Of a stretch of 64,000 bases of DNA, positions 1 through 64,000 are shown in pieces. The translations under genes and the position numbers were made by a program. The DNA is from Terrabacter sp. Root85. Its GTDB lineage: Bacteria; Actinomycetota; Actinomycetes; Actinomycetales; Dermatophilaceae. Within the stretch, counting starts at the first letter, position 1; every line of letters begins with the position of its first letter. A model generated the notes under the pieces. The model had not been told where the DNA came from. It was given only the letters and a program-made list of their open reading frames with translations, and did not search any database. The stretch covers positions 124,001 to 188,000 of the forward strand of contig NZ_LMIW01000010.1 in NCBI RefSeq assembly GCF_001429185.1, in the 5' to 3' direction.

Positions 1-20
1 CGCGCCCACCTGCGCCAACG

Positions 21-63
21 CCGAGGGGGCGGCCGGACCGGGTGGTCGCGGCCGCCCCCTCGG
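21..63 (-). terminator. Intrinsic terminator-like hairpin after the HTH gene
   Basis: Two perfectly complementary 14-base arms (21-34 and 50-63) enclose a 15-base loop. It lies about 20 bases beyond the stop codon of the minus-strand HTH gene. There is no clear U-tract, as is common for actinobacterial hairpin terminators. Confidence 0.7.
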
Positions 64-82
64 GTGCGTGGTGACGCTGCTG

Positions 83-283
83 TCACGCGGTGTCGATGAA
101 GGATGTCTGGAGGTACTTGTGCACCGCATCCTCCGGAACCCGGAAGGAGCGGCCGACGCGTACGGCCGGAAGGTCTCCGCCGTGGACGAGCCGGTAGACG
201 GTCATCTTCGACACGCGCATGATCGAGGCGACCTCGGCGACGGTCAGAAACCGCACCTCGGCGAGCTGGCGCTCATTCGACAT
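83..283 (-). CDS. Excisionase/MerR-type helix-turn-helix DNA-binding protein (Rv0500A-like)
   Basis: A 66-residue protein that is almost entirely one winged-helix HTH domain (about residues 12-62), with the typical stretch LTVAEVASIMRVSKMTVYRL followed by a wing reading VGRSFRVPEDAV. This is the family of small DNA-binding proteins related to phage excisionases. The closest family I know is mycobacterial Rv0500A, which sits next to proC; here proC is about 5 kb away on the same strand. The start at 283 gives the full domain with a short lead. A DNA-binding role is well supported by the fold; the target genes are unknown. There is no integrase or phage gene nearby, so I read it as a chromosomal regulator and not an active excisionase. 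The 184 bases between this gene and the stop of aspS must hold its promoter; I see no convincing element there. Confidence 0.85.
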   Translation of the reverse strand: MSNERQLAEVRFLTVAEVASIMRVSKMTVYRLVHGGDLPAVRVGRSFRVPEDAVHKYLQTSFIDTA

Positions 284-467
284 GTGTTACCCCGATCTTC
301 GGTGGGTTTGCACCCGCGCGTCGACGGCTTCCCCTCCGGCGAAACTGCACGCAGGTGCAAGAAGCAACATTAGGGGCAGATGTGACTGGAGGGGAAGCGA
401 ACGAGAGAACGAATCGATCACGCGCAACTCGACACGCCGGTGAGATCACGTTGGATCTCCCGGCTCG

Positions 468-1784
468 TCATGGCTCCAGACGGTGCAGGTCACGCGGGAA
501 GAGGGTGACCTCGCGGATGTTCTCGGCACCCGTCAGCCGCCCGACCCACCTTTCCAGACCGATGGCGAACCCGCCATGCGGAGGCATGCCGTGGGCGAAG
601 GCGTCGAGGTAGCCGGCCAGGACCTCGGGGTCGGTCCCGGTGCGCTCCATCGCCGCGGCGTAGTCCGAGGGCCGGTGCAGGCGCTGCCCTCCGGTCGTCA
701 GCTCGAGCCCGCGGAAGAGCAGGTCGAAGCTGTTGCTCCACCGCTCGTCGCCCGGCTGAGGGTGCGTGTAGAAGGGCCGCTTGCCCATCGGATAGCCCTC
801 CACCGCAAGGAAGTCCGAGCCGTATGCCGTCTTGGCCCACTCGCTGAGCGCGCGTTCGTGCGCGGGGCTGAGGTCGGGCTCGTCCGGGTCGGCGCCGACC
901 TTCGCGAGGGCGTCGCTGAAGTGGAGGACGGGGAACTGCTCCGGCACCTGCGGCAGCTCCACGCCCAGGAGCGCAGCGGCGTCGGCGGCATACTCCCGGA
1001 TGCCCTCGACCATGCCCGCGATCGCCTCGCGCAGGACGGCGAGCACGTCGTGGTGGTCACGGATGAAGCCCAGCTCGGCGTCGAGCGAGGTGTACTGCGC
1101 GAGGTGGCGCACCGTGTCGTGCGGCTCGGCCCGGAAGACCGGACCGACCTCGAAGACCCGCTCGAAGACCCCGACGAGCATCTGCTTGTAGAGCTGCGGG
1201 CTCTGCGCGAGGTAGGCCGTGCGTCCGAAGTAGTCGACGGTGAAGACGTTGGCCCCCGACTCGGTGGCCGTGCCGACGAGCTTCGGGGTCGCGATCTCGG
1301 TGAACTCGAGGCTTCCGAGCGCAGCGCGGAAGCCTCGCATCGACGCGCTCGCGAGCTGCCAGGCAGCCCGGTGGCGCGGGTGGCGCAGGGTCACCGCCGC
1401 GTGGTCGAGGTGCGTGGGCAGCCCGGCGCCGAAGGTCGGGCGCCACAGCTCGGTGGGTGGCGCGACCGCCGGCTCGGTGAGCGCGGTGATCACCGGTTCC
1501 ACGAGCTCGGCACCGCCGGGGGCCGACTCGTTGGCCGACACGGTGCCGGTCACCTCGACGACGGTCTCCTCGGGCAGACCCGAGAGCTGGTCGACGGTCT
1601 CGCGGTCCTTGACGACGACCTGGGCCAGGCCCGAGCGGTCGCGCAGCACGAGGAACGTGACGCTCGCGAGGACGCGGCGCCGGTGGATCCAGCCGGCGAG
1701 CGTGACCCGCTCGCCGGGTTCGACGGACGCGAGGTCCCGCGCGAGCACGCGCGGAGCAAGGGTCGTGGGTTGGGTTGGTTGCAT
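468..1784 (-). CDS. aspS: Non-discriminating aspartate--tRNA(Asp/Asn) ligase, archaeal-type
   Basis: A 438-residue class II synthetase of the short archaeal AspRS type (usual length about 430-440; bacterial-type AspRS is about 590). An N-terminal OB anticodon-binding domain (about 25-125) is followed by the catalytic domain with motif 2 (FRAEPHDTVRHL) and motif 3 (GFAIGLERWVGR) near the C-terminus. Two positions known to set tRNA discrimination in archaeal AspRS (W26 and K85 in the Thermococcus enzyme) are His34 and Pro89 here, the non-discriminating combination. It should therefore also charge tRNA(Asn) with Asp, to be amidated by GatCAB (not in this window). The ATG at 1784 follows the Shine-Dalgarno sequence GGAGGTG at 1791-1797 with 6-base spacing; the open frame runs further upstream, but that part overlaps the structured leader and is not homologous to the family. 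Confidence 0.93.
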   Translation of the reverse strand: MQPTQPTTLAPRVLARDLASVEPGERVTLAGWIHRRRVLASVTFLVLRDRSGLAQVVVKDRETVDQLSGLPEETVVEVTGTVSANESAPGGAELVEPVITALTEPAVAPPTELWRPTFGAGLPTHLDHAAVTLRHPRHRAAWQLASASMRGFRAALGSLEFTEIATPKLVGTATESGANVFTVDYFGRTAYLAQSPQLYKQMLVGVFERVFEVGPVFRAEPHDTVRHLAQYTSLDAELGFIRDHHDVLAVLREAIAGMVEGIREYAADAAALLGVELPQVPEQFPVLHFSDALAKVGADPDEPDLSPAHERALSEWAKTAYGSDFLAVEGYPMGKRPFYTHPQPGDERWSNSFDLLFRGLELTTGGQRLHRPSDYAAAMERTGTDPEVLAGYLDAFAHGMPPHGGFAIGLERWVGRLTGAENIREVTLFPRDLHRLEP

Positions 1785-1965
1785 TCCGTTCACCTCCAGA
1801 GGGTTGGTGCCCCGGAGGTGTGGGCGATGGGGAATGTCGCTGTGCCACCACACCTTCGCCGCCGCGGATCGCGGACGGCCTCTGGTCGTGCTCGGCTCAG
1901 GATCGTCAGGCCCGTCGTCGCCGTGCGCCAAGGGTAGGCGCTCAGCCCGCCGCCCACCAACCCGA
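1785..1965 (-). promoter_or_regulatory. Putative translational T-box riboswitch in the aspS leader
   Basis: Read on the minus strand. Helix A1 is GGTGTGG (1848-1854) pairing with CCACACC (1817-1823). Between them lies a 7-base bulge TGGCACA (1841-1847; consensus TGGNACC) and helix A2, GCGA (1837-1840) with TCGC (1824-1827). This is the shape of a T-box antisequestrator that binds the tRNA NCCA end. The alternative hairpin pairs CACCTCC (1814-1820) with the Shine-Dalgarno GGAGGTG (1791-1797); the two folds share CACC, so they exclude each other. The variable bulge base is C, matching discriminator G73 of tRNA(Asp) and tRNA(Asn). Upstream, GACGGGCCT...AGGCCGTC can form a short Stem I and CCGCGATCCGCGG (1863-1875) a small hairpin. 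I could not fix the specifier codon: GAC triplets are present, AAC is not. The call is inference from covarying shape and context. Confidence 0.7.
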
Positions 1966-2060
1966 TTGTCAGGCCACGCCCGGCGCCGGCGTCCTCCCGG
2001 AGACAAGCAGCTACACGAGACGCAGACAACAGAGCCGCGGCGCCGACGTTGCCTGGACGC

Positions 2061-2251
2061 AGCGCAGCGAGCGAGGAACGAGCGAGCGAAGCGGAGGAAG
2101 GCAACGTCAAAGGGGCGCCGCGGCACGCGCCGCAGCGAAGCGAGGCGCCAAAGGCGCAGCGCAGCGAGCGAGGAACGAGCGAGCGAAGCGGAGGAAGGCG
2201 ACGCCTGAAGGGCGCCGAGGCACGCGCGAAGCGAAGCGGAGCGCCAAGAAC
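2061..2251. repeat. Tandem 97-bp repeat, two copies
   Basis: A 42-base block (2061-2102) recurs exactly at 2158-2199, with the rest of a 97-base unit repeated imperfectly. The unit is rich in GCGAGCG/GCGAAGCG words. It fills the space between the acuC stop codon and the AspRS leader (about 2000), so it may act as the acuC transcription end. No ORF with coding character is seen in it. Confidence 0.85.
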
Positions 2252-3448
2252 TCAGTCGAAGTGGACGTCGAGCCCGTGCAGCGGGAAGACGGCCGTGCGC
2301 GTCGCCATGACGGCGCGGTCGACCTCGCTCGCGGGGTCGTAGCCCATCTCCCACGAGCGCCACCAGAGCGGCCCGTCCTCGGCGGTCAGGTCGCCCATCC
2401 GTCGCGGACCCGGACGGCCGAAGATCTGCTCGACGTGGGCACGCCAGTCCTCGGGGACCGGGGTGCTCGTCGGGATCGGGGCGTGGGCGGCGATGGCCGT
2501 CAGGTGCGTCCACGTGCGGGGCACGACACCGATCACCTCGTAGCCGCCACCTCCGAGGGCGACCCAGCGGCCCTCGCACACCTCGTGCGAGAGGCGGTGG
2601 AGCGCGTCGGCCGCGGCCCGCTGCGCGTCGACCGTGACGGCGAAGTGCGCGAGGGGGTCCTCCGCGTGGGTGTCGCACCCGTGCTGGGTCACGAGCACGT
2701 CGGGCTTGAAGGCGCGGATGAGTGGCATGGCGACGGCGTGCAGGGCGCGCAGCCAGCCGGCGTCGCTGAGGCCGGGCGGCAGCGCGACGTTGACGGCGGT
2801 GCCCTCCGCGTCGGGACCACCGATGTCACTGGGCCACCCGGTGCCCGGGAAGAGGGCCCGGCCGGTCTCGTGGACCGAGATCGTCAGCACCCTGGGGTCG
2901 TCCCAGAAGATCCGCTCGACGCCGTCGCCGTGGTGCACGTCGACGTCGACGTAGGCGACACGTTCGGCGCCGTGGTCGAGGAGCCACTGGATGCCGACGG
3001 CGATGTCGTTGTAGACGCAGAAGCCACTCGCCTTGCCCCGCATCGCGTGATGCAGGCCGCCCGTGAAGTTCACGGCGTGCTCGGCCTCGCCCTCCCAGAC
3101 GGCGCGACAGCTGTCGACCGTGCCGGACACGACCCGGGCGCTGGCATCGTGCATGTCGACGAAGGCCGGGTCGTCCTCGGTGCCGAGGCCGTACGCGTCG
3201 TCGGCAGCGGAGGGGTCGGTCGAGGCGGCCTTGACCGCGGCGACGTAGTCGTCGTCGTGGACGGTGGCCAGCAGCTCGTCGGTGGCCACCTCGGCGCCGA
3301 CGACCTCGACGCCGTCGACGTCGAAGACACCGAGGGCGTCGCAGAGCCGGGCCGTGAGGTCCAGGCGAGCGGGCGCCATCGGGTGCGTGGGGCCGAAGTC
3401 GTACCTCGTGAAGGAGGAGTCCCAGACGACCCGGGCCTGAGTTGGCAT
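2252..3448 (-). CDS. acuC: Acetoin utilization protein AcuC / class I-type histone deacetylase family
   Basis: A 398-residue zinc-dependent deacetylase of the arginase/deacetylase fold. Visible active-site pieces are the His pair HH at 133-134, the metal-binding stretch DVDVHHGDG at 168-175, and a downstream VTQHGCDTH that carries a further metal/substrate loop. Bacterial AcuC removes acetyl groups from acetyl-CoA synthetase and so controls acetate/acetoin use. Length fits the family (about 380-400). The ATG at 3448 is chosen because an extended frame to 3496 would run into the divergent gene, and a -10-like TAGCGT (3456-3461) lies 7 bases before it, which makes the message probably leaderless. 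It is divergent from the RCK protein gene, with 50 bases between start codons. Confidence 0.9.
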   Translation of the reverse strand: MPTQARVVWDSSFTRYDFGPTHPMAPARLDLTARLCDALGVFDVDGVEVVGAEVATDELLATVHDDDYVAAVKAASTDPSAADDAYGLGTEDDPAFVDMHDASARVVSGTVDSCRAVWEGEAEHAVNFTGGLHHAMRGKASGFCVYNDIAVGIQWLLDHGAERVAYVDVDVHHGDGVERIFWDDPRVLTISVHETGRALFPGTGWPSDIGGPDAEGTAVNVALPPGLSDAGWLRALHAVAMPLIRAFKPDVLVTQHGCDTHAEDPLAHFAVTVDAQRAAADALHRLSHEVCEGRWVALGGGGYEVIGVVPRTWTHLTAIAAHAPIPTSTPVPEDWRAHVEQIFGRPGPRRMGDLTAEDGPLWWRSWEMGYDPASEVDRAVMATRTAVFPLHGLDVHFD

Positions 3449-3455
3449 GATTGAG

Positions 3456-3461
3456 ACGCTA
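3456..3461 (-). promoter_or_regulatory. -10 element for a leaderless acuC transcript
   Basis: TAGCGT on the minus strand, 7 bases upstream of the acuC ATG; no Shine-Dalgarno sequence fits in that space. Confidence 0.5.
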
Positions 3462-3498
3462 TCGCGGAAACGCGCCACGGACGACGGAGGTAACACCC

Positions 3499-4167
3499 AT
3501 GGGCCGCAACCGGCTCTTCGACGACGACGTCATCGTCATCGGGCTGGGACGCTTCGGCTCGGCCGTCGCTCTCGAGCTCACCAAGCTCGGCCACCGGGTC
3601 ATCGCCGTCGAGCGCGACAACGCCATCGCCGAGAGCTACGTCAACAAGGTGGCCAAGGTCGTGCACGCCGACATGGCGCAGTCGACGGCACTCGACATGA
3701 TCCGCCACGCGCAGCCGCGGATCGCGATCGTCGGCATCGGCTCGTCCGTCGAGTCGTCGGTCCTCGCAGCGGCCAACCTCGTCGACGCCGGCGTCCCCTC
3801 GATCTGGGCGAAGGCCCTCTCACCCGAGCACAAGCGCATCCTCGACCGCATCGGGGTGCACCACGTCATCTCGCCCGAGGCCGACTCCGGTCGCCGCGTG
3901 GCCCACCTCGTCAACGGCAAGATGCTCGACTACATCGAGTTCGACGACGGCTTCGCCATCGTCAAGCTGAAGCCGCCGGCCGAGACGATCGGCTTCACGC
4001 TGGAGCAGAGCCAGATCCGCCGCAAGTACGGCGTCACCGTCGTCGGCGTCAAGGCACCGGGCGAGGACTTCACGTACGCCGTCCCGCAGACGAAGATCTC
4101 GGCGCACCACATGCTCATCGTCAGCGGGCCCGTCGAGCTCATCGAGCGTTTCGCCGCGCGCCCCTGA
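3499..4167 (+). CDS. TrkA/KtrA-type RCK potassium-uptake regulatory protein
   Basis: A 222-residue cytoplasmic protein with an N-terminal TrkA-N Rossmann domain (GLGRFG at about 12-17 as the dinucleotide loop, acidic E34-R35 at the end of the second strand) and a C-terminal RCK_C domain (about 140-222). Such proteins gate Ktr/Trk potassium channels in response to ATP/ADP or NAD(H), and RCK_C domains of several Gram-positives bind cyclic di-AMP; a DisA synthase is encoded in this window (24.2 kb). The membrane subunit (KtrB/TrkH) is not adjacent. Start ATG 3499 has GGAGG at 3486-3490. It ends in a strong hairpin shared with the convergent GNAT gene. Confidence 0.9.
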   Translation: MGRNRLFDDDVIVIGLGRFGSAVALELTKLGHRVIAVERDNAIAESYVNKVAKVVHADMAQSTALDMIRHAQPRIAIVGIGSSVESSVLAAANLVDAGVPSIWAKALSPEHKRILDRIGVHHVISPEADSGRRVAHLVNGKMLDYIEFDDGFAIVKLKPPAETIGFTLEQSQIRRKYGVTVVGVKAPGEDFTYAVPQTKISAHHMLIVSGPVELIERFAARP

Positions 4168-4190
4168 CGCCGGGCTCGTTTCCGGCACAG

Positions 4191-4229
4191 ACGAACCCAC
4201 CGTCCCGAGCGCGGGGACGGTGGGTTCGT
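4191..4229. terminator. Bidirectional terminator between convergent genes
   Basis: Perfect 16-base arms (4191-4206 and 4214-4229) with a 7-base loop, placed between the stop codons of the RCK gene (+) and a GNAT gene (-). Confidence 0.85.
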
Positions 4230-4261
4230 GAAACGCATTGCGGCCGGAGCGCGCCGCCGGC

Positions 4262-4789
4262 TCAGAGGCGAAGCGTCGGTCCGTGGTCGACGCCGAGCGG
4301 CAGGACCATGGCGATCTCCTCCTCGCCGTCCTCCTCGCTGACGACACCCATCGGCCGGCGGTAGTCGGTGGGGCGGAAGCCCATGCCGCTCGCGAAGGCG
4401 ACGGCACGGCCGTTCTCGGTGCCGACCCAGTAGACGAGGTGGGAGTGACCGCGCTCGGCGGCGAGGGAGGCGCCGTCCTTGACGAGGTGGGTGGCGACGC
4501 CCGAGCCGCGGGCCTCGGGGCGCACCCACAGCCCGAAGAGCTCGCCGGCCGTGCCGTCGCTCTCCTTGGCGGTGCCGATGCTCACCACGCCGACGGCGCG
4601 GCCGCCACGCTCGGCCACGAGCCGTGCGGAGCGCTGCATGCGTTCACGCCAGAAGTCCTCGCCATAGGACTCTTCCTCGTCGACCGAAGCCACGAACGCC
4701 TCGGGCGATTCACGCAGTGCGGCGAGGCGGACGGAACGGTAGTCCTCCCAGTCGTCCTCGCCGAGGGGACGCACGGTGATGTCGCTCAT
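4262..4789 (-). CDS. GNAT family N-acetyltransferase
   Basis: A 175-residue single-domain Gcn5-related acetyltransferase. The acetyl-CoA pyrophosphate loop is visible as RPEARGSGVATHL (about residues 90-102), preceded by the beta-4 strand GELFGLWV. The N-terminal RLAALRESPEAF stretch is typical of the RimI/PhnO-like GNATs that act on small amines or protein N-termini; the substrate is not predictable. ATG 4789 has an upstream GGTGGA. The neighbouring GNAT at 4882-5394 has the same N-terminal pattern (RLAMLQEAPDAF), so the two look like an old tandem duplication separated by an inverted-repeat spacer. Confidence 0.85.
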   Translation of the reverse strand: MSDITVRPLGEDDWEDYRSVRLAALRESPEAFVASVDEEESYGEDFWRERMQRSARLVAERGGRAVGVVSIGTAKESDGTAGELFGLWVRPEARGSGVATHLVKDGASLAAERGHSHLVYWVGTENGRAVAFASGMGFRPTDYRRPMGVVSEEDGEEEIAMVLPLGVDHGPTLRL

Positions 4790-4810
4790 GGGTCCACCTT
4801 CGCACGACAG

Positions 4811-4876
4811 CCTGTCGGACCGCACCCGCGGGGCGGTGAACGTTCGGGTGCACCTCGGGACCGACTGGCCGACAGG
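4811..4876. repeat. Nested inverted repeat between two GNAT genes
   Basis: Outer arms CCTGTCGG (4811-4818) and CCGACAGG (4869-4876), inner arms GCACCCG (4822-4828) and CGGGTGC (4845-4851), with a palindrome GAACGTTC at 4839-4846. It could end the upstream proC/GNAT message or act as an operator for the downstream GNAT. Confidence 0.55.
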
Positions 4877-4881
4877 GTGAC

Positions 4882-5394
4882 TCAGAAGCGGTGGACCATC
4901 TCGATCTCGCGCAGGTCCGGGCGCCGCGGGTGGTCGTGGACCGCGCCGCTGCGCACGAACCCGCACCGCGCGTACAACCCCTCGGCGACCACGTTGGAGC
5001 TCGTCACCTCGAGCACGACCTCGGTCTTGCCGAGGCGCCTCGCCTGCTCGAGGACGGCTCGGACCAGGGCCTCGCCGACACCACGCCCGCGGGCCTCCGG
5101 GGCGACGTACATGCCGAACAGCGTTGCGGTCGTGGCCCGCTCGGGCTCCCAGTGGGAACCGAGCCCCGCGCTGCCGAGCACCCCCGAGGCGTCACGGGCC
5201 TGCACGAGCCAGGCGCCCTCGATCCGCTGGCGCCAGTCGGCCTCGTCGTAGGCGGCCTCGTCGGCATAGGTGAACCAGAAGGCGTCGGGGGCCTCCTGGA
5301 GCATCGCGAGCCGGACGTCGCGGTGCGACTCCCAGTCCTCCGGCGAGACGGGGTGCAGGTGGAGGCGCTGGTCGTGGGTGTGGGGCTCGGCCAT
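4882..5394 (-). CDS. GNAT family N-acetyltransferase
   Basis: A 170-residue acetyltransferase with the acetyl-CoA loop APEARGRGVGEAL (about 101-113) and a C-terminal GLYARCGFVRSG strand-turn typical of GNATs. Substrate unknown. The ATG at 5394 is preferred over the GTG immediately before it. It begins 15 bases after the proC stop codon, so it is probably the last gene of the proline dehydrogenase-proC message. Its sequence resembles the next GNAT downstream. Confidence 0.85.
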   Translation of the reverse strand: MAEPHTHDQRLHLHPVSPEDWESHRDVRLAMLQEAPDAFWFTYADEAAYDEADWRQRIEGAWLVQARDASGVLGSAGLGSHWEPERATTATLFGMYVAPEARGRGVGEALVRAVLEQARRLGKTEVVLEVTSSNVVAEGLYARCGFVRSGAVHDHPRRPDLREIEMVHRF

Positions 5395-5409
5395 CACCCC
5401 ACGATGCCC

Positions 5410-6216
5410 TCAGACCTGCCCGGACGCCAGCTGTTTCGAGCGGGCCGCTGCGGCCTCGATGGCCGTGACGAACGCGGCCCGGACCTTGTGGTCGTCGAGC
5501 TGGCGCAGGGCCGCCACCGTCGTGCCGCCGGGCGAGCTGACCTGCTCGCGCAGGACCGTCGGGTGCTCCCGGGTCTCCTTGAGCATCGTCGCCGCCCCGT
5601 AGAGCGTCTGCACGACGAGCTCGGTGGCCGTGGCCCGCGGCAGACCGAGCACGACGCCGGCCTCGATCATCGCCTCGACGACGTAGAAGATGTAGGCGGG
5701 GCCGCTGCCGGAGATCGCCGTGACGGCGTCGAGGTGCTTCTCGGCGAGCCGGACGACCCGGCCGCACGAGCTGAGCAGCGCCTCGGCCTCGGCGAGGTGG
5801 TCGTCGGTGCAGTGGCTGCCGGGCGAGATGCCGGCCATCCCCTGGTCGACGAGCGCCGGGGTGTTGGGCATGACGCGGATGACCGACGTGCCCTCGGGCA
5901 GCCGCGACTCGAGGAACTCCGTCGTGATGCCGGCAGCCAGCGAGATGACGGCGTTGCCGGGGGCGACGTGGTCGTGGATCTCGTCGAGCAGCGCCGCCAT
6001 GTCCTGCGGCTTGACGCACAGCACGAGCGTGTCGGCGACGTCGGCCGCCTCGGCGTTGGCCAGCACCCGCACCCCGTGGCGCTCGGCGAGGGCGTTGACC
6101 TTCTCCGGCGTGCGTCCGGTGACGACGAGGTCGCCGGGCGTGCGGCCCGAGCGGATGAGGCCGGAGACGAGGGTCTCGCCCATGACCCCCGCGCCGAAGA
6201 TGGCCGTCGTCGTCAT
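5410..6216 (-). CDS. proC: Pyrroline-5-carboxylate reductase
   Basis: A 268-residue NAD(P)H-dependent reductase that makes proline from pyrroline-5-carboxylate in the cytoplasm. It shows the N-terminal dinucleotide loop GAGVMGETL (8-16), the central RVMPNTPALVDQG signature, and the C-terminal P5CR dimerization domain with SGSGPAYIFYVVEA and the family signature VSSPGGTT. Length is normal. It starts 13 bases after the stop codon of proline dehydrogenase, the enzyme that runs the opposite way, so both directions of proline metabolism are probably co-transcribed. Confidence 0.96.
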   Translation of the reverse strand: MTTTAIFGAGVMGETLVSGLIRSGRTPGDLVVTGRTPEKVNALAERHGVRVLANAEAADVADTLVLCVKPQDMAALLDEIHDHVAPGNAVISLAAGITTEFLESRLPEGTSVIRVMPNTPALVDQGMAGISPGSHCTDDHLAEAEALLSSCGRVVRLAEKHLDAVTAISGSGPAYIFYVVEAMIEAGVVLGLPRATATELVVQTLYGAATMLKETREHPTVLREQVSSPGGTTVAALRQLDDHKVRAAFVTAIEAAAARSKQLASGQV

Positions 6217-6229
6217 CGTGGGTCTCCGC

Positions 6230-7180
6230 TCAGCTCTTGGTCGCGACGCCGCGCAGGAAGAACATGACGTTGGCGGGCTTCTCGGCCATCCGGCGCATGA
6301 GGTAGCCGTACCACTCCTGGCCGTAGGGGATGTAGACGCGCATCTGGTCGCCGCGGTCGGAGATCCGCTTCTGCTCCTCGGGGCGGATGCCGTAGAGCAT
6401 CTGGTACTCGAACGACCTCGGGTCGCGACCGGCCTGGCCCGCGAGCGCGCCGGCGATCTCGATGAGCCTCGGGTCGTGCGAGGCCACCATCGGGTAGCCC
6501 TCGCCCTGCATGAGGATCTTGAGGCACCGGACGTAGGACTTGTCGACGTCGGCTCCGGACTGGAAGGCGACCGACTCGGGCTCCTTGTAGGCGCCCTTGC
6601 AGAGCCGGACACGGGACCCGGCGTGGGCGAGGTCCCGGCAGTCGGCCTCGGTGCGGTAGAGGTAGGCCTGGACGACGGCGCCCACGGTCGGGAAGTCGGC
6701 CCGCAGCTCGCGCAGGGCGTCGAGGGTCAGGTCGGTGGTCGTGTGGTCCTCCATGTCGAGGGTCACGGTCGTGCCGCCCTGCTTGGCCAGCTCGCAGATC
6801 TCACGAGCGTGGTCGAGGGCGATGGCGTTGCCGTCGCCCGGCAGCGCCTGCCCGAGCGCGCTCAGCTTGAGCGATACCTCGACGGAGCCGCCCTCGGTGA
6901 GGCCCTGGTCGCGCAGCGCCGCCAGCAGCGAGAGGTAGGCGTCGCGCGTGTGCCGGGCCTGGGCGAGGTCGGTCGTGTCCTCGCCGAGGTAGTCGATCGT
7001 CGAGAGGCGGCCGGACGCCGCGATCTCGGAGGCGGCCCCGACGACGTCGGCACGCTCGGCACCGGGCACGAAGCGCTTGACGACCGAGCGCGACACGGGC
7101 GCCTTCTCGATGACGTCTCGGATCTTCTCCTGCTTGGACAGCTGCAGGAGCGAGTTGCGCAGCAGGTCGCTGGCGTCCAC
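6230..7180 (-). CDS. Monofunctional proline dehydrogenase
   Basis: A 316-residue PRODH with the FAD-binding TIM barrel, matching stand-alone actinobacterial proline dehydrogenases (mycobacterial Rv1188 type) and not the long bifunctional PutA. Family pieces visible: SLKLSALG (strand 1), LDMEDHTTTDLTL, QAYLYRTEADC, RLCKGAYKEP and the C-terminal MLYGIRPEEQKR and YIPYGQEWYGYLMRR. It oxidizes proline to pyrroline-5-carboxylate and passes electrons to quinones; the partner P5C dehydrogenase is not in the window. The GTG start at 7180 has GGAGG five bases upstream. It is first in an apparent proline operon with proC. Confidence 0.95.
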   Translation of the reverse strand: MDASDLLRNSLLQLSKQEKIRDVIEKAPVSRSVVKRFVPGAERADVVGAASEIAASGRLSTIDYLGEDTTDLAQARHTRDAYLSLLAALRDQGLTEGGSVEVSLKLSALGQALPGDGNAIALDHAREICELAKQGGTTVTLDMEDHTTTDLTLDALRELRADFPTVGAVVQAYLYRTEADCRDLAHAGSRVRLCKGAYKEPESVAFQSGADVDKSYVRCLKILMQGEGYPMVASHDPRLIEIAGALAGQAGRDPRSFEYQMLYGIRPEEQKRISDRGDQMRVYIPYGQEWYGYLMRRMAEKPANVMFFLRGVATKS

Positions 7181-7353
7181 GGGGGCCTCCGGGTGGTGCT
7201 CGGGATGTCGCTCGGGTCACGGCGGCGGACGGTGGTGACCGTCCCGCCGGGCAAATCTACCGCCGCCGGCAGCCAGCGCCCGCCGGTCCCCTCCGCTCCT
7301 GCGGCACGCACGCCGCCCGCCCGGTCCCTCGGGGTCCTCCTCGGGGCATGCGG

Positions 7354-7359
7354 CAGACT
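7354..7359 (+). promoter_or_regulatory. -10-like element before a leaderless start
   Basis: CAGACT, 7 bases before the ATG at 7367; no Shine-Dalgarno sequence is present there. Confidence 0.4.
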
Positions 7360-7366
7360 CGCTGCC

Positions 7367-8107
7367 ATGGCTCGCCCGACCGCCACCCGACGACCCGCGC
7401 CCGCCGCCCTCGCGGCCGCAGCGCTGCCTCTCGTGCTCGCCGCGTGCGGCCAGCCGGTCGCGACGCCGTCCGCCGCCACCAGCCCGGCAGGCGCGACCGG
7501 AACGGCAGGCGCCACCGGCGCCTCGACGAGCCCAGCCGCTGACGACGCGCCGCTCACGCCGCCCTCGAGCGTCGTGCCACCCCGCGTGCACGCCACCGCC
7601 GTCGTCACCTCCTACCTCCGTGGCCACGACCTCAGGGGGCTCACCCGCACGGACGACGAGTCGGTGACGGAGGCCGTCCTCACGTCGTGCCCGAACGGGC
7701 CCACCGTGGCCCGGGACGTCGGCCCGACGGCATACGCCCGCTCCTGGGAGGGGCCCGGAGGAGTCCGCGCCGACGTCGCCGCGATCACCTTCCCCGACCT
7801 CTCGTCGGCCGCGAAGGCGGCCGAGCCGCTGCTCGTCGCGGCGCAGGTGTGCCGGGCGCCCCGGCCGGCCAAGGGCGTCACGACGACCATCGCCAACCAG
7901 CGCCGCGACGTGGCGGAGGGTATGCCGCTCGGCCGGGTCGACGTGACCCGGACGTCCCCGGACGAGACGCGCCACGACTACGTCGGCGTCGTGCAGGTGG
8001 GCAACGTGCTCGTGCGCCTCACCTACTCGTCCGGCGACGCGAAGGTCGCCACCGACAAGGGCTCGACGGCGCTCGCGCTGCTGGCCCGGGACGTGCAGGG
8101 ACTCTGA
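7367..8107 (+). CDS. Putative lipoprotein of unknown function
   Basis: A 246-residue secreted protein. It starts with a basic n-region and hydrophobic h-region ending in the lipobox LAAC (Cys about 27), followed by a Ser/Ala/Thr/Pro-rich linker (to about residue 75) and a compact C-terminal domain of about 170 residues that I do not recognise; the latter has alternating strands and two cysteines (CPN, VCRA), reminiscent of sensor domains of mycobacterial-type PknH/LpqN lipoproteins but not assignable. It overlaps the next start by one base (TGATG), so it is co-translated with the isomerase-family gene. Anchored outside the membrane. Confidence 0.75.
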   Translation: MARPTATRRPAPAALAAAALPLVLAACGQPVATPSAATSPAGATGTAGATGASTSPAADDAPLTPPSSVVPPRVHATAVVTSYLRGHDLRGLTRTDDESVTEAVLTSCPNGPTVARDVGPTAYARSWEGPGGVRADVAAITFPDLSSAAKAAEPLLVAAQVCRAPRPAKGVTTTIANQRRDVAEGMPLGRVDVTRTSPDETRHDYVGVVQVGNVLVRLTYSSGDAKVATDKGSTALALLARDVQGL

Positions 8108-8937
8108 TGTCCACGATCGACGACGCCGCCCTCGCCGCGCCCGGACCACTCGGCCTGAGCCTCGACGACCTCGGCGAGGCCCTCGGGGGTGCCGCGACCG
8201 TGCTGCGCGCCAACGCGATGGCTGCTGGCCTCGACGCACCCGTCCCCACGTGCCCCGACTGGACGGTGCTCGACCTCGTCGCCCACCAGGGCATGGTCCA
8301 CCGCTGGGCCGCGAGCCACCTGCGCGGCGAGCCCGTCGAGCCGGAGCCGCTCGAGCGCGAGGGGCGCCGGTCCGCCGACGTGCTCGGCTGGTTCGACGAC
8401 GGGGCGACGGCGCTGCTGCAGGCGATCGTCGATGCGCCGGACGACCTCGACGCGGTCGTGTTCCTCAAGGACGCGCCTGCCCCGCGGCTCTTCTGGACGC
8501 GCCGGCAGTGCCACGAGACGACGGTCCACGCCGTCGACGCGCTCGGGGCCCGGCTCGGACGGCCCGCGCGCGCCGACGAGACGTGGATCCGGCCCGCCGT
8601 CGCGCTCGACGGTATCGACGAGCTGCTCGTCGGCTTCGTCACCCGCCGCAAGGAGGGAGCCTCGCCCGGCGCCCCGACCCGGCTGCTCGTGCGCCCCGAC
8701 GGCGCCGACGTCGCCTGGCTCGTCGACCTCGACACCGGCCGGCCGATCCGGACCAGCCGGGTCCGCTCGGGGTCCGGTGGTTCGGGTGGGGCCGACGCCG
8801 ACCACGTCCTGGCCGGCGACCCCGTCGACCTCTACCTGCGGCTGTGGAGCCGCGGCGCTGCCGAGCCGGTCGAGCCCACGCGGCCCGTCACGGAGCTCGA
8901 GCGCTGGTGGCGCGAGAACATCTCGATCTCGTGGTGA
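8107..8937 (+). CDS. Maleylpyruvate isomerase family mycothiol-dependent protein
   Basis: A 276-residue protein of the MDMPI/DinB-like family. The N-terminal four-helix domain has the metal-binding pattern CPDWTVLDLVAHQGMVHRW (about 50-68) and CHETTVHAVDAL (about 138-149), and the C-terminal MDMPI_C-like domain covers about 170-276. Members use mycothiol or act as thiol S-transferases; the substrate of this one is unknown. Mycothiol is an actinobacterial thiol, which fits the host. The ATG overlaps the stop of the lipoprotein gene. Confidence 0.85.
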   Translation: MSTIDDAALAAPGPLGLSLDDLGEALGGAATVLRANAMAAGLDAPVPTCPDWTVLDLVAHQGMVHRWAASHLRGEPVEPEPLEREGRRSADVLGWFDDGATALLQAIVDAPDDLDAVVFLKDAPAPRLFWTRRQCHETTVHAVDALGARLGRPARADETWIRPAVALDGIDELLVGFVTRRKEGASPGAPTRLLVRPDGADVAWLVDLDTGRPIRTSRVRSGSGGSGGADADHVLAGDPVDLYLRLWSRGAAEPVEPTRPVTELERWWRENISISW

Positions 8938-9022
8938 CCCCCGGGTCGACCACATAGCAGGATGGGCGCAGCACCCGGACCGCACCGTCGCGGCCCGGGG
9001 CCGTGCGACCAGAGGAGCTCGT

Positions 9023-10309
9023 ATGCCGCAGGAGGGCATCGGACGGACCGTCCAGTCGGCCATCTACCGGGCCGGTGCCTTCGGCCGCCGCCCGGCGGTC
9101 CCGACCGACGGCACGCAGCTCGAGGCGGCGGCCCGCAAGGTCATGTCGAAGCGCGGGTTCGCCTACGTCGCAGGCTCGGCCGGCTCCGAGGCGAGCGCCG
9201 ACGCGAACGTCTCAGCCTTCTCGAGGTGGCGCGTCGTGCCCCGGATGCTCGTCGACACGACCGAGCGCGACACGTCCGTCGAGCTCTTCGGGCGTCGCCA
9301 CGAGAGCCCCTTCCTCGTCGCCCCGGTCGGGGTCCTGTCGATGGCCGACGACGAGGCCGACCTCGCCGTCGCCCGCGGCGCCCGCGAGCAGCGCGTCACC
9401 CAGATCCTCAGCACCCAGGCCTCGGTGCCGATGGAGGACGTCGCGCGCACCCTCGCCGGCTCGGGGCACTGGTACCAGCTCTACTGGAGCAGCGACGACG
9501 ACCTCGTCGAGAGCCTCGTCTCGCGCGCCGAGGCGTGCGGCAGCGACGCCCTCGTCGTCACCCTCGACACGGCATACCTCGGCTGGCGTCCACGCGACCT
9601 CGACCTCGGGCACCTGCCGTTCGCCCGCGGCGAGGGCATCGCCCAGTACACGTCGGACCCCGTCTTCCAGCGGCTCGTCCGCGAGCGGGTGGCGGCCGCC
9701 GGGCCGGCGGTCCGACCGCGACCCACGCCGGCCGCGGTCGCGACGCTCGTGTCGATGAGCCGCAACCACCCGGGCGACACCCGGCACAACCTCACGGCGC
9801 CCGAGCCGCGCGCCGCGGTCGAGACGTTCCTCGACGTCTTCAGCCGACCCTCGCTGACGTGGGACGACCTACCGCGGCTGCGGGCCATGACGAGCCTGCC
9901 GATCGTGCTCAAGGGGATCCTGCACCCCGACGACGCCCGACGCGCCGTGGACGCCGGGGTCGACGGCGTCTACGTCTCCAACCACGGCGGCCGGCAGGTC
10001 GACCGGTCGGTCGCCGCGCTCGACGCCCTGCCCGGCGTCGTCGAGGCCGTGCGCGGTGCAGGGTCGGATGCGCCGATCGTCTTCGACAGCGGGATCCGTT
10101 GCGGCGCAGACGCGTTCGTCGCCCTGGCGCTGGGCGCGTCAGCCGTCGGCGTCGGGCGACCACACGTCTACGGTCTGGCCCTCGCCGGCGCCGACGGGGT
10201 GTCGGAGGTGCTGCGCAACCTGCGCGCCGAGCTCGACCTCCAGCTGGCGCTCACGGGGTGCACGTCGCTCGCCGACCTCACCCCGGAGCGCCTCGTGGCC
10301 GCGCCCTGA
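9023..10309 (+). CDS. FMN-dependent alpha-hydroxy acid dehydrogenase, lactate 2-monooxygenase-like
   Basis: A 428-residue TIM-barrel flavoenzyme of the LldD/lactate oxidase family. Visible motifs include PRMLVDTTERDTSVELFG, the substrate/flavin segment YQLYW, the distinctive GWRPRDLDLGHLPFARG loop shared with mycobacterial lactate 2-monooxygenase, LKGILHPDDARRAVDAG, and the catalytic SNHGGRQ near residue 320 with FDSGIRCGAD after it. It most likely oxidizes a 2-hydroxy acid such as L-lactate; monooxygenase versus dehydrogenase cannot be settled. ATG 9023 has GAGGAG at 9012-9017. The start codon lies inside a GTATGCC motif copy. Confidence 0.9.
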   Translation: MPQEGIGRTVQSAIYRAGAFGRRPAVPTDGTQLEAAARKVMSKRGFAYVAGSAGSEASADANVSAFSRWRVVPRMLVDTTERDTSVELFGRRHESPFLVAPVGVLSMADDEADLAVARGAREQRVTQILSTQASVPMEDVARTLAGSGHWYQLYWSSDDDLVESLVSRAEACGSDALVVTLDTAYLGWRPRDLDLGHLPFARGEGIAQYTSDPVFQRLVRERVAAAGPAVRPRPTPAAVATLVSMSRNHPGDTRHNLTAPEPRAAVETFLDVFSRPSLTWDDLPRLRAMTSLPIVLKGILHPDDARRAVDAGVDGVYVSNHGGRQVDRSVAALDALPGVVEAVRGAGSDAPIVFDSGIRCGADAFVALALGASAVGVGRPHVYGLALAGADGVSEVLRNLRAELDLQLALTGCTSLADLTPERLVAAP

Positions 10310-10434
10310 CGCGACAAGGCGCCGCGCCGACCGTCGACGGGCCACGTGTGGCAGCCCGGTCACGGTCGAGAGGCCGCTTCTCGCCGCATGGAACCGGGTC
10401 GACGCCATCGGGGTTCGTCCCGGAGGATCGGGTC

Positions 10435-11187
10435 ATGCCAGCCCTCGACCACCTGACCCGCGACGCCTACCCGAAGTCGAACGGCTACGACGCGAAGTGG
10501 CTCGTCGACCTCGACATGGGCCCCCACCCGCTGTGGCTGCTCGAGGACCTCGCCGCCGACCTCGACCTCCGGCCCGGCATGCGCGTCCTCGACCTCGGCT
10601 CGGGGCTGGGCGCGACGTCGGTCTTCCTCGCGCGGGAGTACGGCGTCAGCGTCGTGGCCGCCGACCTGTGGGTCGACCCCACCGAGGCTGCCGCGGTCTT
10701 CCGCAAGGAGGGCGTCGACGACCGCGTCCTCGCGATGCGGGTCGACGCGCACGCGCTCCCCTTCGGCCGGGGCTCGTTCGACGCCGTCCTGAGCATCGAC
10801 GCGTGGGAGTACTTCGGCACCGGCGACCACTACCCGCCCTACCTCGCGACCTTCCTCAAGCCGGGCGGCCAGCTCGGGGTCGCGACGCCCGCCCTGACGA
10901 CCGAGGTGCGCGAGCTGGGCGAGATCCCCGAGCACATCGACCGCGTCGTCGGCGCCGAGTCCGCGGCCTGGCACACGGCGGACTGGCTGCGCAGCCAGTG
11001 GGAGTTCAGCCGCGCCTTCACGACCGTCACGGCCCGCAACCAGCCGGACGCGTGCGCGAACTGGCTGCTGTGGGAACGTGCCGTCATGGAGCTCAAGGGA
11101 CAGGCCAGCTCGCCGGTGCAGGGGATGCTCGAGGCCGACGGCGGCGCGTTCGTCACGTTCGCCCTCGTCACCGGGAGGGTCGCATGA
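10435..11187 (+). CDS. SAM-dependent methyltransferase
   Basis: A 250-residue class I methyltransferase. Motif I is VLDLGSGLGATSVFLA (about 51-66), followed by VVAADLW (motif II), ALPFGRGSFDAVLSIDAW (motif IV region) and LKPGGQLGVATP. The conserved YPKSNGYDAKW at the start is seen in a family of actinobacterial small-molecule methyltransferases; the substrate is unknown. ATG 10435 has GGAGG at 10422-10426. It overlaps the deaminase gene by four bases (ATGA), so they form a two-gene unit. Confidence 0.88.
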   Translation: MPALDHLTRDAYPKSNGYDAKWLVDLDMGPHPLWLLEDLAADLDLRPGMRVLDLGSGLGATSVFLAREYGVSVVAADLWVDPTEAAAVFRKEGVDDRVLAMRVDAHALPFGRGSFDAVLSIDAWEYFGTGDHYPPYLATFLKPGGQLGVATPALTTEVRELGEIPEHIDRVVGAESAAWHTADWLRSQWEFSRAFTTVTARNQPDACANWLLWERAVMELKGQASSPVQGMLEADGGAFVTFALVTGRVA

Positions 11188-11669
11188 GCCTCGACGCCAC
11201 CGACCTCGAGCACCTGCGCCGGGCGGTCTCGCTCGCACGCCTCGCCCTGGAGCGCGGGGACGAGCCGTTCGGCTCCGTCCTCGTGTCGGGCGACGGCGAG
11301 GTGCTCTTCGAGGACCACAACCACGTCGTCGCGCTGGAGGCCACCCAGCACCCCGAGTTCGCCATCGCCCGCTGGGCGGGTGCCCACCTGACCGCCTCGG
11401 AGCGGGCGGCCGCGACGGTCTACACCTCGGGTGAGCACTGCCCCATGTGCTCGGCCGCGCACGCCTGGGTCGGCCTCGGCCGGATCGCGTATGCCGTGGG
11501 CTCGGCCCAGCTGACCGCGTGGCGGTCGGCGTGGGGCTCGGCCCCGTCCCCGGTCGCGGCGCTGTCGATCCGCGACGTCGTGCCGGGCGCGGTCGTCGAC
11601 GGGCCGGCCCCCGAGCTCGAGGCCGAGGTCCGCGACCTCCACGACCGTTTCGCCCACCGAAAAGCCTGA
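11184..11669 (+). CDS. Nucleoside/cytidine deaminase family protein
   Basis: A 161-residue zinc-dependent deaminase. The catalytic pair is present as HPEFA (His-x-Glu, where many relatives have HAE) at about residues 57-61, and the zinc cysteines as EHCPMC at about 89-94. It resembles the guanine/cytosine deaminase branch that deaminates bases or nucleosides and not the tRNA adenosine deaminase TadA, which keeps HAE and PCxxC. The ATG overlaps the stop of the methyltransferase gene, with GGGAGG upstream. Confidence 0.85.
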   Translation: MSLDATDLEHLRRAVSLARLALERGDEPFGSVLVSGDGEVLFEDHNHVVALEATQHPEFAIARWAGAHLTASERAAATVYTSGEHCPMCSAAHAWVGLGRIAYAVGSAQLTAWRSAWGSAPSPVAALSIRDVVPGAVVDGPAPELEAEVRDLHDRFAHRKA

Positions 11670-11729
11670 CCCCGCCACGAGGCGTACGCCAACCCAGCCA
11701 AGGCGCAGCTCTCGCGCCGACCCCCACCT

Positions 11730-11809
11730 TCGGGCGCCGCGGCCCCCAAACCGACGGGGTCAGGCGCCAAACCCCGCACCCTCGGGCGCCGCGGCCCCCA
11801 AACCGACGG
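11730..11809. repeat. Direct repeat pair, 28 bp, intergenic
   Basis: A 28-base sequence at 11730-11757 recurs identically at 11782-11809, 52 bases apart, in the 191-base space between the deaminase gene and the DUF559-like gene. Each unit contains the palindromic core GGCGCC and an AAACCG word. Confidence 0.85.
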
Positions 11810-11860
11810 TGCTGTGGAGAGCGCGGGCAGGGGTCCTCGCCCTTGGGAGATGGTCGGGCC

Positions 11861-12781
11861 ATGACCCTGAACGAGGGACGGCCGTTTCTTCGGTCCGAGG
11901 CGAGACACCTGTCGGACGGCCAGCTGCGCCGCGGCTACCGGGCGCTCTTCCACGGGGTCTACGTCCGACATCGAACCCCGGTGGGCGACCTCGAGCTCGC
12001 CGAGGCCGCATTGCTGGTCGCCGAGCAAGGAAGCTACGTCTCGCACCACACGGCTGCCCGGCTCCTGGGGGCAGTGGCGCCCGACCACCCCGACGTCCAT
12101 GTGACCTCGCGTCGGTTGCGGGTCAAGGGAGCCGGGTTGACGGGGCACCGGGCGAAGGCGGAGCAGCAGGTGGTGCTGTGGCGAGGCATCCGGATGACGT
12201 CGCCGGTGCAGACGTTCCTGGACCTGGCCCACTGCCTGACCCTCGTCGACCTGGTCGTGCTGGGTGACTCCTTGGTGCGGCGCCGACGGACGACCCCGGA
12301 TGAGCTCGTGTCGGCTACCCGTGCCCGTCGAGGGCCGTACTCCCGACTGGCCCGCCGGGCAGCGGCGCTCGTCCGCGCGGGTGTCGACTCACCGATGGAG
12401 ACGCGCCTGCGGCTGCTCATCGTCCTCGCCGGGCTTCCCGAGCCCGAGGTGGACCACCGGGTGCACGACGACGGCGGGACCTTGCTGCGGCGCTACGACC
12501 TCTCCTACCTCCCCTTCCGACTGATCATCGAGTACGACGGCAGGCAGCACGCCGAGTCGGACGAGCAGTGGCTCAGCGACATCGGCCGCGACGAGGCGCT
12601 GGACGACGAGCAGATCCGCCGGCTCGTGGTCGTGTCCCGGGACATCTACTCGACACCGGCGAACACGCTCGCGAGGATCACGCGGGCCATGCGCCGAGCA
12701 GGTATGCCGGTGCCCCGGCTCCGGCACGAGTGGCGCCGACACTTCCCGAGCAGGTCGGGCGACCTCGCCCTGCCGGCATGA
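11861..12781 (+). CDS. DUF559 / AbiEi-antitoxin-like protein with Vsr-type nuclease fold
   Basis: A 306-residue protein of a family common in Actinobacteria. The N-terminal part (about 1-120) resembles the winged-helix and second domain of AbiEi-type antitoxins (a GVYV turn, then YVSHHTAARLLGA and a VHVTS strand). The C-terminal part (about 215-290) has the DUF559/Vsr endonuclease-like core: IIEYDGRQH, then DIGRDEALDDEQIRRLVV. The charged E/D...Q/H pattern is what PD-(D/E)xK-like nucleases keep. No AbiEii-type toxin partner lies next to it, so a toxin-antitoxin role is not supported; DNA repair or defence is only a guess. ATG 11861 lacks a strong Shine-Dalgarno sequence. Confidence 0.75.
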   Translation: MTLNEGRPFLRSEARHLSDGQLRRGYRALFHGVYVRHRTPVGDLELAEAALLVAEQGSYVSHHTAARLLGAVAPDHPDVHVTSRRLRVKGAGLTGHRAKAEQQVVLWRGIRMTSPVQTFLDLAHCLTLVDLVVLGDSLVRRRRTTPDELVSATRARRGPYSRLARRAAALVRAGVDSPMETRLRLLIVLAGLPEPEVDHRVHDDGGTLLRRYDLSYLPFRLIIEYDGRQHAESDEQWLSDIGRDEALDDEQIRRLVVVSRDIYSTPANTLARITRAMRRAGMPVPRLRHEWRRHFPSRSGDLALPA

Positions 12782-12896
12782 CCCGACCTCGGCGACCCGT
12801 GCGAGACGGAGGTGAAACGCGCCGGCAACAGAGCGGGCGGACACTGGGCGGGTACGACACGGCATACGCAAGGATCACGACACGCCTCACGGCATC

Positions 12897-12914
12897 TGTC
12901 CGCTCACGGCGAAC
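12897..12914 (+). promoter_or_regulatory. ClgR-type operator upstream of clpC
   Basis: The core CGCTCACGGCG matches the CGCYNANRGCG core recorded for ClgR, the activator of clp genes in Corynebacterium and relatives, and the flanks TGTC and AAC match at all but one position. It lies about 130 bases before the clpC start. A second perfect 7-bp inverted repeat, CCTGAGC/GCTCAGG, is at 12925-12945. The clgR gene itself is not in this window. Confidence 0.6.
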
Positions 12915-13046
12915 AGCGGCTGAACCTGAGCCGATCACGCTCAGGATGGGGAACAGGAGGGACACCACCGGCGTTGGTCGGGGTGTGCTCGTCCACAGCG
13001 GGCACAGATAGCATCGAGATGTCTCTCGATCAGTCAGGAGAAGAAC

Positions 13047-15665
13047 ATGTTCGAACGGTTCACCGACAGGGCCCGAAGGGTGGTTGTCCTCGCGCAGGAG
13101 GAAGCTCGCCTGCTCAACCACAACTACATCGGGACCGAGCACATCCTCCTGGGTCTGATCCACGAAGGCGAAGGCGTCGCCGCGAAGGCCCTCGAATCGC
13201 TCGACATCTCGCTCGAAGCGGTCCGGGCCCAGGTCCAGGAGATCATCGGCCAGGGGCAGCAGGCCCCCACCGGTCACATTCCCTTCACGCCCCGCGCGAA
13301 GAAGGTCCTCGAGTACTCGCTCCGCGAGGCGCTCCAGCTCGGCCACAGCTACATCGGCACCGAGCACATCCTGCTCGGCCTGATCCGCGAGGGCGAGGGC
13401 GTCGCCGCCCAGGTCCTCGTCAAGCTCGGCGCGGAGCTCAACAAGGTCCGCCAGCAGGTCATCCAGCTGCTCTCCGGCTACCAGGGTGGCCAGGGCGGCG
13501 AGAAGGCCGGCGCCGGTGTCGGCCAGAGCCAGGCCGAGGGGACGCCCGCGGGCTCCCTCGTGCTCGACCAGTTCGGTCGCAACCTCACGCAGGCTGCCCG
13601 TGAGGGCAAGCTCGACCCGGTCATCGGCCGTGAGAAAGAGATCGAGCGGGTCATGCAGGTGCTGTCCCGCCGCACCAAGAACAACCCCGTCCTCATCGGC
13701 GAGCCCGGCGTCGGCAAGACCGCCGTCGTCGAGGGTCTCGCCCAGGACATCGTCAAGGGCGAGGTGCCCGAGACGCTCAAGGACAAGCAGCTCTACACCC
13801 TCGACCTCGGCTCGCTCGTGGCCGGCAGCCGCTACCGCGGTGACTTCGAGGAGCGGCTGAAGAAGGTCCTCAAGGAGATCCGCACCCGCGGCGACATCAT
13901 CATCTTCATCGACGAGATCCACACGCTCGTCGGTGCAGGTGCCGCCGAGGGCGCCATCGACGCCGCGTCGATCCTCAAGCCGATGCTCGCGCGTGGTGAG
14001 CTGCAGACGATCGGTGCGACGACGCTCGACGAGTACCGCAAGCACATCGAGAAGGACTCGGCCCTCGAGCGGCGCTTCCAGCCGATCCAGGTGCAGGAGC
14101 CGACGCTGCCGCACGCGATCGAGATCCTCAAGGGTCTGCGTGACCGCTACGAGGCCCACCACCGCGTGACGATCACCGACGGTGCGCTCGTCGCGGCCGC
14201 CAACATGGCCGACCGCTACGTCAACGACCGCTTCCTGCCCGACAAGGCCATCGACCTCATCGACGAGGCGGGCGCGCGACTGCGCATCCGTCGGATGACG
14301 GCTCCGCCGGACCTGCGCGAGTTCGACGAGAAGATCGCCGCGCTCGTGCGCGAGAAGGAGTCGGCCATCGACGGCCAGGACTTCGAGCGCGCGGCCCGCG
14401 TCCGCGACGACGAGAAGCGCCTGCGCCAGGAGAAGGCCGCCCGTGAGGCCCAGTGGAAGTCGGGCGACATGGACGTCGTGGCCGAGGTCGACGAGGAGCT
14501 CATCGCCGAGGTCCTGGCGGCCAGCACCGGCATCCCGGTCTTCAAGCTGACCGAGGAGGAGTCGAGCCGACTGCTCCACATGGAGGACGAGCTGCACAAG
14601 CGCATCGTCGGCATGGACGACGCCGTCAAGGCGCTGTCCCAGGCGATCCGCCGCACCCGTGCAGGCCTCAAGGACCCGCGTCGTCCGGGTGGCTCGTTCA
14701 TCTTCGCCGGCCCCACCGGTGTCGGTAAGACCGAGCTCGCCAAGACGCTCGCCGAGTTCCTCTTCGGCAGCGAGGACGCGCTGATCCAGCTCGACATGTC
14801 CGAGTACTCCGAGAAGCACACGGTGAGCCGCCTCTTCGGCTCGCCTCCCGGCTACGTCGGCTACGAGGAGGGCGGCCAGCTCACCGAGAAGGTGCGCCGC
14901 AAGCCGTTCTCCGTCGTGCTCTTCGACGAGGTCGAGAAGGCACACCCGGAGATCTTCAACTCGCTGCTGCAGGTGCTCGAGGACGGCCGCCTCACCGACT
15001 CGCAGGGTCGGATGGTCGACTTCAAGAACACCGTCATCATCATGACGACCAACCTCGGCACGCGGGACATCTCCAAGGCCAACATGGGCTTCTCGGCCGG
15101 ACCCGACAGCCGCTCGGACTACGAGCGGATGAAGGCGAAGGTCACCGACGAGCTCAAGCAGCACTTCCGGCCCGAGTTCCTCAACCGTGTCGACGACACC
15201 ATCGTCTTCCCGCACCTGAGCCGCGACGAGATCATCCAGATCGTCGACCTCGAGATCGCCAAGCTCGACAAGCGGCTCAAGGACAAGGACATGGGCATGG
15301 AGCTCACGCAGTCCGCCAAGGACCTGCTCGCCAAGAAGGGCTACGACCCCGTGCTCGGTGCGCGTCCGCTGCGCCGCACCATCCAGCGCGAGATCGAGGA
15401 CGCCCTGTCGGAGCGGATCCTGTTCGGGGACTTCGCTTCCGGCCAGTACGTCAAGGTCGACACCGAGGGCGAGGGCAAGGCGGAGACGTTCACCTTCTCC
15501 GACATGGCCCACCCGGACGCCGCGCACCGCCCGGCCGACGACCTCCCGGAGCTTCCCGAGGGCGCTGCCCTCGACGAGGCGCTCGGGGTCAACATCACGG
15601 CCGGCCCGCCCGTGCCCGACGACCAGGTCTACCCCGACGCGGGGCTGACCGGCACGGAGCGCTGA
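13047..15665 (+). CDS. clpC: ATP-dependent Clp protease ATP-binding subunit ClpC
   Basis: An 872-residue Hsp100 unfoldase. It has two Clp_N repeats (about 1-145), AAA domain 1 with Walker A GEPGVGKT (218-225), a coiled-coil middle domain with a UVR-like segment (about 410-470), and AAA domain 2 with Walker A GPTGVGKT (about 555). The tripeptide MGF in KANMGFSAG is the ClpP-contact loop. It feeds proteins, including phospho-arginine-tagged or adaptor-bound ones, to ClpP in the cytoplasm and is essential in mycobacteria. Start ATG 13047 has CAGGAG upstream. In Mycobacterium clpC1 is adjacent to lsr2; here lsr2 is 11.6 kb away. A ClgR-type operator precedes it and a perfect hairpin follows it. 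Confidence 0.98.
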
Positions 15666-15688
15666 CCGCGGCGATCCGCCAGCACGGC

Positions 15689-15724
15689 CGAAGGGGCCGG
15701 GGACACACGTCCCCGGCCCCTTCG
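15689..15724 (+). terminator. clpC terminator hairpin
   Basis: Perfect 16-base arms (15689-15704 and 15709-15724) with a 4-base loop, 24 bases after the clpC stop codon. Confidence 0.9.
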
Positions 15725-15830
15725 TCGTACGCCCGCGTCCCGGTCGTCATACCGGGGTCGTATGCCGTCCCGCCCGGGAGGCGACCACGGCCCGATGTGG
15801 GACCCGGCCCACCGCGGCGAGGCTGGGTCC

Positions 15831-16724
15831 ATGAGCTACTACGACCCAGCCCGTACGCCGTCCGGTGCGCCCGAGCGCCCAGCCTTCCCAGCCTCCCCCA
15901 CCCTCGCCCCACCTGTCAGCCCCACCGTCGGCCTCACCGGCGCCCAGGCCCCCTCGCGTCCGGCAGGGGCGCCGTCGCCCGACCCGGCCCGCGACCTCGT
16001 CGCCCGGGACCTCGTCATGACCTACGGCCGCTCCGGGGCCTCCGCCGGGCCGCCCGCGCTCGGCGGCGTCGACCTGACGATCCGCGCCGGCGAGAGCCTC
16101 GCCGTCATGGGGCCGTCCGGCTCCGGCAAGACGACGCTGCTGCACGTGCTCGCTGGGATCCTGCGACCGACCGGCGGCCAGGTGCTGTGGCGCGGCCGGG
16201 ACATCGCACGGATGTCGGACCGCGAACGCACCGTGCTGCGCCGCGAGGACTTCGGCTTCGTCTTCCAGCAGGGAATGTTGCTGCCCGAGCTGCCGGCGAT
16301 CGAGAACGTGGCCCTGCCGCTCATGCTCGGCGGGGTCAGGCGGTCGGAGGCGACGGCGCGGGCCGCGACGCTCTTCCACCCGCTCGGCCTCTCGGGGCTG
16401 GAGAAGCGCCGTCCGGGCGAGCTCTCGGGCGGCCAGGCGCAGCGGGTCGCCATCGCCCGCGCCCTCGTGGCCCGACCCGGGGTCGTCTTCGCCGACGAGC
16501 CGACCGGTGCGCTCGACCAGTCGACCAGCGCCGAGGTGATGCACCACCTGACGCAGCTCGCGGCGCACACCGGAGCCTCGCTCGTCGTCGTGACCCATGA
16601 CGAGAACGTCGCCCGCTGGTGCCACGGCGTCGTGCGGGTCCGCGACGGTCGGATCGCTGGTGCAGACGCCGACGACCACGTCGCGGCCGGCCCGGTCCAG
16701 GCTGCGACCGCGGTGGCCAGGTGA
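15831..16724 (+). CDS. ABC transporter ATP-binding protein (MacB/LolD type)
   Basis: A 297-residue ATPase with a Pro/Ala-rich N-terminal tail of about 55 residues before the nucleotide-binding domain. Walker A GPSGSGKT, Q-loop VFQQG, signature ELSGGQAQR and Walker B VVFADEPTGAL are in order, with the switch His in VVVTHDE. The MacB/LolD/FtsE type works with FtsX-like permeases to export peptides or lipoproteins or to drive cell-wall enzymes. The ATG at 15831 is chosen over one at 15762, which would add a segment overlapping a GTATGCC motif. Its stop overlaps the permease start (GTGA). Confidence 0.92.
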   Translation: MSYYDPARTPSGAPERPAFPASPTLAPPVSPTVGLTGAQAPSRPAGAPSPDPARDLVARDLVMTYGRSGASAGPPALGGVDLTIRAGESLAVMGPSGSGKTTLLHVLAGILRPTGGQVLWRGRDIARMSDRERTVLRREDFGFVFQQGMLLPELPAIENVALPLMLGGVRRSEATARAATLFHPLGLSGLEKRRPGELSGGQAQRVAIARALVARPGVVFADEPTGALDQSTSAEVMHHLTQLAAHTGASLVVVTHDENVARWCHGVVRVRDGRIAGADADDHVAAGPVQAATAVAR

Positions 16725-18052
16725 GGGCCGCGACCGAGCTGTGGTGGCGCCTGCGGCGTGCGGGCGCGGCCGACAACCGGGTGCCCGGCATCCTCGCGGT
16801 GGTCTCGTTCGCCGTCGCGACGGCGGCCCTGGTCGTCTGCGTCGCCGGGCTCCACGCGTTCGAGGCGCGCAACCCCCTGCCGCCAGGCGGGCTCGAGGGC
16901 CACCTCAGCGACGAGGCGGCGCTCGGCAACCTCTATGTGACCCTCGCCTGGATCGCGACGACGTGCATGGTGATCCCGATCCTCACCCTCGGCGGCGTCG
17001 CCGCGCGTCTCGCGATCGCCCGCCGCGACCAGCGTCTGGCCGCGCTCCGTCTCGCCGGTGCGACGTCGGGGCAGGTCACCCTCATGACGCTGGCCGAGGC
17101 GGCCGCCCAGGCCGTCGTCGGTGCGCTGACAGGCGTCGTGCTCTACCTCGCCGTCCTCCCCCTCGTGGCCCGGCTGAGCTTCCAGGGCCGCCCTTTCGAG
17201 CTGCGCGAGCTGGTGCTGCCGCTGTGGCAGACGCTTGCCGTCGTCGCGGCAGTCGTCGTCGTGGCGGTCGTGTCCGGCGCGTCGAGCCTCGCCCGGGTGG
17301 CGATCAGCCCGCTCGGCGTGGCTGCCCGCACGAGCCCGAAGCGCCTGAGCGTCCTGCGGCTGCTCGTCGCCCTGGCCGCCGGAGCTGCGTGGGTGCTCGT
17401 CATCACCCCGATGAAGGAGCCGCAGCGGATGACGATCGTGCTCGTGCTCGGCGCGATGATCCTCGCCGTCAACACCGTCGGGCCGTGGGTGGTCATGGTG
17501 GCCGGCAGGGTCGCGGCCCGTCTCGCCCCGACCGCCGCGACGCTGCTGGCGGCCCGGCGCATCGCCGACGACCCGAAGAGCACGTGGCGCGCGGTCGGCG
17601 CCCTCGGCCTCGCCGTCGTCGTCGTGGGCTTCACGAGCCTCGCGCAGGTCGACGACCCGACGACTCCGCTCGAGCGCTACCTCGCCGACGACCTCGGCAC
17701 GGGCGCGCTCGTCACCCTCGTGATCATCACCATCGTCGGCGCCACGTCGACGGGGGTCGTCCAGGCGGCCCGGGTGCTCGACCAGCGCGAGCAGTACCGC
17801 GCGCTGGCGCTCGCCGGCACGAGCGAGCGCTCGCTCCACCGGGCCCGCGCGCTCGAGGTCGCGCTCCCGCTGTCGATGACGATCGTGCTGTCGGCCGGCT
17901 TCGTGCTCGTGCTCATGCTGCCCTTCACGAGCGCCCTCGACAGCGGCCTCGTCGTGCGTTTCGTCGTGACCTCGGCCGTCGCCGGGGCGGTCGTCCTGGC
18001 GTCGGTGCTGGCGTCCCGGTCGCTCGTGCGGACGGCCTCCCGCGTCGCCTGA
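16721..18052 (+). CDS. FtsX-like ABC transporter permease
   Basis: A 443-residue membrane protein with about eight hydrophobic segments, the two FtsX-like blocks (first near 85-190, second near 330-435) and the family pattern RDQRLAALRLAGATSGQV, repeated in diverged form as REQYRALALAGTSERSL. It is the partner of the preceding ATPase, with which it overlaps by four bases at a GTG start. The substrate is not predictable. Confidence 0.9.
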   Translation: MRAATELWWRLRRAGAADNRVPGILAVVSFAVATAALVVCVAGLHAFEARNPLPPGGLEGHLSDEAALGNLYVTLAWIATTCMVIPILTLGGVAARLAIARRDQRLAALRLAGATSGQVTLMTLAEAAAQAVVGALTGVVLYLAVLPLVARLSFQGRPFELRELVLPLWQTLAVVAAVVVVAVVSGASSLARVAISPLGVAARTSPKRLSVLRLLVALAAGAAWVLVITPMKEPQRMTIVLVLGAMILAVNTVGPWVVMVAGRVAARLAPTAATLLAARRIADDPKSTWRAVGALGLAVVVVGFTSLAQVDDPTTPLERYLADDLGTGALVTLVIITIVGATSTGVVQAARVLDQREQYRALALAGTSERSLHRARALEVALPLSMTIVLSAGFVLVLMLPFTSALDSGLVVRFVVTSAVAGAVVLASVLASRSLVRTASRVA

Positions 18053-18062
18053 ACCGGTCGTC

Positions 18063-18068
18063 TACGGT
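18063..18068 (+). promoter_or_regulatory. -10 element for a leaderless LCP transcript
   Basis: TACGGT, 6 bases before the GTG at 18075, with no Shine-Dalgarno sequence. Confidence 0.45.
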
Positions 18069-18074
18069 GGGGCG

Positions 18075-19331
18075 GTGACCTCCCCGCACCGCCCCACCGA
18101 CGTCCGCCAGCGGCCTGCGATGCCCGCCGACACCCGTCGTCCGGCCCGCACGCGACGGTCCGTGGTGGCGCGCGCCGGGGCCGTTTCGGCGGTCGCAGCG
18201 GTGGCCCTCGCCGGCTGCTCGACGGGTGCGCCGAGCGGGACCGGCTCGCCGGCCGGAGCGTCCGCCTCGGCCGACGGCGCCGCGTCCGGGTCCGCCCCCT
18301 CCGAGGGGGTCCGCGTGAGCGGGGCGCCAACGCCCTTGGCTGCGCTGGTCTCGACGGTGTATGCCGGGGGCGACCTCACGCGTACGTCCTCCCCCTCCGC
18401 CGCGGCTGCCCTGAAGACGCGCAAGGCGGCCCCCGGCCCGGTCACGGCCAAGGCCCAGGTCGGCTCGTGGATGGGCACGCCCGTCGCCGTCGTCACCGCC
18501 GGCGACGACGTGACGCTCGCCGTCGGGCCGACGTGGAAGGTCGTCGGCGGCTGGTGGCCGTCGCTCGGGGTCGCGAAGCCGAGCCTCGGCGGCGGGCCGC
18601 GCTGGGTGCTCGCGATCGGGTCCGACGCCCGCAAGGGCCAGCCCCTCGAGCGCACCCGCGCCGACGTGCTCCAGGTCATCGGCATCGACGGCAAGGGTGG
18701 CGGCGGCGTCATGGGCATGGCCCGCGACCTGTGGGTCCCACTGGCGACCGGCGGCAAGGGCAAGATCAACTCGGCCATGGTGTTCGGCGGCCCCCGCGCG
18801 CAGGTGAGCACCGTCAGGTCCGTGACCGGCCTTCCCGTCGAGGGCTACGTCGTGCTCGGCTTCAGTGGCTTCAAGAAGATCGTCGACGACCAGGGCGGCA
18901 TCCCGATCGTCATCCCCAAGACCGTCGTGGCCTCGCATGCCAAGAACCTCGTCATCAAGGCCGGGGCCCAGACCCTGTCCGGCGCCGAGGCCCTCGCCTA
19001 CGCCCGCGAGCGTAAGACGTTGCCGGACGGGGACTTCGGCAGGTCGCGCCACCAGGGAGAGGTCATCCTCGCCGCCGCGATCAAGGCCAAGCTCGCCGGG
19101 CCGATCGCCATCCCGTCGGCGCTGACGAGCTTCAGCACGGTCGGCCGGAGCAACCTCTCGGCCGAGCAGATCCTCACCTTCACCGCCGGTCTCCATCAGC
19201 TGAGCCCGCTCCAGGTCGGCCGGGGCGTCGCCCAGGGCGCCTTCGGGTGGGCCGGCCAGCAGTCGATCGTCGTTCTCGGCAGGCAGGCCCGCACCCTCTT
19301 CGCCGAGTTCCGCGACGGGAACCTCTCGTGA
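18075..19331 (+). CDS. LytR-CpsA-Psr (LCP) family protein with a lipobox
   Basis: A 418-residue secreted protein. The n-region is basic (TRRPARTRR), then a hydrophobic stretch ends in LAGC (Cys about 50), a lipobox; classical LCP enzymes instead keep a transmembrane anchor. After a Ser/Ala/Gly-rich linker comes the LCP domain with GSDAR, TRADVLQVIGI, KGKIN, GYVVLGFSGFKKIVDDQGG and GDFGRSRHQ. The usual PRD is ARD here. LCP proteins transfer glycopolymers such as arabinogalactan or teichoic acids to peptidoglycan. The GTG at 18075 fits the -10; an in-frame ATG at 18120 is the alternative. It overlaps argA by four bases. Confidence 0.88.
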   Translation: MTSPHRPTDVRQRPAMPADTRRPARTRRSVVARAGAVSAVAAVALAGCSTGAPSGTGSPAGASASADGAASGSAPSEGVRVSGAPTPLAALVSTVYAGGDLTRTSSPSAAAALKTRKAAPGPVTAKAQVGSWMGTPVAVVTAGDDVTLAVGPTWKVVGGWWPSLGVAKPSLGGGPRWVLAIGSDARKGQPLERTRADVLQVIGIDGKGGGGVMGMARDLWVPLATGGKGKINSAMVFGGPRAQVSTVRSVTGLPVEGYVVLGFSGFKKIVDDQGGIPIVIPKTVVASHAKNLVIKAGAQTLSGAEALAYARERKTLPDGDFGRSRHQGEVILAAAIKAKLAGPIAIPSALTSFSTVGRSNLSAEQILTFTAGLHQLSPLQVGRGVAQGAFGWAGQQSIVVLGRQARTLFAEFRDGNLS

Positions 19332-19834
19332 GCGGCGGCGCGCCCGTCCTCCGGCGGGCCCGAACGTCCGACGTCCGCGCCATCCGGGCCCTCGTCGCGC
19401 CGCTGGCCGAGCGTCGGGTGCTCGTCAGCAAGGAGGCGGTCACCTACTTCGAGAGCCTCCAAGAGTTCCGCGTCGCCGACCTCGACGGCCGCGTCGTCGG
19501 CTGCGGCGCGCTTCACGTGATGTGGGAGGACCTCGCCGAGATCCGCACTCTCGCGGTGGCTCCCGACCAGCTCGGCACCGGTCTGGGCGGGCGCCTGCTC
19601 GAGGCGCTCGTCGAGGACGCGCGCGAGATCGGCGTCGAGCGACTCTTCTGCCTGACCTTCGAGACGGACTTCTTCGTCCGGCACGGCTTCGACGTCATCG
19701 AGGGCCAGGCCGTCCCGATGGACGTCTACGCCGAGCTGCTGCGCTCTTACGACGAGGGCGTCGCCGAGTTCCTCGACCTCGAGCGCGTCAAGCCCAACAC
19801 CCTCGGCAACACCCGGATGCTCCGCACCCTCTGA
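19328..19834 (+). CDS. argA: Amino-acid N-acetyltransferase (N-acetylglutamate synthase, short GNAT type)
   Basis: A 168-residue GNAT that closely follows mycobacterial ArgA (Rv2747): RRARTSDVRAIRALV, QEFRVADLDGRVVGCGALHVMW, EIRTLAVAPDQLGTG, LTFETDFFVRHGFD and the C-terminal SYDEGVAEFLDL...KPNTLGNTRML. It makes N-acetylglutamate, the first step of arginine synthesis. It lacks the amino-acid-kinase domain of classical ArgA, as usual for this type. The GTG start overlaps the LCP stop (GTGA). Confidence 0.93.
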   Translation: MSGGAPVLRRARTSDVRAIRALVAPLAERRVLVSKEAVTYFESLQEFRVADLDGRVVGCGALHVMWEDLAEIRTLAVAPDQLGTGLGGRLLEALVEDAREIGVERLFCLTFETDFFVRHGFDVIEGQAVPMDVYAELLRSYDEGVAEFLDLERVKPNTLGNTRMLRTL

Positions 19835-19869
19835 CCCCGCCCGCCGCTCCAGCACCCCTGCCGGGCGAC

Positions 19870-20000
19870 GACCTCACTCGAGTGGCCACCCGGTCCCACC
19901 CGTCACACGACTGAAGTGGCACCTGAGGTCACGGGGCCACTCGACGGGTGGGACGGCATACGCCCCGTGGGCCGGGAGTATCCACGGGGCCACTCGACGG
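19870..20000. repeat. Intergenic ACTCGAGTG-type repeat region, copy 1
   Basis: Between convergent argA and the ABC-2 ATPase gene. It contains ACTCGAGTG near 19877 and the words GGGGCCACTCGACGG near 19935 and 19990, plus a GGCATAC motif copy at 19955. It shares these words with regions at 23.05-23.2 kb and 31.9-32.04 kb. Confidence 0.7.
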
Positions 20001-20013
20001 AGGGGGTCTGGTG

Positions 20014-20946
20014 TCAGGCGCGGCCGGAGGCGGCGTAGATGCGGCGCACCACGTCCTCGATGTCGGGCTCCTCGATCGTCAGGTCGCGCACCTCGTGGCG
20101 TGAGGAGACGTGGGCGAGCACGGCCGCGACCGTCGTGGCCTCGGCGTCGAACGAGAGCCGCTGTCGCAGGCCGTCCGACTCGCTCTCGACGAGGGTCGCT
20201 CCCGGGACGTCGTGCAGGTCCGGCGTGGGCTGGGCGAGGTCGATGACGAGGATGCGCTGCGCGCCGACGGTGCCCGCGAGCCCGGTCAGGGTGCCGTCGA
20301 AGGCGAGCCGGCCGCGGTCGACGACGAGGACCCGGTCACAGAGCCGTTCGATGTCGCCCATGTCGTGGGTGGTCAGCAGCAAGGTCGTGCCCTGCTCGCG
20401 GCGCTCGGCGACGAGGAACTCGCGCAACCGCTGCTTCGAGAGCACGTCGAGGCCGATCGTCGGCTCGTCGAGGATGAGCAGCTCCGGCGAGTGGAGCAGG
20501 GCGGCGGCGATCTCGGCACGCATCCGCTGGCCGAGCGACAGCGAGCGCACCGCCGTGCCCAGCTGCGGGCCCATCTCGAGCTGCTCGACGAGCAGGTCGG
20601 TGCGCGCCCGCGTCGCCGCCTCGTCCATCCGGTGGATCGCCCCGAGGATCGCGAAGGAGTCGCGCAAGGGCAGGTCCCACCACAGCTGCGAGCGCTGGCC
20701 GAAGACGACTCCGACCCGGCGCGCGACCTCCACCCGCTGTCGCATCGGGTCGAGCCCGCACGTGCGCACGTGACCGGAGGTCGGCTTGAGGATGCCGGTC
20801 AGCATCTTGATCGTCGTCGACTTCCCGGCACCGTTGGCGCCGATGTATCCGACCGCCTCGCCGGGCTCGACCGAGAAGGTCATCCGGTCGACGGCGCGCG
20901 TCTTCTTGAAGTCGCGCACGAGGTCGCGCGTCTCGATGATGCTCAT
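20014..20946 (-). CDS. ABC-2 type exporter, ATP-binding protein
   Basis: A 310-residue ATPase with Walker A GANGAGKST (about 35-43), signature SLSLGQRMR (LSLGQ in place of LSGGQ), Walker B LLILDEPTIGLD and TTHDMGD, followed by the C-terminal regulatory extension (about 225-310) typical of drug/natamycin-type exporters with ABC2_membrane_6 permeases. It is the third gene of a permease-permease-ATPase operon; its ATG overlaps the stop of the middle permease. The substrate is unknown. Confidence 0.92.
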   Translation of the reverse strand: MSIIETRDLVRDFKKTRAVDRMTFSVEPGEAVGYIGANGAGKSTTIKMLTGILKPTSGHVRTCGLDPMRQRVEVARRVGVVFGQRSQLWWDLPLRDSFAILGAIHRMDEAATRARTDLLVEQLEMGPQLGTAVRSLSLGQRMRAEIAAALLHSPELLILDEPTIGLDVLSKQRLREFLVAERREQGTTLLLTTHDMGDIERLCDRVLVVDRGRLAFDGTLTGLAGTVGAQRILVIDLAQPTPDLHDVPGATLVESESDGLRQRLSFDAEATTVAAVLAHVSSRHEVRDLTIEEPDIEDVVRRIYAASGRA

Positions 20947-21758
20947 CCGCCTGCTCCTTGGTAGTGACGAGTGCCGAGGCGCCAGCACGTGGCGGCGATG
21001 CCCCAGGCCAGCAGCCCGGCGACGGGGGTGAGCCACGCGAGCCAGGTCGGCGCGAGCGGGTCGTCGAGGCCGAGGATCGCGACAGCCGGGATGTAGGCGA
21101 CGAAGGCCGTCGGCACGACGAACGTCCAGAAGATCCGCAACGGGTCGGGGAAGACCTGCTGGCTCTGCTGGGCGGCATACGACCCGCCGTAGGTGAAGGC
21201 GTTGGTGAACTCGGCACCGTCGACGAGGAAGAACTGGAGACCGCCAGCGGCCGTGAACAGGGCCGAGAAGATCGCGGTGCCGCTGACGACGGTGAGCACG
21301 ATGAGCGCCACGGTGGCCGGCGACCAGGCGATGTCGGCGGTCGTCAGGGCGACGCCGAGGGCGACGAGGGCGACGGACAGCCGGCCGACTCTCCGGAGCG
21401 ACAGGTCGCTCGTCATGAGCTGGGCCAGCAGCGGCAGCGGACGCACGTAGAAGGCATCGACCTGGCCGGCCCGGATGTAGCGCGGCAGCTGGTCGAGGTG
21501 ACCGACGAACATGTCGGCGAGCGAGAAGGACAGGTTGGACAGGGCGAAGACGAGCAGGGCCGCCGTGAAGTCGAGCCCGCCGAGCACGTCGACGTTGTGG
21601 AAGATCACCCACACCTCGGCGAACTCGGCGAGGCCGACGCCGACGGTGCCGAGGATGTCGGTGACGAACGAGGCGCGGTACTGCATCTGCGCCCGCGCGC
21701 GGGACGCGAGCAGCACCCGGTAGGGGCGCAGCCGTTGGGAGAGGGTCGTGTCAGCCAC
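20943..21758 (-). CDS. ABC-2 family transporter permease (DUF990/ABC2_membrane_6 type)
   Basis: A 271-residue membrane protein with six predicted hydrophobic segments and the pattern IRAGQVDAFYVRPLPLL after the second segment that marks this permease family; FFLVDGAEFTNAFTYGGSYAAQ is in its second half. A GTG start at 21758 overlaps the end of the upstream permease by eight bases (GTGGCTGA), implying translational coupling. It is probably one half of a heterodimeric exporter channel with the next gene. Confidence 0.88.
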   Translation of the reverse strand: MADTTLSQRLRPYRVLLASRARAQMQYRASFVTDILGTVGVGLAEFAEVWVIFHNVDVLGGLDFTAALLVFALSNLSFSLADMFVGHLDQLPRYIRAGQVDAFYVRPLPLLAQLMTSDLSLRRVGRLSVALVALGVALTTADIAWSPATVALIVLTVVSGTAIFSALFTAAGGLQFFLVDGAEFTNAFTYGGSYAAQQSQQVFPDPLRIFWTFVVPTAFVAYIPAVAILGLDDPLAPTWLAWLTPVAGLLAWGIAATCWRLGTRHYQGAGG

Positions 21759-22545
21759 CCTGCACCTCCAGCCGCCGACGGCCCGCGCGCAGCACGACCT
21801 GACCGAGGGCGAGCAGCGCGACGGCCCAGAAGACCTGCACCCCGACGGCCGACGCGATGTCGTCCCCGACGACGCGTCCGGCGAGGATGTCGATGGGGTT
21901 CTGCAGCATCGACGGGAAGGGCGACCAGTTGGCGATGGTGCGCAGCCAGTCCGGGAACCACGGCACCGGCAGGTAGAGACCGCAGAGCAGGCCACCGGTG
22001 ATCATCCACAGCAGCGTGATGCCACGGATCTCGACGAGCCAGAACGCGAGCAGGTTGATGACGAAGTTGCCCGAGAAGGCCACGACCACGGCGAGCAGGA
22101 TGGACACGGCGCCCGCGACCCAGCTGACGGCGGACGGTGGCCACGCCATGTCGAAGAGGAGGGCACCGAGCAGCAGCGCGGGCACTCCGCGGCCGATGAG
22201 GTTGATGCCCGCACGTCCGAGATCGCCTGCGAGATAGGCGATCTGCGGGTCGACCGGCCTCAGGAAGTCGACGGCGATGTCACCGGTGCGGACCCGGTCC
22301 TTGACCTCGGCGAAGCCCCAGAGGTTGACCGTGCCGAGCAGCGCCTGACCCCACCAGACGAACGCGATCGTCGTCGGGGCGTCGTAGCCGCCGATGGCCG
22401 TCCCGGCCGACGCGAGGGCGGCGAGCAGGATCGAGGCGCGGATGAAGCCGAAGACCGAGTTCGTCGTCATCCCGGCCAGCAGCGCCAGCCGGTACGTCGA
22501 GTGCCTCCTGAAGCCGGCTCGGACGAGCAGCCAGAAGGTCTTCAC
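21751..22545 (-). CDS. ABC-2 family transporter permease (partner subunit)
   Basis: A 264-residue permease with six hydrophobic segments. The pattern VRTGDIAVDFLRPVDPQ parallels the IRAGQVDAFYVRPLP of its partner, showing the two are paralogues. It begins with a typical cytoplasmic lead (KTFWLLVRAGFRRHSTYRLALLAG). The GTG at 22545 is the best start by homology, with no clear Shine-Dalgarno sequence; a longer open frame upstream lacks homology. First gene of the exporter operon. Confidence 0.85.
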   Translation of the reverse strand: MKTFWLLVRAGFRRHSTYRLALLAGMTTNSVFGFIRASILLAALASAGTAIGGYDAPTTIAFVWWGQALLGTVNLWGFAEVKDRVRTGDIAVDFLRPVDPQIAYLAGDLGRAGINLIGRGVPALLLGALLFDMAWPPSAVSWVAGAVSILLAVVVAFSGNFVINLLAFWLVEIRGITLLWMITGGLLCGLYLPVPWFPDWLRTIANWSPFPSMLQNPIDILAGRVVGDDIASAVGVQVFWAVALLALGQVVLRAGRRRLEVQGG

Positions 22546-22635
22546 GACGCACGGACGGGGGCAGGCACAAGGGGCCACGCTACCGACGAGGCGGCCCGGG
22601 ATCAACGCGAGGCGCCGGTGACATGCCGGCTCTCG

Positions 22636-22641
22636 TAGTCT
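22636..22641 (+). promoter_or_regulatory. -10 element before a leaderless start
   Basis: TAGTCT, 7 bases before the GTG at 22649. Confidence 0.45.
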
Positions 22642-22648
22642 GTCGCCC

Positions 22649-23038
22649 GTGGCCACCCTTCCCCGCGACCTCTCCCCCGAGGCCCTCGAATTCATGTCGG
22701 TGCGTCACCTCGCGACGCTGACGACCCTGCGGCCGGACGGCTCGCCCCACGTCGTGCCGGTCGGCTTCACGTGGGACCCCGAGATGTCGGTCGCCCGCGT
22801 CATCACGAGCCGCGGCAGCCGCAAGGCCCGCAACGCGCTCGCCGGGTGTGCCGCCGTGCTGTGCCAGGTCGACGGGCGCCACTGGCTCTCGCTCCAGGGC
22901 ACCGCCCGCATCCTCGACGACCCGGCCTCGGTCACCGACGCCGAGCAGAGGTATGCCGCCCGCTACCGCGAGCCTCGCCCCAACCCCGAGCGCGTGGTGA
23001 TCACGATCGACGTGCGCTCCGTCCTCGGCAACGTCTGA
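22649..23038 (+). CDS. PPOX-class F420/FMN-dependent oxidoreductase-like protein
   Basis: A 129-residue split-barrel flavin/deazaflavin-binding protein of the PNPOx-like family (mycobacterial Rv1155 type). The N-terminal pattern [23 protein letters not shown] and [13 protein letters not shown] with [18 protein letters not shown] are characteristic. Such proteins bind F420, FMN or biliverdin and reduce small molecules; the real substrate is unknown. A probable leaderless GTG start. It is convergent with mutY across a repeat-rich spacer. Confidence 0.85.
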
Positions 23039-23047
23039 CCCCGTCGC

Positions 23048-23220
23048 CCGCCCCACTCGAGTGAGCGCCCCGTCCCACTCGAGTGGCCGCCACGTCCCAC
23101 GCGTCACACCCGTGCTGTGACCACGGGGCCACTCGACGATGAAAGGTGTGGGCGGTTGGGGCTCGTGGGACGGAGGGGCCACTCGAGTGGGGTTGGGCCC
23201 TCACTCGACTCGGCGGGTGG
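23048..23220. repeat. Intergenic ACTCGAGTG-type repeat region, copy 2
   Basis: Between convergent genes. It holds at least three ACTCGAGTG palindromes (near 23053, 23076 and 23182), a CACTCGACT variant near 23202 and the word GGGGCCACTCGA near 23124 and 23176, shared with the regions at 19.9 kb and 31.9 kb. Confidence 0.75.
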
Positions 23221-23235
23221 GGCGGGTGGAGTCCC

Positions 23236-24129
23236 TCAGGCGGGGAGGCGGAACCTCCGCCGCGACAAGGGCTCCACGAGGCCGTCGGCGACGAGCGAGT
23301 CGAGGCAGCGCATCACCTGCACGCGGTCGTCGGCGGAGTCCTCGAGACGGGTGAGCGGCAGGGCCGCGTGCGCGGCGCGCAGGCGGCGCAGCAGCTCACC
23401 GCGCACCTGCCGGTCGGTGCCGTGCCAGGCCTGGCCCCGCCGGGGCGGTCCGTCGTAGGCCGGCCGGCCCGCGACGTTCCAGGCGCACAGGTCGGCGACC
23501 GGGCACTCGTCGCAGCGTGGCCCACGGGCGACGCAGACGAGAGCCCCGAGCTCCATCACGGCGACGTTCCACGTGTTCGCGGCACCGCGGTCCGCCGGCA
23601 TCGAGTCGGCGGCGAGTAGGGCCTCGGCGCGGTTGAGCGTGAGGTTCGGGAAGGCCTTGCCCTCGACCGTGCGGGCCAGCACGCGCCGGACGTTCGTGTC
23701 GACGACGACCTCGGGGATGCCGAAGGCGAAGCACGACACGGCGGCAGCCGTGTAGGCACCGACCCCGGGGAGCGCCAACAGGCCCTCCGGTGTGTTCGGC
23801 ACCTCGCCACCGTGACGCTCGACCATGACCCGGGCCGCCTCGTGCAGCCGCAGAGCGCGCCGGGGGTAGCCGAGCCGCCCCCAGGCGCGCACCGCGTCAC
23901 CCGGCGCAGCGGCCGCGAGGTCGGCCGGTGTCGGCCACCGCTCCATCCACTCGCGCCAGATCGGCTCGACGCGGGCGAGCGGGGTCTGCTGCGACATCAC
24001 CTCGGAGAGGAAGACGCCCCATGGGCTGGCGTCCGGCGCCCGCCACGGCAGCTCCTTGCGCCCGGACTCGGCGTACCAGGCGTTGACGCGCTCGTGGAGC
24101 AGCGACAGCGGGACCTCGCGGGACGGCAT
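23236..24129 (-). CDS. mutY: A/G-specific adenine DNA glycosylase
   Basis: A 297-residue HhH-GPD glycosylase that removes adenine mispaired with 8-oxoguanine. Catalytic Glu43 (SEVMSQQT), HhH loop LPGVGAYTA (120-128), catalytic Asp144 (VVVDTNVRR) and the [4Fe-4S] cysteines 199, 206, 209 and 215 (C-x6-C-x2-C-x5-C) are all present. The C-terminal 8-oxoG-recognition domain is shorter than in E. coli MutY, as is usual for actinobacterial enzymes. The ATG at 24129 lies within a GGCATAC motif copy. It is downstream of disA on the same strand, as in Mycobacterium where mutY, disA and radA cluster. Confidence 0.95.
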   Translation of the reverse strand: MPSREVPLSLLHERVNAWYAESGRKELPWRAPDASPWGVFLSEVMSQQTPLARVEPIWREWMERWPTPADLAAAAPGDAVRAWGRLGYPRRALRLHEAARVMVERHGGEVPNTPEGLLALPGVGAYTAAAVSCFAFGIPEVVVDTNVRRVLARTVEGKAFPNLTLNRAEALLAADSMPADRGAANTWNVAVMELGALVCVARGPRCDECPVADLCAWNVAGRPAYDGPPRRGQAWHGTDRQVRGELLRRLRAAHAALPLTRLEDSADDRVQVMRCLDSLVADGLVEPLSRRRFRLPA

Positions 24130-24155
24130 ACGGAACGATGCGGCGGCGGAGCCGG

Positions 24156-25232
24156 TCAGACGTAGCGCTCGAGGATGCTCGACTCGGCGAGCCGCGACAG
24201 GCCCTCGCGCACGGCGCGGGCACGGCCCTCACCGACGCCCTCGACGAGCATGAGGTCCTCGATGCCGGCGGCGAGCAGGCGCTGGAGCGACTCGAAGTGC
24301 GACACGAGCCGGTCGACGATCGCGGTGGGCAGGCGCGGCACCTTGGTCAGGAGGCGGTAGCCCTGCGGCGACACTGGGGCGTCGAGGCTGTCGCCGACGA
24401 CCGAGAAGCCGACGGCGCGGGCACCTGCCGCGAGGTCGAGCAGCTCGACGGAGTTGAGGGCCTGGAGGTTGGCGAGCGCGTCGGCGACTGTGAGGCCCGA
24501 CTTGGTCGCCGGGAGGTAGTCGCGGATGACGAGCTCGCGGTCGTTGCCGAGCCCGCCGACGAGCTCCTCGAGCTGGAGGCTGAGGAGGCGACCGTCGGTG
24601 CCGAGCTCGACGACGTAGTCCTGGATCTCGGCCGAGATGCGCCGCACCATCTCGAGGCGCTGGAGCACGGCGGTGACGTCGCGGATGGTGACGAGGTCCT
24701 CGATCTCGAGCGCGGACAGCGTGCCGGTGACCTCGTCGAGGCGGGCCTTGTAGCGCTCGAGGGTCTGGAGGGCCTGGTCGGCGCGCGAGAGCGTCGTGGG
24801 CGAGCCCTCGATGACGTGCCGGAGGTCGCCGACGTAGAGCGCGACGACGCCCATCGACTGGCTGACGGAGATGACGGGGAAGCCCGTCTGCTTGGCCACG
24901 CGCTCGGCCGTGCGGTGACGCGTGCCGGACTCGGTGGTCTCGATGCGGGAGTCGGGCACGAGCTGGGTGGCGGCGCGCAGGATGCGGGTGCCCTCGCGGT
25001 CGAGCACGACGGCGCCGTCCATCTTGCACAGCTCGCGCACGCGGGTCGCCGAGAACTCCATGTCGAGCACGAAGCCGCCCGTGCAGATCGAGTCGACCAC
25101 GCGGTCGAAGCCGAGCACGATGAGGGCTCCGGTGCGTCCACGGAGGATGCGTTCGAGGCTGTCGCGCAGCTCCGTTCCGGGTGCCACGGCGGCGAGGGCC
25201 GCACGCAGCAGCAGCTCGTCGTTCCGGTCCAT
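24156..25232 (-). CDS. disA: DNA integrity scanning protein DisA, diadenylate cyclase
   Basis: A 358-residue protein that makes cyclic di-AMP from two ATP and pauses on branched DNA. The N-terminal DAC domain carries DGA (72-74) and RHRTAE (105-110), both essential for catalysis. A helical linker (about 150-290) leads to the C-terminal helix-hairpin-helix DNA-binding domain (IEDLMLVEGVGEGRARAV). The start at 25232 follows the family; the frame is open for 51 more codons without homology. radA lies 55 bases upstream, an arrangement in which RadA restrains DisA in other bacteria. Confidence 0.97.
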   Translation of the reverse strand: MDRNDELLLRAALAAVAPGTELRDSLERILRGRTGALIVLGFDRVVDSICTGGFVLDMEFSATRVRELCKMDGAVVLDREGTRILRAATQLVPDSRIETTESGTRHRTAERVAKQTGFPVISVSQSMGVVALYVGDLRHVIEGSPTTLSRADQALQTLERYKARLDEVTGTLSALEIEDLVTIRDVTAVLQRLEMVRRISAEIQDYVVELGTDGRLLSLQLEELVGGLGNDRELVIRDYLPATKSGLTVADALANLQALNSVELLDLAAGARAVGFSVVGDSLDAPVSPQGYRLLTKVPRLPTAIVDRLVSHFESLQRLLAAGIEDLMLVEGVGEGRARAVREGLSRLAESSILERYV

Positions 25233-25287
25233 CACTTCCCTGTTCGCAATGGGGGCGCCGAGCGCGTCCACCCCGGTCGGTCGCAGT

Positions 25288-26703
25288 CTAGACGGTGCCG
25301 ACGGCCGGTGCGCTCGTTGACCGTCCACCGGCGAGGCGTCCCATCGCCTCGATGGCCCGTGGGACGTCGGCGACCTCGACGGCACGGATCCCGGCGGGCA
25401 CGGAGGAGTCGGACAGGCTGCCCGCGGGCACGAGGGCGTGGCGGAATCCGAGGCGGGCCGCCTCGGCGAGACGGCGGTCCAGACCGGTCACCCGACGGAC
25501 CTCGCCGGCGAGGCCGACCTCGCCGAAGGCGACGACGTCGCTGGCGAGGGGCTTGTCGATGACGGACGACGCGACGGCGCAGACGATGGCGAGGTCGGCA
25601 GCGGGCTCGGTGATGCGCACCCCTCCGACGGTTGCCGCGAAGATGTCGCGCGAGCCGACCGGCGCCCCGGCCCGCTTGTCGAGGACGGCGATGATCATCG
25701 CGAGCCGCGAGGCGTCCAGACCGCTCGAGGTGCGTCGCGGCGACGGCAGCGTGGACGGTGCGACGAGCGCCTGCACCTCGGCGACGAGCGGTCGGCGACC
25801 CTCGAGGGTGACGGTGACGCACGTGCCAGGCACCGCGTGGTCACGCGTCGACAGGAAGAGCCCGCTCGGGTCGGCCAGCCCGGTGATGCCGACGTCGGAC
25901 AGGTCGAAGCACCCGACCTCGTCGGTGGGGCCGAAGCGGTTCTTGACGGCGCGTACGAGGCGCAGCCGCGAGTGCCGGTCGCCCTCGAACTGGATGACGA
26001 CGTCGACGAGGTGCTCGAGGACCCGGGGGCCGGCGATCGAGCCGTCCTTGGTCACGTGGCCGACGAGGAGCACGGCGGTGCCTCGCGCCTTGGCCGCCGC
26101 GATGAGGGCACCGGCGACCTCGCGGACCTGCGAGACGTTGCCGGCCTGGCCCTCGACGTCGGCACTCGCGATGGTCTGGACGGAGTCGACGACGAGCAGG
26201 CCCGGCGAGCGGGCCTCGACGTGGCCGAGCACGGTCGCGAGGTCGGTCTCGGCTGCGAGGTAGAGCGTGTCGGCCATCGCCGAGATGCGTTCGGCGCGCG
26301 TGCGCACCTGCGCGGCCGACTCCTCGCCGCTGATGTAGAGGACCTCGGAGCCCGACCGGGCCGCCCGGGCGGCGACGTCGAGCAGCAGCGTCGACTTGCC
26401 GACGCCGGGCTCCCCCGCGACGAGGACGACCCCGCCGGGGACGAGGCCACCGCCGAGCACGCGGTCGAACTCCGCCACGCCGGTGGGTCGCGCGGCCGCC
26501 CGGGTCACGTCGACGTCGGCGATGCGCAGGGCCGGGGTGACGACGGAGGCCGCCGTGGTGCGGGCGGCCGTGGGCGCACCCGTCTCGGCCACGGTGCCCC
26601 ACGCCTGGCACTCGCCGCACCGACCGACCCACTTGGCGGTGGTCCACCCGCACTCACCGCAGCGGAAGCCGGGGGTGCGTCGGGTCGTCGTCCTCGTAGC
26701 CAT
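25288..26703 (-). CDS. radA: DNA repair protein RadA (Sms)
   Basis: A 471-residue RecA-like helicase that helps branch migration in recombination. It has an N-terminal C4 zinc finger (Cys15, 18, 29, 32), Walker A GEPGVGKST (about 95), the RadA-specific KNRFG motif (about 255) and a C-terminal Lon-protease-like P domain (about 330-460). The start at ATG 26703 is supported by a -10 element 6 bases upstream. It heads the radA-disA-mutY strand. Confidence 0.97.
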   Translation of the reverse strand: MATRTTTRRTPGFRCGECGWTTAKWVGRCGECQAWGTVAETGAPTAARTTAASVVTPALRIADVDVTRAAARPTGVAEFDRVLGGGLVPGGVVLVAGEPGVGKSTLLLDVAARAARSGSEVLYISGEESAAQVRTRAERISAMADTLYLAAETDLATVLGHVEARSPGLLVVDSVQTIASADVEGQAGNVSQVREVAGALIAAAKARGTAVLLVGHVTKDGSIAGPRVLEHLVDVVIQFEGDRHSRLRLVRAVKNRFGPTDEVGCFDLSDVGITGLADPSGLFLSTRDHAVPGTCVTVTLEGRRPLVAEVQALVAPSTLPSPRRTSSGLDASRLAMIIAVLDKRAGAPVGSRDIFAATVGGVRITEPAADLAIVCAVASSVIDKPLASDVVAFGEVGLAGEVRRVTGLDRRLAEAARLGFRHALVPAGSLSDSSVPAGIRAVEVADVPRAIEAMGRLAGGRSTSAPAVGTV

Positions 26704-26709
26704 GGCACG

Positions 26710-26715
26710 ACCGTA
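26710..26715 (-). promoter_or_regulatory. -10 element for a leaderless radA transcript
   Basis: TACGGT on the minus strand, 6 bases upstream of the radA ATG. Confidence 0.5.
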
Positions 26716-26774
26716 CGGTGGCGGTGCGACAGCGCTCGTGAGGGGCGGCCGTGGCGCCGTGAGAAAATGTCGGC

Positions 26775-26993
26775 ATGGAATCGGTCATGCCCTATCTGCT
26801 CGCCATCGTCCCGACGGTCGGTGTGGGCGCGCTCTTCTACTTCGTCATCAAGAGCATCCTCGAGGGAGACCGTCGCGAGCGCCTCGCCCAGGCCAGGTGG
26901 GAGGCCGAGCACGACCGCCGCGAGGCTGCCGCGAACGAGGCGTCGCAGGCCGCCGCGCCGGGCGCCGAGGCCACCCCGACGACGGAGCGCTGA
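26775..26993 (+). CDS. Small single-span membrane protein, unknown function
   Basis: 72 residues: one N-terminal hydrophobic helix (about 4-26, PYLLAIVPTVGVGALFYFVI), then a charged helical tail (EGDRRERLAQARWEAEHDRRE) and an Ala/Pro-rich end. It should sit in the membrane with the tail in the cytoplasm and could form a short coiled coil. It is divergent from radA and lies just before lsr2. I do not know a function. Confidence 0.65.
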   Translation: MESVMPYLLAIVPTVGVGALFYFVIKSILEGDRRERLAQARWEAEHDRREAAANEASQAAAPGAEATPTTER

Positions 26994-27059
26994 GCCCCGG
27001 AGCGCCGAGCGTCGAGCGCGTGTCGACGACCGCGCGTCGACAAAGGACCCGCCACGGCA

Positions 27060-27236
27060 GGAACACCGCCTTTCCGTCATTCCTGCACGCGTCGGTGCAT
27101 CTCTTTAGCGGTCGACCGCGCCATTGTTTCGATGGAAATGCATTTACGGAGTCTTCGCGCTAAATTGATCGTGCCCCGCGAGTCGCGTATTCGCGGAATC
27201 CCCTCCGAATTAGCGAACAACTTCAGATGGAGAAAC
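27060..27236 (+). promoter_or_regulatory. AT-rich lsr2 leader
   Basis: This stretch is much richer in A and T than anything else in the window (for example TAAATTGAT near 27162, GAATTAGCG near 27207, ATTGTTTCGATGGAAATGC near 27124). It ends at the lsr2 start codon. AT-rich DNA is what Lsr2 binds, so this is a likely autoregulatory site; the promoter must lie in it but I cannot pin it. Confidence 0.55.
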
Positions 27237-27569
27237 ATGGCTCAGCGTGTCGAAGTGGTGTTGATCGATGACATCGACGGTGGAAAGGCTGCCGAGACGG
27301 TGACCTTCGCGCTCGATGGCGTCACCTACGAGATCGACCTGTCCGACAAGAATGCCCGCAAGCTTCGCGACGACCTCGCGACGTGGACCGGTCACGCACG
27401 TCGGGCGGGTTCGGCCAAGGCCGCCTCGCGTCGTCGCGCGGGCGCCGCCTCGGCCAAGCGCAGCGACCTCGGCGCGGTCCGTGAGTGGGCCCGCGCCAAC
27501 GGCCACACCGTCTCGGACCGGGGCCGCATCTCGGCCGACGTCCAGGCGGCCTACGACAAGGCGCACTGA
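27237..27569 (+). CDS. lsr2: Lsr2 nucleoid-associated protein
   Basis: A 110-residue H-NS-like xenogeneic silencer. The N-terminal oligomerization strand pair (MAQRVEVVLIDDIDG and VTFALDGVTYEIDLS) is followed by a basic Ala-rich linker (68-84) and the C-terminal DNA-binding domain with the AT-hook-like RGR (SDRGRISADVQAAY) that inserts into the minor groove. It coats AT-rich and foreign DNA. Start at 27237 (MAQRV) is standard for the family; a longer frame from 27132 is not. In Mycobacterium it follows lysS and precedes clpC1; here neither is adjacent. Confidence 0.97.
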   Translation: MAQRVEVVLIDDIDGGKAAETVTFALDGVTYEIDLSDKNARKLRDDLATWTGHARRAGSAKAASRRRAGAASAKRSDLGAVREWARANGHTVSDRGRISADVQAAYDKAH

Positions 27570-27589
27570 CCCCGGTCGGCGACGCAACC

Positions 27590-27625
27590 GAGAGGGCCCG
27601 GCACTCCGACGTGCCGGGCCCTCTC
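27590..27625 (+). terminator. lsr2 terminator hairpin
   Basis: Perfect 15-base arms (27590-27604, 27611-27625) with a 6-base loop, 20 bases after the lsr2 stop. Confidence 0.9.
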
Positions 27626-27705
27626 GCACGCCATGGGGAGGGCGTATGCCGTCACGGCCTCGCGCGAGCGGGCCCCCTCGCCTCCCGGCTCGCCCACCGC
27701 AGCGG

Positions 27706-28590
27706 TCAGCCCGTGATCTCGGCTGCCAGGTCGCCGTCCCGGGCCACGCGGTCGAGCACCTCGTCGGCGGTCAGCTGCTCGAGCTCGCCGCCGTCGGCGC
27801 CCGCCTCGATCTCGTCCCACGACCGGGGCGCCGCCACGGTCGGGCGGTCACGGCCGCGCAGGGAGTAGGGACAGACCGTCGTCTTGGCGGCGACGTTCTG
27901 GCTCCAGTCGAGGAAGATCTTGCCCGGGCGCAGCTCCTTGGCCATCTTCCACACGACGAGGTCGGGGTGGGCCTTGGTCAGCTCCTGCGCGAGCTGCTGG
28001 ACGGTGTCGCGGATCTCGTCGCTCGTGTGCGCGCCGGGCAGGACGGCATACAGCTGGAGTCCCTTGCTGCCACTCGTGACCGGGACGGTGTCGAGCCCGA
28101 TGCGGCCGAGACGTTCGCGCACGACGAGCGCGACGCGGGCGCACTCGCGCAGACCGGTACCCGGCCCGGGGTCGAGGTCGATGACGAGCCGGTCGGGGCC
28201 CCGCGGCACGGCATCACGCCCCTCCCCCTCGTAGCGCCACTGGTGCACGTGGAGCTCGAGCGAGTTGAGGTTGGCGAAGAACGTCAGCCCGGCGAGGTCG
28301 TCGATGAGCGGGAAGACGGGGTCGCGCCCAGCGCGCCGGATCCACGCGGGCGTGCCGGCCGGGATGTTCTTCTCGAAGAACTGCATGTCGCCGACCCCGT
28401 GCGGGAAGCGGATCCGCGTCACTGCGCGGTCGCGGAGGTGGGGAAGGATCACCGGCGCGATGCGCGCGTAGTAGTCGATGACCTGGGCCTTGGTCGTGCC
28501 GGCCCTCGGGTACATCACCTTCTCGAGGCTCGACAGCTTCATCCGTCGGCCGTCGACCTCGACGGTCACCTTGGTCGGCACGTACGCCAT
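27706..28590 (-). CDS. Non-homologous end-joining polymerase/primase (LigD Pol domain protein)
   Basis: A 294-residue AEP-superfamily polymerase equal to the Pol domain of mycobacterial LigD. The catalytic acids appear as DRLVIDLDPGPG (Asp-x-Asp, about 134-141), with the family's FPHGVGDMQFFEKN and SGSKGLQLYAVLP. It adds ribonucleotides or deoxynucleotides at broken ends during Ku-dependent repair. The start ATG 28590 overlaps the ligase stop (TGATG), so it is translated with the ligase from one message. No phosphoesterase (PE) domain is fused. Confidence 0.94.
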   Translation of the reverse strand: MAYVPTKVTVEVDGRRMKLSSLEKVMYPRAGTTKAQVIDYYARIAPVILPHLRDRAVTRIRFPHGVGDMQFFEKNIPAGTPAWIRRAGRDPVFPLIDDLAGLTFFANLNSLELHVHQWRYEGEGRDAVPRGPDRLVIDLDPGPGTGLRECARVALVVRERLGRIGLDTVPVTSGSKGLQLYAVLPGAHTSDEIRDTVQQLAQELTKAHPDLVVWKMAKELRPGKIFLDWSQNVAAKTTVCPYSLRGRDRPTVAAPRSWDEIEAGADGGELEQLTADEVLDRVARDGDLAAEITG

Positions 28591-29537
28591 CACTCACCGT
28601 CCCCGTGGTCGTCGACGTCACCGGGCGTGAGGTCGCTGCGCAGGCCCTTGTATGCCGGCTGGCGCAGTCTCCCCTGAGCGCTGAGTCCCAGCGACTGCAC
28701 GTCGGCCACAAGCACCGGGTGAACCCACGTCGCGCCGTTCGAGTCCTCGGCGGGGACGTCTGTGGCGAAGGGCGACTCGGCCGACGTGAGAGCCTGGAGG
28801 TCGCGCATGAGGGCCTGCCCCGTCTTGCCGGCCAAGCCGGACCCGACGCGCCCTAGATAGCGCAGGCCGCCCGGCCCGGGGACCCCGACGAGGACGGCAC
28901 CGAGACGGTTCGACACGGTCTGCGTGGCCTCGGGCCGCCAGCCGCCGATGACGACCGAGACGGTGCCGCGGTGGGGCGACTTGAGCCAGTGGGGAGAGCG
29001 GAGCCCGGGCACGTAGACGGAGTCGACGCGCTTGGACACGATGCCCTCGAGGCCCTGCTCCTTCGTCGCGGCGTGCAGCGTCGTCCCGTCGGCGAACGTC
29101 GGCGGCGTCTGCCAGCGCGCGGCGGCGAGCTCGAGTCGCTCGAGCGTGGCGCGCCGGTCGGTCCACGTGCGCGGCATGAGGTCGACTCCGTAGAGCCGCA
29201 GCAGGTCGAAGGTCATCAAGGTGACCGGCGCAGCCTCGGCGAGCATCGCGGCCCGGCGGGCGTCGGTGACGTGGAACCGCTCGGCCATCGCGGCGAACGA
29301 CGGCACGCCGTCGCGCATCGAGACGATCTCGCCGTCCAGCAGCATGTCGGCGTACTCGTTCGCGAGCCCGCGCAGCTCCGGGAACGCGACGGTGACGTCG
29401 CGTTCCGTGCGGGAGAAGAGGCGCATCTCGCCGTCCACGACGTCGGCCAGCACCCGCATGCCGTCCCACTTGACCTCGTGCTGCCAGCGGTCGCCGACCG
29501 GAATCGTCGTCGTCGGCGTCGCGAGCATGGGGCGCAT
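28590..29537 (-). CDS. ATP-dependent DNA ligase (LigD ligase domain protein)
   Basis: A 315-residue ligase matching the Lig domain of LigD. The nucleotidyl lysine motif I is VKWDGMR (Lys about 24), motif IIIa-like MLLDGEIV and motif V-type SKRVDSVYVPG...HWLKSPH follow, then the OB domain. It seals breaks in non-homologous end joining with Ku. Start ATG 29537 lies 6 bases after a -10-like AAGAAT, so it is leaderless; only 18 bases separate it from the ku start. Mycobacteria carry Pol, PE and Lig in one protein; here they are split. Confidence 0.94.
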   Translation of the reverse strand: MRPMLATPTTTIPVGDRWQHEVKWDGMRVLADVVDGEMRLFSRTERDVTVAFPELRGLANEYADMLLDGEIVSMRDGVPSFAAMAERFHVTDARRAAMLAEAAPVTLMTFDLLRLYGVDLMPRTWTDRRATLERLELAAARWQTPPTFADGTTLHAATKEQGLEGIVSKRVDSVYVPGLRSPHWLKSPHRGTVSVVIGGWRPEATQTVSNRLGAVLVGVPGPGGLRYLGRVGSGLAGKTGQALMRDLQALTSAESPFATDVPAEDSNGATWVHPVLVADVQSLGLSAQGRLRQPAYKGLRSDLTPGDVDDHGDGE

Positions 29538-29542
29538 GGGTG

Positions 29543-29549
29543 CATTCTT
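29543..29549. promoter_or_regulatory. Shared -10 region of the divergent ku and ligase genes
   Basis: CATTCTT. Read on the plus strand, CATTCT ends 7 bases before the ku ATG; read on the minus strand, AAGAAT ends 6 bases before the ligase ATG. The same base pairs appear to serve both directions. Inference from position. Confidence 0.5.
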
Positions 29550-29555
29550 GTTCTC

Positions 29556-30512
29556 ATGCGAGCCATCTGGAAAGGCGCCGTGTCGTTCGGCCTCGTCAAT
29601 GTGCCGGTCCGACTCTTTTCGGCGACCGAGAACCACGACGTGCAGTTCCGGCAGGTCCACGAGAAGGACGGCGGCCGCATCAAGTACCAACGCGTCTGCT
29701 CGATCGACGGCGAGGAGGTGCCCTACTCCGACATCGCCAAGGGCTACGAGGCCGCCGACGGGCAGATGGTCGTGCTGACCGACGAGGACCTCAAGAGCCT
29801 TCCGACGCGGTCGACGAAGGAGATCTCGATCGAGAAGTTCGTGCCGTCCGAGCAGATCGACCCGCTGCTCTTCGACAAGAGCTACTACCTCGAGCCCGAC
29901 AAGACGGGCCTCAAGCCCTACGTGCTGCTCCGCGACGCGCTCGAGAAGGCCGACCGGATGGCGCTCGTCACCGTGTCGGTGCGCACCCGGATGACGCTCG
30001 CCGTGCTCCGCGTGCGCGACGGCGTCATCGTGCTCCAGACGCTGCTGTGGGCCGACGAGGTCCGCGCCCCCGAGTTCGAGTCCCTCTCGGAGGAGACGCA
30101 CGCGACGGCCAAGGAGCTCGCCATGGCGTCGTCGCTCGTCGACTCGCTGTCGGGCGACTACGAGCCCGACGAGTTCGAGGACGACTACTCCGAGGCCGTG
30201 ACCCAGCTCGTCGCGACGAAGATCGAGGGCGGCGACATCACCGAGATGCCCGAGGCCAAGGGCGAGGAGACCGAGGTCGTCGACCTGCTCGCGGCCCTGC
30301 AGCGCAGCGTCGACAAGGCCAAGGCCGCCAAGACCGGCGGCTCGAGCGCCTCCGACGCCGACTCCGACTCCGAGAAGCCCGCGAAGAAGACCGCTGCGAA
30401 GGCCACGGCCACGAAGGCCACGACGCAGAAGAGCGCGGCGAAGAAGACGACGGCCAAGAAGTCGACGGCCAAGACCACGGCGAAGAAGGCGGCCACCAAG
30501 AAGGCCAGCTGA
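29556..30512 (+). CDS. ku: Ku protein (non-homologous end joining)
   Basis: A 318-residue bacterial Ku that rings DNA ends and recruits LigD. The core (about 1-255) opens with MRAIWKGAVSFGLVNVPVRL and keeps the LPTRSTKEISIEKFVPSEQ beta-barrel segment. The C-terminus (about 275-318) is an extended Lys/Ala/Thr-rich tail with several AKK repeats, a known feature of actinobacterial Ku that binds DNA non-specifically. There is no Shine-Dalgarno sequence; the ATG is most likely the first base of the message. Confidence 0.96.
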   Translation: MRAIWKGAVSFGLVNVPVRLFSATENHDVQFRQVHEKDGGRIKYQRVCSIDGEEVPYSDIAKGYEAADGQMVVLTDEDLKSLPTRSTKEISIEKFVPSEQIDPLLFDKSYYLEPDKTGLKPYVLLRDALEKADRMALVTVSVRTRMTLAVLRVRDGVIVLQTLLWADEVRAPEFESLSEETHATAKELAMASSLVDSLSGDYEPDEFEDDYSEAVTQLVATKIEGGDITEMPEAKGEETEVVDLLAALQRSVDKAKAAKTGGSSASDADSDSEKPAKKTAAKATATKATTQKSAAKKTTAKKSTAKTTAKKAATKKAS

Positions 30513-30538
30513 CCCGCCGGCTCCGCCCCGTCGCCGAC

Positions 30539-30574
30539 CGCCCCGACCCCCGCCACGCGCGAAGGGTCGGGGCG
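30539..30574 (+). terminator. ku terminator hairpin
   Basis: Arms CGCCCCGACCC (30539-30549) and GGGTCGGGGCG (30564-30574) around a 14-base loop, 26 bases after the ku stop. Confidence 0.8.
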
Positions 30575-30636
30575 ACGTTCGTCACGCCGGACGGCATACG
30601 CCCTCGCGGTGGCGCGCGCTGCGCGAGGATGAAGGA

Positions 30637-31863
30637 GTGCGGACGGCGACGATCGACGAGCTCACCCAGCGGCTTCGAGCGCTCCCGGAGAACCCCCGTG
30701 TCGTCGTCAGCGGCAACATGGCGGTCCCCTGGGAGGCGGTCCGGGCGCTCGACGCGGCCCAGCCGAGCTACGTGCTCCACGCGCTCAACGCTCCCGCCGG
30801 GCTGCCCGACCGCGACGGCGTGACCGTCGAGACGTGCTTCGTCGGACCGGGTATGCGTCGGCACCCCCGGCTGCGCTACGTGCCCTCGCGCCTGTCGCTC
30901 GTGCCGCTGCTCTACGGCCGGGCGCTGCCGCCGGACGCCGTGCTGCTCCACTGCGCGCCGCCGCGCAACGGCCAGGTCAGCATGGGACTCGAGGTCAACG
31001 TCCTGCCCGCGGCCCTCGAGGCGTGCCGGGCCCGGGGCGGGCTCGTCGTCGCGGTCGTCAACCCGCAGATGCCCTACACGTTCGGCGACGCCCAGGTGCC
31101 GCTCGAGCACGTCGACCTCGTCGTCGAGGTCGACGCACCGCTGCCCTCGCACGCAGCGACCGAGCCCGACCCCGAGAGCCGGCTCATCGGCGAGCGCGTG
31201 GCGGCCATGGTCCAGGACGGCGCGACGATGCAGCTCGGCATCGGCGCGGTGCCCGACGCGACGCTGTCCGCGCTGACCTCGCGCCGCGGCATCCGGATGT
31301 GGACGGAGATGTTCTCCGACGGCGTGCTCGCCCTCGACGAGGCCGGCGCCCTCGACCCGGACCACCCGCTCGTCACGTCGTTCAGCTTCGGCTCGACCGA
31401 CCTCTACGCGTGGCTCGACGGCAACCCACGCGTGCGGATGATGCGCACCGAGAAGACGAACGACCCCGGCCTCATCGCCTCGCAGCGGCAGATGACCTCG
31501 GTCAACACCGCCCTCGAGGTCGACCTCTTCGGCCAGGCCAACGCCTCGCGCATCAACGCGCGCATCCACTCCGGCTTCGGCGGGCAGACCGACTTCATCG
31601 TCGGCGCGCTGCACTCCGCGGGCGGCCAGTCGTTCATCGCGCTCCGCTCGTGGCACCCCCGCGCCGACGTGTCGACGATCGTGCCGCTGCTCGACGAGCC
31701 GGTCACGAGCTTCCAGCAGAGCGCGATCGTCACCGAGCAAGGGGTGGCGCCGCTGTGGGGTCGCAGCGAGACGGACCAGTGCCACGACATCATCGAGAAC
31801 TGCGCCCACCCGCGGGTCCGCGACGACCTCTGGGAGGAAGCCCAGGCCCTCGGCCTCGCCTGA
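30637..31863 (+). CDS. Acetyl-CoA hydrolase/transferase (4-hydroxybutyrate CoA-transferase-like)
   Basis: A 408-residue class I CoA-transferase family protein with two Rossmann-like halves. The catalytic Glu would lie in the WTEMFSDGVL segment (about 223-232), with the C-terminal NARIHSGFGGQTDFIVGA and SIVTEQG-like AIVTEQGVAPLWG motifs of the family. It moves CoA between short-chain acids or hydrolyses acetyl-CoA. The GTG at 30637 has AAGGAG directly before it. The downstream spacer carries ACTCGAGTG repeats. Confidence 0.85.
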   Translation: MRTATIDELTQRLRALPENPRVVVSGNMAVPWEAVRALDAAQPSYVLHALNAPAGLPDRDGVTVETCFVGPGMRRHPRLRYVPSRLSLVPLLYGRALPPDAVLLHCAPPRNGQVSMGLEVNVLPAALEACRARGGLVVAVVNPQMPYTFGDAQVPLEHVDLVVEVDAPLPSHAATEPDPESRLIGERVAAMVQDGATMQLGIGAVPDATLSALTSRRGIRMWTEMFSDGVLALDEAGALDPDHPLVTSFSFGSTDLYAWLDGNPRVRMMRTEKTNDPGLIASQRQMTSVNTALEVDLFGQANASRINARIHSGFGGQTDFIVGALHSAGGQSFIALRSWHPRADVSTIVPLLDEPVTSFQQSAIVTEQGVAPLWGRSETDQCHDIIENCAHPRVRDDLWEEAQALGLA

Positions 31864-31899
31864 GCCCGCGCCTGCCCGACCGAGCCGTATGCCGGCCCC

Positions 31900-32042
31900 C
31901 ACCACACTCGAGTGAGCGCCCCCACCGTCCCCGTCGAGTGAGCGCCCCGCAACAGTCGAGTGAGCAGCCCGCCACACCAGCCCCGCGGATCGTGGGACGG
32001 AGCGCTCCCTCGAATGGGACTGAGCGCTCACTCGAGTGAGGG
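31900..32042. repeat. Intergenic ACTCGAGTG-type repeat region, copy 3
   Basis: CACTCGAGTGAGCGCC near 31906 and 32028, with variants GTCGAGTGAGC near 31939 and 31959 and a degenerate CTCGAATGG near 32011. They alternate in orientation. The words match the regions at 19.9 kb and 23.1 kb. Confidence 0.75.
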
Positions 32043-32056
32043 CGGGGTGGCGCTCG

Positions 32057-32062
32057 TAGGGT
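32057..32062 (+). promoter_or_regulatory. -10 element before a leaderless start
   Basis: TAGGGT, 6 bases before the ATG at 32069. Confidence 0.5.
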
Positions 32063-32068
32063 GGCGGG

Positions 32069-32839
32069 ATGAGTTCTGCGCCCCCGCCTGACGCCCCCGC
32101 TCCCGCCACCGACCCGGACCGGCGGCCGGTCGCGGTCGTCACCGGCGGCACGCGCGGCATCGGGCTCGCCCTCGTGCGCGACCTCGCCCCGACGCACCAC
32201 CTCGTCGTCGGCGGGCGCAGCGCCGAGTCGGTCGCGGAGGTCGTCGCCTCGCTCCCGTCCGCCGAGGGGCTCGTCGCCGACCTCGCCGACTGCTCCCCCG
32301 GCGGGTCGCTCGACACCGCCCTCGCGGCGCTCCTCCCACGCCTGCCTCGGGTCGACGTGCTCGTCCACTCGGCCGGCGTCCTGCGCAACGGCACCGTCGC
32401 CGGCTCGCCCGTGCAGGACTGGGCCGACTCGATGACCGTCAACGTCGTCGCCGTCGCTGCCGTCACCCGAGCGCTCCTGCCTGCCCTGCGCGTCGCCCAC
32501 GGCCTCGTCGTCACCGTGAACTCGGGCTCCGGCCTGACGGCGACCCCTGCCTCGGGCGCCTACTGCGCCTCGAAGTTCGCCCTCCGAGCGCTCACCGACT
32601 CGCTGCGGCAGGAGGAGCGCGAGCACGGCGTCCGCGTCACCTCGCTCCACCCCGGCCGGGTCGACACCGACATGCAGCGCGAACTCGTCGAGTTCGAGGG
32701 CGCCGAGTACGACCCGGGCTCCTACCTCGACGTCTCCTCGGTCGTCCGGGCCGCGCGCCTGGCCATCGACGCCGGCCCTGACGCGAGCGTCGACATGGTC
32801 TCGGTGCGCCCTCGTGGCTGGCGCCCCGCGACCGCCTGA
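32069..32839 (+). CDS. Short-chain dehydrogenase/reductase (SDR)
   Basis: A 256-residue Rossmann oxidoreductase with cofactor loop TGGTRGIG (25-32), the structural motif HSAG (NSAG/NNAG type, about 101-104), catalytic Ser in NSGSG, Tyr and Lys in YCASK (about 168-172; YxxxK). The Arg after the first loop (GGRSAES) suggests NADP(H). The substrate is unknown. The first 20 residues are Pro/Ala-rich. Leaderless start. It is convergent with the sugar-isomerase-like gene across a long inverted repeat. Confidence 0.9.
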   Translation: MSSAPPPDAPAPATDPDRRPVAVVTGGTRGIGLALVRDLAPTHHLVVGGRSAESVAEVVASLPSAEGLVADLADCSPGGSLDTALAALLPRLPRVDVLVHSAGVLRNGTVAGSPVQDWADSMTVNVVAVAAVTRALLPALRVAHGLVVTVNSGSGLTATPASGAYCASKFALRALTDSLRQEEREHGVRVTSLHPGRVDTDMQRELVEFEGAEYDPGSYLDVSSVVRAARLAIDAGPDASVDMVSVRPRGWRPATA

Positions 32840-32868
32840 TCCTCCCGACGTCCCCGGAGAGGCCCCTT

Positions 32869-32946
32869 CCGGGCAACACACCGAGCAGGTCACAACCCAC
32901 CGGGATCGGATCGCGGTGGGTTGTTACCTGCACGGTGTGTTGCCGG
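32869..32946. terminator. Long inverted repeat between convergent genes
   Basis: Left arm 32869-32901 and right arm 32915-32946 pair over about 32 bases with two mismatches and one unpaired base around a 13-base loop. It is far longer than a usual terminator stem and could be a bidirectional terminator or a MITE-like relic; no target-site duplication is obvious. Confidence 0.8.
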
Positions 32947-32956
32947 GTGGAGGCGG

Positions 32957-33754
32957 TCAGATGCGGCTGGCGCCTCGGGTCGGGACGAGGGAGAGCCGGG
33001 CGAAGGCCAGCGCCTCGGCGAGATCGACCTCGCGCTGGTCCCGCCCCACCTTGCGCGTCGACACCTCGACGACGACGTCGCCGCCCCAGCCGCTGTCGGC
33101 GAGGTGCTCGAGCACGGCTCCGCACGGCTCGCCACCGCGCCCGGGGACGAGGTGCTCGTCGAGGAACGAGCCGAGTCCGTCGGCGAGGTGCAGGTGCGCG
33201 AGTCGCGACCCGAGCGACTGCGCCATGAGCAGCGCGTCGGAGCCGGCGGTCGCCGTGTGCGAGAGGTCGAGCGTCACGTTGTCGTAGGGCTGGCCCACCG
33301 GGTCCCAGTGCGGGAGGTAGGCCATGACCTCGCGCCGCGCCGTGCGCCACGGATACATGTTCTCCACCGCGAGCCTGATCCCCGACTCGTGCTCACGCAG
33401 CGCCACCCCGTCGACGAACCCGGCGGCATACTCCCGCTGCCAGCGGAAGGGAGGGTGCAGCACGACGGTGCCGGCACCCACCTCGAGCGCGAGGTCGATG
33501 GAGCGGTCGACCTTGCCCCACGGGTCGGTCCCCCACACGCGCTGGGTCAGCAGCAGGGTCGGCGCGTGGACGGAGACGATCGGCAGGGCGTGCAGCTCCG
33601 ACAGCGCCCGCAGGGCACCGGCCTCCTGCGTCACGGGGTCGGTCCAGACCATGACCTCGATCGCGTCGTAGCCGAGCCGCGCCGCGGTCGCGAAGGCGGT
33701 CGCCGCGTTGTCGGGGTAGAGCGAGGCGGTCGACAGTGCGACCCGGATGGTCAT
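32957..33754 (-). CDS. Xylose isomerase-like TIM-barrel protein (sugar phosphate isomerase/epimerase family; Rv0498-like)
   Basis: A 265-residue AP_endonuc_2-family barrel. Metal-binding residues fit in EVMVW (Glu about 34), LAVENMYPW (Glu about 129), TLDLSHTAT (Asp/His about 161) and LAHLHLADG (His about 186). The family includes inosose isomerases and endonuclease IV-like folds; the true reaction is unknown. It resembles mycobacterial Rv0498, which lies two genes from ppx (Rv0496), and here ppx is immediately upstream on the same strand. ATG 33754 is preferred over a GTG at 33772. Confidence 0.82.
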   Translation of the reverse strand: MTIRVALSTASLYPDNAATAFATAARLGYDAIEVMVWTDPVTQEAGALRALSELHALPIVSVHAPTLLLTQRVWGTDPWGKVDRSIDLALEVGAGTVVLHPPFRWQREYAAGFVDGVALREHESGIRLAVENMYPWRTARREVMAYLPHWDPVGQPYDNVTLDLSHTATAGSDALLMAQSLGSRLAHLHLADGLGSFLDEHLVPGRGGEPCGAVLEHLADSGWGGDVVVEVSTRKVGRDQREVDLAEALAFARLSLVPTRGASRI

Positions 33755-33760
33755 GCGGCC

Positions 33761-33766
33761 ATTCTG
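33761..33766 (-). promoter_or_regulatory. -10-like element before the isomerase-like gene
   Basis: CAGAAT on the minus strand, 6 bases before ATG 33754. Confidence 0.35.
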
Positions 33767-33824
33767 CGCCACGCACCCGGGGCGGGTTCGGGCCGGGCCG
33801 TGCGTCCGCTGTGGATCCGGTGCG

Positions 33825-34754
33825 TCACGACGTCAGGTGGTCGAGGCGACGGAGGATGAGGCCCTCGCGCAGGGCCCACGGGCAGATGTCGAGCTGCTCG
33901 ACCTGGAGCAGGTCGAGCGCGGCCTCGGCAACGAGCGCCCCCGCGTAGAGCTGGCGGGCGCGACCCTCGGAGACCCCGGGCAGGTTCGAGCGTGCGGCGG
34001 TGTCGAGCCGTCCGACGCGAGCCACGATCTCGTGGAGGTCGTCGCGCGAGAGCGTCCGCGGCACGAACGGGCCCTCGGCGCGCGGCGCGGCACCCGCGAT
34101 GCGGGCGAGCGAGCGCATCGTCTTGGAGGTCCCGACCGCTCGGTCGGGGCTCCCGGACGTCAGCAGCGGTCGCACGTGCTCGGCGAGGCTCGACCGGACG
34201 TGTGCGCGCAGCTCGCGAGCGGCCAGCTCCGAGGGCGGGTCACCGGGCAGCCGCTCGCGGGTCAGGCGTCCGGCACCCAGCGGCAGGCTGAGGGCCACGT
34301 CGGGCTCCTCGTCGAGACCGCACGCCAGCTCGAGCGAGCCGCCGCCGATGTCGACGACGAGCAGGCGCCCGCTCGACCAGCCGAACCAGCGACGCACGGC
34401 GAGGAACGTCATCCGCGCCTCGTCCGCGCCGCTCAGGGCCTCGAGCTCGACGCCGGTCTCGGTGCGCACCCGCTCGATGATCGCCTCGCCGTTCGGCGAC
34501 TCGCGCAGCGCCGACGTCGCGAAGGCGAAGAGGTCGCTGACGCCCTGGTCCTCCGCGACGTCGAGGCACTCGCGGATGAAGGCGACGAGCCGGTCGGCCG
34601 TCGCGTCGCTGACCCGGCCGTCGGCCTCGAGGCTCTCCGAGAGGCGCAGCTCGGTCTTGTGCGAGAAGGCAGGCAGCGGCTGCGCGCCGGGGTGTGCGTC
34701 GACGACGAGCAGGTGGACCGTGTTGGACCCGATGTCGATGACGCCCAGGCGCAT
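33825..34754 (-). CDS. Exopolyphosphatase / Ppx-GppA family
   Basis: A 309-residue protein of the ASKHA fold with the phosphate-1 loop [14 protein letters not shown] (4-17), the second phosphate loop [11 protein letters not shown] (about 137-147) and an [11 protein letters not shown] segment. It matches the short actinobacterial Ppx (mycobacterial Rv0496) that hydrolyses short-chain polyphosphate, and possibly pppGpp. It lacks the C-terminal HD domain of longer Ppx/GppA. Start ATG 34754 with a clear -10 (TAGGGT) 6 bases upstream. Confidence 0.93.
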
Positions 34755-34760
34755 GCCCCA

Positions 34761-34766
34761 ACCCTA
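34761..34766 (-). promoter_or_regulatory. -10 element for a leaderless ppx transcript
   Basis: TAGGGT on the minus strand, 6 bases before the ATG. Confidence 0.5.
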
Positions 34767-34790
34767 GTGCCGGGGCCGGCCGCGCCCTCA

Positions 34791-34888
34791 CCCTCGGCCC
34801 TCCCCCGCCGAACGCGGCGTTCGACGGCGAACGCGCTGGCAGAACACTGAGTTCGCGACCGAACGCGGCGTTCGGTCGTGGCCGAGGG
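34791..34888. repeat. Palindromic intergenic repeat, AACGCGGCGTTCG family, copy 1
   Basis: Outer arms CCCTCGGCC (34791-34799) and GGCCGAGGG (34880-34888). Inside are two copies of CCGAACGCGGCGTTCG (34808-34823 and 34860-34875) and a TGAGTTCG word, all shared with the element at 61724-61799. Confidence 0.8.
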
Positions 34889-34921
34889 GGCGTCTTCCGT
34901 CGACCGAGGGGGCGTATGCCG

Positions 34922-35656
34922 TCAGGCGGAGCGGCGGCTCAGCGTGAGCGAGGCGAGGGCGAGGGCTCCGGCGATGAAGGCCGCGACGATGCCGAGGTCG
35001 CCGAGCACCGCGGTCACAGGGTCGGCATTGCGCGCGATCTCCTTCATCGCATCGACGGCGTAGGAGAGCGGCAGGACGTTGCTGACCCACTCGAGGACGG
35101 TCGGCAGCTGGTCGCGCGGGATGAGCAGCCCGCAGAGCAGGAACTGCGGCAGGAGGAAGGCGGGCATGAACTGCACCGCCTGGAACTCGGTGCGCGCGAA
35201 GCCGCTCGCGAGCAGGCCCAGCGCCGTGCCGAGGACGGCGTCGAACACCGCGACGACGACGAGCAGCCACACCGGCCCGGCAACGCCGAGACCGCACACC
35301 CAGACCGCGAATCCCGTTGCGATCACAGCCTGCACGACGGCGAGCGCTCCGAAGGCACCGGCATACCCGAGCATGAAGTCACCCTTGCCCATGGGCGTGG
35401 TCAGGAGACGCTCGAGCGTGCCGGACTGGCGCTCACGCAAGGTCGCGACGGAGGTGACGATGAACATCACGACCATCGGGAAGACGCCGAGCAGGGCCGG
35501 GCCGATCGCGTCGAAGACGGGCGTGCCGGTGTAGATCCACGCGAGCAGGCCGAGCAGGACGCACGGCACGACGATGATGAGGCCGATGGTGCGGTGGTCG
35601 GTGCGCACCTGGCGCAGGACGCGGCCGGAGGTGGCCGCGGTGAGTCCGGCGTTCAC
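34922..35656 (-). CDS. ABC-2 type transporter permease
   Basis: A 244-residue membrane protein with six hydrophobic segments and the ABC2 pattern ERQSGTLERLLTTPMGKGDFMLGY between the second and third. Partner of the following ATPase, with a GTG start overlapping that gene's stop (GTGA), GAGG upstream. A drug or antimicrobial exporter regulated by the adjacent TetR is likely but not shown. Confidence 0.9.
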   Translation of the reverse strand: MNAGLTAATSGRVLRQVRTDHRTIGLIIVVPCVLLGLLAWIYTGTPVFDAIGPALLGVFPMVVMFIVTSVATLRERQSGTLERLLTTPMGKGDFMLGYAGAFGALAVVQAVIATGFAVWVCGLGVAGPVWLLVVVAVFDAVLGTALGLLASGFARTEFQAVQFMPAFLLPQFLLCGLLIPRDQLPTVLEWVSNVLPLSYAVDAMKEIARNADPVTAVLGDLGIVAAFIAGALALASLTLSRRSA

Positions 35657-36414
35657 GACGAGCTCCTCTCTCCGGACCGGGCGGTCTCGGCGTCGATGAG
35701 GGCGAGGAAGGCGGCGTCGGCATCGACGGCGCCCGTCTGCTGGAGCAGCTCGGCAGGCGTGACGTCGGCGAGGACGCGACCCTCGCGGAGCAGCACGAGC
35801 CGGTCGCAGCGCGTCGCCTCGTCCATGACGTGGCTCGACACGACGAGCGAGTGTCCGCGGTCGGCGAGGTGGCGGAAGAGGTCCCACAGGTCACGGCGCA
35901 GGACCGGGTCGAGGCCGACGGTGGGCTCGTCGAGCACGAGCAGGCTCGGCCGGCCGACGAGCGCGGCGGCGAGGGAGACGCGGGACTCCTGACCACCCGA
36001 GAGGTCCTGGACGAGCTGGTCGGCGTAGGACACGAGGTCCACCTCGGCGAGGGTGCGGTCGACGGCCTCGCGCAGGGAGGCGCCGCGCAGACCGATGGCC
36101 CGACCGAAGTAGGTGACGTTGTCGCGGACGCTGAGGTCGGCATAGACGCTGGGACTCTGCGTGACGTAGCCGACGCGGTCGCGCAGCGTGGGCGAGCCCG
36201 CCGGATGGCCGAGGACCGTGACGGTGCCCGACTCGAGGATCTGCACGCCGACGATGCAGCGCATGAGCGTCGACTTGCCCGAGCCGGACGGCCCGAGCAG
36301 GCCGACCACCTGGCCAGCGGGGATCTCGAGGTCGAGGCCCGGGATGACCCGCCGCTTCCCGCGCACGGCCTGCAGGCCGCTCACGGCGACCGCCGGACCA
36401 CTGTTATTCATCAT
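35653..36414 (-). CDS. ABC transporter ATP-binding protein
   Basis: A 253-residue CcmA/NodI-like ATPase: Walker A GPSGSGKST (about 42-50), signature DLSGGQESRV, Walker B LLVLDEPTVGLD, switch His in VVSSHVMDEA. It starts with two adjacent ATGs (36414/36411), directly after TetR, with which it shares a message. Exporter ATPase for the adjacent permease. Confidence 0.93.
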   Translation of the reverse strand: MMNNSGPAVAVSGLQAVRGKRRVIPGLDLEIPAGQVVGLLGPSGSGKSTLMRCIVGVQILESGTVTVLGHPAGSPTLRDRVGYVTQSPSVYADLSVRDNVTYFGRAIGLRGASLREAVDRTLAEVDLVSYADQLVQDLSGGQESRVSLAAALVGRPSLLVLDEPTVGLDPVLRRDLWDLFRHLADRGHSLVVSSHVMDEATRCDRLVLLREGRVLADVTPAELLQQTGAVDADAAFLALIDAETARSGERSSS

Positions 36415-36422
36415 GTGATGAA
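36407..36422. promoter_or_regulatory. Inverted repeat at the TetR-ABC junction
   Basis: TTCATCA-TG-TGATGAA, perfect 7-base arms, overlapping the start codon of the ATPase and just after the TetR stop. Possibly an operator for the TetR protein, but it may only affect translation. Confidence 0.35.
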
Positions 36423-36424
36423 AT

Positions 36425-37051
36425 CTACTCCTGCTCGGGCACCCTGTCCACGAGATGGTGCTGGAGGACGGGTCCGATGCGCTCGACGAGCTGCTCGCGC
36501 GTCGCGTCGGCCAGCGCCGGCACCCGGATGACGTAGCGCGCCACGACGAGCCCGATCATCTGCGACGCGGCCAGGGCCCCGCGCAGCTGCGGGTCCGAGG
36601 CCCCGGTGCTCGCGGCGATGCGGCCGAAGACCTCGCGCCCGAGGAACTCCCGCAGCATGCGCGCGGCCTCCTCGCTCGTCATGCTCGACCGGACGAGCGC
36701 CACGAGGGCGTCACGCCGCTCCGGCGGCTCCCAGACCGTCAGGAAGGTCTCGACGATCCGCCACCCGAGCCGGTCGACGTCACCCGACGTGATGCGCGCG
36801 ATGAGCTCGGCCGGGTCGACCGGCACGTCGAGCGTGGCCGCGAAGAGGCCCGCCTTGCCCTCGAAGTAGTGGTGCACGAGCGCAGGGTCGACGCCGGCCT
36901 CACGGGCGATCCCGCGCATGCTCGCCTTGTCGTATCCCTTGGCCGCGAACGACTTTCGAGCGGCGTCGACGATCACCGCGCGCGTGTCGGTGCCGCCGGG
37001 ACGGCGTCCGCGCCCCTTCGGCGTCGTCTCGCTGCCGGCTCTCGACGTCAT
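36425..37051 (-). CDS. TetR family transcriptional regulator
   Basis: A 208-residue regulator with the N-terminal TetR HTH (about 25-72: IVDAARKSFAAKGYDKASMR, then IAREAGVDPALVHHYFEGK) and a C-terminal TetR_C ligand-binding domain of the 17-type (SSMTSEEAARMLREFL). It most likely represses the ABC exporter that follows it in the operon. Start ATG 37051, with a -10 TAGCGT at 37058-37063 whose first three bases are the stop codon of the ankyrin gene. Confidence 0.92.
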   Translation of the reverse strand: MTSRAGSETTPKGRGRRPGGTDTRAVIVDAARKSFAAKGYDKASMRGIAREAGVDPALVHHYFEGKAGLFAATLDVPVDPAELIARITSGDVDRLGWRIVETFLTVWEPPERRDALVALVRSSMTSEEAARMLREFLGREVFGRIAASTGASDPQLRGALAASQMIGLVVARYVIRVPALADATREQLVERIGPVLQHHLVDRVPEQE

Positions 37052-37057
37052 GCCCAC

Positions 37058-37063
37058 ACGCTA
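37058..37063 (-). promoter_or_regulatory. -10 element for the TetR operon
   Basis: TAGCGT on the minus strand, 6 bases upstream of ATG 37051; its TAG is also the stop codon of the upstream ankyrin gene. Confidence 0.5.
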
Positions 37064-38428
37064 GTCCTCGCCCGCGTCGACCCCTGGCGTATGCCGTCCG
37101 GCGGCGTCGCGCAGCACCGCCGCGGCCCGCTCGCCCCTGGCCCAGAGCGCCCAGCGGTAGGGCGTCGTGCCGTGCATCGCGTCGACGACGGTCGGGTCGG
37201 CGCCGACCTCGAGCAGCGCGGTGACGAGATCGACGTCGTCCATGAACGCCGCCCGGTGCAGAGCCGTGCGCCCGTCGCGGAGGCTATCGACGCGAGCACC
37301 GGCGGCGACGGCGGCGCGGACGGCTTCGGGCGTGGCCGCTCGGTGGATGTCAGGCACCCTCGGGTCACCCGGCCACGGGCCGGTGACCGGGATGCCGTCG
37401 CCCACGACATCGCCCGGTGCAAGGTGCTCGGAGCCCTCTGTCGCCAGACCGTGGGCGACGAGGAGCTCGAGGCGGTCGACGAAACCATGGGCGCGCGCCC
37501 AGTCGACCTGACGAGCGACCATCTCCTCGAGGGTCTCGGCGGGCTCGCCCGTGCGGCGGGCCCAGACGTCGGAGGAGGGCCGGCCGAGCCCGTGCTCGAG
37601 GAGCAGCTCGAGGTGGCTGTCGTCGCGGTTGAACATCCGGTTGTAGAGCGCCTGCCGGTCGTTGGGGTCGGCGCCGCGCTCGAGGAGCAGCTCGCCGAGC
37701 GCCCGCCACTGCGGGTGCCGGGGCTGGCGGCCCGGCCCCTGCTCGCCCTCACCGAAGACGCCGGTCAGCGCGGTGAAGGCGGTGGGCAGCCCCTGCCAGA
37801 GGTAGCCGCTGTCGGGGTCGGCCCCGGCATCGAGCAGCACCCGCACAGAGGAGACCGCGTCGCCCTGCGGCATCCGCGAGTAGACGACGTAGAGCAGGGG
37901 CGGCCATCGGAAGGGGCCGCCCTCTCGGGTCGCCGCTCCGCGGTCTGCGGCGACGTGCGATCGCAGGGCCTCCGCGTCGCCGGCGGCCGCCGCGACGAAG
38001 ACGTCGCGGTTCACGAGTTCCGGATCGTCCGCGAGCAGCCGCGCTGCACGGGACCAGCGCTCGGGCTCGTCACGCTCGGTGTACGTCAGACACGCGAGCG
38101 CCGCTGCGAGAGACGCGAACTCGCCGGCGTCGACTGCGGTCGATGCCTCCGGCGCCGGGTCGAGAGCGGCGGGGTCGCGGCTCAGGTCCGCGGCCGCGGC
38201 GAGGTACGCGCGAAGCCGCGGCCAGCTCGCGAAGCCGAGCCGTCGCGCCACGACGAGCTGCGCGTCGGCCAGGGCGAAAGACGCCGTCTCGGCGGGCAGC
38301 CCCTCGGGATGAAATCGGGACACCAGGCTCAGTGCGACCGGTTGGGCGGACCGGACGGCGCGCTGCAGGCTGCGTGCATCGCGCCGCAGGTGCTCGAGGT
38401 CGGGGTTGGCGGGCAGGGACAGGGCCAT
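37061..38428 (-). CDS. Ankyrin-repeat protein
   Basis: A 455-residue cytoplasmic protein. The N-terminal 110 residues are helical (LEHLRRDARSLQRAVRS, then RRLGFASWPRLRAYLA). Ankyrin-type repeats run from about 180 to 440, for example VRVLLDAGADPDSGY, LGELLLERGADPNDR, LELLLEHGLGR and the last copy with DGRTALHRAAFMDDVDLVTALLEVGADP. Such repeats are protein-protein interaction surfaces; the partner is unknown. The ATG at 38428 has a GAGGAGG Shine-Dalgarno sequence, which an upstream leader segment could mask. The open frame continues 105 codons upstream but is leader, not protein. Confidence 0.85.
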   Translation of the reverse strand: MALSLPANPDLEHLRRDARSLQRAVRSAQPVALSLVSRFHPEGLPAETASFALADAQLVVARRLGFASWPRLRAYLAAAADLSRDPAALDPAPEASTAVDAGEFASLAAALACLTYTERDEPERWSRAARLLADDPELVNRDVFVAAAAGDAEALRSHVAADRGAATREGGPFRWPPLLYVVYSRMPQGDAVSSVRVLLDAGADPDSGYLWQGLPTAFTALTGVFGEGEQGPGRQPRHPQWRALGELLLERGADPNDRQALYNRMFNRDDSHLELLLEHGLGRPSSDVWARRTGEPAETLEEMVARQVDWARAHGFVDRLELLVAHGLATEGSEHLAPGDVVGDGIPVTGPWPGDPRVPDIHRAATPEAVRAAVAAGARVDSLRDGRTALHRAAFMDDVDLVTALLEVGADPTVVDAMHGTTPYRWALWARGERAAAVLRDAAGRHTPGVDAGED

Positions 38429-38550
38429 GACGGCCTCCTCTCGTCGTGCCCGCGTGCGCTCGTCGGGCCGAAAGGAGGTCGGACCGCATTGCTGCCGTGC
38501 CCCAGGGAGGCTGAGCCCCTTCCCGCGCACCGGTGGCGACCTGGACGCCA
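38429..38550 (-). promoter_or_regulatory. Structured leader of the ankyrin gene, with possible Shine-Dalgarno masking
   Basis: On the minus strand the segment CCTCCTTTC (38470-38478) can pair with GAGAGGAGG (38434-38442), the ribosome-binding site, over 9 bases including one G-U. The masking segment is itself in the loop of a hairpin GGTCCGA/TCGGCCC, so the two states can compete. Upstream, GGGAAGGGGCTCAGCCTCCCTGGGG offers more helices. I cannot match it to a known riboswitch class. Confidence 0.4.
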
Positions 38551-38669
38551 CGGTCAGCGTACGCCGCCGCCCGCACCCGGGGAAGCACACGGCATACGCA
38601 CGCAGGGCCCGCTCGCGACGCACCATCCACGGGGTGGGCGTCGTCGGCGCGGTGGAAACGTCGGCGGCA

Positions 38670-38675
38670 TAGGGT
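38670..38675 (+). promoter_or_regulatory. -10 element before a leaderless start
   Basis: TAGGGT, 6 bases before the GTG at 38682. Confidence 0.45.
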
Positions 38676-38681
38676 GAGCCG

Positions 38682-39482
38682 GTGGCTGAAGCACCTCTGG
38701 ACCTCCCCCGCGTCTGGGTCGAGTTCACCGACCCCGCCGACACGAACCAGCGCTACCGGTGTGACCTGACCTGGCTGACGAGCAGCTGGACGTGCATCTT
38801 CGGCAGCGGCTGCCAGGGCATCTACGCCGGCCGGCCAGACGACGGGTGCTGCACCCTCGGCGCCCACTTCACCGAGAAGGACGACTGGAAGCGCGTCGCC
38901 AAGGCTGTCGAGGACCTCGGCGAGGACGAGTGGGAGTACCACTCGGTCGGCCGCGCCACGGGGAGCAAGGACGACTGGACCGAGAAGGAGGACGGCGCGC
39001 GCAAGACCAAGGTCGTCGACGGCGCCTGCATCTTCCTCAACCGACCCGGCTTCCCGGCAGGCGCCGGGTGCGCGCTGCACCAGCACGCGGTCCTCACGGG
39101 CGTCGAGCCGCACACCCTCAAGCCCGACGTGTGCTGGCAGCTGCCGATCCGCCGCACCTTCCGCACCGTCGAGCTGCCCGACGACTCGAGCTACCTCGAG
39201 GTGACGATCACCGAGTACGACCGCCGCGGCTGGGGCCCCGGCGGCCACGACCTCGACTGGTACTGCTCCGGCAACTCCGAGGCGCACGTCGGCCGCGAGC
39301 CGGTCTACCGCTCCAACGCGCCCGAGCTCACCGAGCTCATGGGACCGCTCGCCTACGCCGAGCTGGCGATCCGCGCCGAGGCGCACCTCGCCCAGGTCAA
39401 GGCTGTCCGCGCGCGCGGCGTGCGCAAGCTGCTGCCGCTGCTCGTGCACCCCGCCACGATCGAGGCACAGCGCAACCCATGA
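38682..39482 (+). CDS. Conserved cysteine-rich protein, unknown function (possibly a YkgJ/DUF3109-like metal site)
   Basis: A 266-residue protein with nine or more cysteines, most in the first two-thirds: [46 protein letters not shown]. The CxFGxGCxGxY...DGCCTLG arrangement resembles the Fe-S or zinc clusters of YkgJ/DUF3109-type proteins, and HTEKD-like charged helices follow. It overlaps the next methyltransferase by four bases, so they act as a pair. No enzyme activity can be named. Confidence 0.72.
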
Positions 39483-40177
39483 GCGACGAGTCCGGGATCA
39501 TCCCCTCCCCCAACATCTGGGAGACGCCCGACGTCTACGAGGTCGAGAACCGCGGCGTCGACCGCGCCCACGTCATCGAGGACGCGATGCGGTCGGTCCT
39601 CGACTGGTTGGGTCTCGACGTCGTCGACATCGGGTGCGGCACGGGCTACCACCTGCCGTTCTTCGCCCGCGATGCACGCTCGGTCGTCGGCGTCGAGCCA
39701 CACCCACCGCTCGCTTCGCTTGCGGCACAACGCATCTCGAGTATGCCGTCCGTCTCGGTCCGTGAGGAGGGCGCGGCTGCGATCGGGGTGGCCGACCGGT
39801 CGTTCGACGTGGCGCACGCACGGTGGGCGTACTTCTTCGGGCCCGGGTGCGAGCCCGGTCTCGCCGAGCTCGACCGCGTCATGCGGCCGGGCGGAGCGGC
39901 GTTCGTCGTCGACAACGACGCGACCCGCTCGACGTTCGGTCAGTGGTTCCGCCGGGCGCTGCCGGGCTACGACCCGCGCGCGGTCGAGCGCTTCTGGGAG
40001 CGGCAGGGCTGGCAGCGCGAGCGCCTCGACATCCGGTGGGACTTCGACTCGCGCGAGGACTTCGAGGCCGTCGTCGGCATCGAGTTCGCACCCGAGCACG
40101 CCGACCTCATCCTCGCCGAGCATCCCGACGCCACCGGCGTCGACTACGCCGTCAACCTCTGGCACCGACGCTACTGA
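39479..40177 (+). CDS. SAM-dependent methyltransferase (class I)
   Basis: A 232-residue protein with motif [17 protein letters not shown] (about 48-63), [27 protein letters not shown] and [14 protein letters not shown]. These are the strand-loop elements of Methyltransf_11. N-terminal [18 protein letters not shown] is typical of a family acting on unknown small substrates. The ATG overlaps the stop of the cysteine-rich gene. Confidence 0.88.
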
Positions 40178-40339
40178 CGCCCGTCGAGAGGCCGGCTCGG
40201 GCCGCCCCCGACCCGTCGAGAGGCCGGACCCGGCGTGGTCATTCCTACCCATGCCCTGCGTCGGGGATGGGCACCGCTGCCGACGCGGTGACCGCCCTGC
40301 CCTTCCTACCGTCGAGACATCGACCACCGGGAGGACACC

Positions 40340-41455
40340 ATGGAGACCATCGAGACCGTCATCGTCGGCGCCGGCCAGGCAGGGCTGGCCATGGCGCACG
40401 AGCTCGCCGAGCGGGGGCGCGAGTGCGTGCTCCTCGAGCGCAACGAGGCCGTCGGGGACGGCTGGCGCCAGCAGTACGACTCGCTCCGGCTCTACTCCTC
40501 CGTCCGGCACGACTCCCTGCCCGGGATGCCGTTCCCGGGCGACCCCCGGTCGTTCCCCGGCAAGGACGAGGTCGCGGCCTACCTCCAGTCGTATGCCGCC
40601 CGCTTCCGTCTGCCCGTTCGCCTCGGCGTGCGGGTGGAGCGGCTTGCAGCCGCGCCAGCGGGTGACGGATTCGTCGTCACGACCGACCGCGGCAGCATCG
40701 CCTGTCGCAACGTCGTCGTCGCGACAGGGACTTTCGGGCGGGCGCCGCACGTGCCGGCCTTCGCGGCCGACGTCGACGCGTCGATCCTCCAGCTGCACTC
40801 GAGCCAGTACCGGCGGCCCAGCCAGCTGCGCGAGGGGTCGGTGCTCGTCGTCGGCGCCTCGCACTCCGGCTGCGACATCGCCTACGAGCTCGCCGAGGGC
40901 CGGCGTACCGTGCTGGCCGGGCGTGACTGCGGCCAGATCCCCGTGCGCTGGGACACCCCCGCCGTGCACGTGGCGTTCCCCTTCCTGCTCTTCGCGTGGC
41001 GCCACGTGCTGACGCGCCGGACCCCGGTCGGCCGGAAGATGATGGCCGAGATCCGCCACCACGGCGGACCGATGCTCCGGGTCAAGCGGGAAGACCTCGC
41101 CGCGCGTGGTGTCGAGCGCCAGGTGCAGCGCGTCACCGGCGTGGCCGACGGACGCCCGACCCTCGACGACGGGACGGTCCTCGACGTCGCCAACGTCGTC
41201 TGGGCCACGGGGTTCGAGCAGCGCTTCGACTGGATCGACCTCCCCATCATCGGCGAGGACGGCTGGCCGCGGGAGTACCGCGGTGTCTCCACGGACGTGC
41301 CCGGCCTCTTCTTCTGCGGACTCGCCTTCCAGTATGCGTTCGCCTCGATGGTGCTGCCCGGCGTCGGTCGCGACGCGGCTCACGTGGCGGCCCACATCGC
41401 CAGGAGGTCGGCCGCACCCACCACGCCGATCGAGGTGGGCGCCGCTGCCGGGTGA
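40340..41455 (+). CDS. Flavin-containing monooxygenase-like NAD(P)/FAD oxidoreductase
   Basis: A 371-residue flavoprotein with FAD loop VIVGAGQAGLAMA (8-20), the NADP loop VLVVGASHSGCDIA (about 172-185), and the ATG motif VVVATGTFG (about 126-134) and WATGFEQRF that mark group B monooxygenases and YUCCA/CzcO-like enzymes. It is likely to oxygenate a small nitrogen or sulfur compound. ATG 40340 has GGGAGGAC upstream. It is convergent with a LuxR regulator. Confidence 0.9.
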   Translation: METIETVIVGAGQAGLAMAHELAERGRECVLLERNEAVGDGWRQQYDSLRLYSSVRHDSLPGMPFPGDPRSFPGKDEVAAYLQSYAARFRLPVRLGVRVERLAAAPAGDGFVVTTDRGSIACRNVVVATGTFGRAPHVPAFAADVDASILQLHSSQYRRPSQLREGSVLVVGASHSGCDIAYELAEGRRTVLAGRDCGQIPVRWDTPAVHVAFPFLLFAWRHVLTRRTPVGRKMMAEIRHHGGPMLRVKREDLAARGVERQVQRVTGVADGRPTLDDGTVLDVANVVWATGFEQRFDWIDLPIIGEDGWPREYRGVSTDVPGLFFCGLAFQYAFASMVLPGVGRDAAHVAAHIARRSAAPTTPIEVGAAAG

Positions 41456-41480
41456 GACCACCAGGGAGGTGCGGTGCCGG

Positions 41481-41503
41481 ACCGGTCGAGGGCCTCGACC
41501 GGT
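41481..41503. terminator. Bidirectional terminator hairpin
   Basis: ACCGGTCGAGG and CCTCGACCGGT (11 bases each) with a single central base, between the stops of the monooxygenase gene and the LuxR gene. Confidence 0.75.
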
Positions 41504-41527
41504 TCGGTTCTCAGTGGTTCGGCGAGG

Positions 41528-43168
41528 TCAGGGCTGACGGCGTACGAGGTCGTGCTCGAAGGCGAAAGCCGCTGCGGCCGTGCGGCTCCCGACGTCGAGC
41601 TTGGTGAAGATGTTGCTCAGGTGGCGGGCCACGGTCCGGTCGCTCAGCACGAGCGCGGTCGCGATCTGGGCGTTGCTCCGGCCCTCGGCGACGAGGCCGA
41701 GCACCTCGACCTCGCGCTCGGTGAGGCCCGCGGGTCGCGTCCCGGGTGAGCCCAGCCGGTCGAGCGCGTCGACGTCGGGTCGGGCCCCGAGCGCCACGAG
41801 CACCTCGCGCGCCGACGCCAGTGACCGCCGGGCCGACTCGTCGTCGCCCAGCGCGAGGAGCGCCCGCCCGCCGGCCGCCTGGGCGAGCGCGGCCTCGTGC
41901 GGCACGTCGAGGCGCACCCAGGCCTGGTGCGCCTTGCGCAGGTAGGGCAGCGCACCCGCCGGGTCGCCGGCAGCCAGCTCGACGCGGCCCCAGGCCGTGG
42001 CCGCCGTCGCGGCGAGCACCTCTGACCCGAAGGACTCCGCGAGGCCGTCGAGCTCGCGAGCACCGTCCCGGGCTGCGTCGACGTCGTTCGCGGCAAGCAG
42101 GACGTCCACGGCGGCCGGCAGGATCCGGCTGCGTCGCACCGCCGGTCCCGGCTCACCGAGCAGCCTGCGCACCGCCGCGAGCGCGGCAGCCGTCCTCCCC
42201 CGGGCCAGCCAGAGCAGGGCCGACCCCGGCTGTGGGTCGTAGCCGTGCTCCGCACTCAGCTGGTAGGCCGCGTCGGCGGCCTCGAGGTCGCCGCGTAGGC
42301 GCAGCAGGTCGCCGCGTTCGCAGGCGGCCTGCCCGACGGCGTCGGTGGCACTCGCCAGCCGATAGCGCTCGATGGCCGCCGTGAGCTCGTCGAGCGCGGC
42401 GTCCCAGGCGCCGTGGGCGCGCATCACTTGGGCGCGGTGCAGGCTGCACTGCCCGGTGAAGGTCACGAGGCCTGGCTGGTCGGTGCACCAGCGGTGCAGC
42501 AGCTGCGTCCACTCGACGACGCGACGTAGGTCGGAGACCTCCTGACAGCCCTCGATGGCCGTGCAGTACACGTGCCCGAGCATGACCGGGGCCAGGGTCC
42601 GGGTCGTCGCCTCGAGCATCGACTCGTCGAGGAGGGAGAGACCATCGGTCACGCGGTCGCCGTAGATGGCCATCCGACCCTGAGCGCACAGCCCGGTCGC
42701 CAGCAGGCCTGCGTCGTCATGGCGTCGTCCGGCCTCGGTCGCCTCGAGCGCGCACGCGTGGGCCTCCGCGAAGCGACCCGCACCGAGGTGCGTGAACATC
42801 CGCGCGAACGCGACGTAGCCGGACTCCAGGCTCCCGTCGGGCAGTGCCGCGACGAGGCGCTCACCGCGGCTGAGCCACGCAGCTGCCGCAGAGTGGTCTC
42901 CGCTCGTGCGGCCGATCATCGACAGGTGGAAGGCGCACCGAGCGGCCCCTGCGGTGTCGTGCTCGGAAAGCCTGCCGTCGAAGGCCCGCCGATAGCGTTC
43001 GACGGCGTCCGTCATGCGTCCGAGCAGGTGCGCTGCCGCGGCGGACGACTCGAGGTCGTCGGCCGTCAGCCCCTCGGGCTCGACCGCGGACCACCGGTCG
43101 AGGGCGGCCGACCACTCACCGCGCTCGAACTCGGCTCTGGCGCGCACCAGCTCGTCGACGACACCCAC
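41528..43168 (-). CDS. LuxR family regulator with TPR-like N-terminal region
   Basis: A 546-residue protein: about 470 residues of helical, tetratricopeptide-like repeats (for example [41 protein letters not shown]) without the AAA ATPase of MalT/LAL regulators, then a LuxR-type HTH at 477-526 ([20 protein letters not shown], then [15 protein letters not shown]). The GTG start has GGAGG upstream. It probably controls nearby genes such as the convergent monooxygenase, but there is no direct evidence. Confidence 0.9.
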
Positions 43169-43220
43169 GGCACCCTCCTGCCCCGCAGGCTACGCCCGCC
43201 GACGTGGCCTTTCGACGGGT

Positions 43221-44105
43221 TCAGTCGGTGAGGTCGAGGGCGATGTCGACGATGGGTGAGCTGTGCGTCAGGCCGCCGACCGACACGAAGTCGACCCCGG
43301 TCCCGGCGTACTCCCGCACGACGTCGAGCGTCAGACCACCGGTCGCCTCGATCTCGACGGGCTCGCCGGCGGCGCGGAGCAGGCCGACCGTCTCGCCGAG
43401 CACGTCGACGCTCATGTTGTCGCACATGATGAAGCGCGCCCCGGCGTCGTAGGCCTCCTGCGCCTCGGCCGGCGTCGTCACCTCGACCTGCACGTCGACG
43501 TCGGGGAAGCGCCCGCGGACGAGCGCATACGCCGCCGCCACCGAGCCGGCCGCGAGCTTGTGGTTGTCCTTGATCATCGCGACGTCGTAGAGACCCATGC
43601 GCTTGTTCGTGCCGCCGCCGCAGCGCACGGCGTACTTCTCGAGCCAGCGCATGCCCGGCGTCGTCTTGCGCGTGTCGAGGACCATCGTCGACGTGCCCTC
43701 GAGCGCGTCCGCCCAGCGACGGGTGTGGGTGGCCACGCCCGACAGCCGGCTCAGGATGTTGAGGATCGTCCGCTCGGCCACGAGGATCACCTGGGTGGGC
43801 CCGGACAGCCGCGCGATGACGTCGCCGCGCTCCAGCCGCGAGCCGTCGTCGCCCACGACCTCGACCGTCGGCACGTCACGGCCGAGCTGCTCCGCGACCG
43901 CCCCCAGCACGAGGCCGATGACCGGCACGCCTGCGACGACGCCCGGCGCCCGCGCGACGATCTCGGCCGTTCGCGTCTGGTCGAAGGGGATCGTCGCGAG
44001 CGTCGTCACGTCGACACCCTCGGGACCGAGGTCCTCACGGAGCGCGACCGTGACGAGCTCACGCGCCCACTCGTGCGGGAACCCGCTCAGTCCGTCGCCG
44101 CTCAC
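43221..44105 (-). CDS. nadC: Nicotinate-nucleotide pyrophosphorylase (carboxylating), quinolinate phosphoribosyltransferase
   Basis: A 294-residue type II phosphoribosyltransferase that turns quinolinate and PRPP into nicotinate mononucleotide. The substrate residues lie in VLDTRKTTPGMRWLEKYAVR, CGGGTNKRMGLYDVAMIKDNH, and EVTTPAEAQEAYDAGA; the barrel end carries IEATGGLTLDVVREYAGTG. The GTG start overlaps the nadB stop (GTGA). Last gene of the pan/nad operon; nadA is not in this window. Confidence 0.97.
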   Translation of the reverse strand: MSGDGLSGFPHEWARELVTVALREDLGPEGVDVTTLATIPFDQTRTAEIVARAPGVVAGVPVIGLVLGAVAEQLGRDVPTVEVVGDDGSRLERGDVIARLSGPTQVILVAERTILNILSRLSGVATHTRRWADALEGTSTMVLDTRKTTPGMRWLEKYAVRCGGGTNKRMGLYDVAMIKDNHKLAAGSVAAAYALVRGRFPDVDVQVEVTTPAEAQEAYDAGARFIMCDNMSVDVLGETVGLLRAAGEPVEIEATGGLTLDVVREYAGTGVDFVSVGGLTHSSPIVDIALDLTD

Positions 44106-45928
44106 TGCGTCTCCTCCGTCGATCCCACCCGTTGCGTATGCCGTCCAGCCCCGTTCGCGGGTCGCGCCCCGTCCGCGCGGTCCTCGTCGAGCACGTCGAG
44201 CGGCACCGAGCCGTCGAGGTCGAGGCCGTCGAGGTTCGAGCGGGGCACGGGCACGACCGTCGCCTCGAGCACGCCAGAGCCGGATCGCTGGAGGTGCACG
44301 TGGTGCAGGAAGTGCGCGTCGTCGCGGGCCGGGAAGTCCTCGCGCACGTGACCGCCACGGGTCTCGTCACGCAGCGCGGCGGCATACGTCAGCGCGCGCC
44401 CGAGGTGGAGCAGGTTGGTCGTCTCCCAGCTCTTGGGACCGCCCTGCTTGTCGGCGTCGTCGGCGACGGCGCGCGCCGCGAGCGCCGCGAGCGTCTCCTG
44501 CGTCGCGGCGAGCGACGCGGCTGAGCGCACCGTTCCGGCCCCCGACGTCATGGCGCGCTGCACGTCGAGGCGGCGCTTGCCGCGGATCAGCTCGGGCTCA
44601 CCGACCGGTGCGACGGGCGTCGTCTCGGGGAGCTCGCCGGCGCCGAGCCGGGCCGTGAGGTCGTCGGCGATGCGGCGCGCGAAGACGAGCCCCTCGAGGA
44701 GCGAGTTGCTGGCGAGGCGGTTGGCGCCGTGGACGCCGGTGCACGAGGTCTCGCCGCACGCGTAGAGGCCCTCGAGCGAGGAGCGGCCGCGCAGGTCGGT
44801 GCGCACGCCACCGCTCGCGTAGTGCTGCGCGGGTGCGACCGGGAGCAGCTGGGTCGCAGGGTCGAAGCCGAGCTCGCGGCAGCGCTGGACGATCGAGGGG
44901 AAGCGCTGCTCGAGGAACTCGGCGCCGAGGTGGCGGCAGTCGAGGTAGACGTGGTCGGTGCCGGTCTCGCGCATCCGGGCGATGATGGCGCGGGCCACGA
45001 CGTCGCGCGGCGCGAGGTCGGCGAGCGGGTGCTGGCCCTGCATGAAGCGCTCTCCCGCCTCGTCGACGAGGAAGGCGCCCTCGCCGCGGACCGCCTCGGA
45101 GATGAGCGGCTGCTGGCCGCGCGAGCCCTCGCCGAGCCACAGGACCGTCGGGTGGAACTGGACGAACTCGAGGTCGGCGAGCACGGCGCCGGCCCGCAGT
45201 GCGGCCGCCATGCCGTCTCCGGTCGCGACGGACGGGTTCGTCGTCGAGGCGTAGATCTGGCCGAGTCCACCGGTGGCGAGCACGACGGCACGGGCGTGGG
45301 CCGCGCCGACCCCGTCGACCTGCCCCTCGCCGATGACGTGGAGCGTCACGCCGCACACCCGGGCGTCCGCGTCGGTCAGCAGGTCGACGACGAGGGCGTG
45401 CTCGATCACCTCGATGCCGGGGTCGTCGCGCACGCGGTCGAGGGCGGCGATGAGGGCGCGGCTGATCTCGCGGCCCGTGGCGTCACCACCGGCATGGAGG
45501 ATGCGGTCGCGGTGGTGCCCGCCCTCCCGGGTCAGGGACAGTCCGCCCGTGTCGCCACGGTCGAACTCGGCCCCGAGGGCGATGAGGTCCCAGACGGCGT
45601 CGGTGCCCTCGCGCACGAGCGCCTCGACGGCGTCGACGTCACAGAGGCCGACACCGGCGACGAGGGTGTCGTGGATGTGCTCGGCGGCACTGTCCTCGGG
45701 CGACATGACGGCGGCGATGCCGCCCTGCGCCCAGGCCGTCGAGCCCTCGTCGAGGACGGTCTTGGTCACGAGGAGCACGCGGTCGACGCGGCGCCTCAGC
45801 CGCAGGGCCGTCGTGAGGCCGGCGACGCCGGAGCCGACGACGATGACGTCGGCGGTGGCCGTCCAGCCGGGCGCGGGCGCACGCAGCCGCCGGGGGACGG
45901 TCACGTCGGGGAGCCCGCTCTGCGGCAT
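44102..45928 (-). CDS. nadB: L-aspartate oxidase
   Basis: A 608-residue FAD enzyme that oxidizes aspartate to iminoaspartate for quinolinate synthesis. It shows FAD loop VIVVGSGVAGLTTAL (about 28-42), the active-site TREGGHHRDRILH and RHxYASGG-like QHYASGGVRTDL, and the helical C-terminal domain (VQRAMTSGAG..). Length is longer than E. coli (540) owing to the C-terminus, as in other actinobacteria. Starts 12 bases after panD. The start codon lies in a GGCATAC motif copy. Confidence 0.96.
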   Translation of the reverse strand: MPQSGLPDVTVPRRLRAPAPGWTATADVIVVGSGVAGLTTALRLRRRVDRVLLVTKTVLDEGSTAWAQGGIAAVMSPEDSAAEHIHDTLVAGVGLCDVDAVEALVREGTDAVWDLIALGAEFDRGDTGGLSLTREGGHHRDRILHAGGDATGREISRALIAALDRVRDDPGIEVIEHALVVDLLTDADARVCGVTLHVIGEGQVDGVGAAHARAVVLATGGLGQIYASTTNPSVATGDGMAAALRAGAVLADLEFVQFHPTVLWLGEGSRGQQPLISEAVRGEGAFLVDEAGERFMQGQHPLADLAPRDVVARAIIARMRETGTDHVYLDCRHLGAEFLEQRFPSIVQRCRELGFDPATQLLPVAPAQHYASGGVRTDLRGRSSLEGLYACGETSCTGVHGANRLASNSLLEGLVFARRIADDLTARLGAGELPETTPVAPVGEPELIRGKRRLDVQRAMTSGAGTVRSAASLAATQETLAALAARAVADDADKQGGPKSWETTNLLHLGRALTYAAALRDETRGGHVREDFPARDDAHFLHHVHLQRSGSGVLEATVVPVPRSNLDGLDLDGSVPLDVLDEDRADGARPANGAGRHTQRVGSTEETQ

Positions 45929-45940
45929 ACGGCTGGCCTC

Positions 45941-46375
45941 TCAGTCCTGGTACTCGTGGTGTCGCCCGGTGACGGCGGAGGTCAGCAGACCGAAGCCGTC
46001 GGGCACGTCACCTGCATCGTGCCCCACCTCGACGACGCGGTTGTCGTCGTCGACGAAGACGACCTGCGGCTCGAAGGTGCGTGCCTCGGCATCGTCCATC
46101 GCGGCGTACGCGATGATGATGACCGTGTCACCGGGCGAGATGAGCCGGGCCGCCGCGCCGTTGATGCAGACGATGCCGGTGCCGCGCTCGCCCTCGATCG
46201 CGTAGGTCGTCAGGCGGTTGCCGTTGTCGACGTCGACGACGTCGACCTGCTGGCCCGGCCACAGGTCGGCGGCGTCGAGCAGGTCGCGGTCGATCGTCAG
46301 GGAGCCGACGTAGTGCAGGTCGGCCTGCGTCACCGTGGCCCGGTGGATCTTCGAGTGGAGCATGAAGCGCTGCAC
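45941..46375 (-). CDS. panD: Aspartate 1-decarboxylase (pyruvoyl-dependent)
   Basis: A 144-residue proenzyme that makes beta-alanine for pantothenate. With the GTG start at 46375 the self-cleavage pair is Gly24-Ser25 (HYVGSLTID), the same numbering as in E. coli, and the sequence begins (M)[14 protein letters not shown]; a start at ATG 46363 would lack a Shine-Dalgarno sequence, while the GTG has GAGGAA. Tyr in [13 protein letters not shown] and the Arg/Tyr pocket are present. In the operon after panC with 38 bases between. Confidence 0.95.
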
Positions 46376-46413
46376 GGCAGGGTTCCTCGGAATCGTCTGT
46401 GGTGGAGGGGGAC

Positions 46414-47403
46414 TCAGGGCTGGGAGAAGGTCTCGAGCGCGCCGCCACCGGGGCCGACGAGCACCGGCAGGTTGTCGATGAGACGAGTCGTACCCACTCG
46501 GCCCGCCACGGCGAGGAGAGCCTCGCCGCGATACCACTCCGGCACGTCCTCGAGCGTGTCCGGGTGGACGAGCACGAGGTAGTCGACGAGCGCGAGCGGC
46601 TCGCGCACGAGCACGGCCCGGGCGGCACGACGGACGGCCGACGGGCCCTCGGGAGCGGCGTCGGCTCCCGCCCGCAGCGCGGCCGACAGGCACAGGGCCG
46701 TCTCGCGGTCGGAGTCGGTGAGGTAGGTGTTGCGGCTCGACATCGCGAGGCCGTCGGGCTCGCGGACGGTCGGCACCGCCACGACCCGCACCGGGAAGTC
46801 GAGGTCGCGGCACATCCGGCGGATGAGGAGCAGCTGTTGGGCGTCCTTCTGCCCGAAGTAGGCGGCGCTGCACCGGGTCAGGTGCATGAGCTTGCCGACG
46901 ACGGTGAGCATGCCGTCGAAGTGGCCGGGACGCGACTGGCCCTCGAGGACGTCACCGAGCGGGCCGGCGGAGACGCGGACGCCCGGGTCGCCGTCGGGGT
47001 AGATGACGTCGGGAGTCGGGGCGAAGACGACGTCGACGCCCGCGGCCGTGCAGATCTCGAGGTCGGCGTCGAAGGTGCGCGGGTAGCGCGAGAGGTCCTC
47101 CTTGGGCCCGAACTGGAGCGGGTTGAGGAAGATCGTCACGACGACGTGGCGGTGGGTCTTGCGTGCCTGGTGGATGAGCGTCGCGTGCCCCTCGTGCAGC
47201 GCGCCCATCGTCATGACGACGGCGACGTCGTCGTCGTCGAGCGCCGACCGGGCCTCGTTCAGCTCGTCCCTCGTCCGCGCCACCACGGGCGACGCGGGGC
47301 GCGTGTCGGTGATGACGGCGGAGTCGGCGGTGTGGTCGCCGGCGCCGGTGGTCTCGCCGGTGGTCGTGCCGGGTGTCGTGCCGGTGGCGGTGGTGTCAGT
47401 CAC
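46414..47403 (-). CDS. panC: Pantothenate synthetase (pantoate--beta-alanine ligase)
   Basis: A 329-residue ligase. Core motifs are [14 protein letters not shown] (about 64-77; HIGH-like), [18 protein letters not shown] (pantoate pocket), [10 protein letters not shown], and AMSSRNTYL (KMSKS-like). The N-terminal 40 residues are Thr/Gly-rich and not part of the fold. The GTG start overlaps the upstream DUF2520 gene's stop (GTGA), indicating translational coupling. With panD it completes the beta-alanine branch; panB is absent. Confidence 0.96.
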
Positions 47404-48299
47404 GGTTGGTCCTCCTCGTGCGCGAGCAGCTCGAGCAGCGGGCCGGCGTCGGAGGCGCGGAGGCGTCCGCTGAGCAGCGCTCGCTGCGCCGTCGCGCGGG
47501 CCAGGGCGAGGTAAGTCGGGCGAATGTCCGGGGCGACCTTGCGCAGCATCGCGACGTGCCCGGCCACGGTACCGGCATCGCCGCGCGCGACCGGACCGGT
47601 GAGGGCTGCGTCACCCCGGCGGAGGGTGTTGGAGAGCGCGGCGGTCAGGAGCGGTTCGAGCACGCGCGCCGGGTCGTCGACGCCGGCCTCGCCGAGCAGC
47701 TGCATCGACTGGGCCACCAGTGTCACGAGGTGGTTCGAGCCGTGCGCGAGGGCCGCGTGGTAGGTGACGCGGTCCTCCTCGGCGATCCACACCGGGTCGC
47801 CGCCCATCTCGATGACGAGCGCCTCGCCGAGGGGCCGCGCGAGGTCGAGGGTCGTCACCCCGAAGCAGCAGTCGTGGAGCCGGTCGAGGTCGAGCTCGGT
47901 GCCGGTGAACGTCATCGCCGGGTGGATCGCGAGGGGCACGATGTCGCTGCCTGCCGCCGCCTCGAAGACCGAGATGCCGTGCGCTCCCGACGTGTGCATG
48001 ACGAGCTGTCCGGGCGTGAAGGTGCCCGTGGTGCTGAGACCCGCGACGAGGTCGGCGAGGGCGTCGTCCGGCACGGCGAGGACCACGAGGTGGGCACCCG
48101 AGACGACCTCGGGGATCGGCTTGACCGGTACACCCGGCAGCAGCGTGGCCGCCCGTTCGCGGCTCTCCTCGCTCACGGCCGAGACGCCGCTGACGACGTG
48201 ACCGGCTCGTGCGAGGGCGGCTCCGAGGACGGCGCCGACGCGACCGGCGCCCACGACGCCGACGTCGAAGCGCGCGGGACGCTCGTGCGGGGTGCTCAC
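47400..48299 (-). CDS. Rossmann-fold / DUF2520 protein, candidate ketopantoate reductase
   Basis: A 299-residue protein with an N-terminal NADP-type loop VGVVGAGRVGAVLGAALA (about 14-31) and a C-terminal DUF2520 helical domain (about 140-280). The tight coupling to panC suggests a pantothenate role; a related Rossmann/DUF2520 enzyme, PanG, is a ketopantoate reductase in Francisella, and mycobacterial Rv3603c sits in the same place. The reaction here is inference. The GTG at 48299 is preferred, because the -10 TAGCGT (48307-48312) lies 7 bases upstream; an in-frame GTG at 48308 is less likely. Confidence 0.88.
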   Translation of the reverse strand: MSTPHERPARFDVGVVGAGRVGAVLGAALARAGHVVSGVSAVSEESRERAATLLPGVPVKPIPEVVSGAHLVVLAVPDDALADLVAGLSTTGTFTPGQLVMHTSGAHGISVFEAAAGSDIVPLAIHPAMTFTGTELDLDRLHDCCFGVTTLDLARPLGEALVIEMGGDPVWIAEEDRVTYHAALAHGSNHLVTLVAQSMQLLGEAGVDDPARVLEPLLTAALSNTLRRGDAALTGPVARGDAGTVAGHVAMLRKVAPDIRPTYLALARATAQRALLSGRLRASDAGPLLELLAHEEDQP

Positions 48300-48306
48300 C
48301 CACGGC

Positions 48307-48323
48307 ACGCTATCGCCTACAGT
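48307..48323. promoter_or_regulatory. Two divergent -10 elements
   Basis: TAGCGT on the minus strand (48307-48312) serves the DUF2520-pan-nad operon and TACAGT on the plus strand (48318-48323) serves the MidA-like gene. Only 32 bases separate the two start codons, and both starts would be leaderless. Confidence 0.5.
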
Positions 48324-48331
48324 CGGCGGTC

Positions 48332-49324
48332 GTGGATCCCCTTCCCTGGCGCGAGGCGTGGCACGCGGCGTTGTATGCCGCCGGGCAGGGTTTCTACGTC
48401 ACGCGCGGTGGGCCGGCGGCGCACTTCACGACGGCCGCGCACGGTCCGACGGGCGCGGCCCTGGCCCGGGCCCTGCTCAGACTCCCCGAGCACCCCGTCC
48501 GAGTGGTCGTGGACCTCGGCGCCGGACGCGGCGAGCTGGCCACGCACCTCGTCGAGGCCATGGACCCGACCGAGCCCCGCGCTCGGCGCACCCCCGACAC
48601 CACGAGGGTGGTGGCGGTCGACGTCGTCGACCGCCCGGACGGGCTCGACGACCGGGTGGACTGGGTCCGCTCCCCCGGGGGCTCGGTCCTGCCGCCCGAG
48701 CTGACCGGCCTGCGCGACGCCCTCGTCATCGCCCACGAGTGGCTCGACGTCGTGCCGTGCACCGTCGCCGAGGTCGACACCGACGGCGTCCTGCGCGAGG
48801 TGCTCGTCGACCCGACGACCGGCGTGGAGTCGCTCGGCCCCCGGCTCCGCGACGCCGACCGGCGCTGGGCCGAGGCCCACTGGCCCACGAGCACGCCGGG
48901 CGACCGCCTCGAGATCGGCCTCGCCCGCGACGAGGCGTGGGCCGACCTCGTCTCCCGGGTCGAGGACGGGACGCTCATCGCCGTCGACTACGGCCACACG
49001 GCGACGGAACGTCCGTCCGGGGGGACGCTCACGGCATACGCCAGCGGTCGCCTGACGACGCCCGTGCCCGACGGCTCGTGCGACGTGACGGCCCATGTCG
49101 CGATGGACACCCTCGACGCCGACGAGGTGCTGAACCAGCGCGAGGCGCTGCAGGCGCTCGGGCTCACGGGCACCACGCCGCCGCACACGGTCGCGACGAC
49201 CGACCCGCTCGCCTACCTCGCCGCGCTCGAGCGGGCGAGCATCGAGGCACGGCTGCTCGACCGGGACGGCTTCGGCGGCTTCCGGTGGGCGGTGAAGCGC
49301 GTCCGCGGGCACGACGTAACCTGA
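48332..49324 (+). CDS. SAM-dependent methyltransferase, MidA/NDUFAF7 family
   Basis: A 330-residue Methyltransf_28 protein. The SAM loop is VVVDLGAGRGELATHL (about 57-72), with VIAHEWLDVVPC (the conserved Glu-Trp-Leu-Asp), and the C-terminal half has LIAVDYGHTATERPSGGTLTAY. MidA/NDUFAF7 methylates an arginine of a complex I subunit in mitochondria and several bacteria; an orphan NuoD lies 2.3 kb downstream, which may or may not be related. GTG start at 48332; leaderless. Confidence 0.85.
   Translation: MDPLPWREAWHAALYAAGQGFYVTRGGPAAHFTTAAHGPTGAALARALLRLPEHPVRVVVDLGAGRGELATHLVEAMDPTEPRARRTPDTTRVVAVDVVDRPDGLDDRVDWVRSPGGSVLPPELTGLRDALVIAHEWLDVVPCTVAEVDTDGVLREVLVDPTTGVESLGPRLRDADRRWAEAHWPTSTPGDRLEIGLARDEAWADLVSRVEDGTLIAVDYGHTATERPSGGTLTAYASGRLTTPVPDGSCDVTAHVAMDTLDADEVLNQREALQALGLTGTTPPHTVATTDPLAYLAALERASIEARLLDRDGFGGFRWAVKRVRGHDVT
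49317..49322 (+). promoter_or_regulatory. -10-like element before the CopC-like gene
   Basis: TAACCT overlaps the end of the methyltransferase gene, 7 bases before ATG 49330. Confidence 0.4.
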
Positions 49325-49329
49325 ACGGC

Positions 49330-49863
49330 ATGCGTCGTCTCGCCTCCGCGCTGCTCGCCCTCGGACTCCTCGTCGCCGTGCCGACCACCGCCTTCGCGCA
49401 CGACGTCCTCGAGCGCACGAACCCCGCCGACGGCACGAGCGTCACGCAGCTGCCGGGCACCGTGGTGCTCACCTTCTCCGAGGCCCCGCTCGAGATCGGC
49501 ACCCAGGTCGCCGTCAGCGGGCCGGCGGGACCCGTGTCGTCCGGCAGCCCGACGATCGAGGGCCGCGACGTGACGCAGGCGCTCGCGCCGAACGCGCCCG
49601 GCGGCGACTACACGGTGTCCTACCGCGTCACCTCCGACGACGGCCACCCCGTCACCGGCACGTTCTCCTTCCACGCGGCGATCGGGCTCGACGGGTCGAC
49701 CGCCACGGCCGGTGCGACCGTGCACGTCAAGCCCGCCGCCGGCACCGACGACGCCCAGGGCTCGCCCCTCGTGCCGATCCTGCTCACCATCGTGGGCACC
49801 GTCGTGCTGCTCGGGGTCGGTGGCTTCCTCGTGCTGCGTGGCCGCGAGGCCGACCGCGCCTGA
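49330..49863 (+). CDS. CopC-domain copper-binding/resistance protein
   Basis: A 177-residue secreted protein: signal peptide cleaved after AFA (about residue 23) to leave an N-terminal His (mature start HDVLERTNP), the first copper ligand in CopC. The beta-sandwich has VVLTFSEAPLEIG and the conserved SDDGHPVTGTFSFH with further His residues. The C-terminal helix (about 146-168, LVPILLTIVGTVVLLGVGGFLV) anchors it to the membrane. It carries Cu(II) outside the cell; no CopD or copper regulator is adjacent. Confidence 0.87.
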   Translation: MRRLASALLALGLLVAVPTTAFAHDVLERTNPADGTSVTQLPGTVVLTFSEAPLEIGTQVAVSGPAGPVSSGSPTIEGRDVTQALAPNAPGGDYTVSYRVTSDDGHPVTGTFSFHAAIGLDGSTATAGATVHVKPAAGTDDAQGSPLVPILLTIVGTVVLLGVGGFLVLRGREADRA

Positions 49864-49889
49864 CGCGGCCTGACGCGGCCGGTGAGCCG

Positions 49890-50327
49890 TCAGTCGGGTT
49901 CCGGCAGCGACTCCGGCAGCGACTCCGGCACCGGCTCGTGCTCGGGCAGGGGCTGGTTGAGGAACCAGCGGTGCCCGAACGGGTCGTGGAAGACGGCGAG
50001 CCGGCCGATCGGCGGGTTGTCCTCGGGTGCGCGGTCGACGGTGGCTCCCGCGTCGTGCACCCGGCGGCAGAGGGCGTCGACGTCGCTCACCGTGAGGTGC
50101 AGCGTGACGGCGTTGCCACGGCCCGGGTCCGGCGGGGCGACTCCCGCGGACTCGAACGCGTCGGACATCATCCACCGGGCGCCGTCGACAGCCAGCTCGC
50201 AGTGCCCGACGTGCCCGTCGTCCATGACGATCGGGTCGACGACGACCTCCGCGTCGAGGTGAGCGCGGTACCACTCGATCGCGGCCCGCGAGTCGGCCAC
50301 GCAGATGTACGGCGTCAGCTCAGCCAT
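49890..50327 (-). CDS. Glyoxalase/bleomycin resistance-type (VOC) protein
   Basis: A 145-residue VOC-fold protein with the N-terminal YICVADSRAAIEWYRAHL and a second half containing VTLHLTVSDVDALCRRV, DPFGHRWFLNQPL. It ends in a repeated ESLPESLPEP tail. VOC proteins bind metal and catalyse isomerization, dioxygenation or antibiotic sequestration; I cannot choose. Its start overlaps the P450 stop by eight bases, so the two are co-translated. AGGAGAG precedes the ATG. Confidence 0.85.
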   Translation of the reverse strand: MAELTPYICVADSRAAIEWYRAHLDAEVVVDPIVMDDGHVGHCELAVDGARWMMSDAFESAGVAPPDPGRGNAVTLHLTVSDVDALCRRVHDAGATVDRAPEDNPPIGRLAVFHDPFGHRWFLNQPLPEHEPVPESLPESLPEPD

Positions 50328-51567
50328 GTCGTTCTCTCCTTCGGTCGGTGATCCGGTCAGGTCCTGCGCTCGGCGCGACGACGAGCCGCTCGTAGCCGCG
50401 CAGCACGAACGTCGGTCGCCGCACCGCGTCGACGACCTCGATCGGCCCGAGCCGTTCGAGGAGGGCTCGGGTCGAGATCTGCAGCTCCATCCGTGCCAGC
50501 GGCGCCCCGAGGCAGAAGTGGATGCCGGCGCCGAAGGCCAGGTGCGGGTTGGGCTCGCGCGATGCGTCGAAGTGGTCGGGGTCGGCGAAGACGGCGGGGT
50601 CGCGGTTGGCGGCCCCGAGCAGCGCCGCCACCTTCTGGCCGGCCCGGACCGTGACCCCGTGGAGCTCGACGTCGGCCGTGGCGGTGCGCTCGAAGAGGTG
50701 CAGCGGTGAGTCGTGCCGGAGCATCTCCTCGACGAGCCGCTCGACGGAGGCCTGGTCGTCGAGGGCGTTGAGCACCTCGTCACGCTCCCCCGCGTCGGCG
50801 AGCAGCGACGCCAGACCGTTGCCGAAGCCGTTGACGCTCGCCTCGTGCCCGGCGTTGAGCAGCAGCACGACCGTCGCGACGAGCTCGCGCGGCGAGAGGC
50901 GGTCGCCGCCGTCCCGCTCCTGGACGAGCGAGGTCAGCAGGTCCTCGCCGGGCGCGGCCGCCCGCTCCGCCGCGAGCGCGTCGACGTACGAGGCGAACTC
51001 GTCGCAGGCGCGCTGGGCGTCCCGCTGGGACTCGGGGTCAGGGTGGATCTCGTACATCCGGACGATGGCTTGGGACCAGTCCCGGAGCACCTTCCAGTCC
51101 GCGGTCGGCGCACCGAGCAGCTCACAGATGACGAGGACGGGCAGCGGCTCGGCGTAGGTGGAGATCACGTCGACCCGGCCGTCCCGGTCGAGGACCCGCT
51201 CGACGTCGTCGAGCAGCCCTGCCGCGATCTCCTCGACCCGCAGACGCAGCCGCGCGACGTGCCCCCGGGCGAACGCGCCGGCCACGAGGCGGCGCAGCCG
51301 CGTGTGCTTCGGCGGCTCCGAGTCGAGGATCGAGTCGGCGTGCAACCAGTCGAACGTCGTCCACGCGTCGTCACCCTCGGAGCGCGGCCGCAGGATCCGC
51401 CCGAGCCGCCGGTCACGCAGGACGTCGTTGGCAGCCGCGTGGGTCGTCGTCACCCAGAGGCCCAGACCCTCGTGCCACAGGACGGGCGCCTGCTCACGGG
51501 CGGCGGCGAGGGGCCCGTAGGGCTCGGTCACGAAGGCGGGGTCGCGCAGGTCGAACAGGTCGGTCAC
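50320..51567 (-). CDS. Cytochrome P450
   Basis: A 415-residue soluble P450. The heme loop is [18 protein letters not shown] (Cys about 352), the K-helix ExxR is EEMLRHD, and the I-helix is [11 protein letters not shown], where the usual AGxxTT acid-alcohol pair is Glu-Ala-Ser. N-terminus [17 protein letters not shown] is typical of actinobacterial P450s. It needs a ferredoxin partner not seen nearby. GTG 51567 is chosen with a -10 CAGAGT 6 bases upstream. The oxidised substrate is unknown. Confidence 0.92.
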
Positions 51568-51573
51568 CCCCAC

Positions 51574-51579
51574 ACTCTG
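51574..51579 (-). promoter_or_regulatory. -10-like element before the P450 gene
   Basis: CAGAGT on the minus strand, 6 bases before GTG 51567. Confidence 0.35.
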
Positions 51580-51636
51580 CCCGACCGGGCGTGCCCCCGG
51601 GAGGGGCCACACGGCATACGCCCTCCGCATGGGCCG

Positions 51637-51642
51637 TAGGCT
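51637..51642 (+). promoter_or_regulatory. -10 element before the orphan nuoD
   Basis: TAGGCT, 7 bases before ATG 51650, again without a Shine-Dalgarno sequence. Confidence 0.45.
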
Positions 51643-51649
51643 CGGGCCC

Positions 51650-52837
51650 ATGACGGAGACCACCGCCTCGTCGCCGAGCCGGCGTCAGGCCCTGACCGTC
51701 GGCATCGGCGCGGGCGGGCTCGCGACCGCCGACATGGTGCTCAACATCGGGCCTCAGCACCCCGCGACGCACGGCGTCCTCCGCCTGCGCATCGTCGTCG
51801 ACGGCGAGCGGATCATCAGCGCCGAGCCGATCGTCGGCTACATGCACCGGGGCGCCGAGAAGCTCTTCGAGGTCCGCGACTACCGCCAGATCATCGTGCT
51901 CGCCAACCGGCACGACTGGCTCAGCGCCTTCTCCAACGAGCTCGGCGTCGTGCTCGGCGTCGAGCAGATGCTCGGCATGGAGGTGCCGGAGCGGGCCGTC
52001 TGGGCGCGCACCGCACTCGCCGAGCTCAACCGCGTGCTCAACCACCTGATGTTCCTCGGCTCCTACCCCCTCGAGCTCGGCGCCATCACGCCGGTCTTCC
52101 ACGCGTTCCGCGAGCGCGAGGAGCTCCAGGCCGTCATGGAGGAGGTCTCCGGCGGGCGCATGCACTACATGTTCAACCGCGTCGGCGGGCTCAAGGAGGA
52201 CCTCCCTGCCGGCTGGATGGGCCGCGTCGACAAGGCGATCGCCAACGTCCGCAAGCGCCTTCCCGACCTCGAGCGGCTCATCGTCGGCAACGAGATCCTC
52301 GAGGCCCGCACCCGGGGCGTCGGGGTGCTGCCGCTGGCCACCGTCCAGGCCTACGGCGTCTCGGGCCCCATCGCACGCGCCAGCGGCCTCGACGTCGACC
52401 TGCGCCGCGACGCGCCCTACCTCGCCTACGGGGAGCTCTTCGGCGACAAGGGCCCCGGCCGCGTCGTGACCCGCACCGCCGGCGACTGCCTCTCGCGCCT
52501 CGAGGTGCTGCTCGAGCAGGTGCACGTGTCGCTCGACCTCGCGCAGGCCTGTCTCGACCGGCTCGTCCAGCTGCCGCAGGGCCCGATCAACGTCAAGCTC
52601 CCCAAGGTGCTCAAGGTGCCCGAGGGCGAGATCTACTGCGCGACCGAGAACCCCCTCGGCTTCAACGGCTACTACCTCGTCTCGCGCGGCGAGAAGACCC
52701 CGTGGCGCCTCAAGCTGCGCTCGGCGTCGTTCAACAACGTCAGCGTGCTGAGCGAGATGCTGCCCGGCCAGCTCATCGCCGACATGGTCGCGATCCTCGG
52801 TTCGATGTTCTTCGTCGTCGGGGACGTCGACAAGTGA
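51650..52837 (+). CDS. nuoD: NADH-quinone oxidoreductase subunit D-like protein (orphan)
   Basis: A 395-residue homologue of the 49-kDa/NuoD subunit. It shows [16 protein letters not shown] (about 33-48), [41 protein letters not shown] and the C-terminal [23 protein letters not shown] of the family. It normally binds quinone with NuoB. No other nuo gene is nearby, so it is either a second, specialised NuoD or part of another quinone-linked complex. The N-terminal 25 residues are a Ser/Thr/Ala-rich lead. Leaderless ATG. Confidence 0.88.
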
Positions 52838-52845
52838 GGGGTCGT

Positions 52846-53076
52846 ATGCCGTCCGCCCGGGTCTCGCGCGCGACGCTCCTCCGCGCCGCCGCCGTCACCG
52901 TCATCACCGCGACGGTGACGCTCGCGGCGGCCTGCTCCGACGAGGACACCGTGGACACGATCCCGCCGCCGTGGCCCGTCCGGACGACGACACCGGACGG
53001 GCCGCCCCGGCCGCCGTCGGTGTCGACCACGACGCCGGCACCCACCTCGACGATCACCGTCGCCGGCACCACGTAG
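52846..53076 (+). CDS. Small Pro/Thr-rich lipoprotein, unknown function
   Basis: 76 residues: a basic start, a hydrophobic helix ending in the lipobox LAAAC (Cys about 30), then an acidic patch (SDEDTVDT) and a Pro/Thr-rich tail. It starts 8 bases after nuoD, with GTGAGGGG as a ribosome site, inside a GTATGCC motif copy. It looks like a surface linker with no catalytic domain. Function unknown. Confidence 0.65.
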   Translation: MPSARVSRATLLRAAAVTVITATVTLAAACSDEDTVDTIPPPWPVRTTTPDGPPRPPSVSTTTPAPTSTITVAGTT

Positions 53077-53087
53077 GGCCCGGCCGC

Positions 53088-54101
53088 TCAGAAAGCCGGC
53101 ACCCCGAGCACCCGCGGCCTGCCCGAGGCGATGTCGATGACCGGCCGCGTGCCGAGCGGCTGCGCCAGGTGCAGCCGTGCGGGGCGCGACGCGTAGTCGG
53201 CGGTGCAGGCCGTGTCCTTCGGCAGCGGCGGCGTCGTGCCGCCGACGACCACCATGTCGTCGAGCTCGACGACCTGCGCGACGAGACCCTCGTCGCAGCC
53301 TCCCCCGGCGATGCCGACGTCGACGGTCGCGCCCTCGACGCGCCTGAGCGAGTCCGCTCCGTGCAACCCGACCGGCACGTCGGGCAGACCGGGCAGCGGC
53401 CCTAGGTGCTGAGGCTGCGCGAACACCCCGTCGGCGACGGCGATCACCGAGATGGGGTGAGCGAGGCCGTCGACGGTGAGGCGCCAGACCGGCACGGTCG
53501 CGTCTCCCCCGCTCGTGCGCACCGCGGCCTCGACCAGTACCGCCTCGGACACGACGAGCCGGCACTGCGCGGCGGGGATGCCGTCACAGTCCCTGGGCTT
53601 GCTCAGAGCACCCTCGAGAGCACGGTCCAGGGCCGGGCGGACTCCGACGAGGTCGACCGGTCGAGACGAGCCGTCGGGCAGCCGGAGGGTCCCGGAGCCT
53701 GCGACAGCCTGGTCGACGGCCGGCGCGAGCGTGACGTGCCCGTAGGTCCACGCGACCTTCTGCTCGCCCGTGTCGAAGCCCTCGAGGAGCGCCCAGCTCG
53801 ACAGGAGCACGGGTTGGGTGGGGACCGGCGGCGGGCCGGCGCGGCGTACGGCATCGGCGACCACCTTGGCGCGGTCGGCGAACTCGGCCGACGGAGCACG
53901 GACAGGCAGCATGCCGGGGTCCGGGCTCGGCAGGGGCGGCACCGGTGCCGAGGCCGTGGCATCGTGTGCCGGCACGCTGGTGCCGACGCCACCGTCCGCA
54001 CGACCCGGAGCATCGGCCGAGCCGCATCCCGTCAGCAGCACGAGCCCCAGGGCCAACGTGCCCATCCTCGATACCGCGCGACGAGAGCCCCGTGACGTCA
54101 T
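53088..54101 (-). CDS. Putative lipoprotein of unknown function
   Basis: A 337-residue exported protein with Arg-rich start, hydrophobic segment and lipobox LLTGC (Cys about 26), then a Pro/Ala-rich linker (to about 75) and a domain of about 260 residues. It has a repeated hydrophobic strand pattern (VPVWRLTVDG, ISVIAVADGVFAQPQ) and cysteine pairs (RDCDGIPAAQCR; GGCDEG...TACTADY) that may form disulfides. I do not recognise the fold. It is convergent with the small lipoprotein gene and downstream of DUF3180. Confidence 0.7.
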   Translation of the reverse strand: MTSRGSRRAVSRMGTLALGLVLLTGCGSADAPGRADGGVGTSVPAHDATASAPVPPLPSPDPGMLPVRAPSAEFADRAKVVADAVRRAGPPPVPTQPVLLSSWALLEGFDTGEQKVAWTYGHVTLAPAVDQAVAGSGTLRLPDGSSRPVDLVGVRPALDRALEGALSKPRDCDGIPAAQCRLVVSEAVLVEAAVRTSGGDATVPVWRLTVDGLAHPISVIAVADGVFAQPQHLGPLPGLPDVPVGLHGADSLRRVEGATVDVGIAGGGCDEGLVAQVVELDDMVVVGGTTPPLPKDTACTADYASRPARLHLAQPLGTRPVIDIASGRPRVLGVPAF

Positions 54102-54172
54102 ACCTGTGATGACAGCACGGGAACGCCGATCGTTGCATCCAAACCCGTCACGATCCGGCCACGCGTCACGCG

Positions 54173-54664
54173 TCAGCGGCGGGTGTCCGCCTCGCGCTCG
54201 TCCTCGTCCTCGTCGTCTCGCGGGCGGAGGCGGCACCAGTTCTGCACGACCATGCCGGCGACGGCGAGCAGCAGCGCGACGACGGCGTGCAGCACGAACG
54301 GCAGGATGCGGCCGCGCTGGGAGTCGACGTCGGCGTCGGGCAGCAGGACGAGGGCGTTGGCGAGGTACCAGCCGACGAGCACCGAGCCCGTGAGCGCGCC
54401 GGCCTGTCCGAGCACGAGCGTGCGGGCCGCGCGGAGCGGCGTGACGGCGGGGTTGGGCGCGCCGTCGCGGACCTTGCGCACCTGCCAGCCGGCGAGGACC
54501 AGCCCGCCGGTCAGGAAGAGCATCGCAGCGGCGCCGACCCAGCCGGGCTCGGGCACGGCGCTGCCGCCGGACATCATCCAGCGCAGCGCGAGCCACGCGA
54601 CCACGGTCATGGCCAGTCCCGCGAGCACGAGAGTCGTGACGCGGATGCCGGAGTGTGGTCTCAC
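54173..54664 (-). CDS. DUF3180 family membrane protein
   Basis: A 163-residue protein with four hydrophobic helices (about 10-28, 37-58, 78-102, 117-136) and an acidic-basic C-terminal tail. It matches the DUF3180 family found right after folK in actinobacteria (mycobacterial Rv3605c). Function unknown. The GTG at 54664 overlaps the folBK stop and has GGGAGC upstream; an ATG at 54676 is the alternative. Confidence 0.85.
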   Translation of the reverse strand: MRPHSGIRVTTLVLAGLAMTVVAWLALRWMMSGGSAVPEPGWVGAAAMLFLTGGLVLAGWQVRKVRDGAPNPAVTPLRAARTLVLGQAGALTGSVLVGWYLANALVLLPDADVDSQRGRILPFVLHAVVALLLAVAGMVVQNWCRLRPRDDEDEDEREADTRR

Positions 54665-55548
54665 TGCTGCTCCCATCGGGGACCGGGACGCACGCCCGAT
54701 CGGTCGAGGTCGGCCAGCAGGTCGACCACTGGGCGTATGCCGTGGACACCCTCACCGACGCGCAGCGTGGCTCGCGGGTCGGCGTCGAGCCACGGCACGA
54801 GCACGAACGCCCGCTCGTGGGCCCGGGGGTGGGGCAGCGTGAGGCGCTTGTCGTCGCTCGTGACCTCGCGGTGGCCGCCGGGGTGGCCGTACTGGACGAG
54901 GTCGAGGTCGAGCGTCCTGGCGCCCCAACGCACCTCACGCGTGCGACCATGATCGGCCTCGATGCGGTGCAGCTCGGCGAGCAGGTCGGTGGGATGCAGC
55001 AGCGAGCGGCCCACGACGACGGCATTGAGGTACTCGGGCTGCTCGGGGCCACCGACGGGGTCGGTGGCCACGATGTCGGACACGCGGGTGAGGGTGAGCC
55101 CCGGTAGGGCGGTGAGGGCTGCGATGGCGTCGGTCAGCGTCTGGCCGCGGTCGCCGAGGTTGGTGCCGAGCGCGATGACGACATGGGCGGCGTTGCTGCG
55201 TGAGACCTGCACCTGGACGTCCGTGAACGGGTGACCGACCGGCGCTTCGGGCTTGTGCACGACGACCTCGACAGCGTCGACGAGGTCGTAGCGCAGGACG
55301 TCGTCGGCGATGACCTCGGCGAGGCGCTCGATGAGGTCGAACGAGGGACCCGTGATGCGGGCGACGACGTCGCTCGCGACCGCGGCGTAGTTGACGGTGG
55401 CGGCGAGGGCGTCGGTGCGACCGGCGGGCTCGAGGTCGAGCGTCATCGTGACGTCGACGAGGAACGTCTGCCCGTCGCGCTTCTCGGCGTCCAGCACGCC
55501 GTGGGTGCCGCGGGCGGAGACGCCCTGCAGCACGATGCGGTCGGTCAT
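54661..55548 (-). CDS. folK: Bifunctional dihydroneopterin aldolase / HPPK (FolB-FolK fusion)
   Basis: A 295-residue fusion. FolB spans about 1-120 with GTHGVLDAEKRDGQTF, Glu/Tyr/Lys pocket residues and the AVEVVVHKPEAP strand. FolK spans about 128-290 with VVIALGTNLGDRG, the conserved pterin loop GPEQPEYLNAVV, and the ATP-Mg segment EVRWGARTLDLDLVQYG followed by LTLPHPRAHERAFVLVP. It makes 6-hydroxymethyldihydropterin and then its pyrophosphate. Both genes are separate in Mycobacterium. ATG 55548 overlaps folP. Confidence 0.94.
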   Translation of the reverse strand: MTDRIVLQGVSARGTHGVLDAEKRDGQTFLVDVTMTLDLEPAGRTDALAATVNYAAVASDVVARITGPSFDLIERLAEVIADDVLRYDLVDAVEVVVHKPEAPVGHPFTDVQVQVSRSNAAHVVIALGTNLGDRGQTLTDAIAALTALPGLTLTRVSDIVATDPVGGPEQPEYLNAVVVGRSLLHPTDLLAELHRIEADHGRTREVRWGARTLDLDLVQYGHPGGHREVTSDDKRLTLPHPRAHERAFVLVPWLDADPRATLRVGEGVHGIRPVVDLLADLDRSGVRPGPRWEQQ

Positions 55549-56480
55549 CGGTGAAGGCCTTCCGGGTCTGCAGAGTCGTCTGATTCGGGGTCGTCGGCCA
55601 GGTCGTCGGGGGCGTGCTCGAGTGCGGCCTGGACGACGGTCAGCGCGCGCACCGTGGAGGCCACGTCGTGGACGCGGACGCACCAGAGCCCCGCCATGGC
55701 GGCCATGACCGACGTGGCCGTCGTCTCGATGTCGCGCGCGGCCGCAGGCCGAGGGGCCTCACCCTCGTCGCGTCCCAGCCGTCCGAGGAAGGTCTTGCGC
55801 GAGGCGCCGAGCAGGATGGGCTGGCCGAGGTCGTGCAGCGCAGGGAGCGCGGCCATGAGGGTCCAGTTGTGGTCGGAGTTTTTGGCGAAGCCGAGACCCG
55901 GGTCGAGGACGAGGTGCTCCTCGTCGATGCCCCCTTCGAGGAGGGCGTCGCGCCGCTCCCCCAGCTCGTGCAGGACGTCCTCGACGACGTCGTCATAGAC
56001 GGCGCGCGACTGCATCCCGGTGCTGTGCCCGCGCCAGTGCATCGCGATGTACGGCAGGCGGTTGGCGGCCACCCACGGGACCATGTCGGGGTCGGCGAGG
56101 CCACCCGAGACGTCGTTGACGATGGAGGCACCGGCGTCGACCGCAGCACGCGCGACCGAGGCGCGCATCGTGTCGACGGAGACCACGGCGCCGTCGGCGG
56201 CGAGGGCGGTCACGACGGGCACGACCCGGCGCAGCTCCTCCTCGACCGACGGGCGTTCGGCGCCGGGGCGGGTGGACTCGCCACCCACGTCGACGATGTC
56301 GGCGCCGGCCGCGAGCACGTCACGTCCGTGCGCGATGGCGGCGTCCTGCTCGAACCACTCCCCACCGTCGGAGAAGGAGTCGGGCGTGACGTTGACGACC
56401 CCCATGACGATCGTGCGGTCGCGCACGCCGAGCAGGGAGGTCGCGTCGAGGTCAGGACGGCGCGCGGTCATGGCCGCCAT
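55545..56480 (-). CDS. folP: Dihydropteroate synthase
   Basis: A 311-residue TIM barrel joining the pterin pyrophosphate to p-aminobenzoate, the sulfonamide target. Visible motifs: MGVVNVTPDSFSDGG, ADIVDVGGESTRPG, VVSVDTMRASVA, IVNDVSGGLADPDM, LDPGLGFAKN, LLGASRKTFLG and VHDVASTVRAL. Start at ATG 56480; a second in-frame ATG is at 56471. Overlaps folBK by four bases. The C-terminal 20 residues are acidic and extra. Confidence 0.96.
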   Translation of the reverse strand: MAAMTARRPDLDATSLLGVRDRTIVMGVVNVTPDSFSDGGEWFEQDAAIAHGRDVLAAGADIVDVGGESTRPGAERPSVEEELRRVVPVVTALAADGAVVSVDTMRASVARAAVDAGASIVNDVSGGLADPDMVPWVAANRLPYIAMHWRGHSTGMQSRAVYDDVVEDVLHELGERRDALLEGGIDEEHLVLDPGLGFAKNSDHNWTLMAALPALHDLGQPILLGASRKTFLGRLGRDEGEAPRPAAARDIETTATSVMAAMAGLWCVRVHDVASTVRALTVVQAALEHAPDDLADDPESDDSADPEGLHR

Positions 56481-56517
56481 TGTGTCGCGGTCGGTGGTTC
56501 GGGTGTCGGGCCGTCGG

Positions 56518-57090
56518 TCACTTGTTGCCCTCGAGCATGAGCGCCATGGCCTCTGCTCGAGTGGCCGGGTCGCGCAGCTGGCCGCGCACCGCCGAGGTGA
56601 TGGTGCTCGCGCCGGGCTTGCGGATGCCGCGCATCGACATGCAGAGGTGCTCGGCCTGGACGACGACGATGACGCCCTGCACGTCGAGGTGCTCGACGAG
56701 CGCGTCGGCGATCTGCGTCGTGAGCCGCTCCTGCACCTGCGGGCGCCGGGCGAAGACGTCGACGAGACGAGCGAGCTTGGACAGTCCGGTGACCCGCCCG
56801 TCCTTGCTCGGGATGTAGCCGACGTGCGCCACCCCGTGGAAGGGCACGAGGTGGTGCTCGCACGTGCTGTAGAGCTCGATGTCCCGCACGATGACGAGCT
56901 CCTGGTGGTCGATCTCGAACGTCGTGCGGAGCACGTCGGCCGCCGTCATGTCGAGGCCGGCGTAGATCTCGGCGAACGACCGGGCCACCCGGCCCGGGGT
57001 GTCGAGCAGGCCCTCGCGGTCGGGGTCCTCACCGATGGCGAGGAGCAGCTCCCGGACGGCCGCCTCGGCGCGCGGCTGGTCGATCGACAC
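56518..57090 (-). CDS. folE: GTP cyclohydrolase I
   Basis: A 190-residue enzyme starting folate synthesis from GTP. The zinc ligands are in [13 protein letters not shown] (Cys, His) and [10 protein letters not shown] (Cys); the substrate Ser/Glu loop follows [19 protein letters not shown]. It begins 4 bases after the ftsH stop with a GTG start. Confidence 0.97.
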
Positions 57091-57093
57091 GCG

Positions 57094-59196
57094 TCAGCTC
57101 TTCTCGGTGGGGTTGACAGGGCGGTCGTCCGGCACCTCGATGACCTGCTCGGCGGGGTGCTCCTCGGCGAGGGGGTGCGCGCCGACGGCGGCCGCCTCGT
57201 CGATCTTGTCCTCGATGACGCGGTCGGCGGGCACCGGCGGGGGCAGGTGGCCGTTCTGGCCCGAGCCGTTCTGCGCGGCGATCTCGGCCGGCGTCAGGAC
57301 CGGCGGACGGTCGCCGAGCTGGCGCGTCTGGGACGAGAGCCACGTCGGACGGGACGGCTGCTTGACGACCGGCTTGAAGAGCTCGGCGAGCTCGTGGACG
57401 TTGAGCGTCTCCTTCTCGAGCAGCTCGAGGACGAGGTGGTCGAGCAGGTCGCGGTTGGCGTTGATCGCCGCATACGCCTCGTCGTGGGCCGCGTCGATGA
57501 GCGAGCGGACCTCCTCGTCGACGATGCGGGCGACCTCCTCGGAGTAGTCGCGCTGGTGCCCCATGTCGCGACCGAGGAAGACCTCGCCGGTGCTCTGGCC
57601 GAGCTTGATGGCGCCGACCCGCTCGGACATGCCGAACTCGGTGACCATCTTGCGGGCCATGCCGGTGGCCTTCTCGATGTCGTTGCTGGCACCGGTGGTC
57701 GGCTCGCGGAAGACGATCTCCTCGGCGACGCGGCCACCGAGGGCGTACGCGAGCTGGTCGAGGATCTCGTTGCGCGTCGTGGAGTACTTGTCGTCGATCG
57801 GCATGACCATCGTGTAGCCGAGGGCCCGTCCACGCGGGAGGATCGTCACCTTCGTCACCGGGTCGGTGTGGTTGAGCGACGCGGCGACGAGGGCGTGGCC
57901 ACCCTCGTGGTACGCCGTGATCTTGCGCTCCTTGGCCGACATGATGCGGGTGCGCTTCTGCGGGCCGGCGATGACGCGGTCGATGGCCTCGTCGAGGGCC
58001 TCGTTGTCGATGACCTTCTTGTCACCGCGGGCGGTGAGCAGGGCGGCCTCGTTGAGGACGTTGGCGAGGTCGGCGCCGGTGAAGCCGGGCGTGCGGCGGG
58101 CGACGGCGAGCAGGTCGACGTCGGCCGTGACGGGCTTGCCCTGGGCGTGCACCTCGAGGATGCGGTGCCGGCCGATCATGTCGGGCGCGTCGACGGCGAT
58201 CTGGCGGTCGAAGCGGCCCGGACGCAGCAGAGCCGGGTCGAGGATGTCGGGGCGGTTGGTCGCCGCGATGAGGATGACGTTGGTCTTGACGTCGAAGCCG
58301 TCCATCTCGACGAGCAGCTGGTTGAGCGTCTGCTCGCGCTCGTCGTGACCGCCGCCCATGCCGGCGCCGCGGTGGCGTCCGACGGCGTCGATCTCGTCGA
58401 CGAAGACGATGGCGGGCGCGTTGGCCTTGGCCTGCTCGAAGAGGTCGCGGACGCGGCTCGCGCCGACACCGACGAACATCTCGACGAAGTCGGAGCCGGA
58501 GATCGAGTAGAACGGCACGCCGGCCTCACCCGCGACGGCGCGGGCCAGGAGGGTCTTGCCGGTACCGGGCTGGCCGTAGAGCAGCACGCCCTTGGGGATC
58601 TTGGCGCCGACGGCGAGGAACTTCGCCGGCTCCTGGAGGAACTCCTTGATCTCCTGGAGCTCCTCGATGGCCTCGTCGCAGCCGGCGACGTCGGCGAAGG
58701 TGACCTTCGGGGTGTCCTTGGTGGCGAGCTTGGCGCGCGACTTGCCGAACTGCATGACGCGGTTGCCGCCGCCCTGCATCTGGCCCATGAGGAACCAGAA
58801 GAGGCCGAGGATGATGATGATCGGCAGGATCGAGAAGAGCAGCGAGCCGAACCAGCTGGGCTCGTCGATCTGGTCGTCGACGCCCTGTGCCGGCGGCTTG
58901 GCGTTGAGGGCCTCGACGACGTCGGTGCCGCGGGCGTCGACGTAGTAGGCGTAGACCGACTTCGCGTCCTTCACCGTGCCGTCGGGCGAGGTGTAGGGGG
59001 TCTTGAGGGTCAGCTCCATGCGCTCGTTGTTGAGCAGCTTGGCCGACTCGACGTTGCCGTCGGTGATCTGCTTCATGGCAGCCGAGGTGTCGATCCGGGG
59101 CGGGCCGGACTCGGAGAACATCATGCCGAAGACGAGCGCGCTGATGAGGACCAAGATCCACAACAGTGGTGTGCGCAGAATCCGCTTAGCGTCCAT
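57094..59196 (-). CDS. ftsH: ATP-dependent zinc metalloprotease FtsH
   Basis: A 700-residue membrane AAA protease that degrades membrane and regulatory proteins. Two transmembrane helices (about 8-27 and 116-139) flank an extracytoplasmic loop. The AAA domain has Walker A GQPGTGKT (208-215), Walker B IVFVDEID and the SRH; the protease site is HEGGH (about 430) with the third zinc Asp near [11 protein letters not shown]. The C-terminal 80 residues are a Pro/Ala/Asp-rich tail without function known to me. Start ATG 59196 ([10 protein letters not shown]) follows the family. First gene of the ftsH-fol operon. Confidence 0.97.
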
Positions 59197-59385
59197 GTAC
59201 GTGCGGGGCCTGTGGGGCCCCGGTCCTCCTGCTCGTCCGGTGAGTTTGTCCACCGGCACAACGTCCGGCGGACTACCAGTGTTCCGCATGCGGCGGGCCG
59301 GTGACGAACCAGCCCACGCAGGGTTGGACGCTCCCGTCCGCGGGCGGGCGCCGCTCGCGTATGCCGTGTGCCGTGCTCCCGGCCC

Positions 59386-59423
59386 AAAACCGGTTGCCGC
59401 ACGCTCCTCCGCCTTGCTGCACT
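59386..59423 (+). promoter_or_regulatory. Possible WhiB7-type promoter of the TetM-like gene
   Basis: AAAA (59386-59389) lies just upstream of TTGCCG (59394-59399), and an 18-base spacer leads to TGCACT (59418-59423), a weak -10. WhiB7-dependent promoters carry an A/T stretch immediately upstream of the -35. The match is partial, so the call is tentative. Confidence 0.35.
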
Positions 59424-59478
59424 GGAGCGGTCGACGGTCCCGTCGACGTCAGGCACGGCCGAGGAGAGAGGCACCGGG

Positions 59479-59613
59479 ATGCGCCGCAGCTTCATGTCAC
59501 CCGAGCAGGTCACCCACACCTACGCACAGGACATGGAGCACCTTGGACACCCCACCCACCCCACCCCTGCGTCCCGGACGCACCCTCGGCCTCGGGATCC
59601 TCGCCCACGTTGA
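59479..59613 (+). CDS. Upstream ORF (leader peptide) of the TetM-like gene
   Basis: 44 codons from ATG 59479 (MRRSFMSPEQVTHTYAQDME at the start) with a strong Shine-Dalgarno run GGAGAGAGG at 59463-59471. It overlaps the TetM-like start in another frame and stops inside that gene's G1 motif. Its tail is an unlikely His/Pro/Arg-rich sequence caused by the overlap. It probably works as a sensor of slow translation, coupling tetracycline-like stress to expression. Too short for a stable protein. Confidence 0.5.
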   Translation: MRRSFMSPEQVTHTYAQDMEHLGHPTHPTPASRTHPRPRDPRPR

Positions 59614-61708
59614 CGCGGGCAAGACGAGCCTGACCGAACGTCTGCTCCTGCACGCCGGAGTCATCACCGAGCTCGGCAGCGTCGACGACGGCAGCACGCA
59701 GACCGACACGCTCGCGCTCGAGCGCGCCCGCGGGATCACGATCAAGGCCGCCGTCGTCTCCTTCGAGCTCGGCGGCCCCGACGACCCGGTCACGGTCAAC
59801 CTCGTCGACACCCCGGGCCACTCGGACTTCATCGCGGAGGTCGAGCGCTCGCTGGCGGTGCTCGACGGAGCCGTGCTCGTCGTCTCCGCCGTGGAGGGCG
59901 TGCAGGCCCAGACCCGCGTGCTCATGCGGGCCCTGCAGCGGCTGCGCATCCCGACGGTGCTCTTCGTCAACAAGGTCGACCGCTCCGGCGCCCGCACCGA
60001 CGCGGTCCTGCAGGAGGTCGTCGACCGGCTCGGCGTCACGCCGGTGCCACTCGTCCGGGTCGTCGACGAGGGCACGCGCGGCGCCGCCGTCGTCCCGGAC
60101 GGCCTCATGGCCCTGGGCCTGGCGGCGCGGGGCCCGGTCGAGCGCGAGGGCGCGGACCGGGCCACCGCAGCTGCCCGCGAGCGCGTCGTCGAGGCGTTGA
60201 GCCGGGAGGACGACCGCCTGCTCGCGGACTGGCTCGATGCCCCGCACCGGGTCGACGGCTCTCGGCTGCGAGCAGGCCTCGGTGAGCAGACGGGCCGAGG
60301 TCTCGTGTGCCCCGTGCTCCACGGCTCGGCGATGACGGGGGCCGGCGTCGAGGAACTCGCCGTGGCCCTGCCGCACCTGCTGCCGGCGCGGACACCCGAC
60401 CCCGAGGCGCCGCTCGCGGCCACCGTCTTCGCGGTCCAGCGCGGCGGCGCCGGTGAGAAGGTGGCCCTCGTCAGCGTCACGTCGGGCTGCCTGGCGGTGC
60501 GCGACCGGGTGCTCGTCCACGACGGTCGCACCGTCGGGACCATTGCATCGGACCCGGGCACACGGCATACGCCCTCGGTCTCCGGCGACGACGACGCGCG
60601 GTGCCGCGAAGAGCGGATCACCGGTCTCTCGGTGCACGCGCGCGGCGGGGTGCAGCGCGTCGCGCGGGTGCCCGCGGGGCGCATCGCGCGGGTCGTCGGG
60701 CTCGAGCTGGCCCGGATCGGCGACCTCGTCGGCGACGCCGCCCTCGCGCGGCCCCTCGTCCACGAGTTCTCGCCGCCCACCCTGGAGACGGTCGTCGAGG
60801 CGTGCGACGCCGCCGAGCGCGCGACCCTGCACACGGCGCTGACCCGGCTGGCGGAGCAGGACCCGCTCATCGACCTGCGGCACGACGAGGTGCGCGGCGA
60901 GACCCACGTGTCGCTCTACGGGGAGGTGCAGAAGGAGGTCATCGGCGCGACGCTCGAGGCGGAGTACGCCGTGACGGCGAGGTTCAGCACGACGACGGTC
61001 ATCTGTCGCGAGCGGGTCACCGGTTCGGCGGCCGCGTTCGAGGTCATCGACGTGGCGCCGAACCCGTTCCTCGCGACGGTCGGTCTGCGCGTCGACCCCG
61101 GCCCTCCGGGCAGCGGCGTCTGCTTCGCCCTCGAGGTCGAGCTCGGCTCGATGCCGGCGTCGTTCTTCACCGCCGTCGAGGACACCGTCCGGGCGACGCT
61201 CGGACAGGGGCTGCACGGGTGGCCGGTCAACCACTGCGTCGTCACGATGACGCACTCGGGCTACTGGCCGCGGCAGAGCCACATGCACCAGAAGTTCGAC
61301 GCGTCGATGTCGAGCACGGCCGGCGACTTCCGTGCCCTGACGCCGCTCGTGCTCATGGAGGCGCTGCGTCTCGCGGGCACGGCGGTCGAGGAACCGGTGC
61401 ACCGATTCGACCTCGAGGTGCCGAGCGACGTGCTCGGTGCGGCGCTCTCGATGCTCGGCCACGTGCGGGCGACCCCACGCGAGACGGCCGTGCTCGGCCC
61501 GGTGACGCGGCTGCAGGGCGAGGTGCCGGCCGGGCGGTTGCACGAGCTGCAGCAGCGGGTGCCCGGCCTCACGAGCGGGCTCGGCGACCTCGTGACGGCG
61601 TTCGACGGCTACCGGCCCGTCGTCGGACCGGCGCCGACCCGGTCACGCACCGACCTCGACCCGCTCCACCGTCGGGAGTACCTCCTCCGCCTCGCCGGCA
61701 AGCTCTGA
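59543..61708 (+). CDS. TetM/OtrA-type ribosomal protection GTPase
   Basis: A 721-residue EF-G-like translational GTPase. G1 AHVDAGKTSL (21-30), G2 RGITIK (63-68), G3 DTPGHSDF (89-96) and G4 NKVD (143-146) are intact, and the C-terminal TetM pattern YWPRQSHMHQ, then MSSTAGDFRALTPLVLMEAL, is close to known tetracycline-resistance ribosomal protection proteins, which push drug off the ribosome. An 18-residue acidic insertion (about 343-360) carries a GGCATAC copy. Start: TTG 59543 with GGAG upstream is best; no ATG fits. Real resistance is likely but not proved. Confidence 0.88.
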   Translation: MDTPPTPPLRPGRTLGLGILAHVDAGKTSLTERLLLHAGVITELGSVDDGSTQTDTLALERARGITIKAAVVSFELGGPDDPVTVNLVDTPGHSDFIAEVERSLAVLDGAVLVVSAVEGVQAQTRVLMRALQRLRIPTVLFVNKVDRSGARTDAVLQEVVDRLGVTPVPLVRVVDEGTRGAAVVPDGLMALGLAARGPVEREGADRATAAARERVVEALSREDDRLLADWLDAPHRVDGSRLRAGLGEQTGRGLVCPVLHGSAMTGAGVEELAVALPHLLPARTPDPEAPLAATVFAVQRGGAGEKVALVSVTSGCLAVRDRVLVHDGRTVGTIASDPGTRHTPSVSGDDDARCREERITGLSVHARGGVQRVARVPAGRIARVVGLELARIGDLVGDAALARPLVHEFSPPTLETVVEACDAAERATLHTALTRLAEQDPLIDLRHDEVRGETHVSLYGEVQKEVIGATLEAEYAVTARFSTTTVICRERVTGSAAAFEVIDVAPNPFLATVGLRVDPGPPGSGVCFALEVELGSMPASFFTAVEDTVRATLGQGLHGWPVNHCVVTMTHSGYWPRQSHMHQKFDASMSSTAGDFRALTPLVLMEALRLAGTAVEEPVHRFDLEVPSDVLGAALSMLGHVRATPRETAVLGPVTRLQGEVPAGRLHELQQRVPGLTSGLGDLVTAFDGYRPVVGPAPTRSRTDLDPLHRREYLLRLAGKL

Positions 61709-61723
61709 CCCGCCGCGCCTCCC

Positions 61724-61799
61724 TCGACCGAACGCCGCGTTCGGTGCCGAACTCAGCGTCCTGACCGTGAGTTCGAGATCGAACGCGGCGTTCGGTCGA
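61724..61799. repeat. Palindromic intergenic repeat, AACGCGGCGTTCG family, copy 2
   Basis: Outer arms 61724-61743 and 61780-61799 are perfectly complementary over 20 bases; inner arms GAACTCA (61749-61755) and TGAGTTC (61768-61774) add a nested stem. The right half matches the unit at 34850-34878. It sits between convergent genes and may be a bidirectional terminator. Confidence 0.85.
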
Positions 61800-61810
61800 G
61801 CTGGGTGGGG

Positions 61811-62635
61811 TCAGGGGGTGGCGGCGCGGAGGGCCTCGAGGACCCGGCGGTCGATGCCGTCGGGGCTCAGGCGCGCCTCGTAGTTCGCGTTGCCCGCCCA
61901 GTCGGCGAGAGCCGTCGCGACGTCGGCGTCGGTGAACCCGGCCTGCGCCAGCCTGCCGCGCACCTCGTCGGCGAGCTCGCCCTCGAGCGGCGCGACGTCC
62001 TCGGGCCTGCCGAAGTACATGTCCCAGTCGGAGAGCAGGCGCCCGAGCTCGGTCACGGGGTCGGCGTGGTCGTCGACGCGCAGGTCGGCGAGCACCCCGC
62101 ACGCGTCGTAGCCGGAACCCGGCTCGACGGCATACATGGCTGCGCTCTGGCGTCCGCGGGAGTCGCCACCGGCGGCGTCGCCGGCCACGAGGGCGGCGAG
62201 CAGACGCCGGGCGAGCGGCTGCCCTGCCGTCTCGTGCCAGGCGCGCTCCATCTCCTCGACGACCTCGGGCCCGGTGAGGATGTTGCCCTGGATGGCGTAT
62301 GCCGTGTGGCCGTCGTCGCGGGCGACGCCGCCCGCCCAGTCGTTGCACTCCGAGCCCGTGAAGGTCGCGGCCGAGGCGAGCCCGACGACGCCCACCTGGC
62401 GGGTCTCGCGACCCTCGTCGAGCGCGGTCGCGGCCGCGAGCGCCTCGTCCGCGGGCTCGCCGGCAGCGAGGCGGCCGAGGAGCTCGTCGAGGTAGGCGAC
62501 CCGGGCGAAGGACTGCGTCGCGACCGCGCCCACGCCGAGACGGGCGGCCGGGACGACCGCCCCGACCGCGAGGAACTTGCTCGCGACGGCGATGCCGTGG
62601 GCGTCACCCTGACGGGCGACGATCGAGAAGGTCAC
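61811..62635 (-). CDS. DUF1028 (Ntn-hydrolase-like) family protein
   Basis: A 274-residue protein of the DUF1028 family, which has the Ntn-hydrolase fold. It opens with TFSIVARQGDAHGIAVASKF and has AVGAVVPAARLGVGAVATQSFA and the signature AIQGNILTGPEVVEEMERAW. Some relatives have a C-terminal peptidoglycan-binding domain; here the last 75 residues are a helical tail of that sort. It could hydrolyse an amide, but the substrate is not known. Starts 15 bases after hpt. Confidence 0.88.
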   Translation of the reverse strand: MTFSIVARQGDAHGIAVASKFLAVGAVVPAARLGVGAVATQSFARVAYLDELLGRLAAGEPADEALAAATALDEGRETRQVGVVGLASAATFTGSECNDWAGGVARDDGHTAYAIQGNILTGPEVVEEMERAWHETAGQPLARRLLAALVAGDAAGGDSRGRQSAAMYAVEPGSGYDACGVLADLRVDDHADPVTELGRLLSDWDMYFGRPEDVAPLEGELADEVRGRLAQAGFTDADVATALADWAGNANYEARLSPDGIDRRVLEALRAATP

Positions 62636-62650
62636 CGGAGGCCGCCGCGG

Positions 62651-63202
62651 TCAGGCGTAGACGTGCGGGGCGAGGGTGCCGACACAACGCAGGTTGCGGT
62701 ACTTCTCGGCGTAGTCGAGGCCGTAGCCGACGACGAACTCGTTGGGGATGTCGAAGCCGACGTACTTGACCGGGATGTCGACCTTGACGACGTCGGGCTT
62801 GCGCAGCAGCGTGCAGATCTCGACCGAGGCGGGCTTGCGCGACTCGAGGTTGGACTTGATCCACGAGAGCGTCAGGCCGGAGTCGATGATGTCCTCGACG
62901 ATGAGCACGTGGCGGCCGCTGATGTCGGTGTCGAGGTCCTTGAGGATGCGCACGACGCCCGAGGACTTCGTGCCGGAGCCGTAGGACGAGACCGCCATCC
63001 AGTCCATCGGTGCGGTGCCGGGCAGGGCGCGCATGAGGTCGGCCATGACGACGACGGCGCCCTTGAGGACGCCGACGAGGAGGAACTCCTTGCCCTCGTA
63101 GTCCCGCCAGATGTCGGCGGCGAGCTCGGAGAGGCGGGTCTGGATCTGCTCCTCGGTGAGCAGGACCTTGGCCAGGTCATCTCCCATGTGCTCGTGGTCC
63201 AC
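62651..63202 (-). CDS. hpt: Hypoxanthine phosphoribosyltransferase
   Basis: A 183-residue purine-salvage enzyme. The PRPP loop is [17 protein letters not shown] (about 96-112), with the flexible loop Ser-Tyr in [13 protein letters not shown] and the base-binding [15 protein letters not shown] near the end. Makes IMP/GMP from hypoxanthine/guanine. The GTG start 63202 has GAGGAG seven bases upstream. Adjacent to tilS, as in most actinobacteria, but separated from ftsH by the TetM-like insertion. Confidence 0.97.
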
Positions 63203-63310
63203 GAAGGCTCCTCAGTGCGTTGCGGGGGGTGGTGCAGGGTCGTGCGGGGCGGGTCCATTCAACCGCACGCGGCTGGGTGCCGTCGCCGCCGGGGAAGCAG
63301 GCCGGGCCTG

Positions 63311-63406
63311 TCAGCCGAGCGGCCGCTCGAGCCACTCCTCCAGGCGGGCGTATGCCGTCGGCTCCGTCACGACGACGCCGCGGTCGCGCGCCACGGCCCC
63401 CCACAC
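63311..63406 (-). other. Possible gene remnant between tilS and hpt
   Basis: A 31-codon open stretch (GTG 63406) reads as plausible protein: VWGAVARDRGVVVTEPTAYA, then an LEEWLERPLG end, with third-position GC typical of coding DNA. No start with a ribosome site is seen. It might be the tail of a lost gene or an uncharacterised small ORF. A GTATGCC copy lies in it. Confidence 0.25.
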
Positions 63407-63451
63407 CGTCGGGTGGTGACGGGGCGGCCCAGCGGCTCTCGCGCACCGGGC

Positions 63452-64000
63452 TCAGGCGTTGGCGGTCTGTCGCAGCGGGCTGAAGACGATGGCCCCACCG
63501 GTGCGCGCGACGGCGATGCCGCCGGGCACGTGGAGCGGGCCCTGTCCGTGCCACGAGGTGAGGAGCGCGTCGAGCGACTCGACATGGGCGGCGCTGACGT
63601 CGGCGAGCGGTGCGCCGGCCTCGGCGGCGAGGATCCGCCAGACGCGCGTGCGGATCGCCCGTGGCAGGGCCGCGAGCGCGTCGAGGTCGACGCCCTCACC
63701 GCCAGGACCGCCGGGCAGGTCGGCCCGGGCCCGGACGGCCAGGCTCTCGAGGTAGTCGGCGTCCTCGCGCAGCAGGTCGGCACTGCGGGCCAGGGCTGCC
63801 CCGAAGCCGGGGCCGAGGTCGGACTCGAGGGTGGCGAGCAGCCGGCGGGCGCGGACCCTGCGGAACGAGTCGTCGCTGTTGTGCGGGTCGTCCCATGGGT
63901 CGATGCCGTAGGCCGCGCAGGCGGCCAGCGTCGTGGCGCGCGGCAGGCCGAGGAGGGGACGGACGAAGCGGTCGCGGCGCACCGGCATACCGCTCAGCGA
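63452..64000 (-). CDS. tilS: tRNA(Ile)-lysidine synthase TilS, C-terminal part (cut by the window edge)
   Basis: The frame is open to the end of the window (183 codons). It covers the end of the PP-loop domain (VRPLLGLPRATTLAACAAYG, DDPHNSDDSFRRVRARRLLA) and the C-terminal substrate-binding domains. The N-terminal ATP-pyrophosphatase loop (SGGxDS) would lie beyond 64000. TilS converts the wobble C34 of tRNA(Ile2) to lysidine. It is the first gene of a unit with hpt. Confidence 0.9.
   Translation of the reverse strand, partial: SLSGMPVRRDRFVRPLLGLPRATTLAACAAYGIDPWDDPHNSDDSFRRVRARRLLATLESDLGPGFGAALARSADLLREDADYLESLAVRARADLPGGPGGEGVDLDALAALPRAIRTRVWRILAAEAGAPLADVSAAHVESLDALLTSWHGQGPLHVPGGIAVARTGGAIVFSPLRQTANA

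What the first reader, a model, noticed from the sequence alone, without database searches (positions are those of the whole stretch)
1785..1965. A translational T-box riboswitch controlling a second AspRS
Seen: a 7-bp/7-base bulge/4-bp antisequestrator with TGGCACA, and a mutually exclusive hairpin masking the GGAGGTG ribosome site of aspS. Known: in actinobacteria T-boxes are best known before ileS, where uncharged tRNA binding frees the ribosome site; the bulge base pairs with the tRNA discriminator. C here fits G73 of tRNA(Asp/Asn), whereas ileS T-boxes need A73. Inferred: aspS is expressed when tRNA(Asp) or tRNA(Asn) is uncharged. I do not know of this target being described in this group.
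Basis: partly seen in the sequence, partly recalled or inferred. Interest (0 to 1): 0.85.

Follow-up and report, generated by a model that had tools for sequence, protein, structure and literature searches.

The report
Minimal aspartate T-box controlling spare synthetase
Just before a spare gene for the enzyme that loads aspartate onto its transfer RNA, this soil-type bacterium carries a very short RNA switch that most likely turns the gene on when that transfer RNA is empty; the switch belongs to a known kind (T-box), but no description of this target or of this stripped-down shape was found.

Summary
Confirmed and sharpened. On the minus strand, 1926-1791, lies a compact T-box leader 5' of aspS2 (471-1784), an archaeal-type, probably non-discriminating AspRS in a Terrabacter-like genome that also has a canonical aspS. 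The 7-bp/7-nt bulge UGGCACA/4-bp antisequestrator covaries (57 leaders; 0/500 shuffles reach the covariation score) and shares bases with an 11-bp hairpin over the Shine-Dalgarno. GAC was found in 76 of 77 leaders, GAU in one. The genome's only tRNA-Asp found has GUC and G73 (pairs with UGGC); its ileS T-box has AUC/UGGU, with A73 in tRNA-Ile. So tRNA-Asp is the predicted ligand. A 21-nt T-box pattern in 396 genomes of the order gave 24 places, all 5' of AspRS genes (18 aspS2, 6 canonical). Unusually, the leader lacks both the Stem I apex that grips the tRNA elbow and Stem II/IIA-B; specifier and bulge lie 60 nt apart, against 146 in the same genome's ileS T-box. Long-Stem I relatives exist, so truncation may have recurred. 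tRNA response is untested. New variant of a known kind.

The parts
1931..1960 (-). promoter-like TTGGTG-18 nt-TACCCT just 5' of the leader
   Evidence: sequence; a TANNNT hexamer lies 13-15 nt 5' of the CGGCG of Stem I in 16 of 18 same-family leaders; inferred, no transcript data
1893..1923 (-). ultrashort Stem I: CGGC/GCCG basal helix, K-turn-like GAC bulge with GA/GA, GGG/CCU helix, 9-nt specifier loop CCUGACGAU
   Evidence: alignment A2. Helix closing the loop in 48 ultrashort leaders (30 distinct): 98.9% paired, 0/500 shuffles for the covariation score, 6/500 for pairs with two-sided change. The scan that picked the loops demanded two closing pairs; the third pair, not demanded, is standard in 29 of 30 with 14 two-sided changes
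1905..1907 (-). specifier GAC (Asp)
   Evidence: GAC in 48 of 48 ultrashort loops (47 by scan, L138 by eye); with the codon left free, GAC fills this place in 46 of those 47, the next triplet in 15; own tRNA-Asp anticodon GUC
1880..1892 (-). [quoted passage not shown]
   Evidence: 13-15 nt in all 18 leaders of A2; specifier-to-bulge distance 60 nt here, 146 nt in the same genome's ileS T-box
1858..1879 (-). Stem III, flanked by AGAG and GAA
   Evidence: native halves pair better than swapped halves, 0 of 2000 permutations (36 distinct; 3 of 40 leaders dropped for lack of the anchor)
1817..1854 (-). antisequestrator: A1 (1854-1848/1823-1817), bulge UGGCACA (1847-1841), A2 (1840-1837/1827-1824)
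   Evidence: covariation; UGGC complements G73 of tRNA-Asp
1791..1820 (-). sequestrator hairpin covering the SD GGAGGUG (1797-1791), exclusive with A1
471..1784 (-). aspS2: archaeal-type AspRS2, 438 aa
   Evidence: NF003483/PRK05159 'aspartate--tRNA(Asn) ligase' 529 bits, cut-off 353; TIGR00458 348 bits, under its cut-off 368; nearest solved relative 1n9w, E 3e-107

Best explanation
A tRNA-Asp-specific translational T-box. With charged (or no) tRNA-Asp the leader folds its SD into the 11-bp hairpin and little AspRS2 is made. Uncharged tRNA-Asp pairs its anticodon GUC with the GAC of the 9-nt Stem I loop and its GCCA end with UGGC of the bulge; this holds A1 together, A1 takes CACC away from the SD hairpin, and ribosomes start on aspS2. 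The cell thus induces a spare AspRS when tRNA-Asp charging by the canonical AspRS falls (Asp shortage or AspRS inhibition). Shown by computation: the elements, their covariation, codon and discriminator match, and exclusivity of the two folds. Inferred: tRNA binding, charging sensing, the ON switch, the physiological purpose.
For: A1/A2 covariation, Stem I, Stem III. GAC in 76 of 77 leaders, GAU in L065 (L037, L069 and L138 by eye). Own tRNA-Asp: GUC, G73; own ileS T-box: UGGU, AUC, with A73 in tRNA-Ile; of the 48 tRNA matches one is tRNA-Asp and one tRNA-Asn (one match not recognised by ARAGORN). 24 of 24 matches of a T-box-core pattern in 396 genomes lie 5' of AspRS genes; reversed control pattern 3 matches (5 of the 24 are loci already in hand). 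A model built from 18 same-family leaders (R1) finds leaders of Rhodococcus (5e-16), an Acidimicrobiales MAG (6e-13), Amycolatopsis (3e-9). SD opening costs a median 10.6 kcal/mol in the free leader, 5.8 with the antisequestrator forced; easier in 38 of 39. Own canonical aspS (831 bits) shows no such T-box.
Against: No experiment. RF00230 does not detect the leader. Forcing the antisequestrator costs a median 7.5 kcal/mol and leaves the SD mostly in weaker pairs (median open probability 0.12; only 1 of 39 rises by more than 0.5), so the modelled switch is not clean two-state; L023 runs the other way. Two parts held necessary for tight tRNA binding (Stem I apex, or Stem II when the apex is gone) are absent. 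The last bulge base is A, not the usual C, in the window and most of its clade. R1 also gives spurious matches up to 23.5 bits.
Confidence: 0.88

Rival explanations
1. The leader senses tRNA-Asn (as the Clostridium acetobutylicum AspRS2-GatCAB T-box is said to, recalled) so as to raise Asp-tRNA(Asn) for GatCAB.
For: AspRS2 has H and P where 1n9w, named non-discriminating, has them and 3nel has W and K (that these residues set discrimination is recalled); GatB present, no AsnRS over cut-off; tRNA-Asn also has G73.
Against: Specifier is GAC in 76 of 77 leaders and GAU in one. The long-class pattern allowed only GAC/GAU, so there the codon rests on its place after GAA.
Confidence: 0.05
2. A plain SD-sequestering hairpin or a protein-binding leader that merely resembles a T-box.
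For: Rfam finds nothing in the window; SD occlusion alone would also give regulation.
Against: GAC loop, UGGC bulge, covarying A1/A2, Stem I and Stem III, and long leaders recognised by RF00230 before orthologous genes, down to E 9e-12.
Confidence: 0.04
3. A decayed T-box: it still folds but no longer binds tRNA well, having lost both the elbow-binding apex and Stem II.
For: Both modules absent; [quoted passage not shown]
Against: Specifier loop, bulge, A1/A2 and an SD-masking arm are kept in the 18 same-family leaders of A2 while Stem III changes compensatorily; linker length stays 13-15 nt.
Confidence: 0.07

Closest known systems
Translational ileS T-boxes of Actinobacteria (Seliverstov 2005, PMC1262725, passages; Sherwood 2015, recalled and as cited in PMC7583486)
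   Same: T-box bulge, antisequestrator versus SD-sequestering hairpin; ultrashort Stem I with the specifier in an apical loop
   Different: target is AspRS2 with GAC/UGGC instead of ileS with AUC/UGGU; no Stem II or Stem IIA/B in the window's clade
Transcriptional T-boxes (Rfam RF00230)
   Same: AspRS2 genes of Chloroflexi and Sulfobacillus assemblies carry long leaders that RF00230 finds (L049 9e-12, L065 1e-10)
   Different: the window leader has no elbow-binding apex, no Stem II, and masks the SD instead of making a terminator
Glycine T-boxes (glyQS)
   Same: no Stem II (PMC7583486 passage)
   Different: they keep the long Stem I with the elbow-binding apex (recalled); the window leader does not
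C. acetobutylicum AspRS2-GatCAB T-box (Saad 2012, 2013; titles seen in the reference list of PMC4206432, content recalled)
   Same: T-box on an extra AspRS gene; one of three aspS genes there is T-box-controlled (PMC2494555 passage)
   Different: reported to answer to tRNA-Asn (recalled); here GAC = Asp, translational, and the own gatB lies on another contig

Membership tests
T-box riboswitch | antiterminator/antisequestrator with a 7-nt UGGN bulge between A1 and A2, covarying | tested here: met
   UGGCACA here, UGGCACC in many relatives
T-box riboswitch | specifier codon in Stem I matching the gene's amino acid and a host tRNA | tested here: met
   GAC, tRNA-Asp GUC
T-box riboswitch | N of UGGN complements the discriminator base of that tRNA | tested here: met
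   C with G73; internal control ileS U with A73
T-box riboswitch | Stem III before the antisequestrator | tested here: met
   0 of 2000 permutations reach native pairing
T-box riboswitch | score over the Rfam RF00230 gathering cut-off | tested here: not met
   no match; but none of 14 related loci passes, nor the own ileS T-box (16.2 bits against 93), so this marks the model's reach rather than a defining trait
T-box riboswitch | response to uncharged versus charged tRNA | not testable with these tools
   needs binding or reporter assays
Translational (class II) T-box | alternative hairpin that masks the SD and excludes A1 | tested here: met
   the model's ON state leaves the SD partly paired
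Ultrashort-Stem I ileS-type T-box | specifier in the apical loop of a short K-turn stem, no elbow-binding apex | tested here: met
   K-turn judged from sequence only
Ultrashort-Stem I ileS-type T-box | Stem II with S-turn and Stem IIA/B pseudoknot | tested here: not met
   13-nt linker only; distance 60 against 146 nt

The most novel reading that the evidence does not exclude
A smallest-known T-box class: specific tRNA-Asp recognition with neither the elbow-binding Stem I apex nor Stem II/IIA-B, i.e. by anticodon and acceptor pairing across a 13-nt hinge, reached by repeated truncation of long Asp T-boxes and shared between two different kinds of AspRS gene.
Probability: 0.6. Interest if true: 0.75.

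Novelty: new variant of a known kind. Interest (0 to 1): 0.62.

Why it matters
Accounts seen here (passages of PMC7583486 and PMC10651847) hold Stem II, with its S-turn and IIA/B, essential or critical for tRNA binding by truncated ileS T-boxes. This family contains, before one gene and for one tRNA, long leaders with and without room for Stem II and ultrashort leaders with and without an extra hairpin: a natural deletion series that makes the minimal requirements for tRNA sensing directly testable. It also adds AspRS to the targets of translational T-boxes and suggests an inducible spare synthetase that could matter when AspRS is inhibited.

Tried and rejected
Rfam: negative in the window at both thresholds and at gathering for 14 related loci. 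'K helix' (A2 loop CCCC/GCCC with GGGG/GGGC just 3' of A1, which could make the OFF state a pseudoknot): looks covarying by eye, but 465 of 2000 swaps pair as well and slid controls come close (0.244 against 0.214 and 0.206); not claimed. Swap tests that were not significant in the 40 actinobacterial leaders: SD-hairpin extension 842/2000, anti-SD/SD core 64/2000, A2 1679/2000, A1 115/2000; the A1/A2 claim rests on the column-wise count over 57 leaders. Those 40 are the 57 less 13 leaders from other phyla and 4 near-copies (L006, L009, L012, L033); energies use 39 of them (no SD found in L061) and fold only from A1 to 25 nt past the SD. Phylum-wide search with R1, under strict filters: 14 of 396 genomes at E<=0.1, 3 strong, all before AspRS genes, one of them the window. 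Of the weak hits, two read like other T-boxes and the rest like chance, judged by eye. First script read minus-strand loci unoriented; redone. The specifier pattern was too loose; replaced, which miscalled L138 as long (corrected by eye). The tree is a quick one without bootstrap, with long branches meeting near the root.

Full report
What is there. The minus strand of 1960-1784 reads: promoter-like TTGGTG-18-TACCCT, Stem I, a 13-nt linker, Stem III, antisequestrator, SD, ATG of aspS2. The gene product matches NCBIfam 'aspartate--tRNA(Asn) ligase' PRK05159 with 529 bits (cut-off 353); TIGR00458 gives 348, under its cut-off 368. The nearest solved relative is 1n9w, named non-discriminating and archaeal-type AspRS2 (E 3e-107), which shares H and P where 3nel has W and K (that these residues mark non-discriminating enzymes is recalled). 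The genome (G000) has a second, canonical aspS on another contig (PRK00476, 831 bits, cut-off 443), GatB (449 bits, cut-off 315) and no AsnRS over cut-off (best 175 against 342.6, this gene itself). The nearest named relatives are Terracoccus sp. 273MFTsu3.1 (98%) and Terrabacter sp. Ter38 (97%).

Is it more than chance. I examined 61 AspRS2 loci: 22 from the 22 of 117 genomes with a match (own included) and 39 of the 52 loci. The 13 left out were ten copies of contigs already in hand, one truncated gene (L068) and two short spurious matches (L076, L077). 57 of 61 carry a UGGN bulge with pairing A1/A2 arms 5' of the gene; the misses are L025 (39% identical enzyme), L070 (a partial gene match), L073 and L074. 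Over the 57 leaders (49 distinct) 95.5% of A1/A2 cells pair and 8 of 11 pairs change on both sides; 0 of 500 shuffles reach the covariation score, 1 of 500 the number of two-sided pairs, and versions slid by 1-3 columns stay far below. A 21-nt pattern of the T-box core, with up to one mismatch, gave 24 matches in 23 of 396 genomes of the order, against 3 that I count for the reversed pattern. All 24 lie directly 5' of an AspRS gene: 18 aspS2, 6 canonical aspS, the latter 74-83% identical to the own canonical AspRS. Five of the 24 were already in hand, and the pattern itself fixes UGGCAC. A covariance model built from 18 same-family leaders (R1) finds leaders of other lineages at E 1e-17 to 3e-9, and one of Chloroflexi and one of Sulfobacillus at 8e-5 and 3e-4; spurious matches reach 0.001. 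It finds neither the own canonical aspS leader nor the own ileS T-box; upstream of the own canonical aspS there is no UGGNAC[A/C] on the coding strand.

Which tRNA. In 47 leaders a scan for a 9-nt loop (U before, purine after the codon, at least two closing pairs, codon GAC, GAU, AAC or AAU) gave GAC each time (L138 added by eye). U, purine and two pairs are thus demanded, not found; the free parts are the codon and further pairs. With the codon left open and three pairs required, GAC fills the place in 46 of these 47 leaders and the next triplet in 15. The helix covaries (98.9% paired; 0/500 for the score, 6/500 for two-sided pairs, 18/500 for pair types), and the third, undemanded pair is standard in 29 of 30 distinct rows. 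In 29 long leaders the codon follows GAA or a variant as in ordinary T-boxes: GAC in 28, GAU in L065 (pattern limited to GAC/GAU; L037 and L069 by eye). The own tRNA-Asp has anticodon GUC and G73, tRNA-Asn GUU and G73, tRNA-Ile GAU and A73; no second tRNA-Asp or tRNA-Asn is among the 48 tRNA matches (one match unrecognised). The own ileS T-box has AUC and UGGU. Bulge and specifier both follow the gene's amino acid within one genome, and GAC points to tRNA-Asp rather than tRNA-Asn.

How it works. The SD hairpin takes CACC from A1's 3' arm. In a nearest-neighbour model of 39 actinobacterial leaders the free RNA holds the SD shut (median opening probability 0.001; L023 is an exception at 0.96). 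Forcing the antisequestrator costs a median 7.5 kcal/mol and lowers the cost of opening the SD from 10.6 to 5.8 kcal/mol (38 of 39 easier, 29 by at least 3 kcal/mol). The SD is not fully free in the modelled ON state. Pairing of GCCA with UGGC plus stacking would have to pay the 7.5 kcal/mol; that is inference. Purpose, also inference: an inducible spare AspRS beside a canonical one without this T-box.

What is unusual. The distance from specifier to bulge is 59-62 nt in 19 ultrashort leaders (18 of the window's family and one Acidimicrobiales MAG), 76-113 nt in the other 29 (an extra small hairpin there, read by eye), 54-63 nt in eight long leaders that keep upper Stem I motifs but have no room for Stem II, and 80-216 nt in the other 19 long ones measured (L037 and L069 not measured). 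In the own ileS T-box it is 146 nt (read). The window's leader thus lacks both the elbow-binding apex and Stem II/IIA-B. Passages of two papers hold Stem II (PMC7583486) or IIA/B and the S-turn (PMC10651847) essential or critical for tRNA binding by ileS leaders. On an AspRS2 tree of 74 rows (quick method, no bootstrap) long and short leaders need at least 5 changes. Seventeen of the 18 minimal leaders form one clade beside the long-leader rows L018, L024, L036, L038 and L059; the eighteenth, L022, groups with long L024. Leaders could have moved apart from genes, so repeated truncation is suggested, not shown.

Known or new. Passages of Seliverstov 2005 (PMC1262725) speak of actinobacterial T-boxes only before ileS. 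Wels 2008 (PMC2494555, passages) counts 32 T-boxes in 12 of 19 genomes filed as Actinobacteria, eighteen or more of them in Symbiobacterium, and names ileS. T-boxes of his genes in Actinobacteria are mentioned in the abstract of PMC9413887 (search listing), so ileS is not the only known target in the phylum. The TBDB paper (PMC7778990, parts 1-3 of 5 read) scanned actinobacterial reference genomes with a translational model, so some orthologues may be listed there; its table could not be read. My searches (open-access PubMed Central only, listings and some passages) showed no aspS target in Actinobacteria and no T-box lacking both modules. Sherwood 2015 and Saad 2012/2013 were not read (recalled or seen as citations).

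Noticed in passing
L133, L134, L135, L138, L141, L142 (around position 1500): Six same-family genomes carry the Asp T-box 5' of canonical aspS, with the start codon 92-122 nt after the bulge (63 in the window) and no GGAGG just before it, so their expression platform must differ.
   Followed up: partly
L078 1391-1650 (G000:C8, about 448.6 kb): The own genome has an ileS T-box (AUC, UGGUACC) with a long Stem II region, scored only 16.2 bits by RF00230.
   Followed up: partly
window 2058-2091 and 2155-2188: Two exact copies of a 34-nt GC-rich element 5' of the leader; no other copy within 3 mismatches in the own genome, yet similar stretches lie 5' of aspS2 in several relatives (seen by eye).
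   Followed up: partly
window 1832-1810 (minus strand): CCCC of the A2 loop could pair with GGGG just 3' of A1; GCCC/GGGC, CCCG/CGGG or UCCCUU/AAGGGA in relatives. Tests inconclusive; might be a pseudoknotted OFF state.
   Followed up: partly
L118 and L127, around 1501: T-box-like leaders in other members of the phylum before a DUF39-like gene (UGGU) and a Trp-like gene (UGGC), named by eye from the translated ORF.
   Followed up: no
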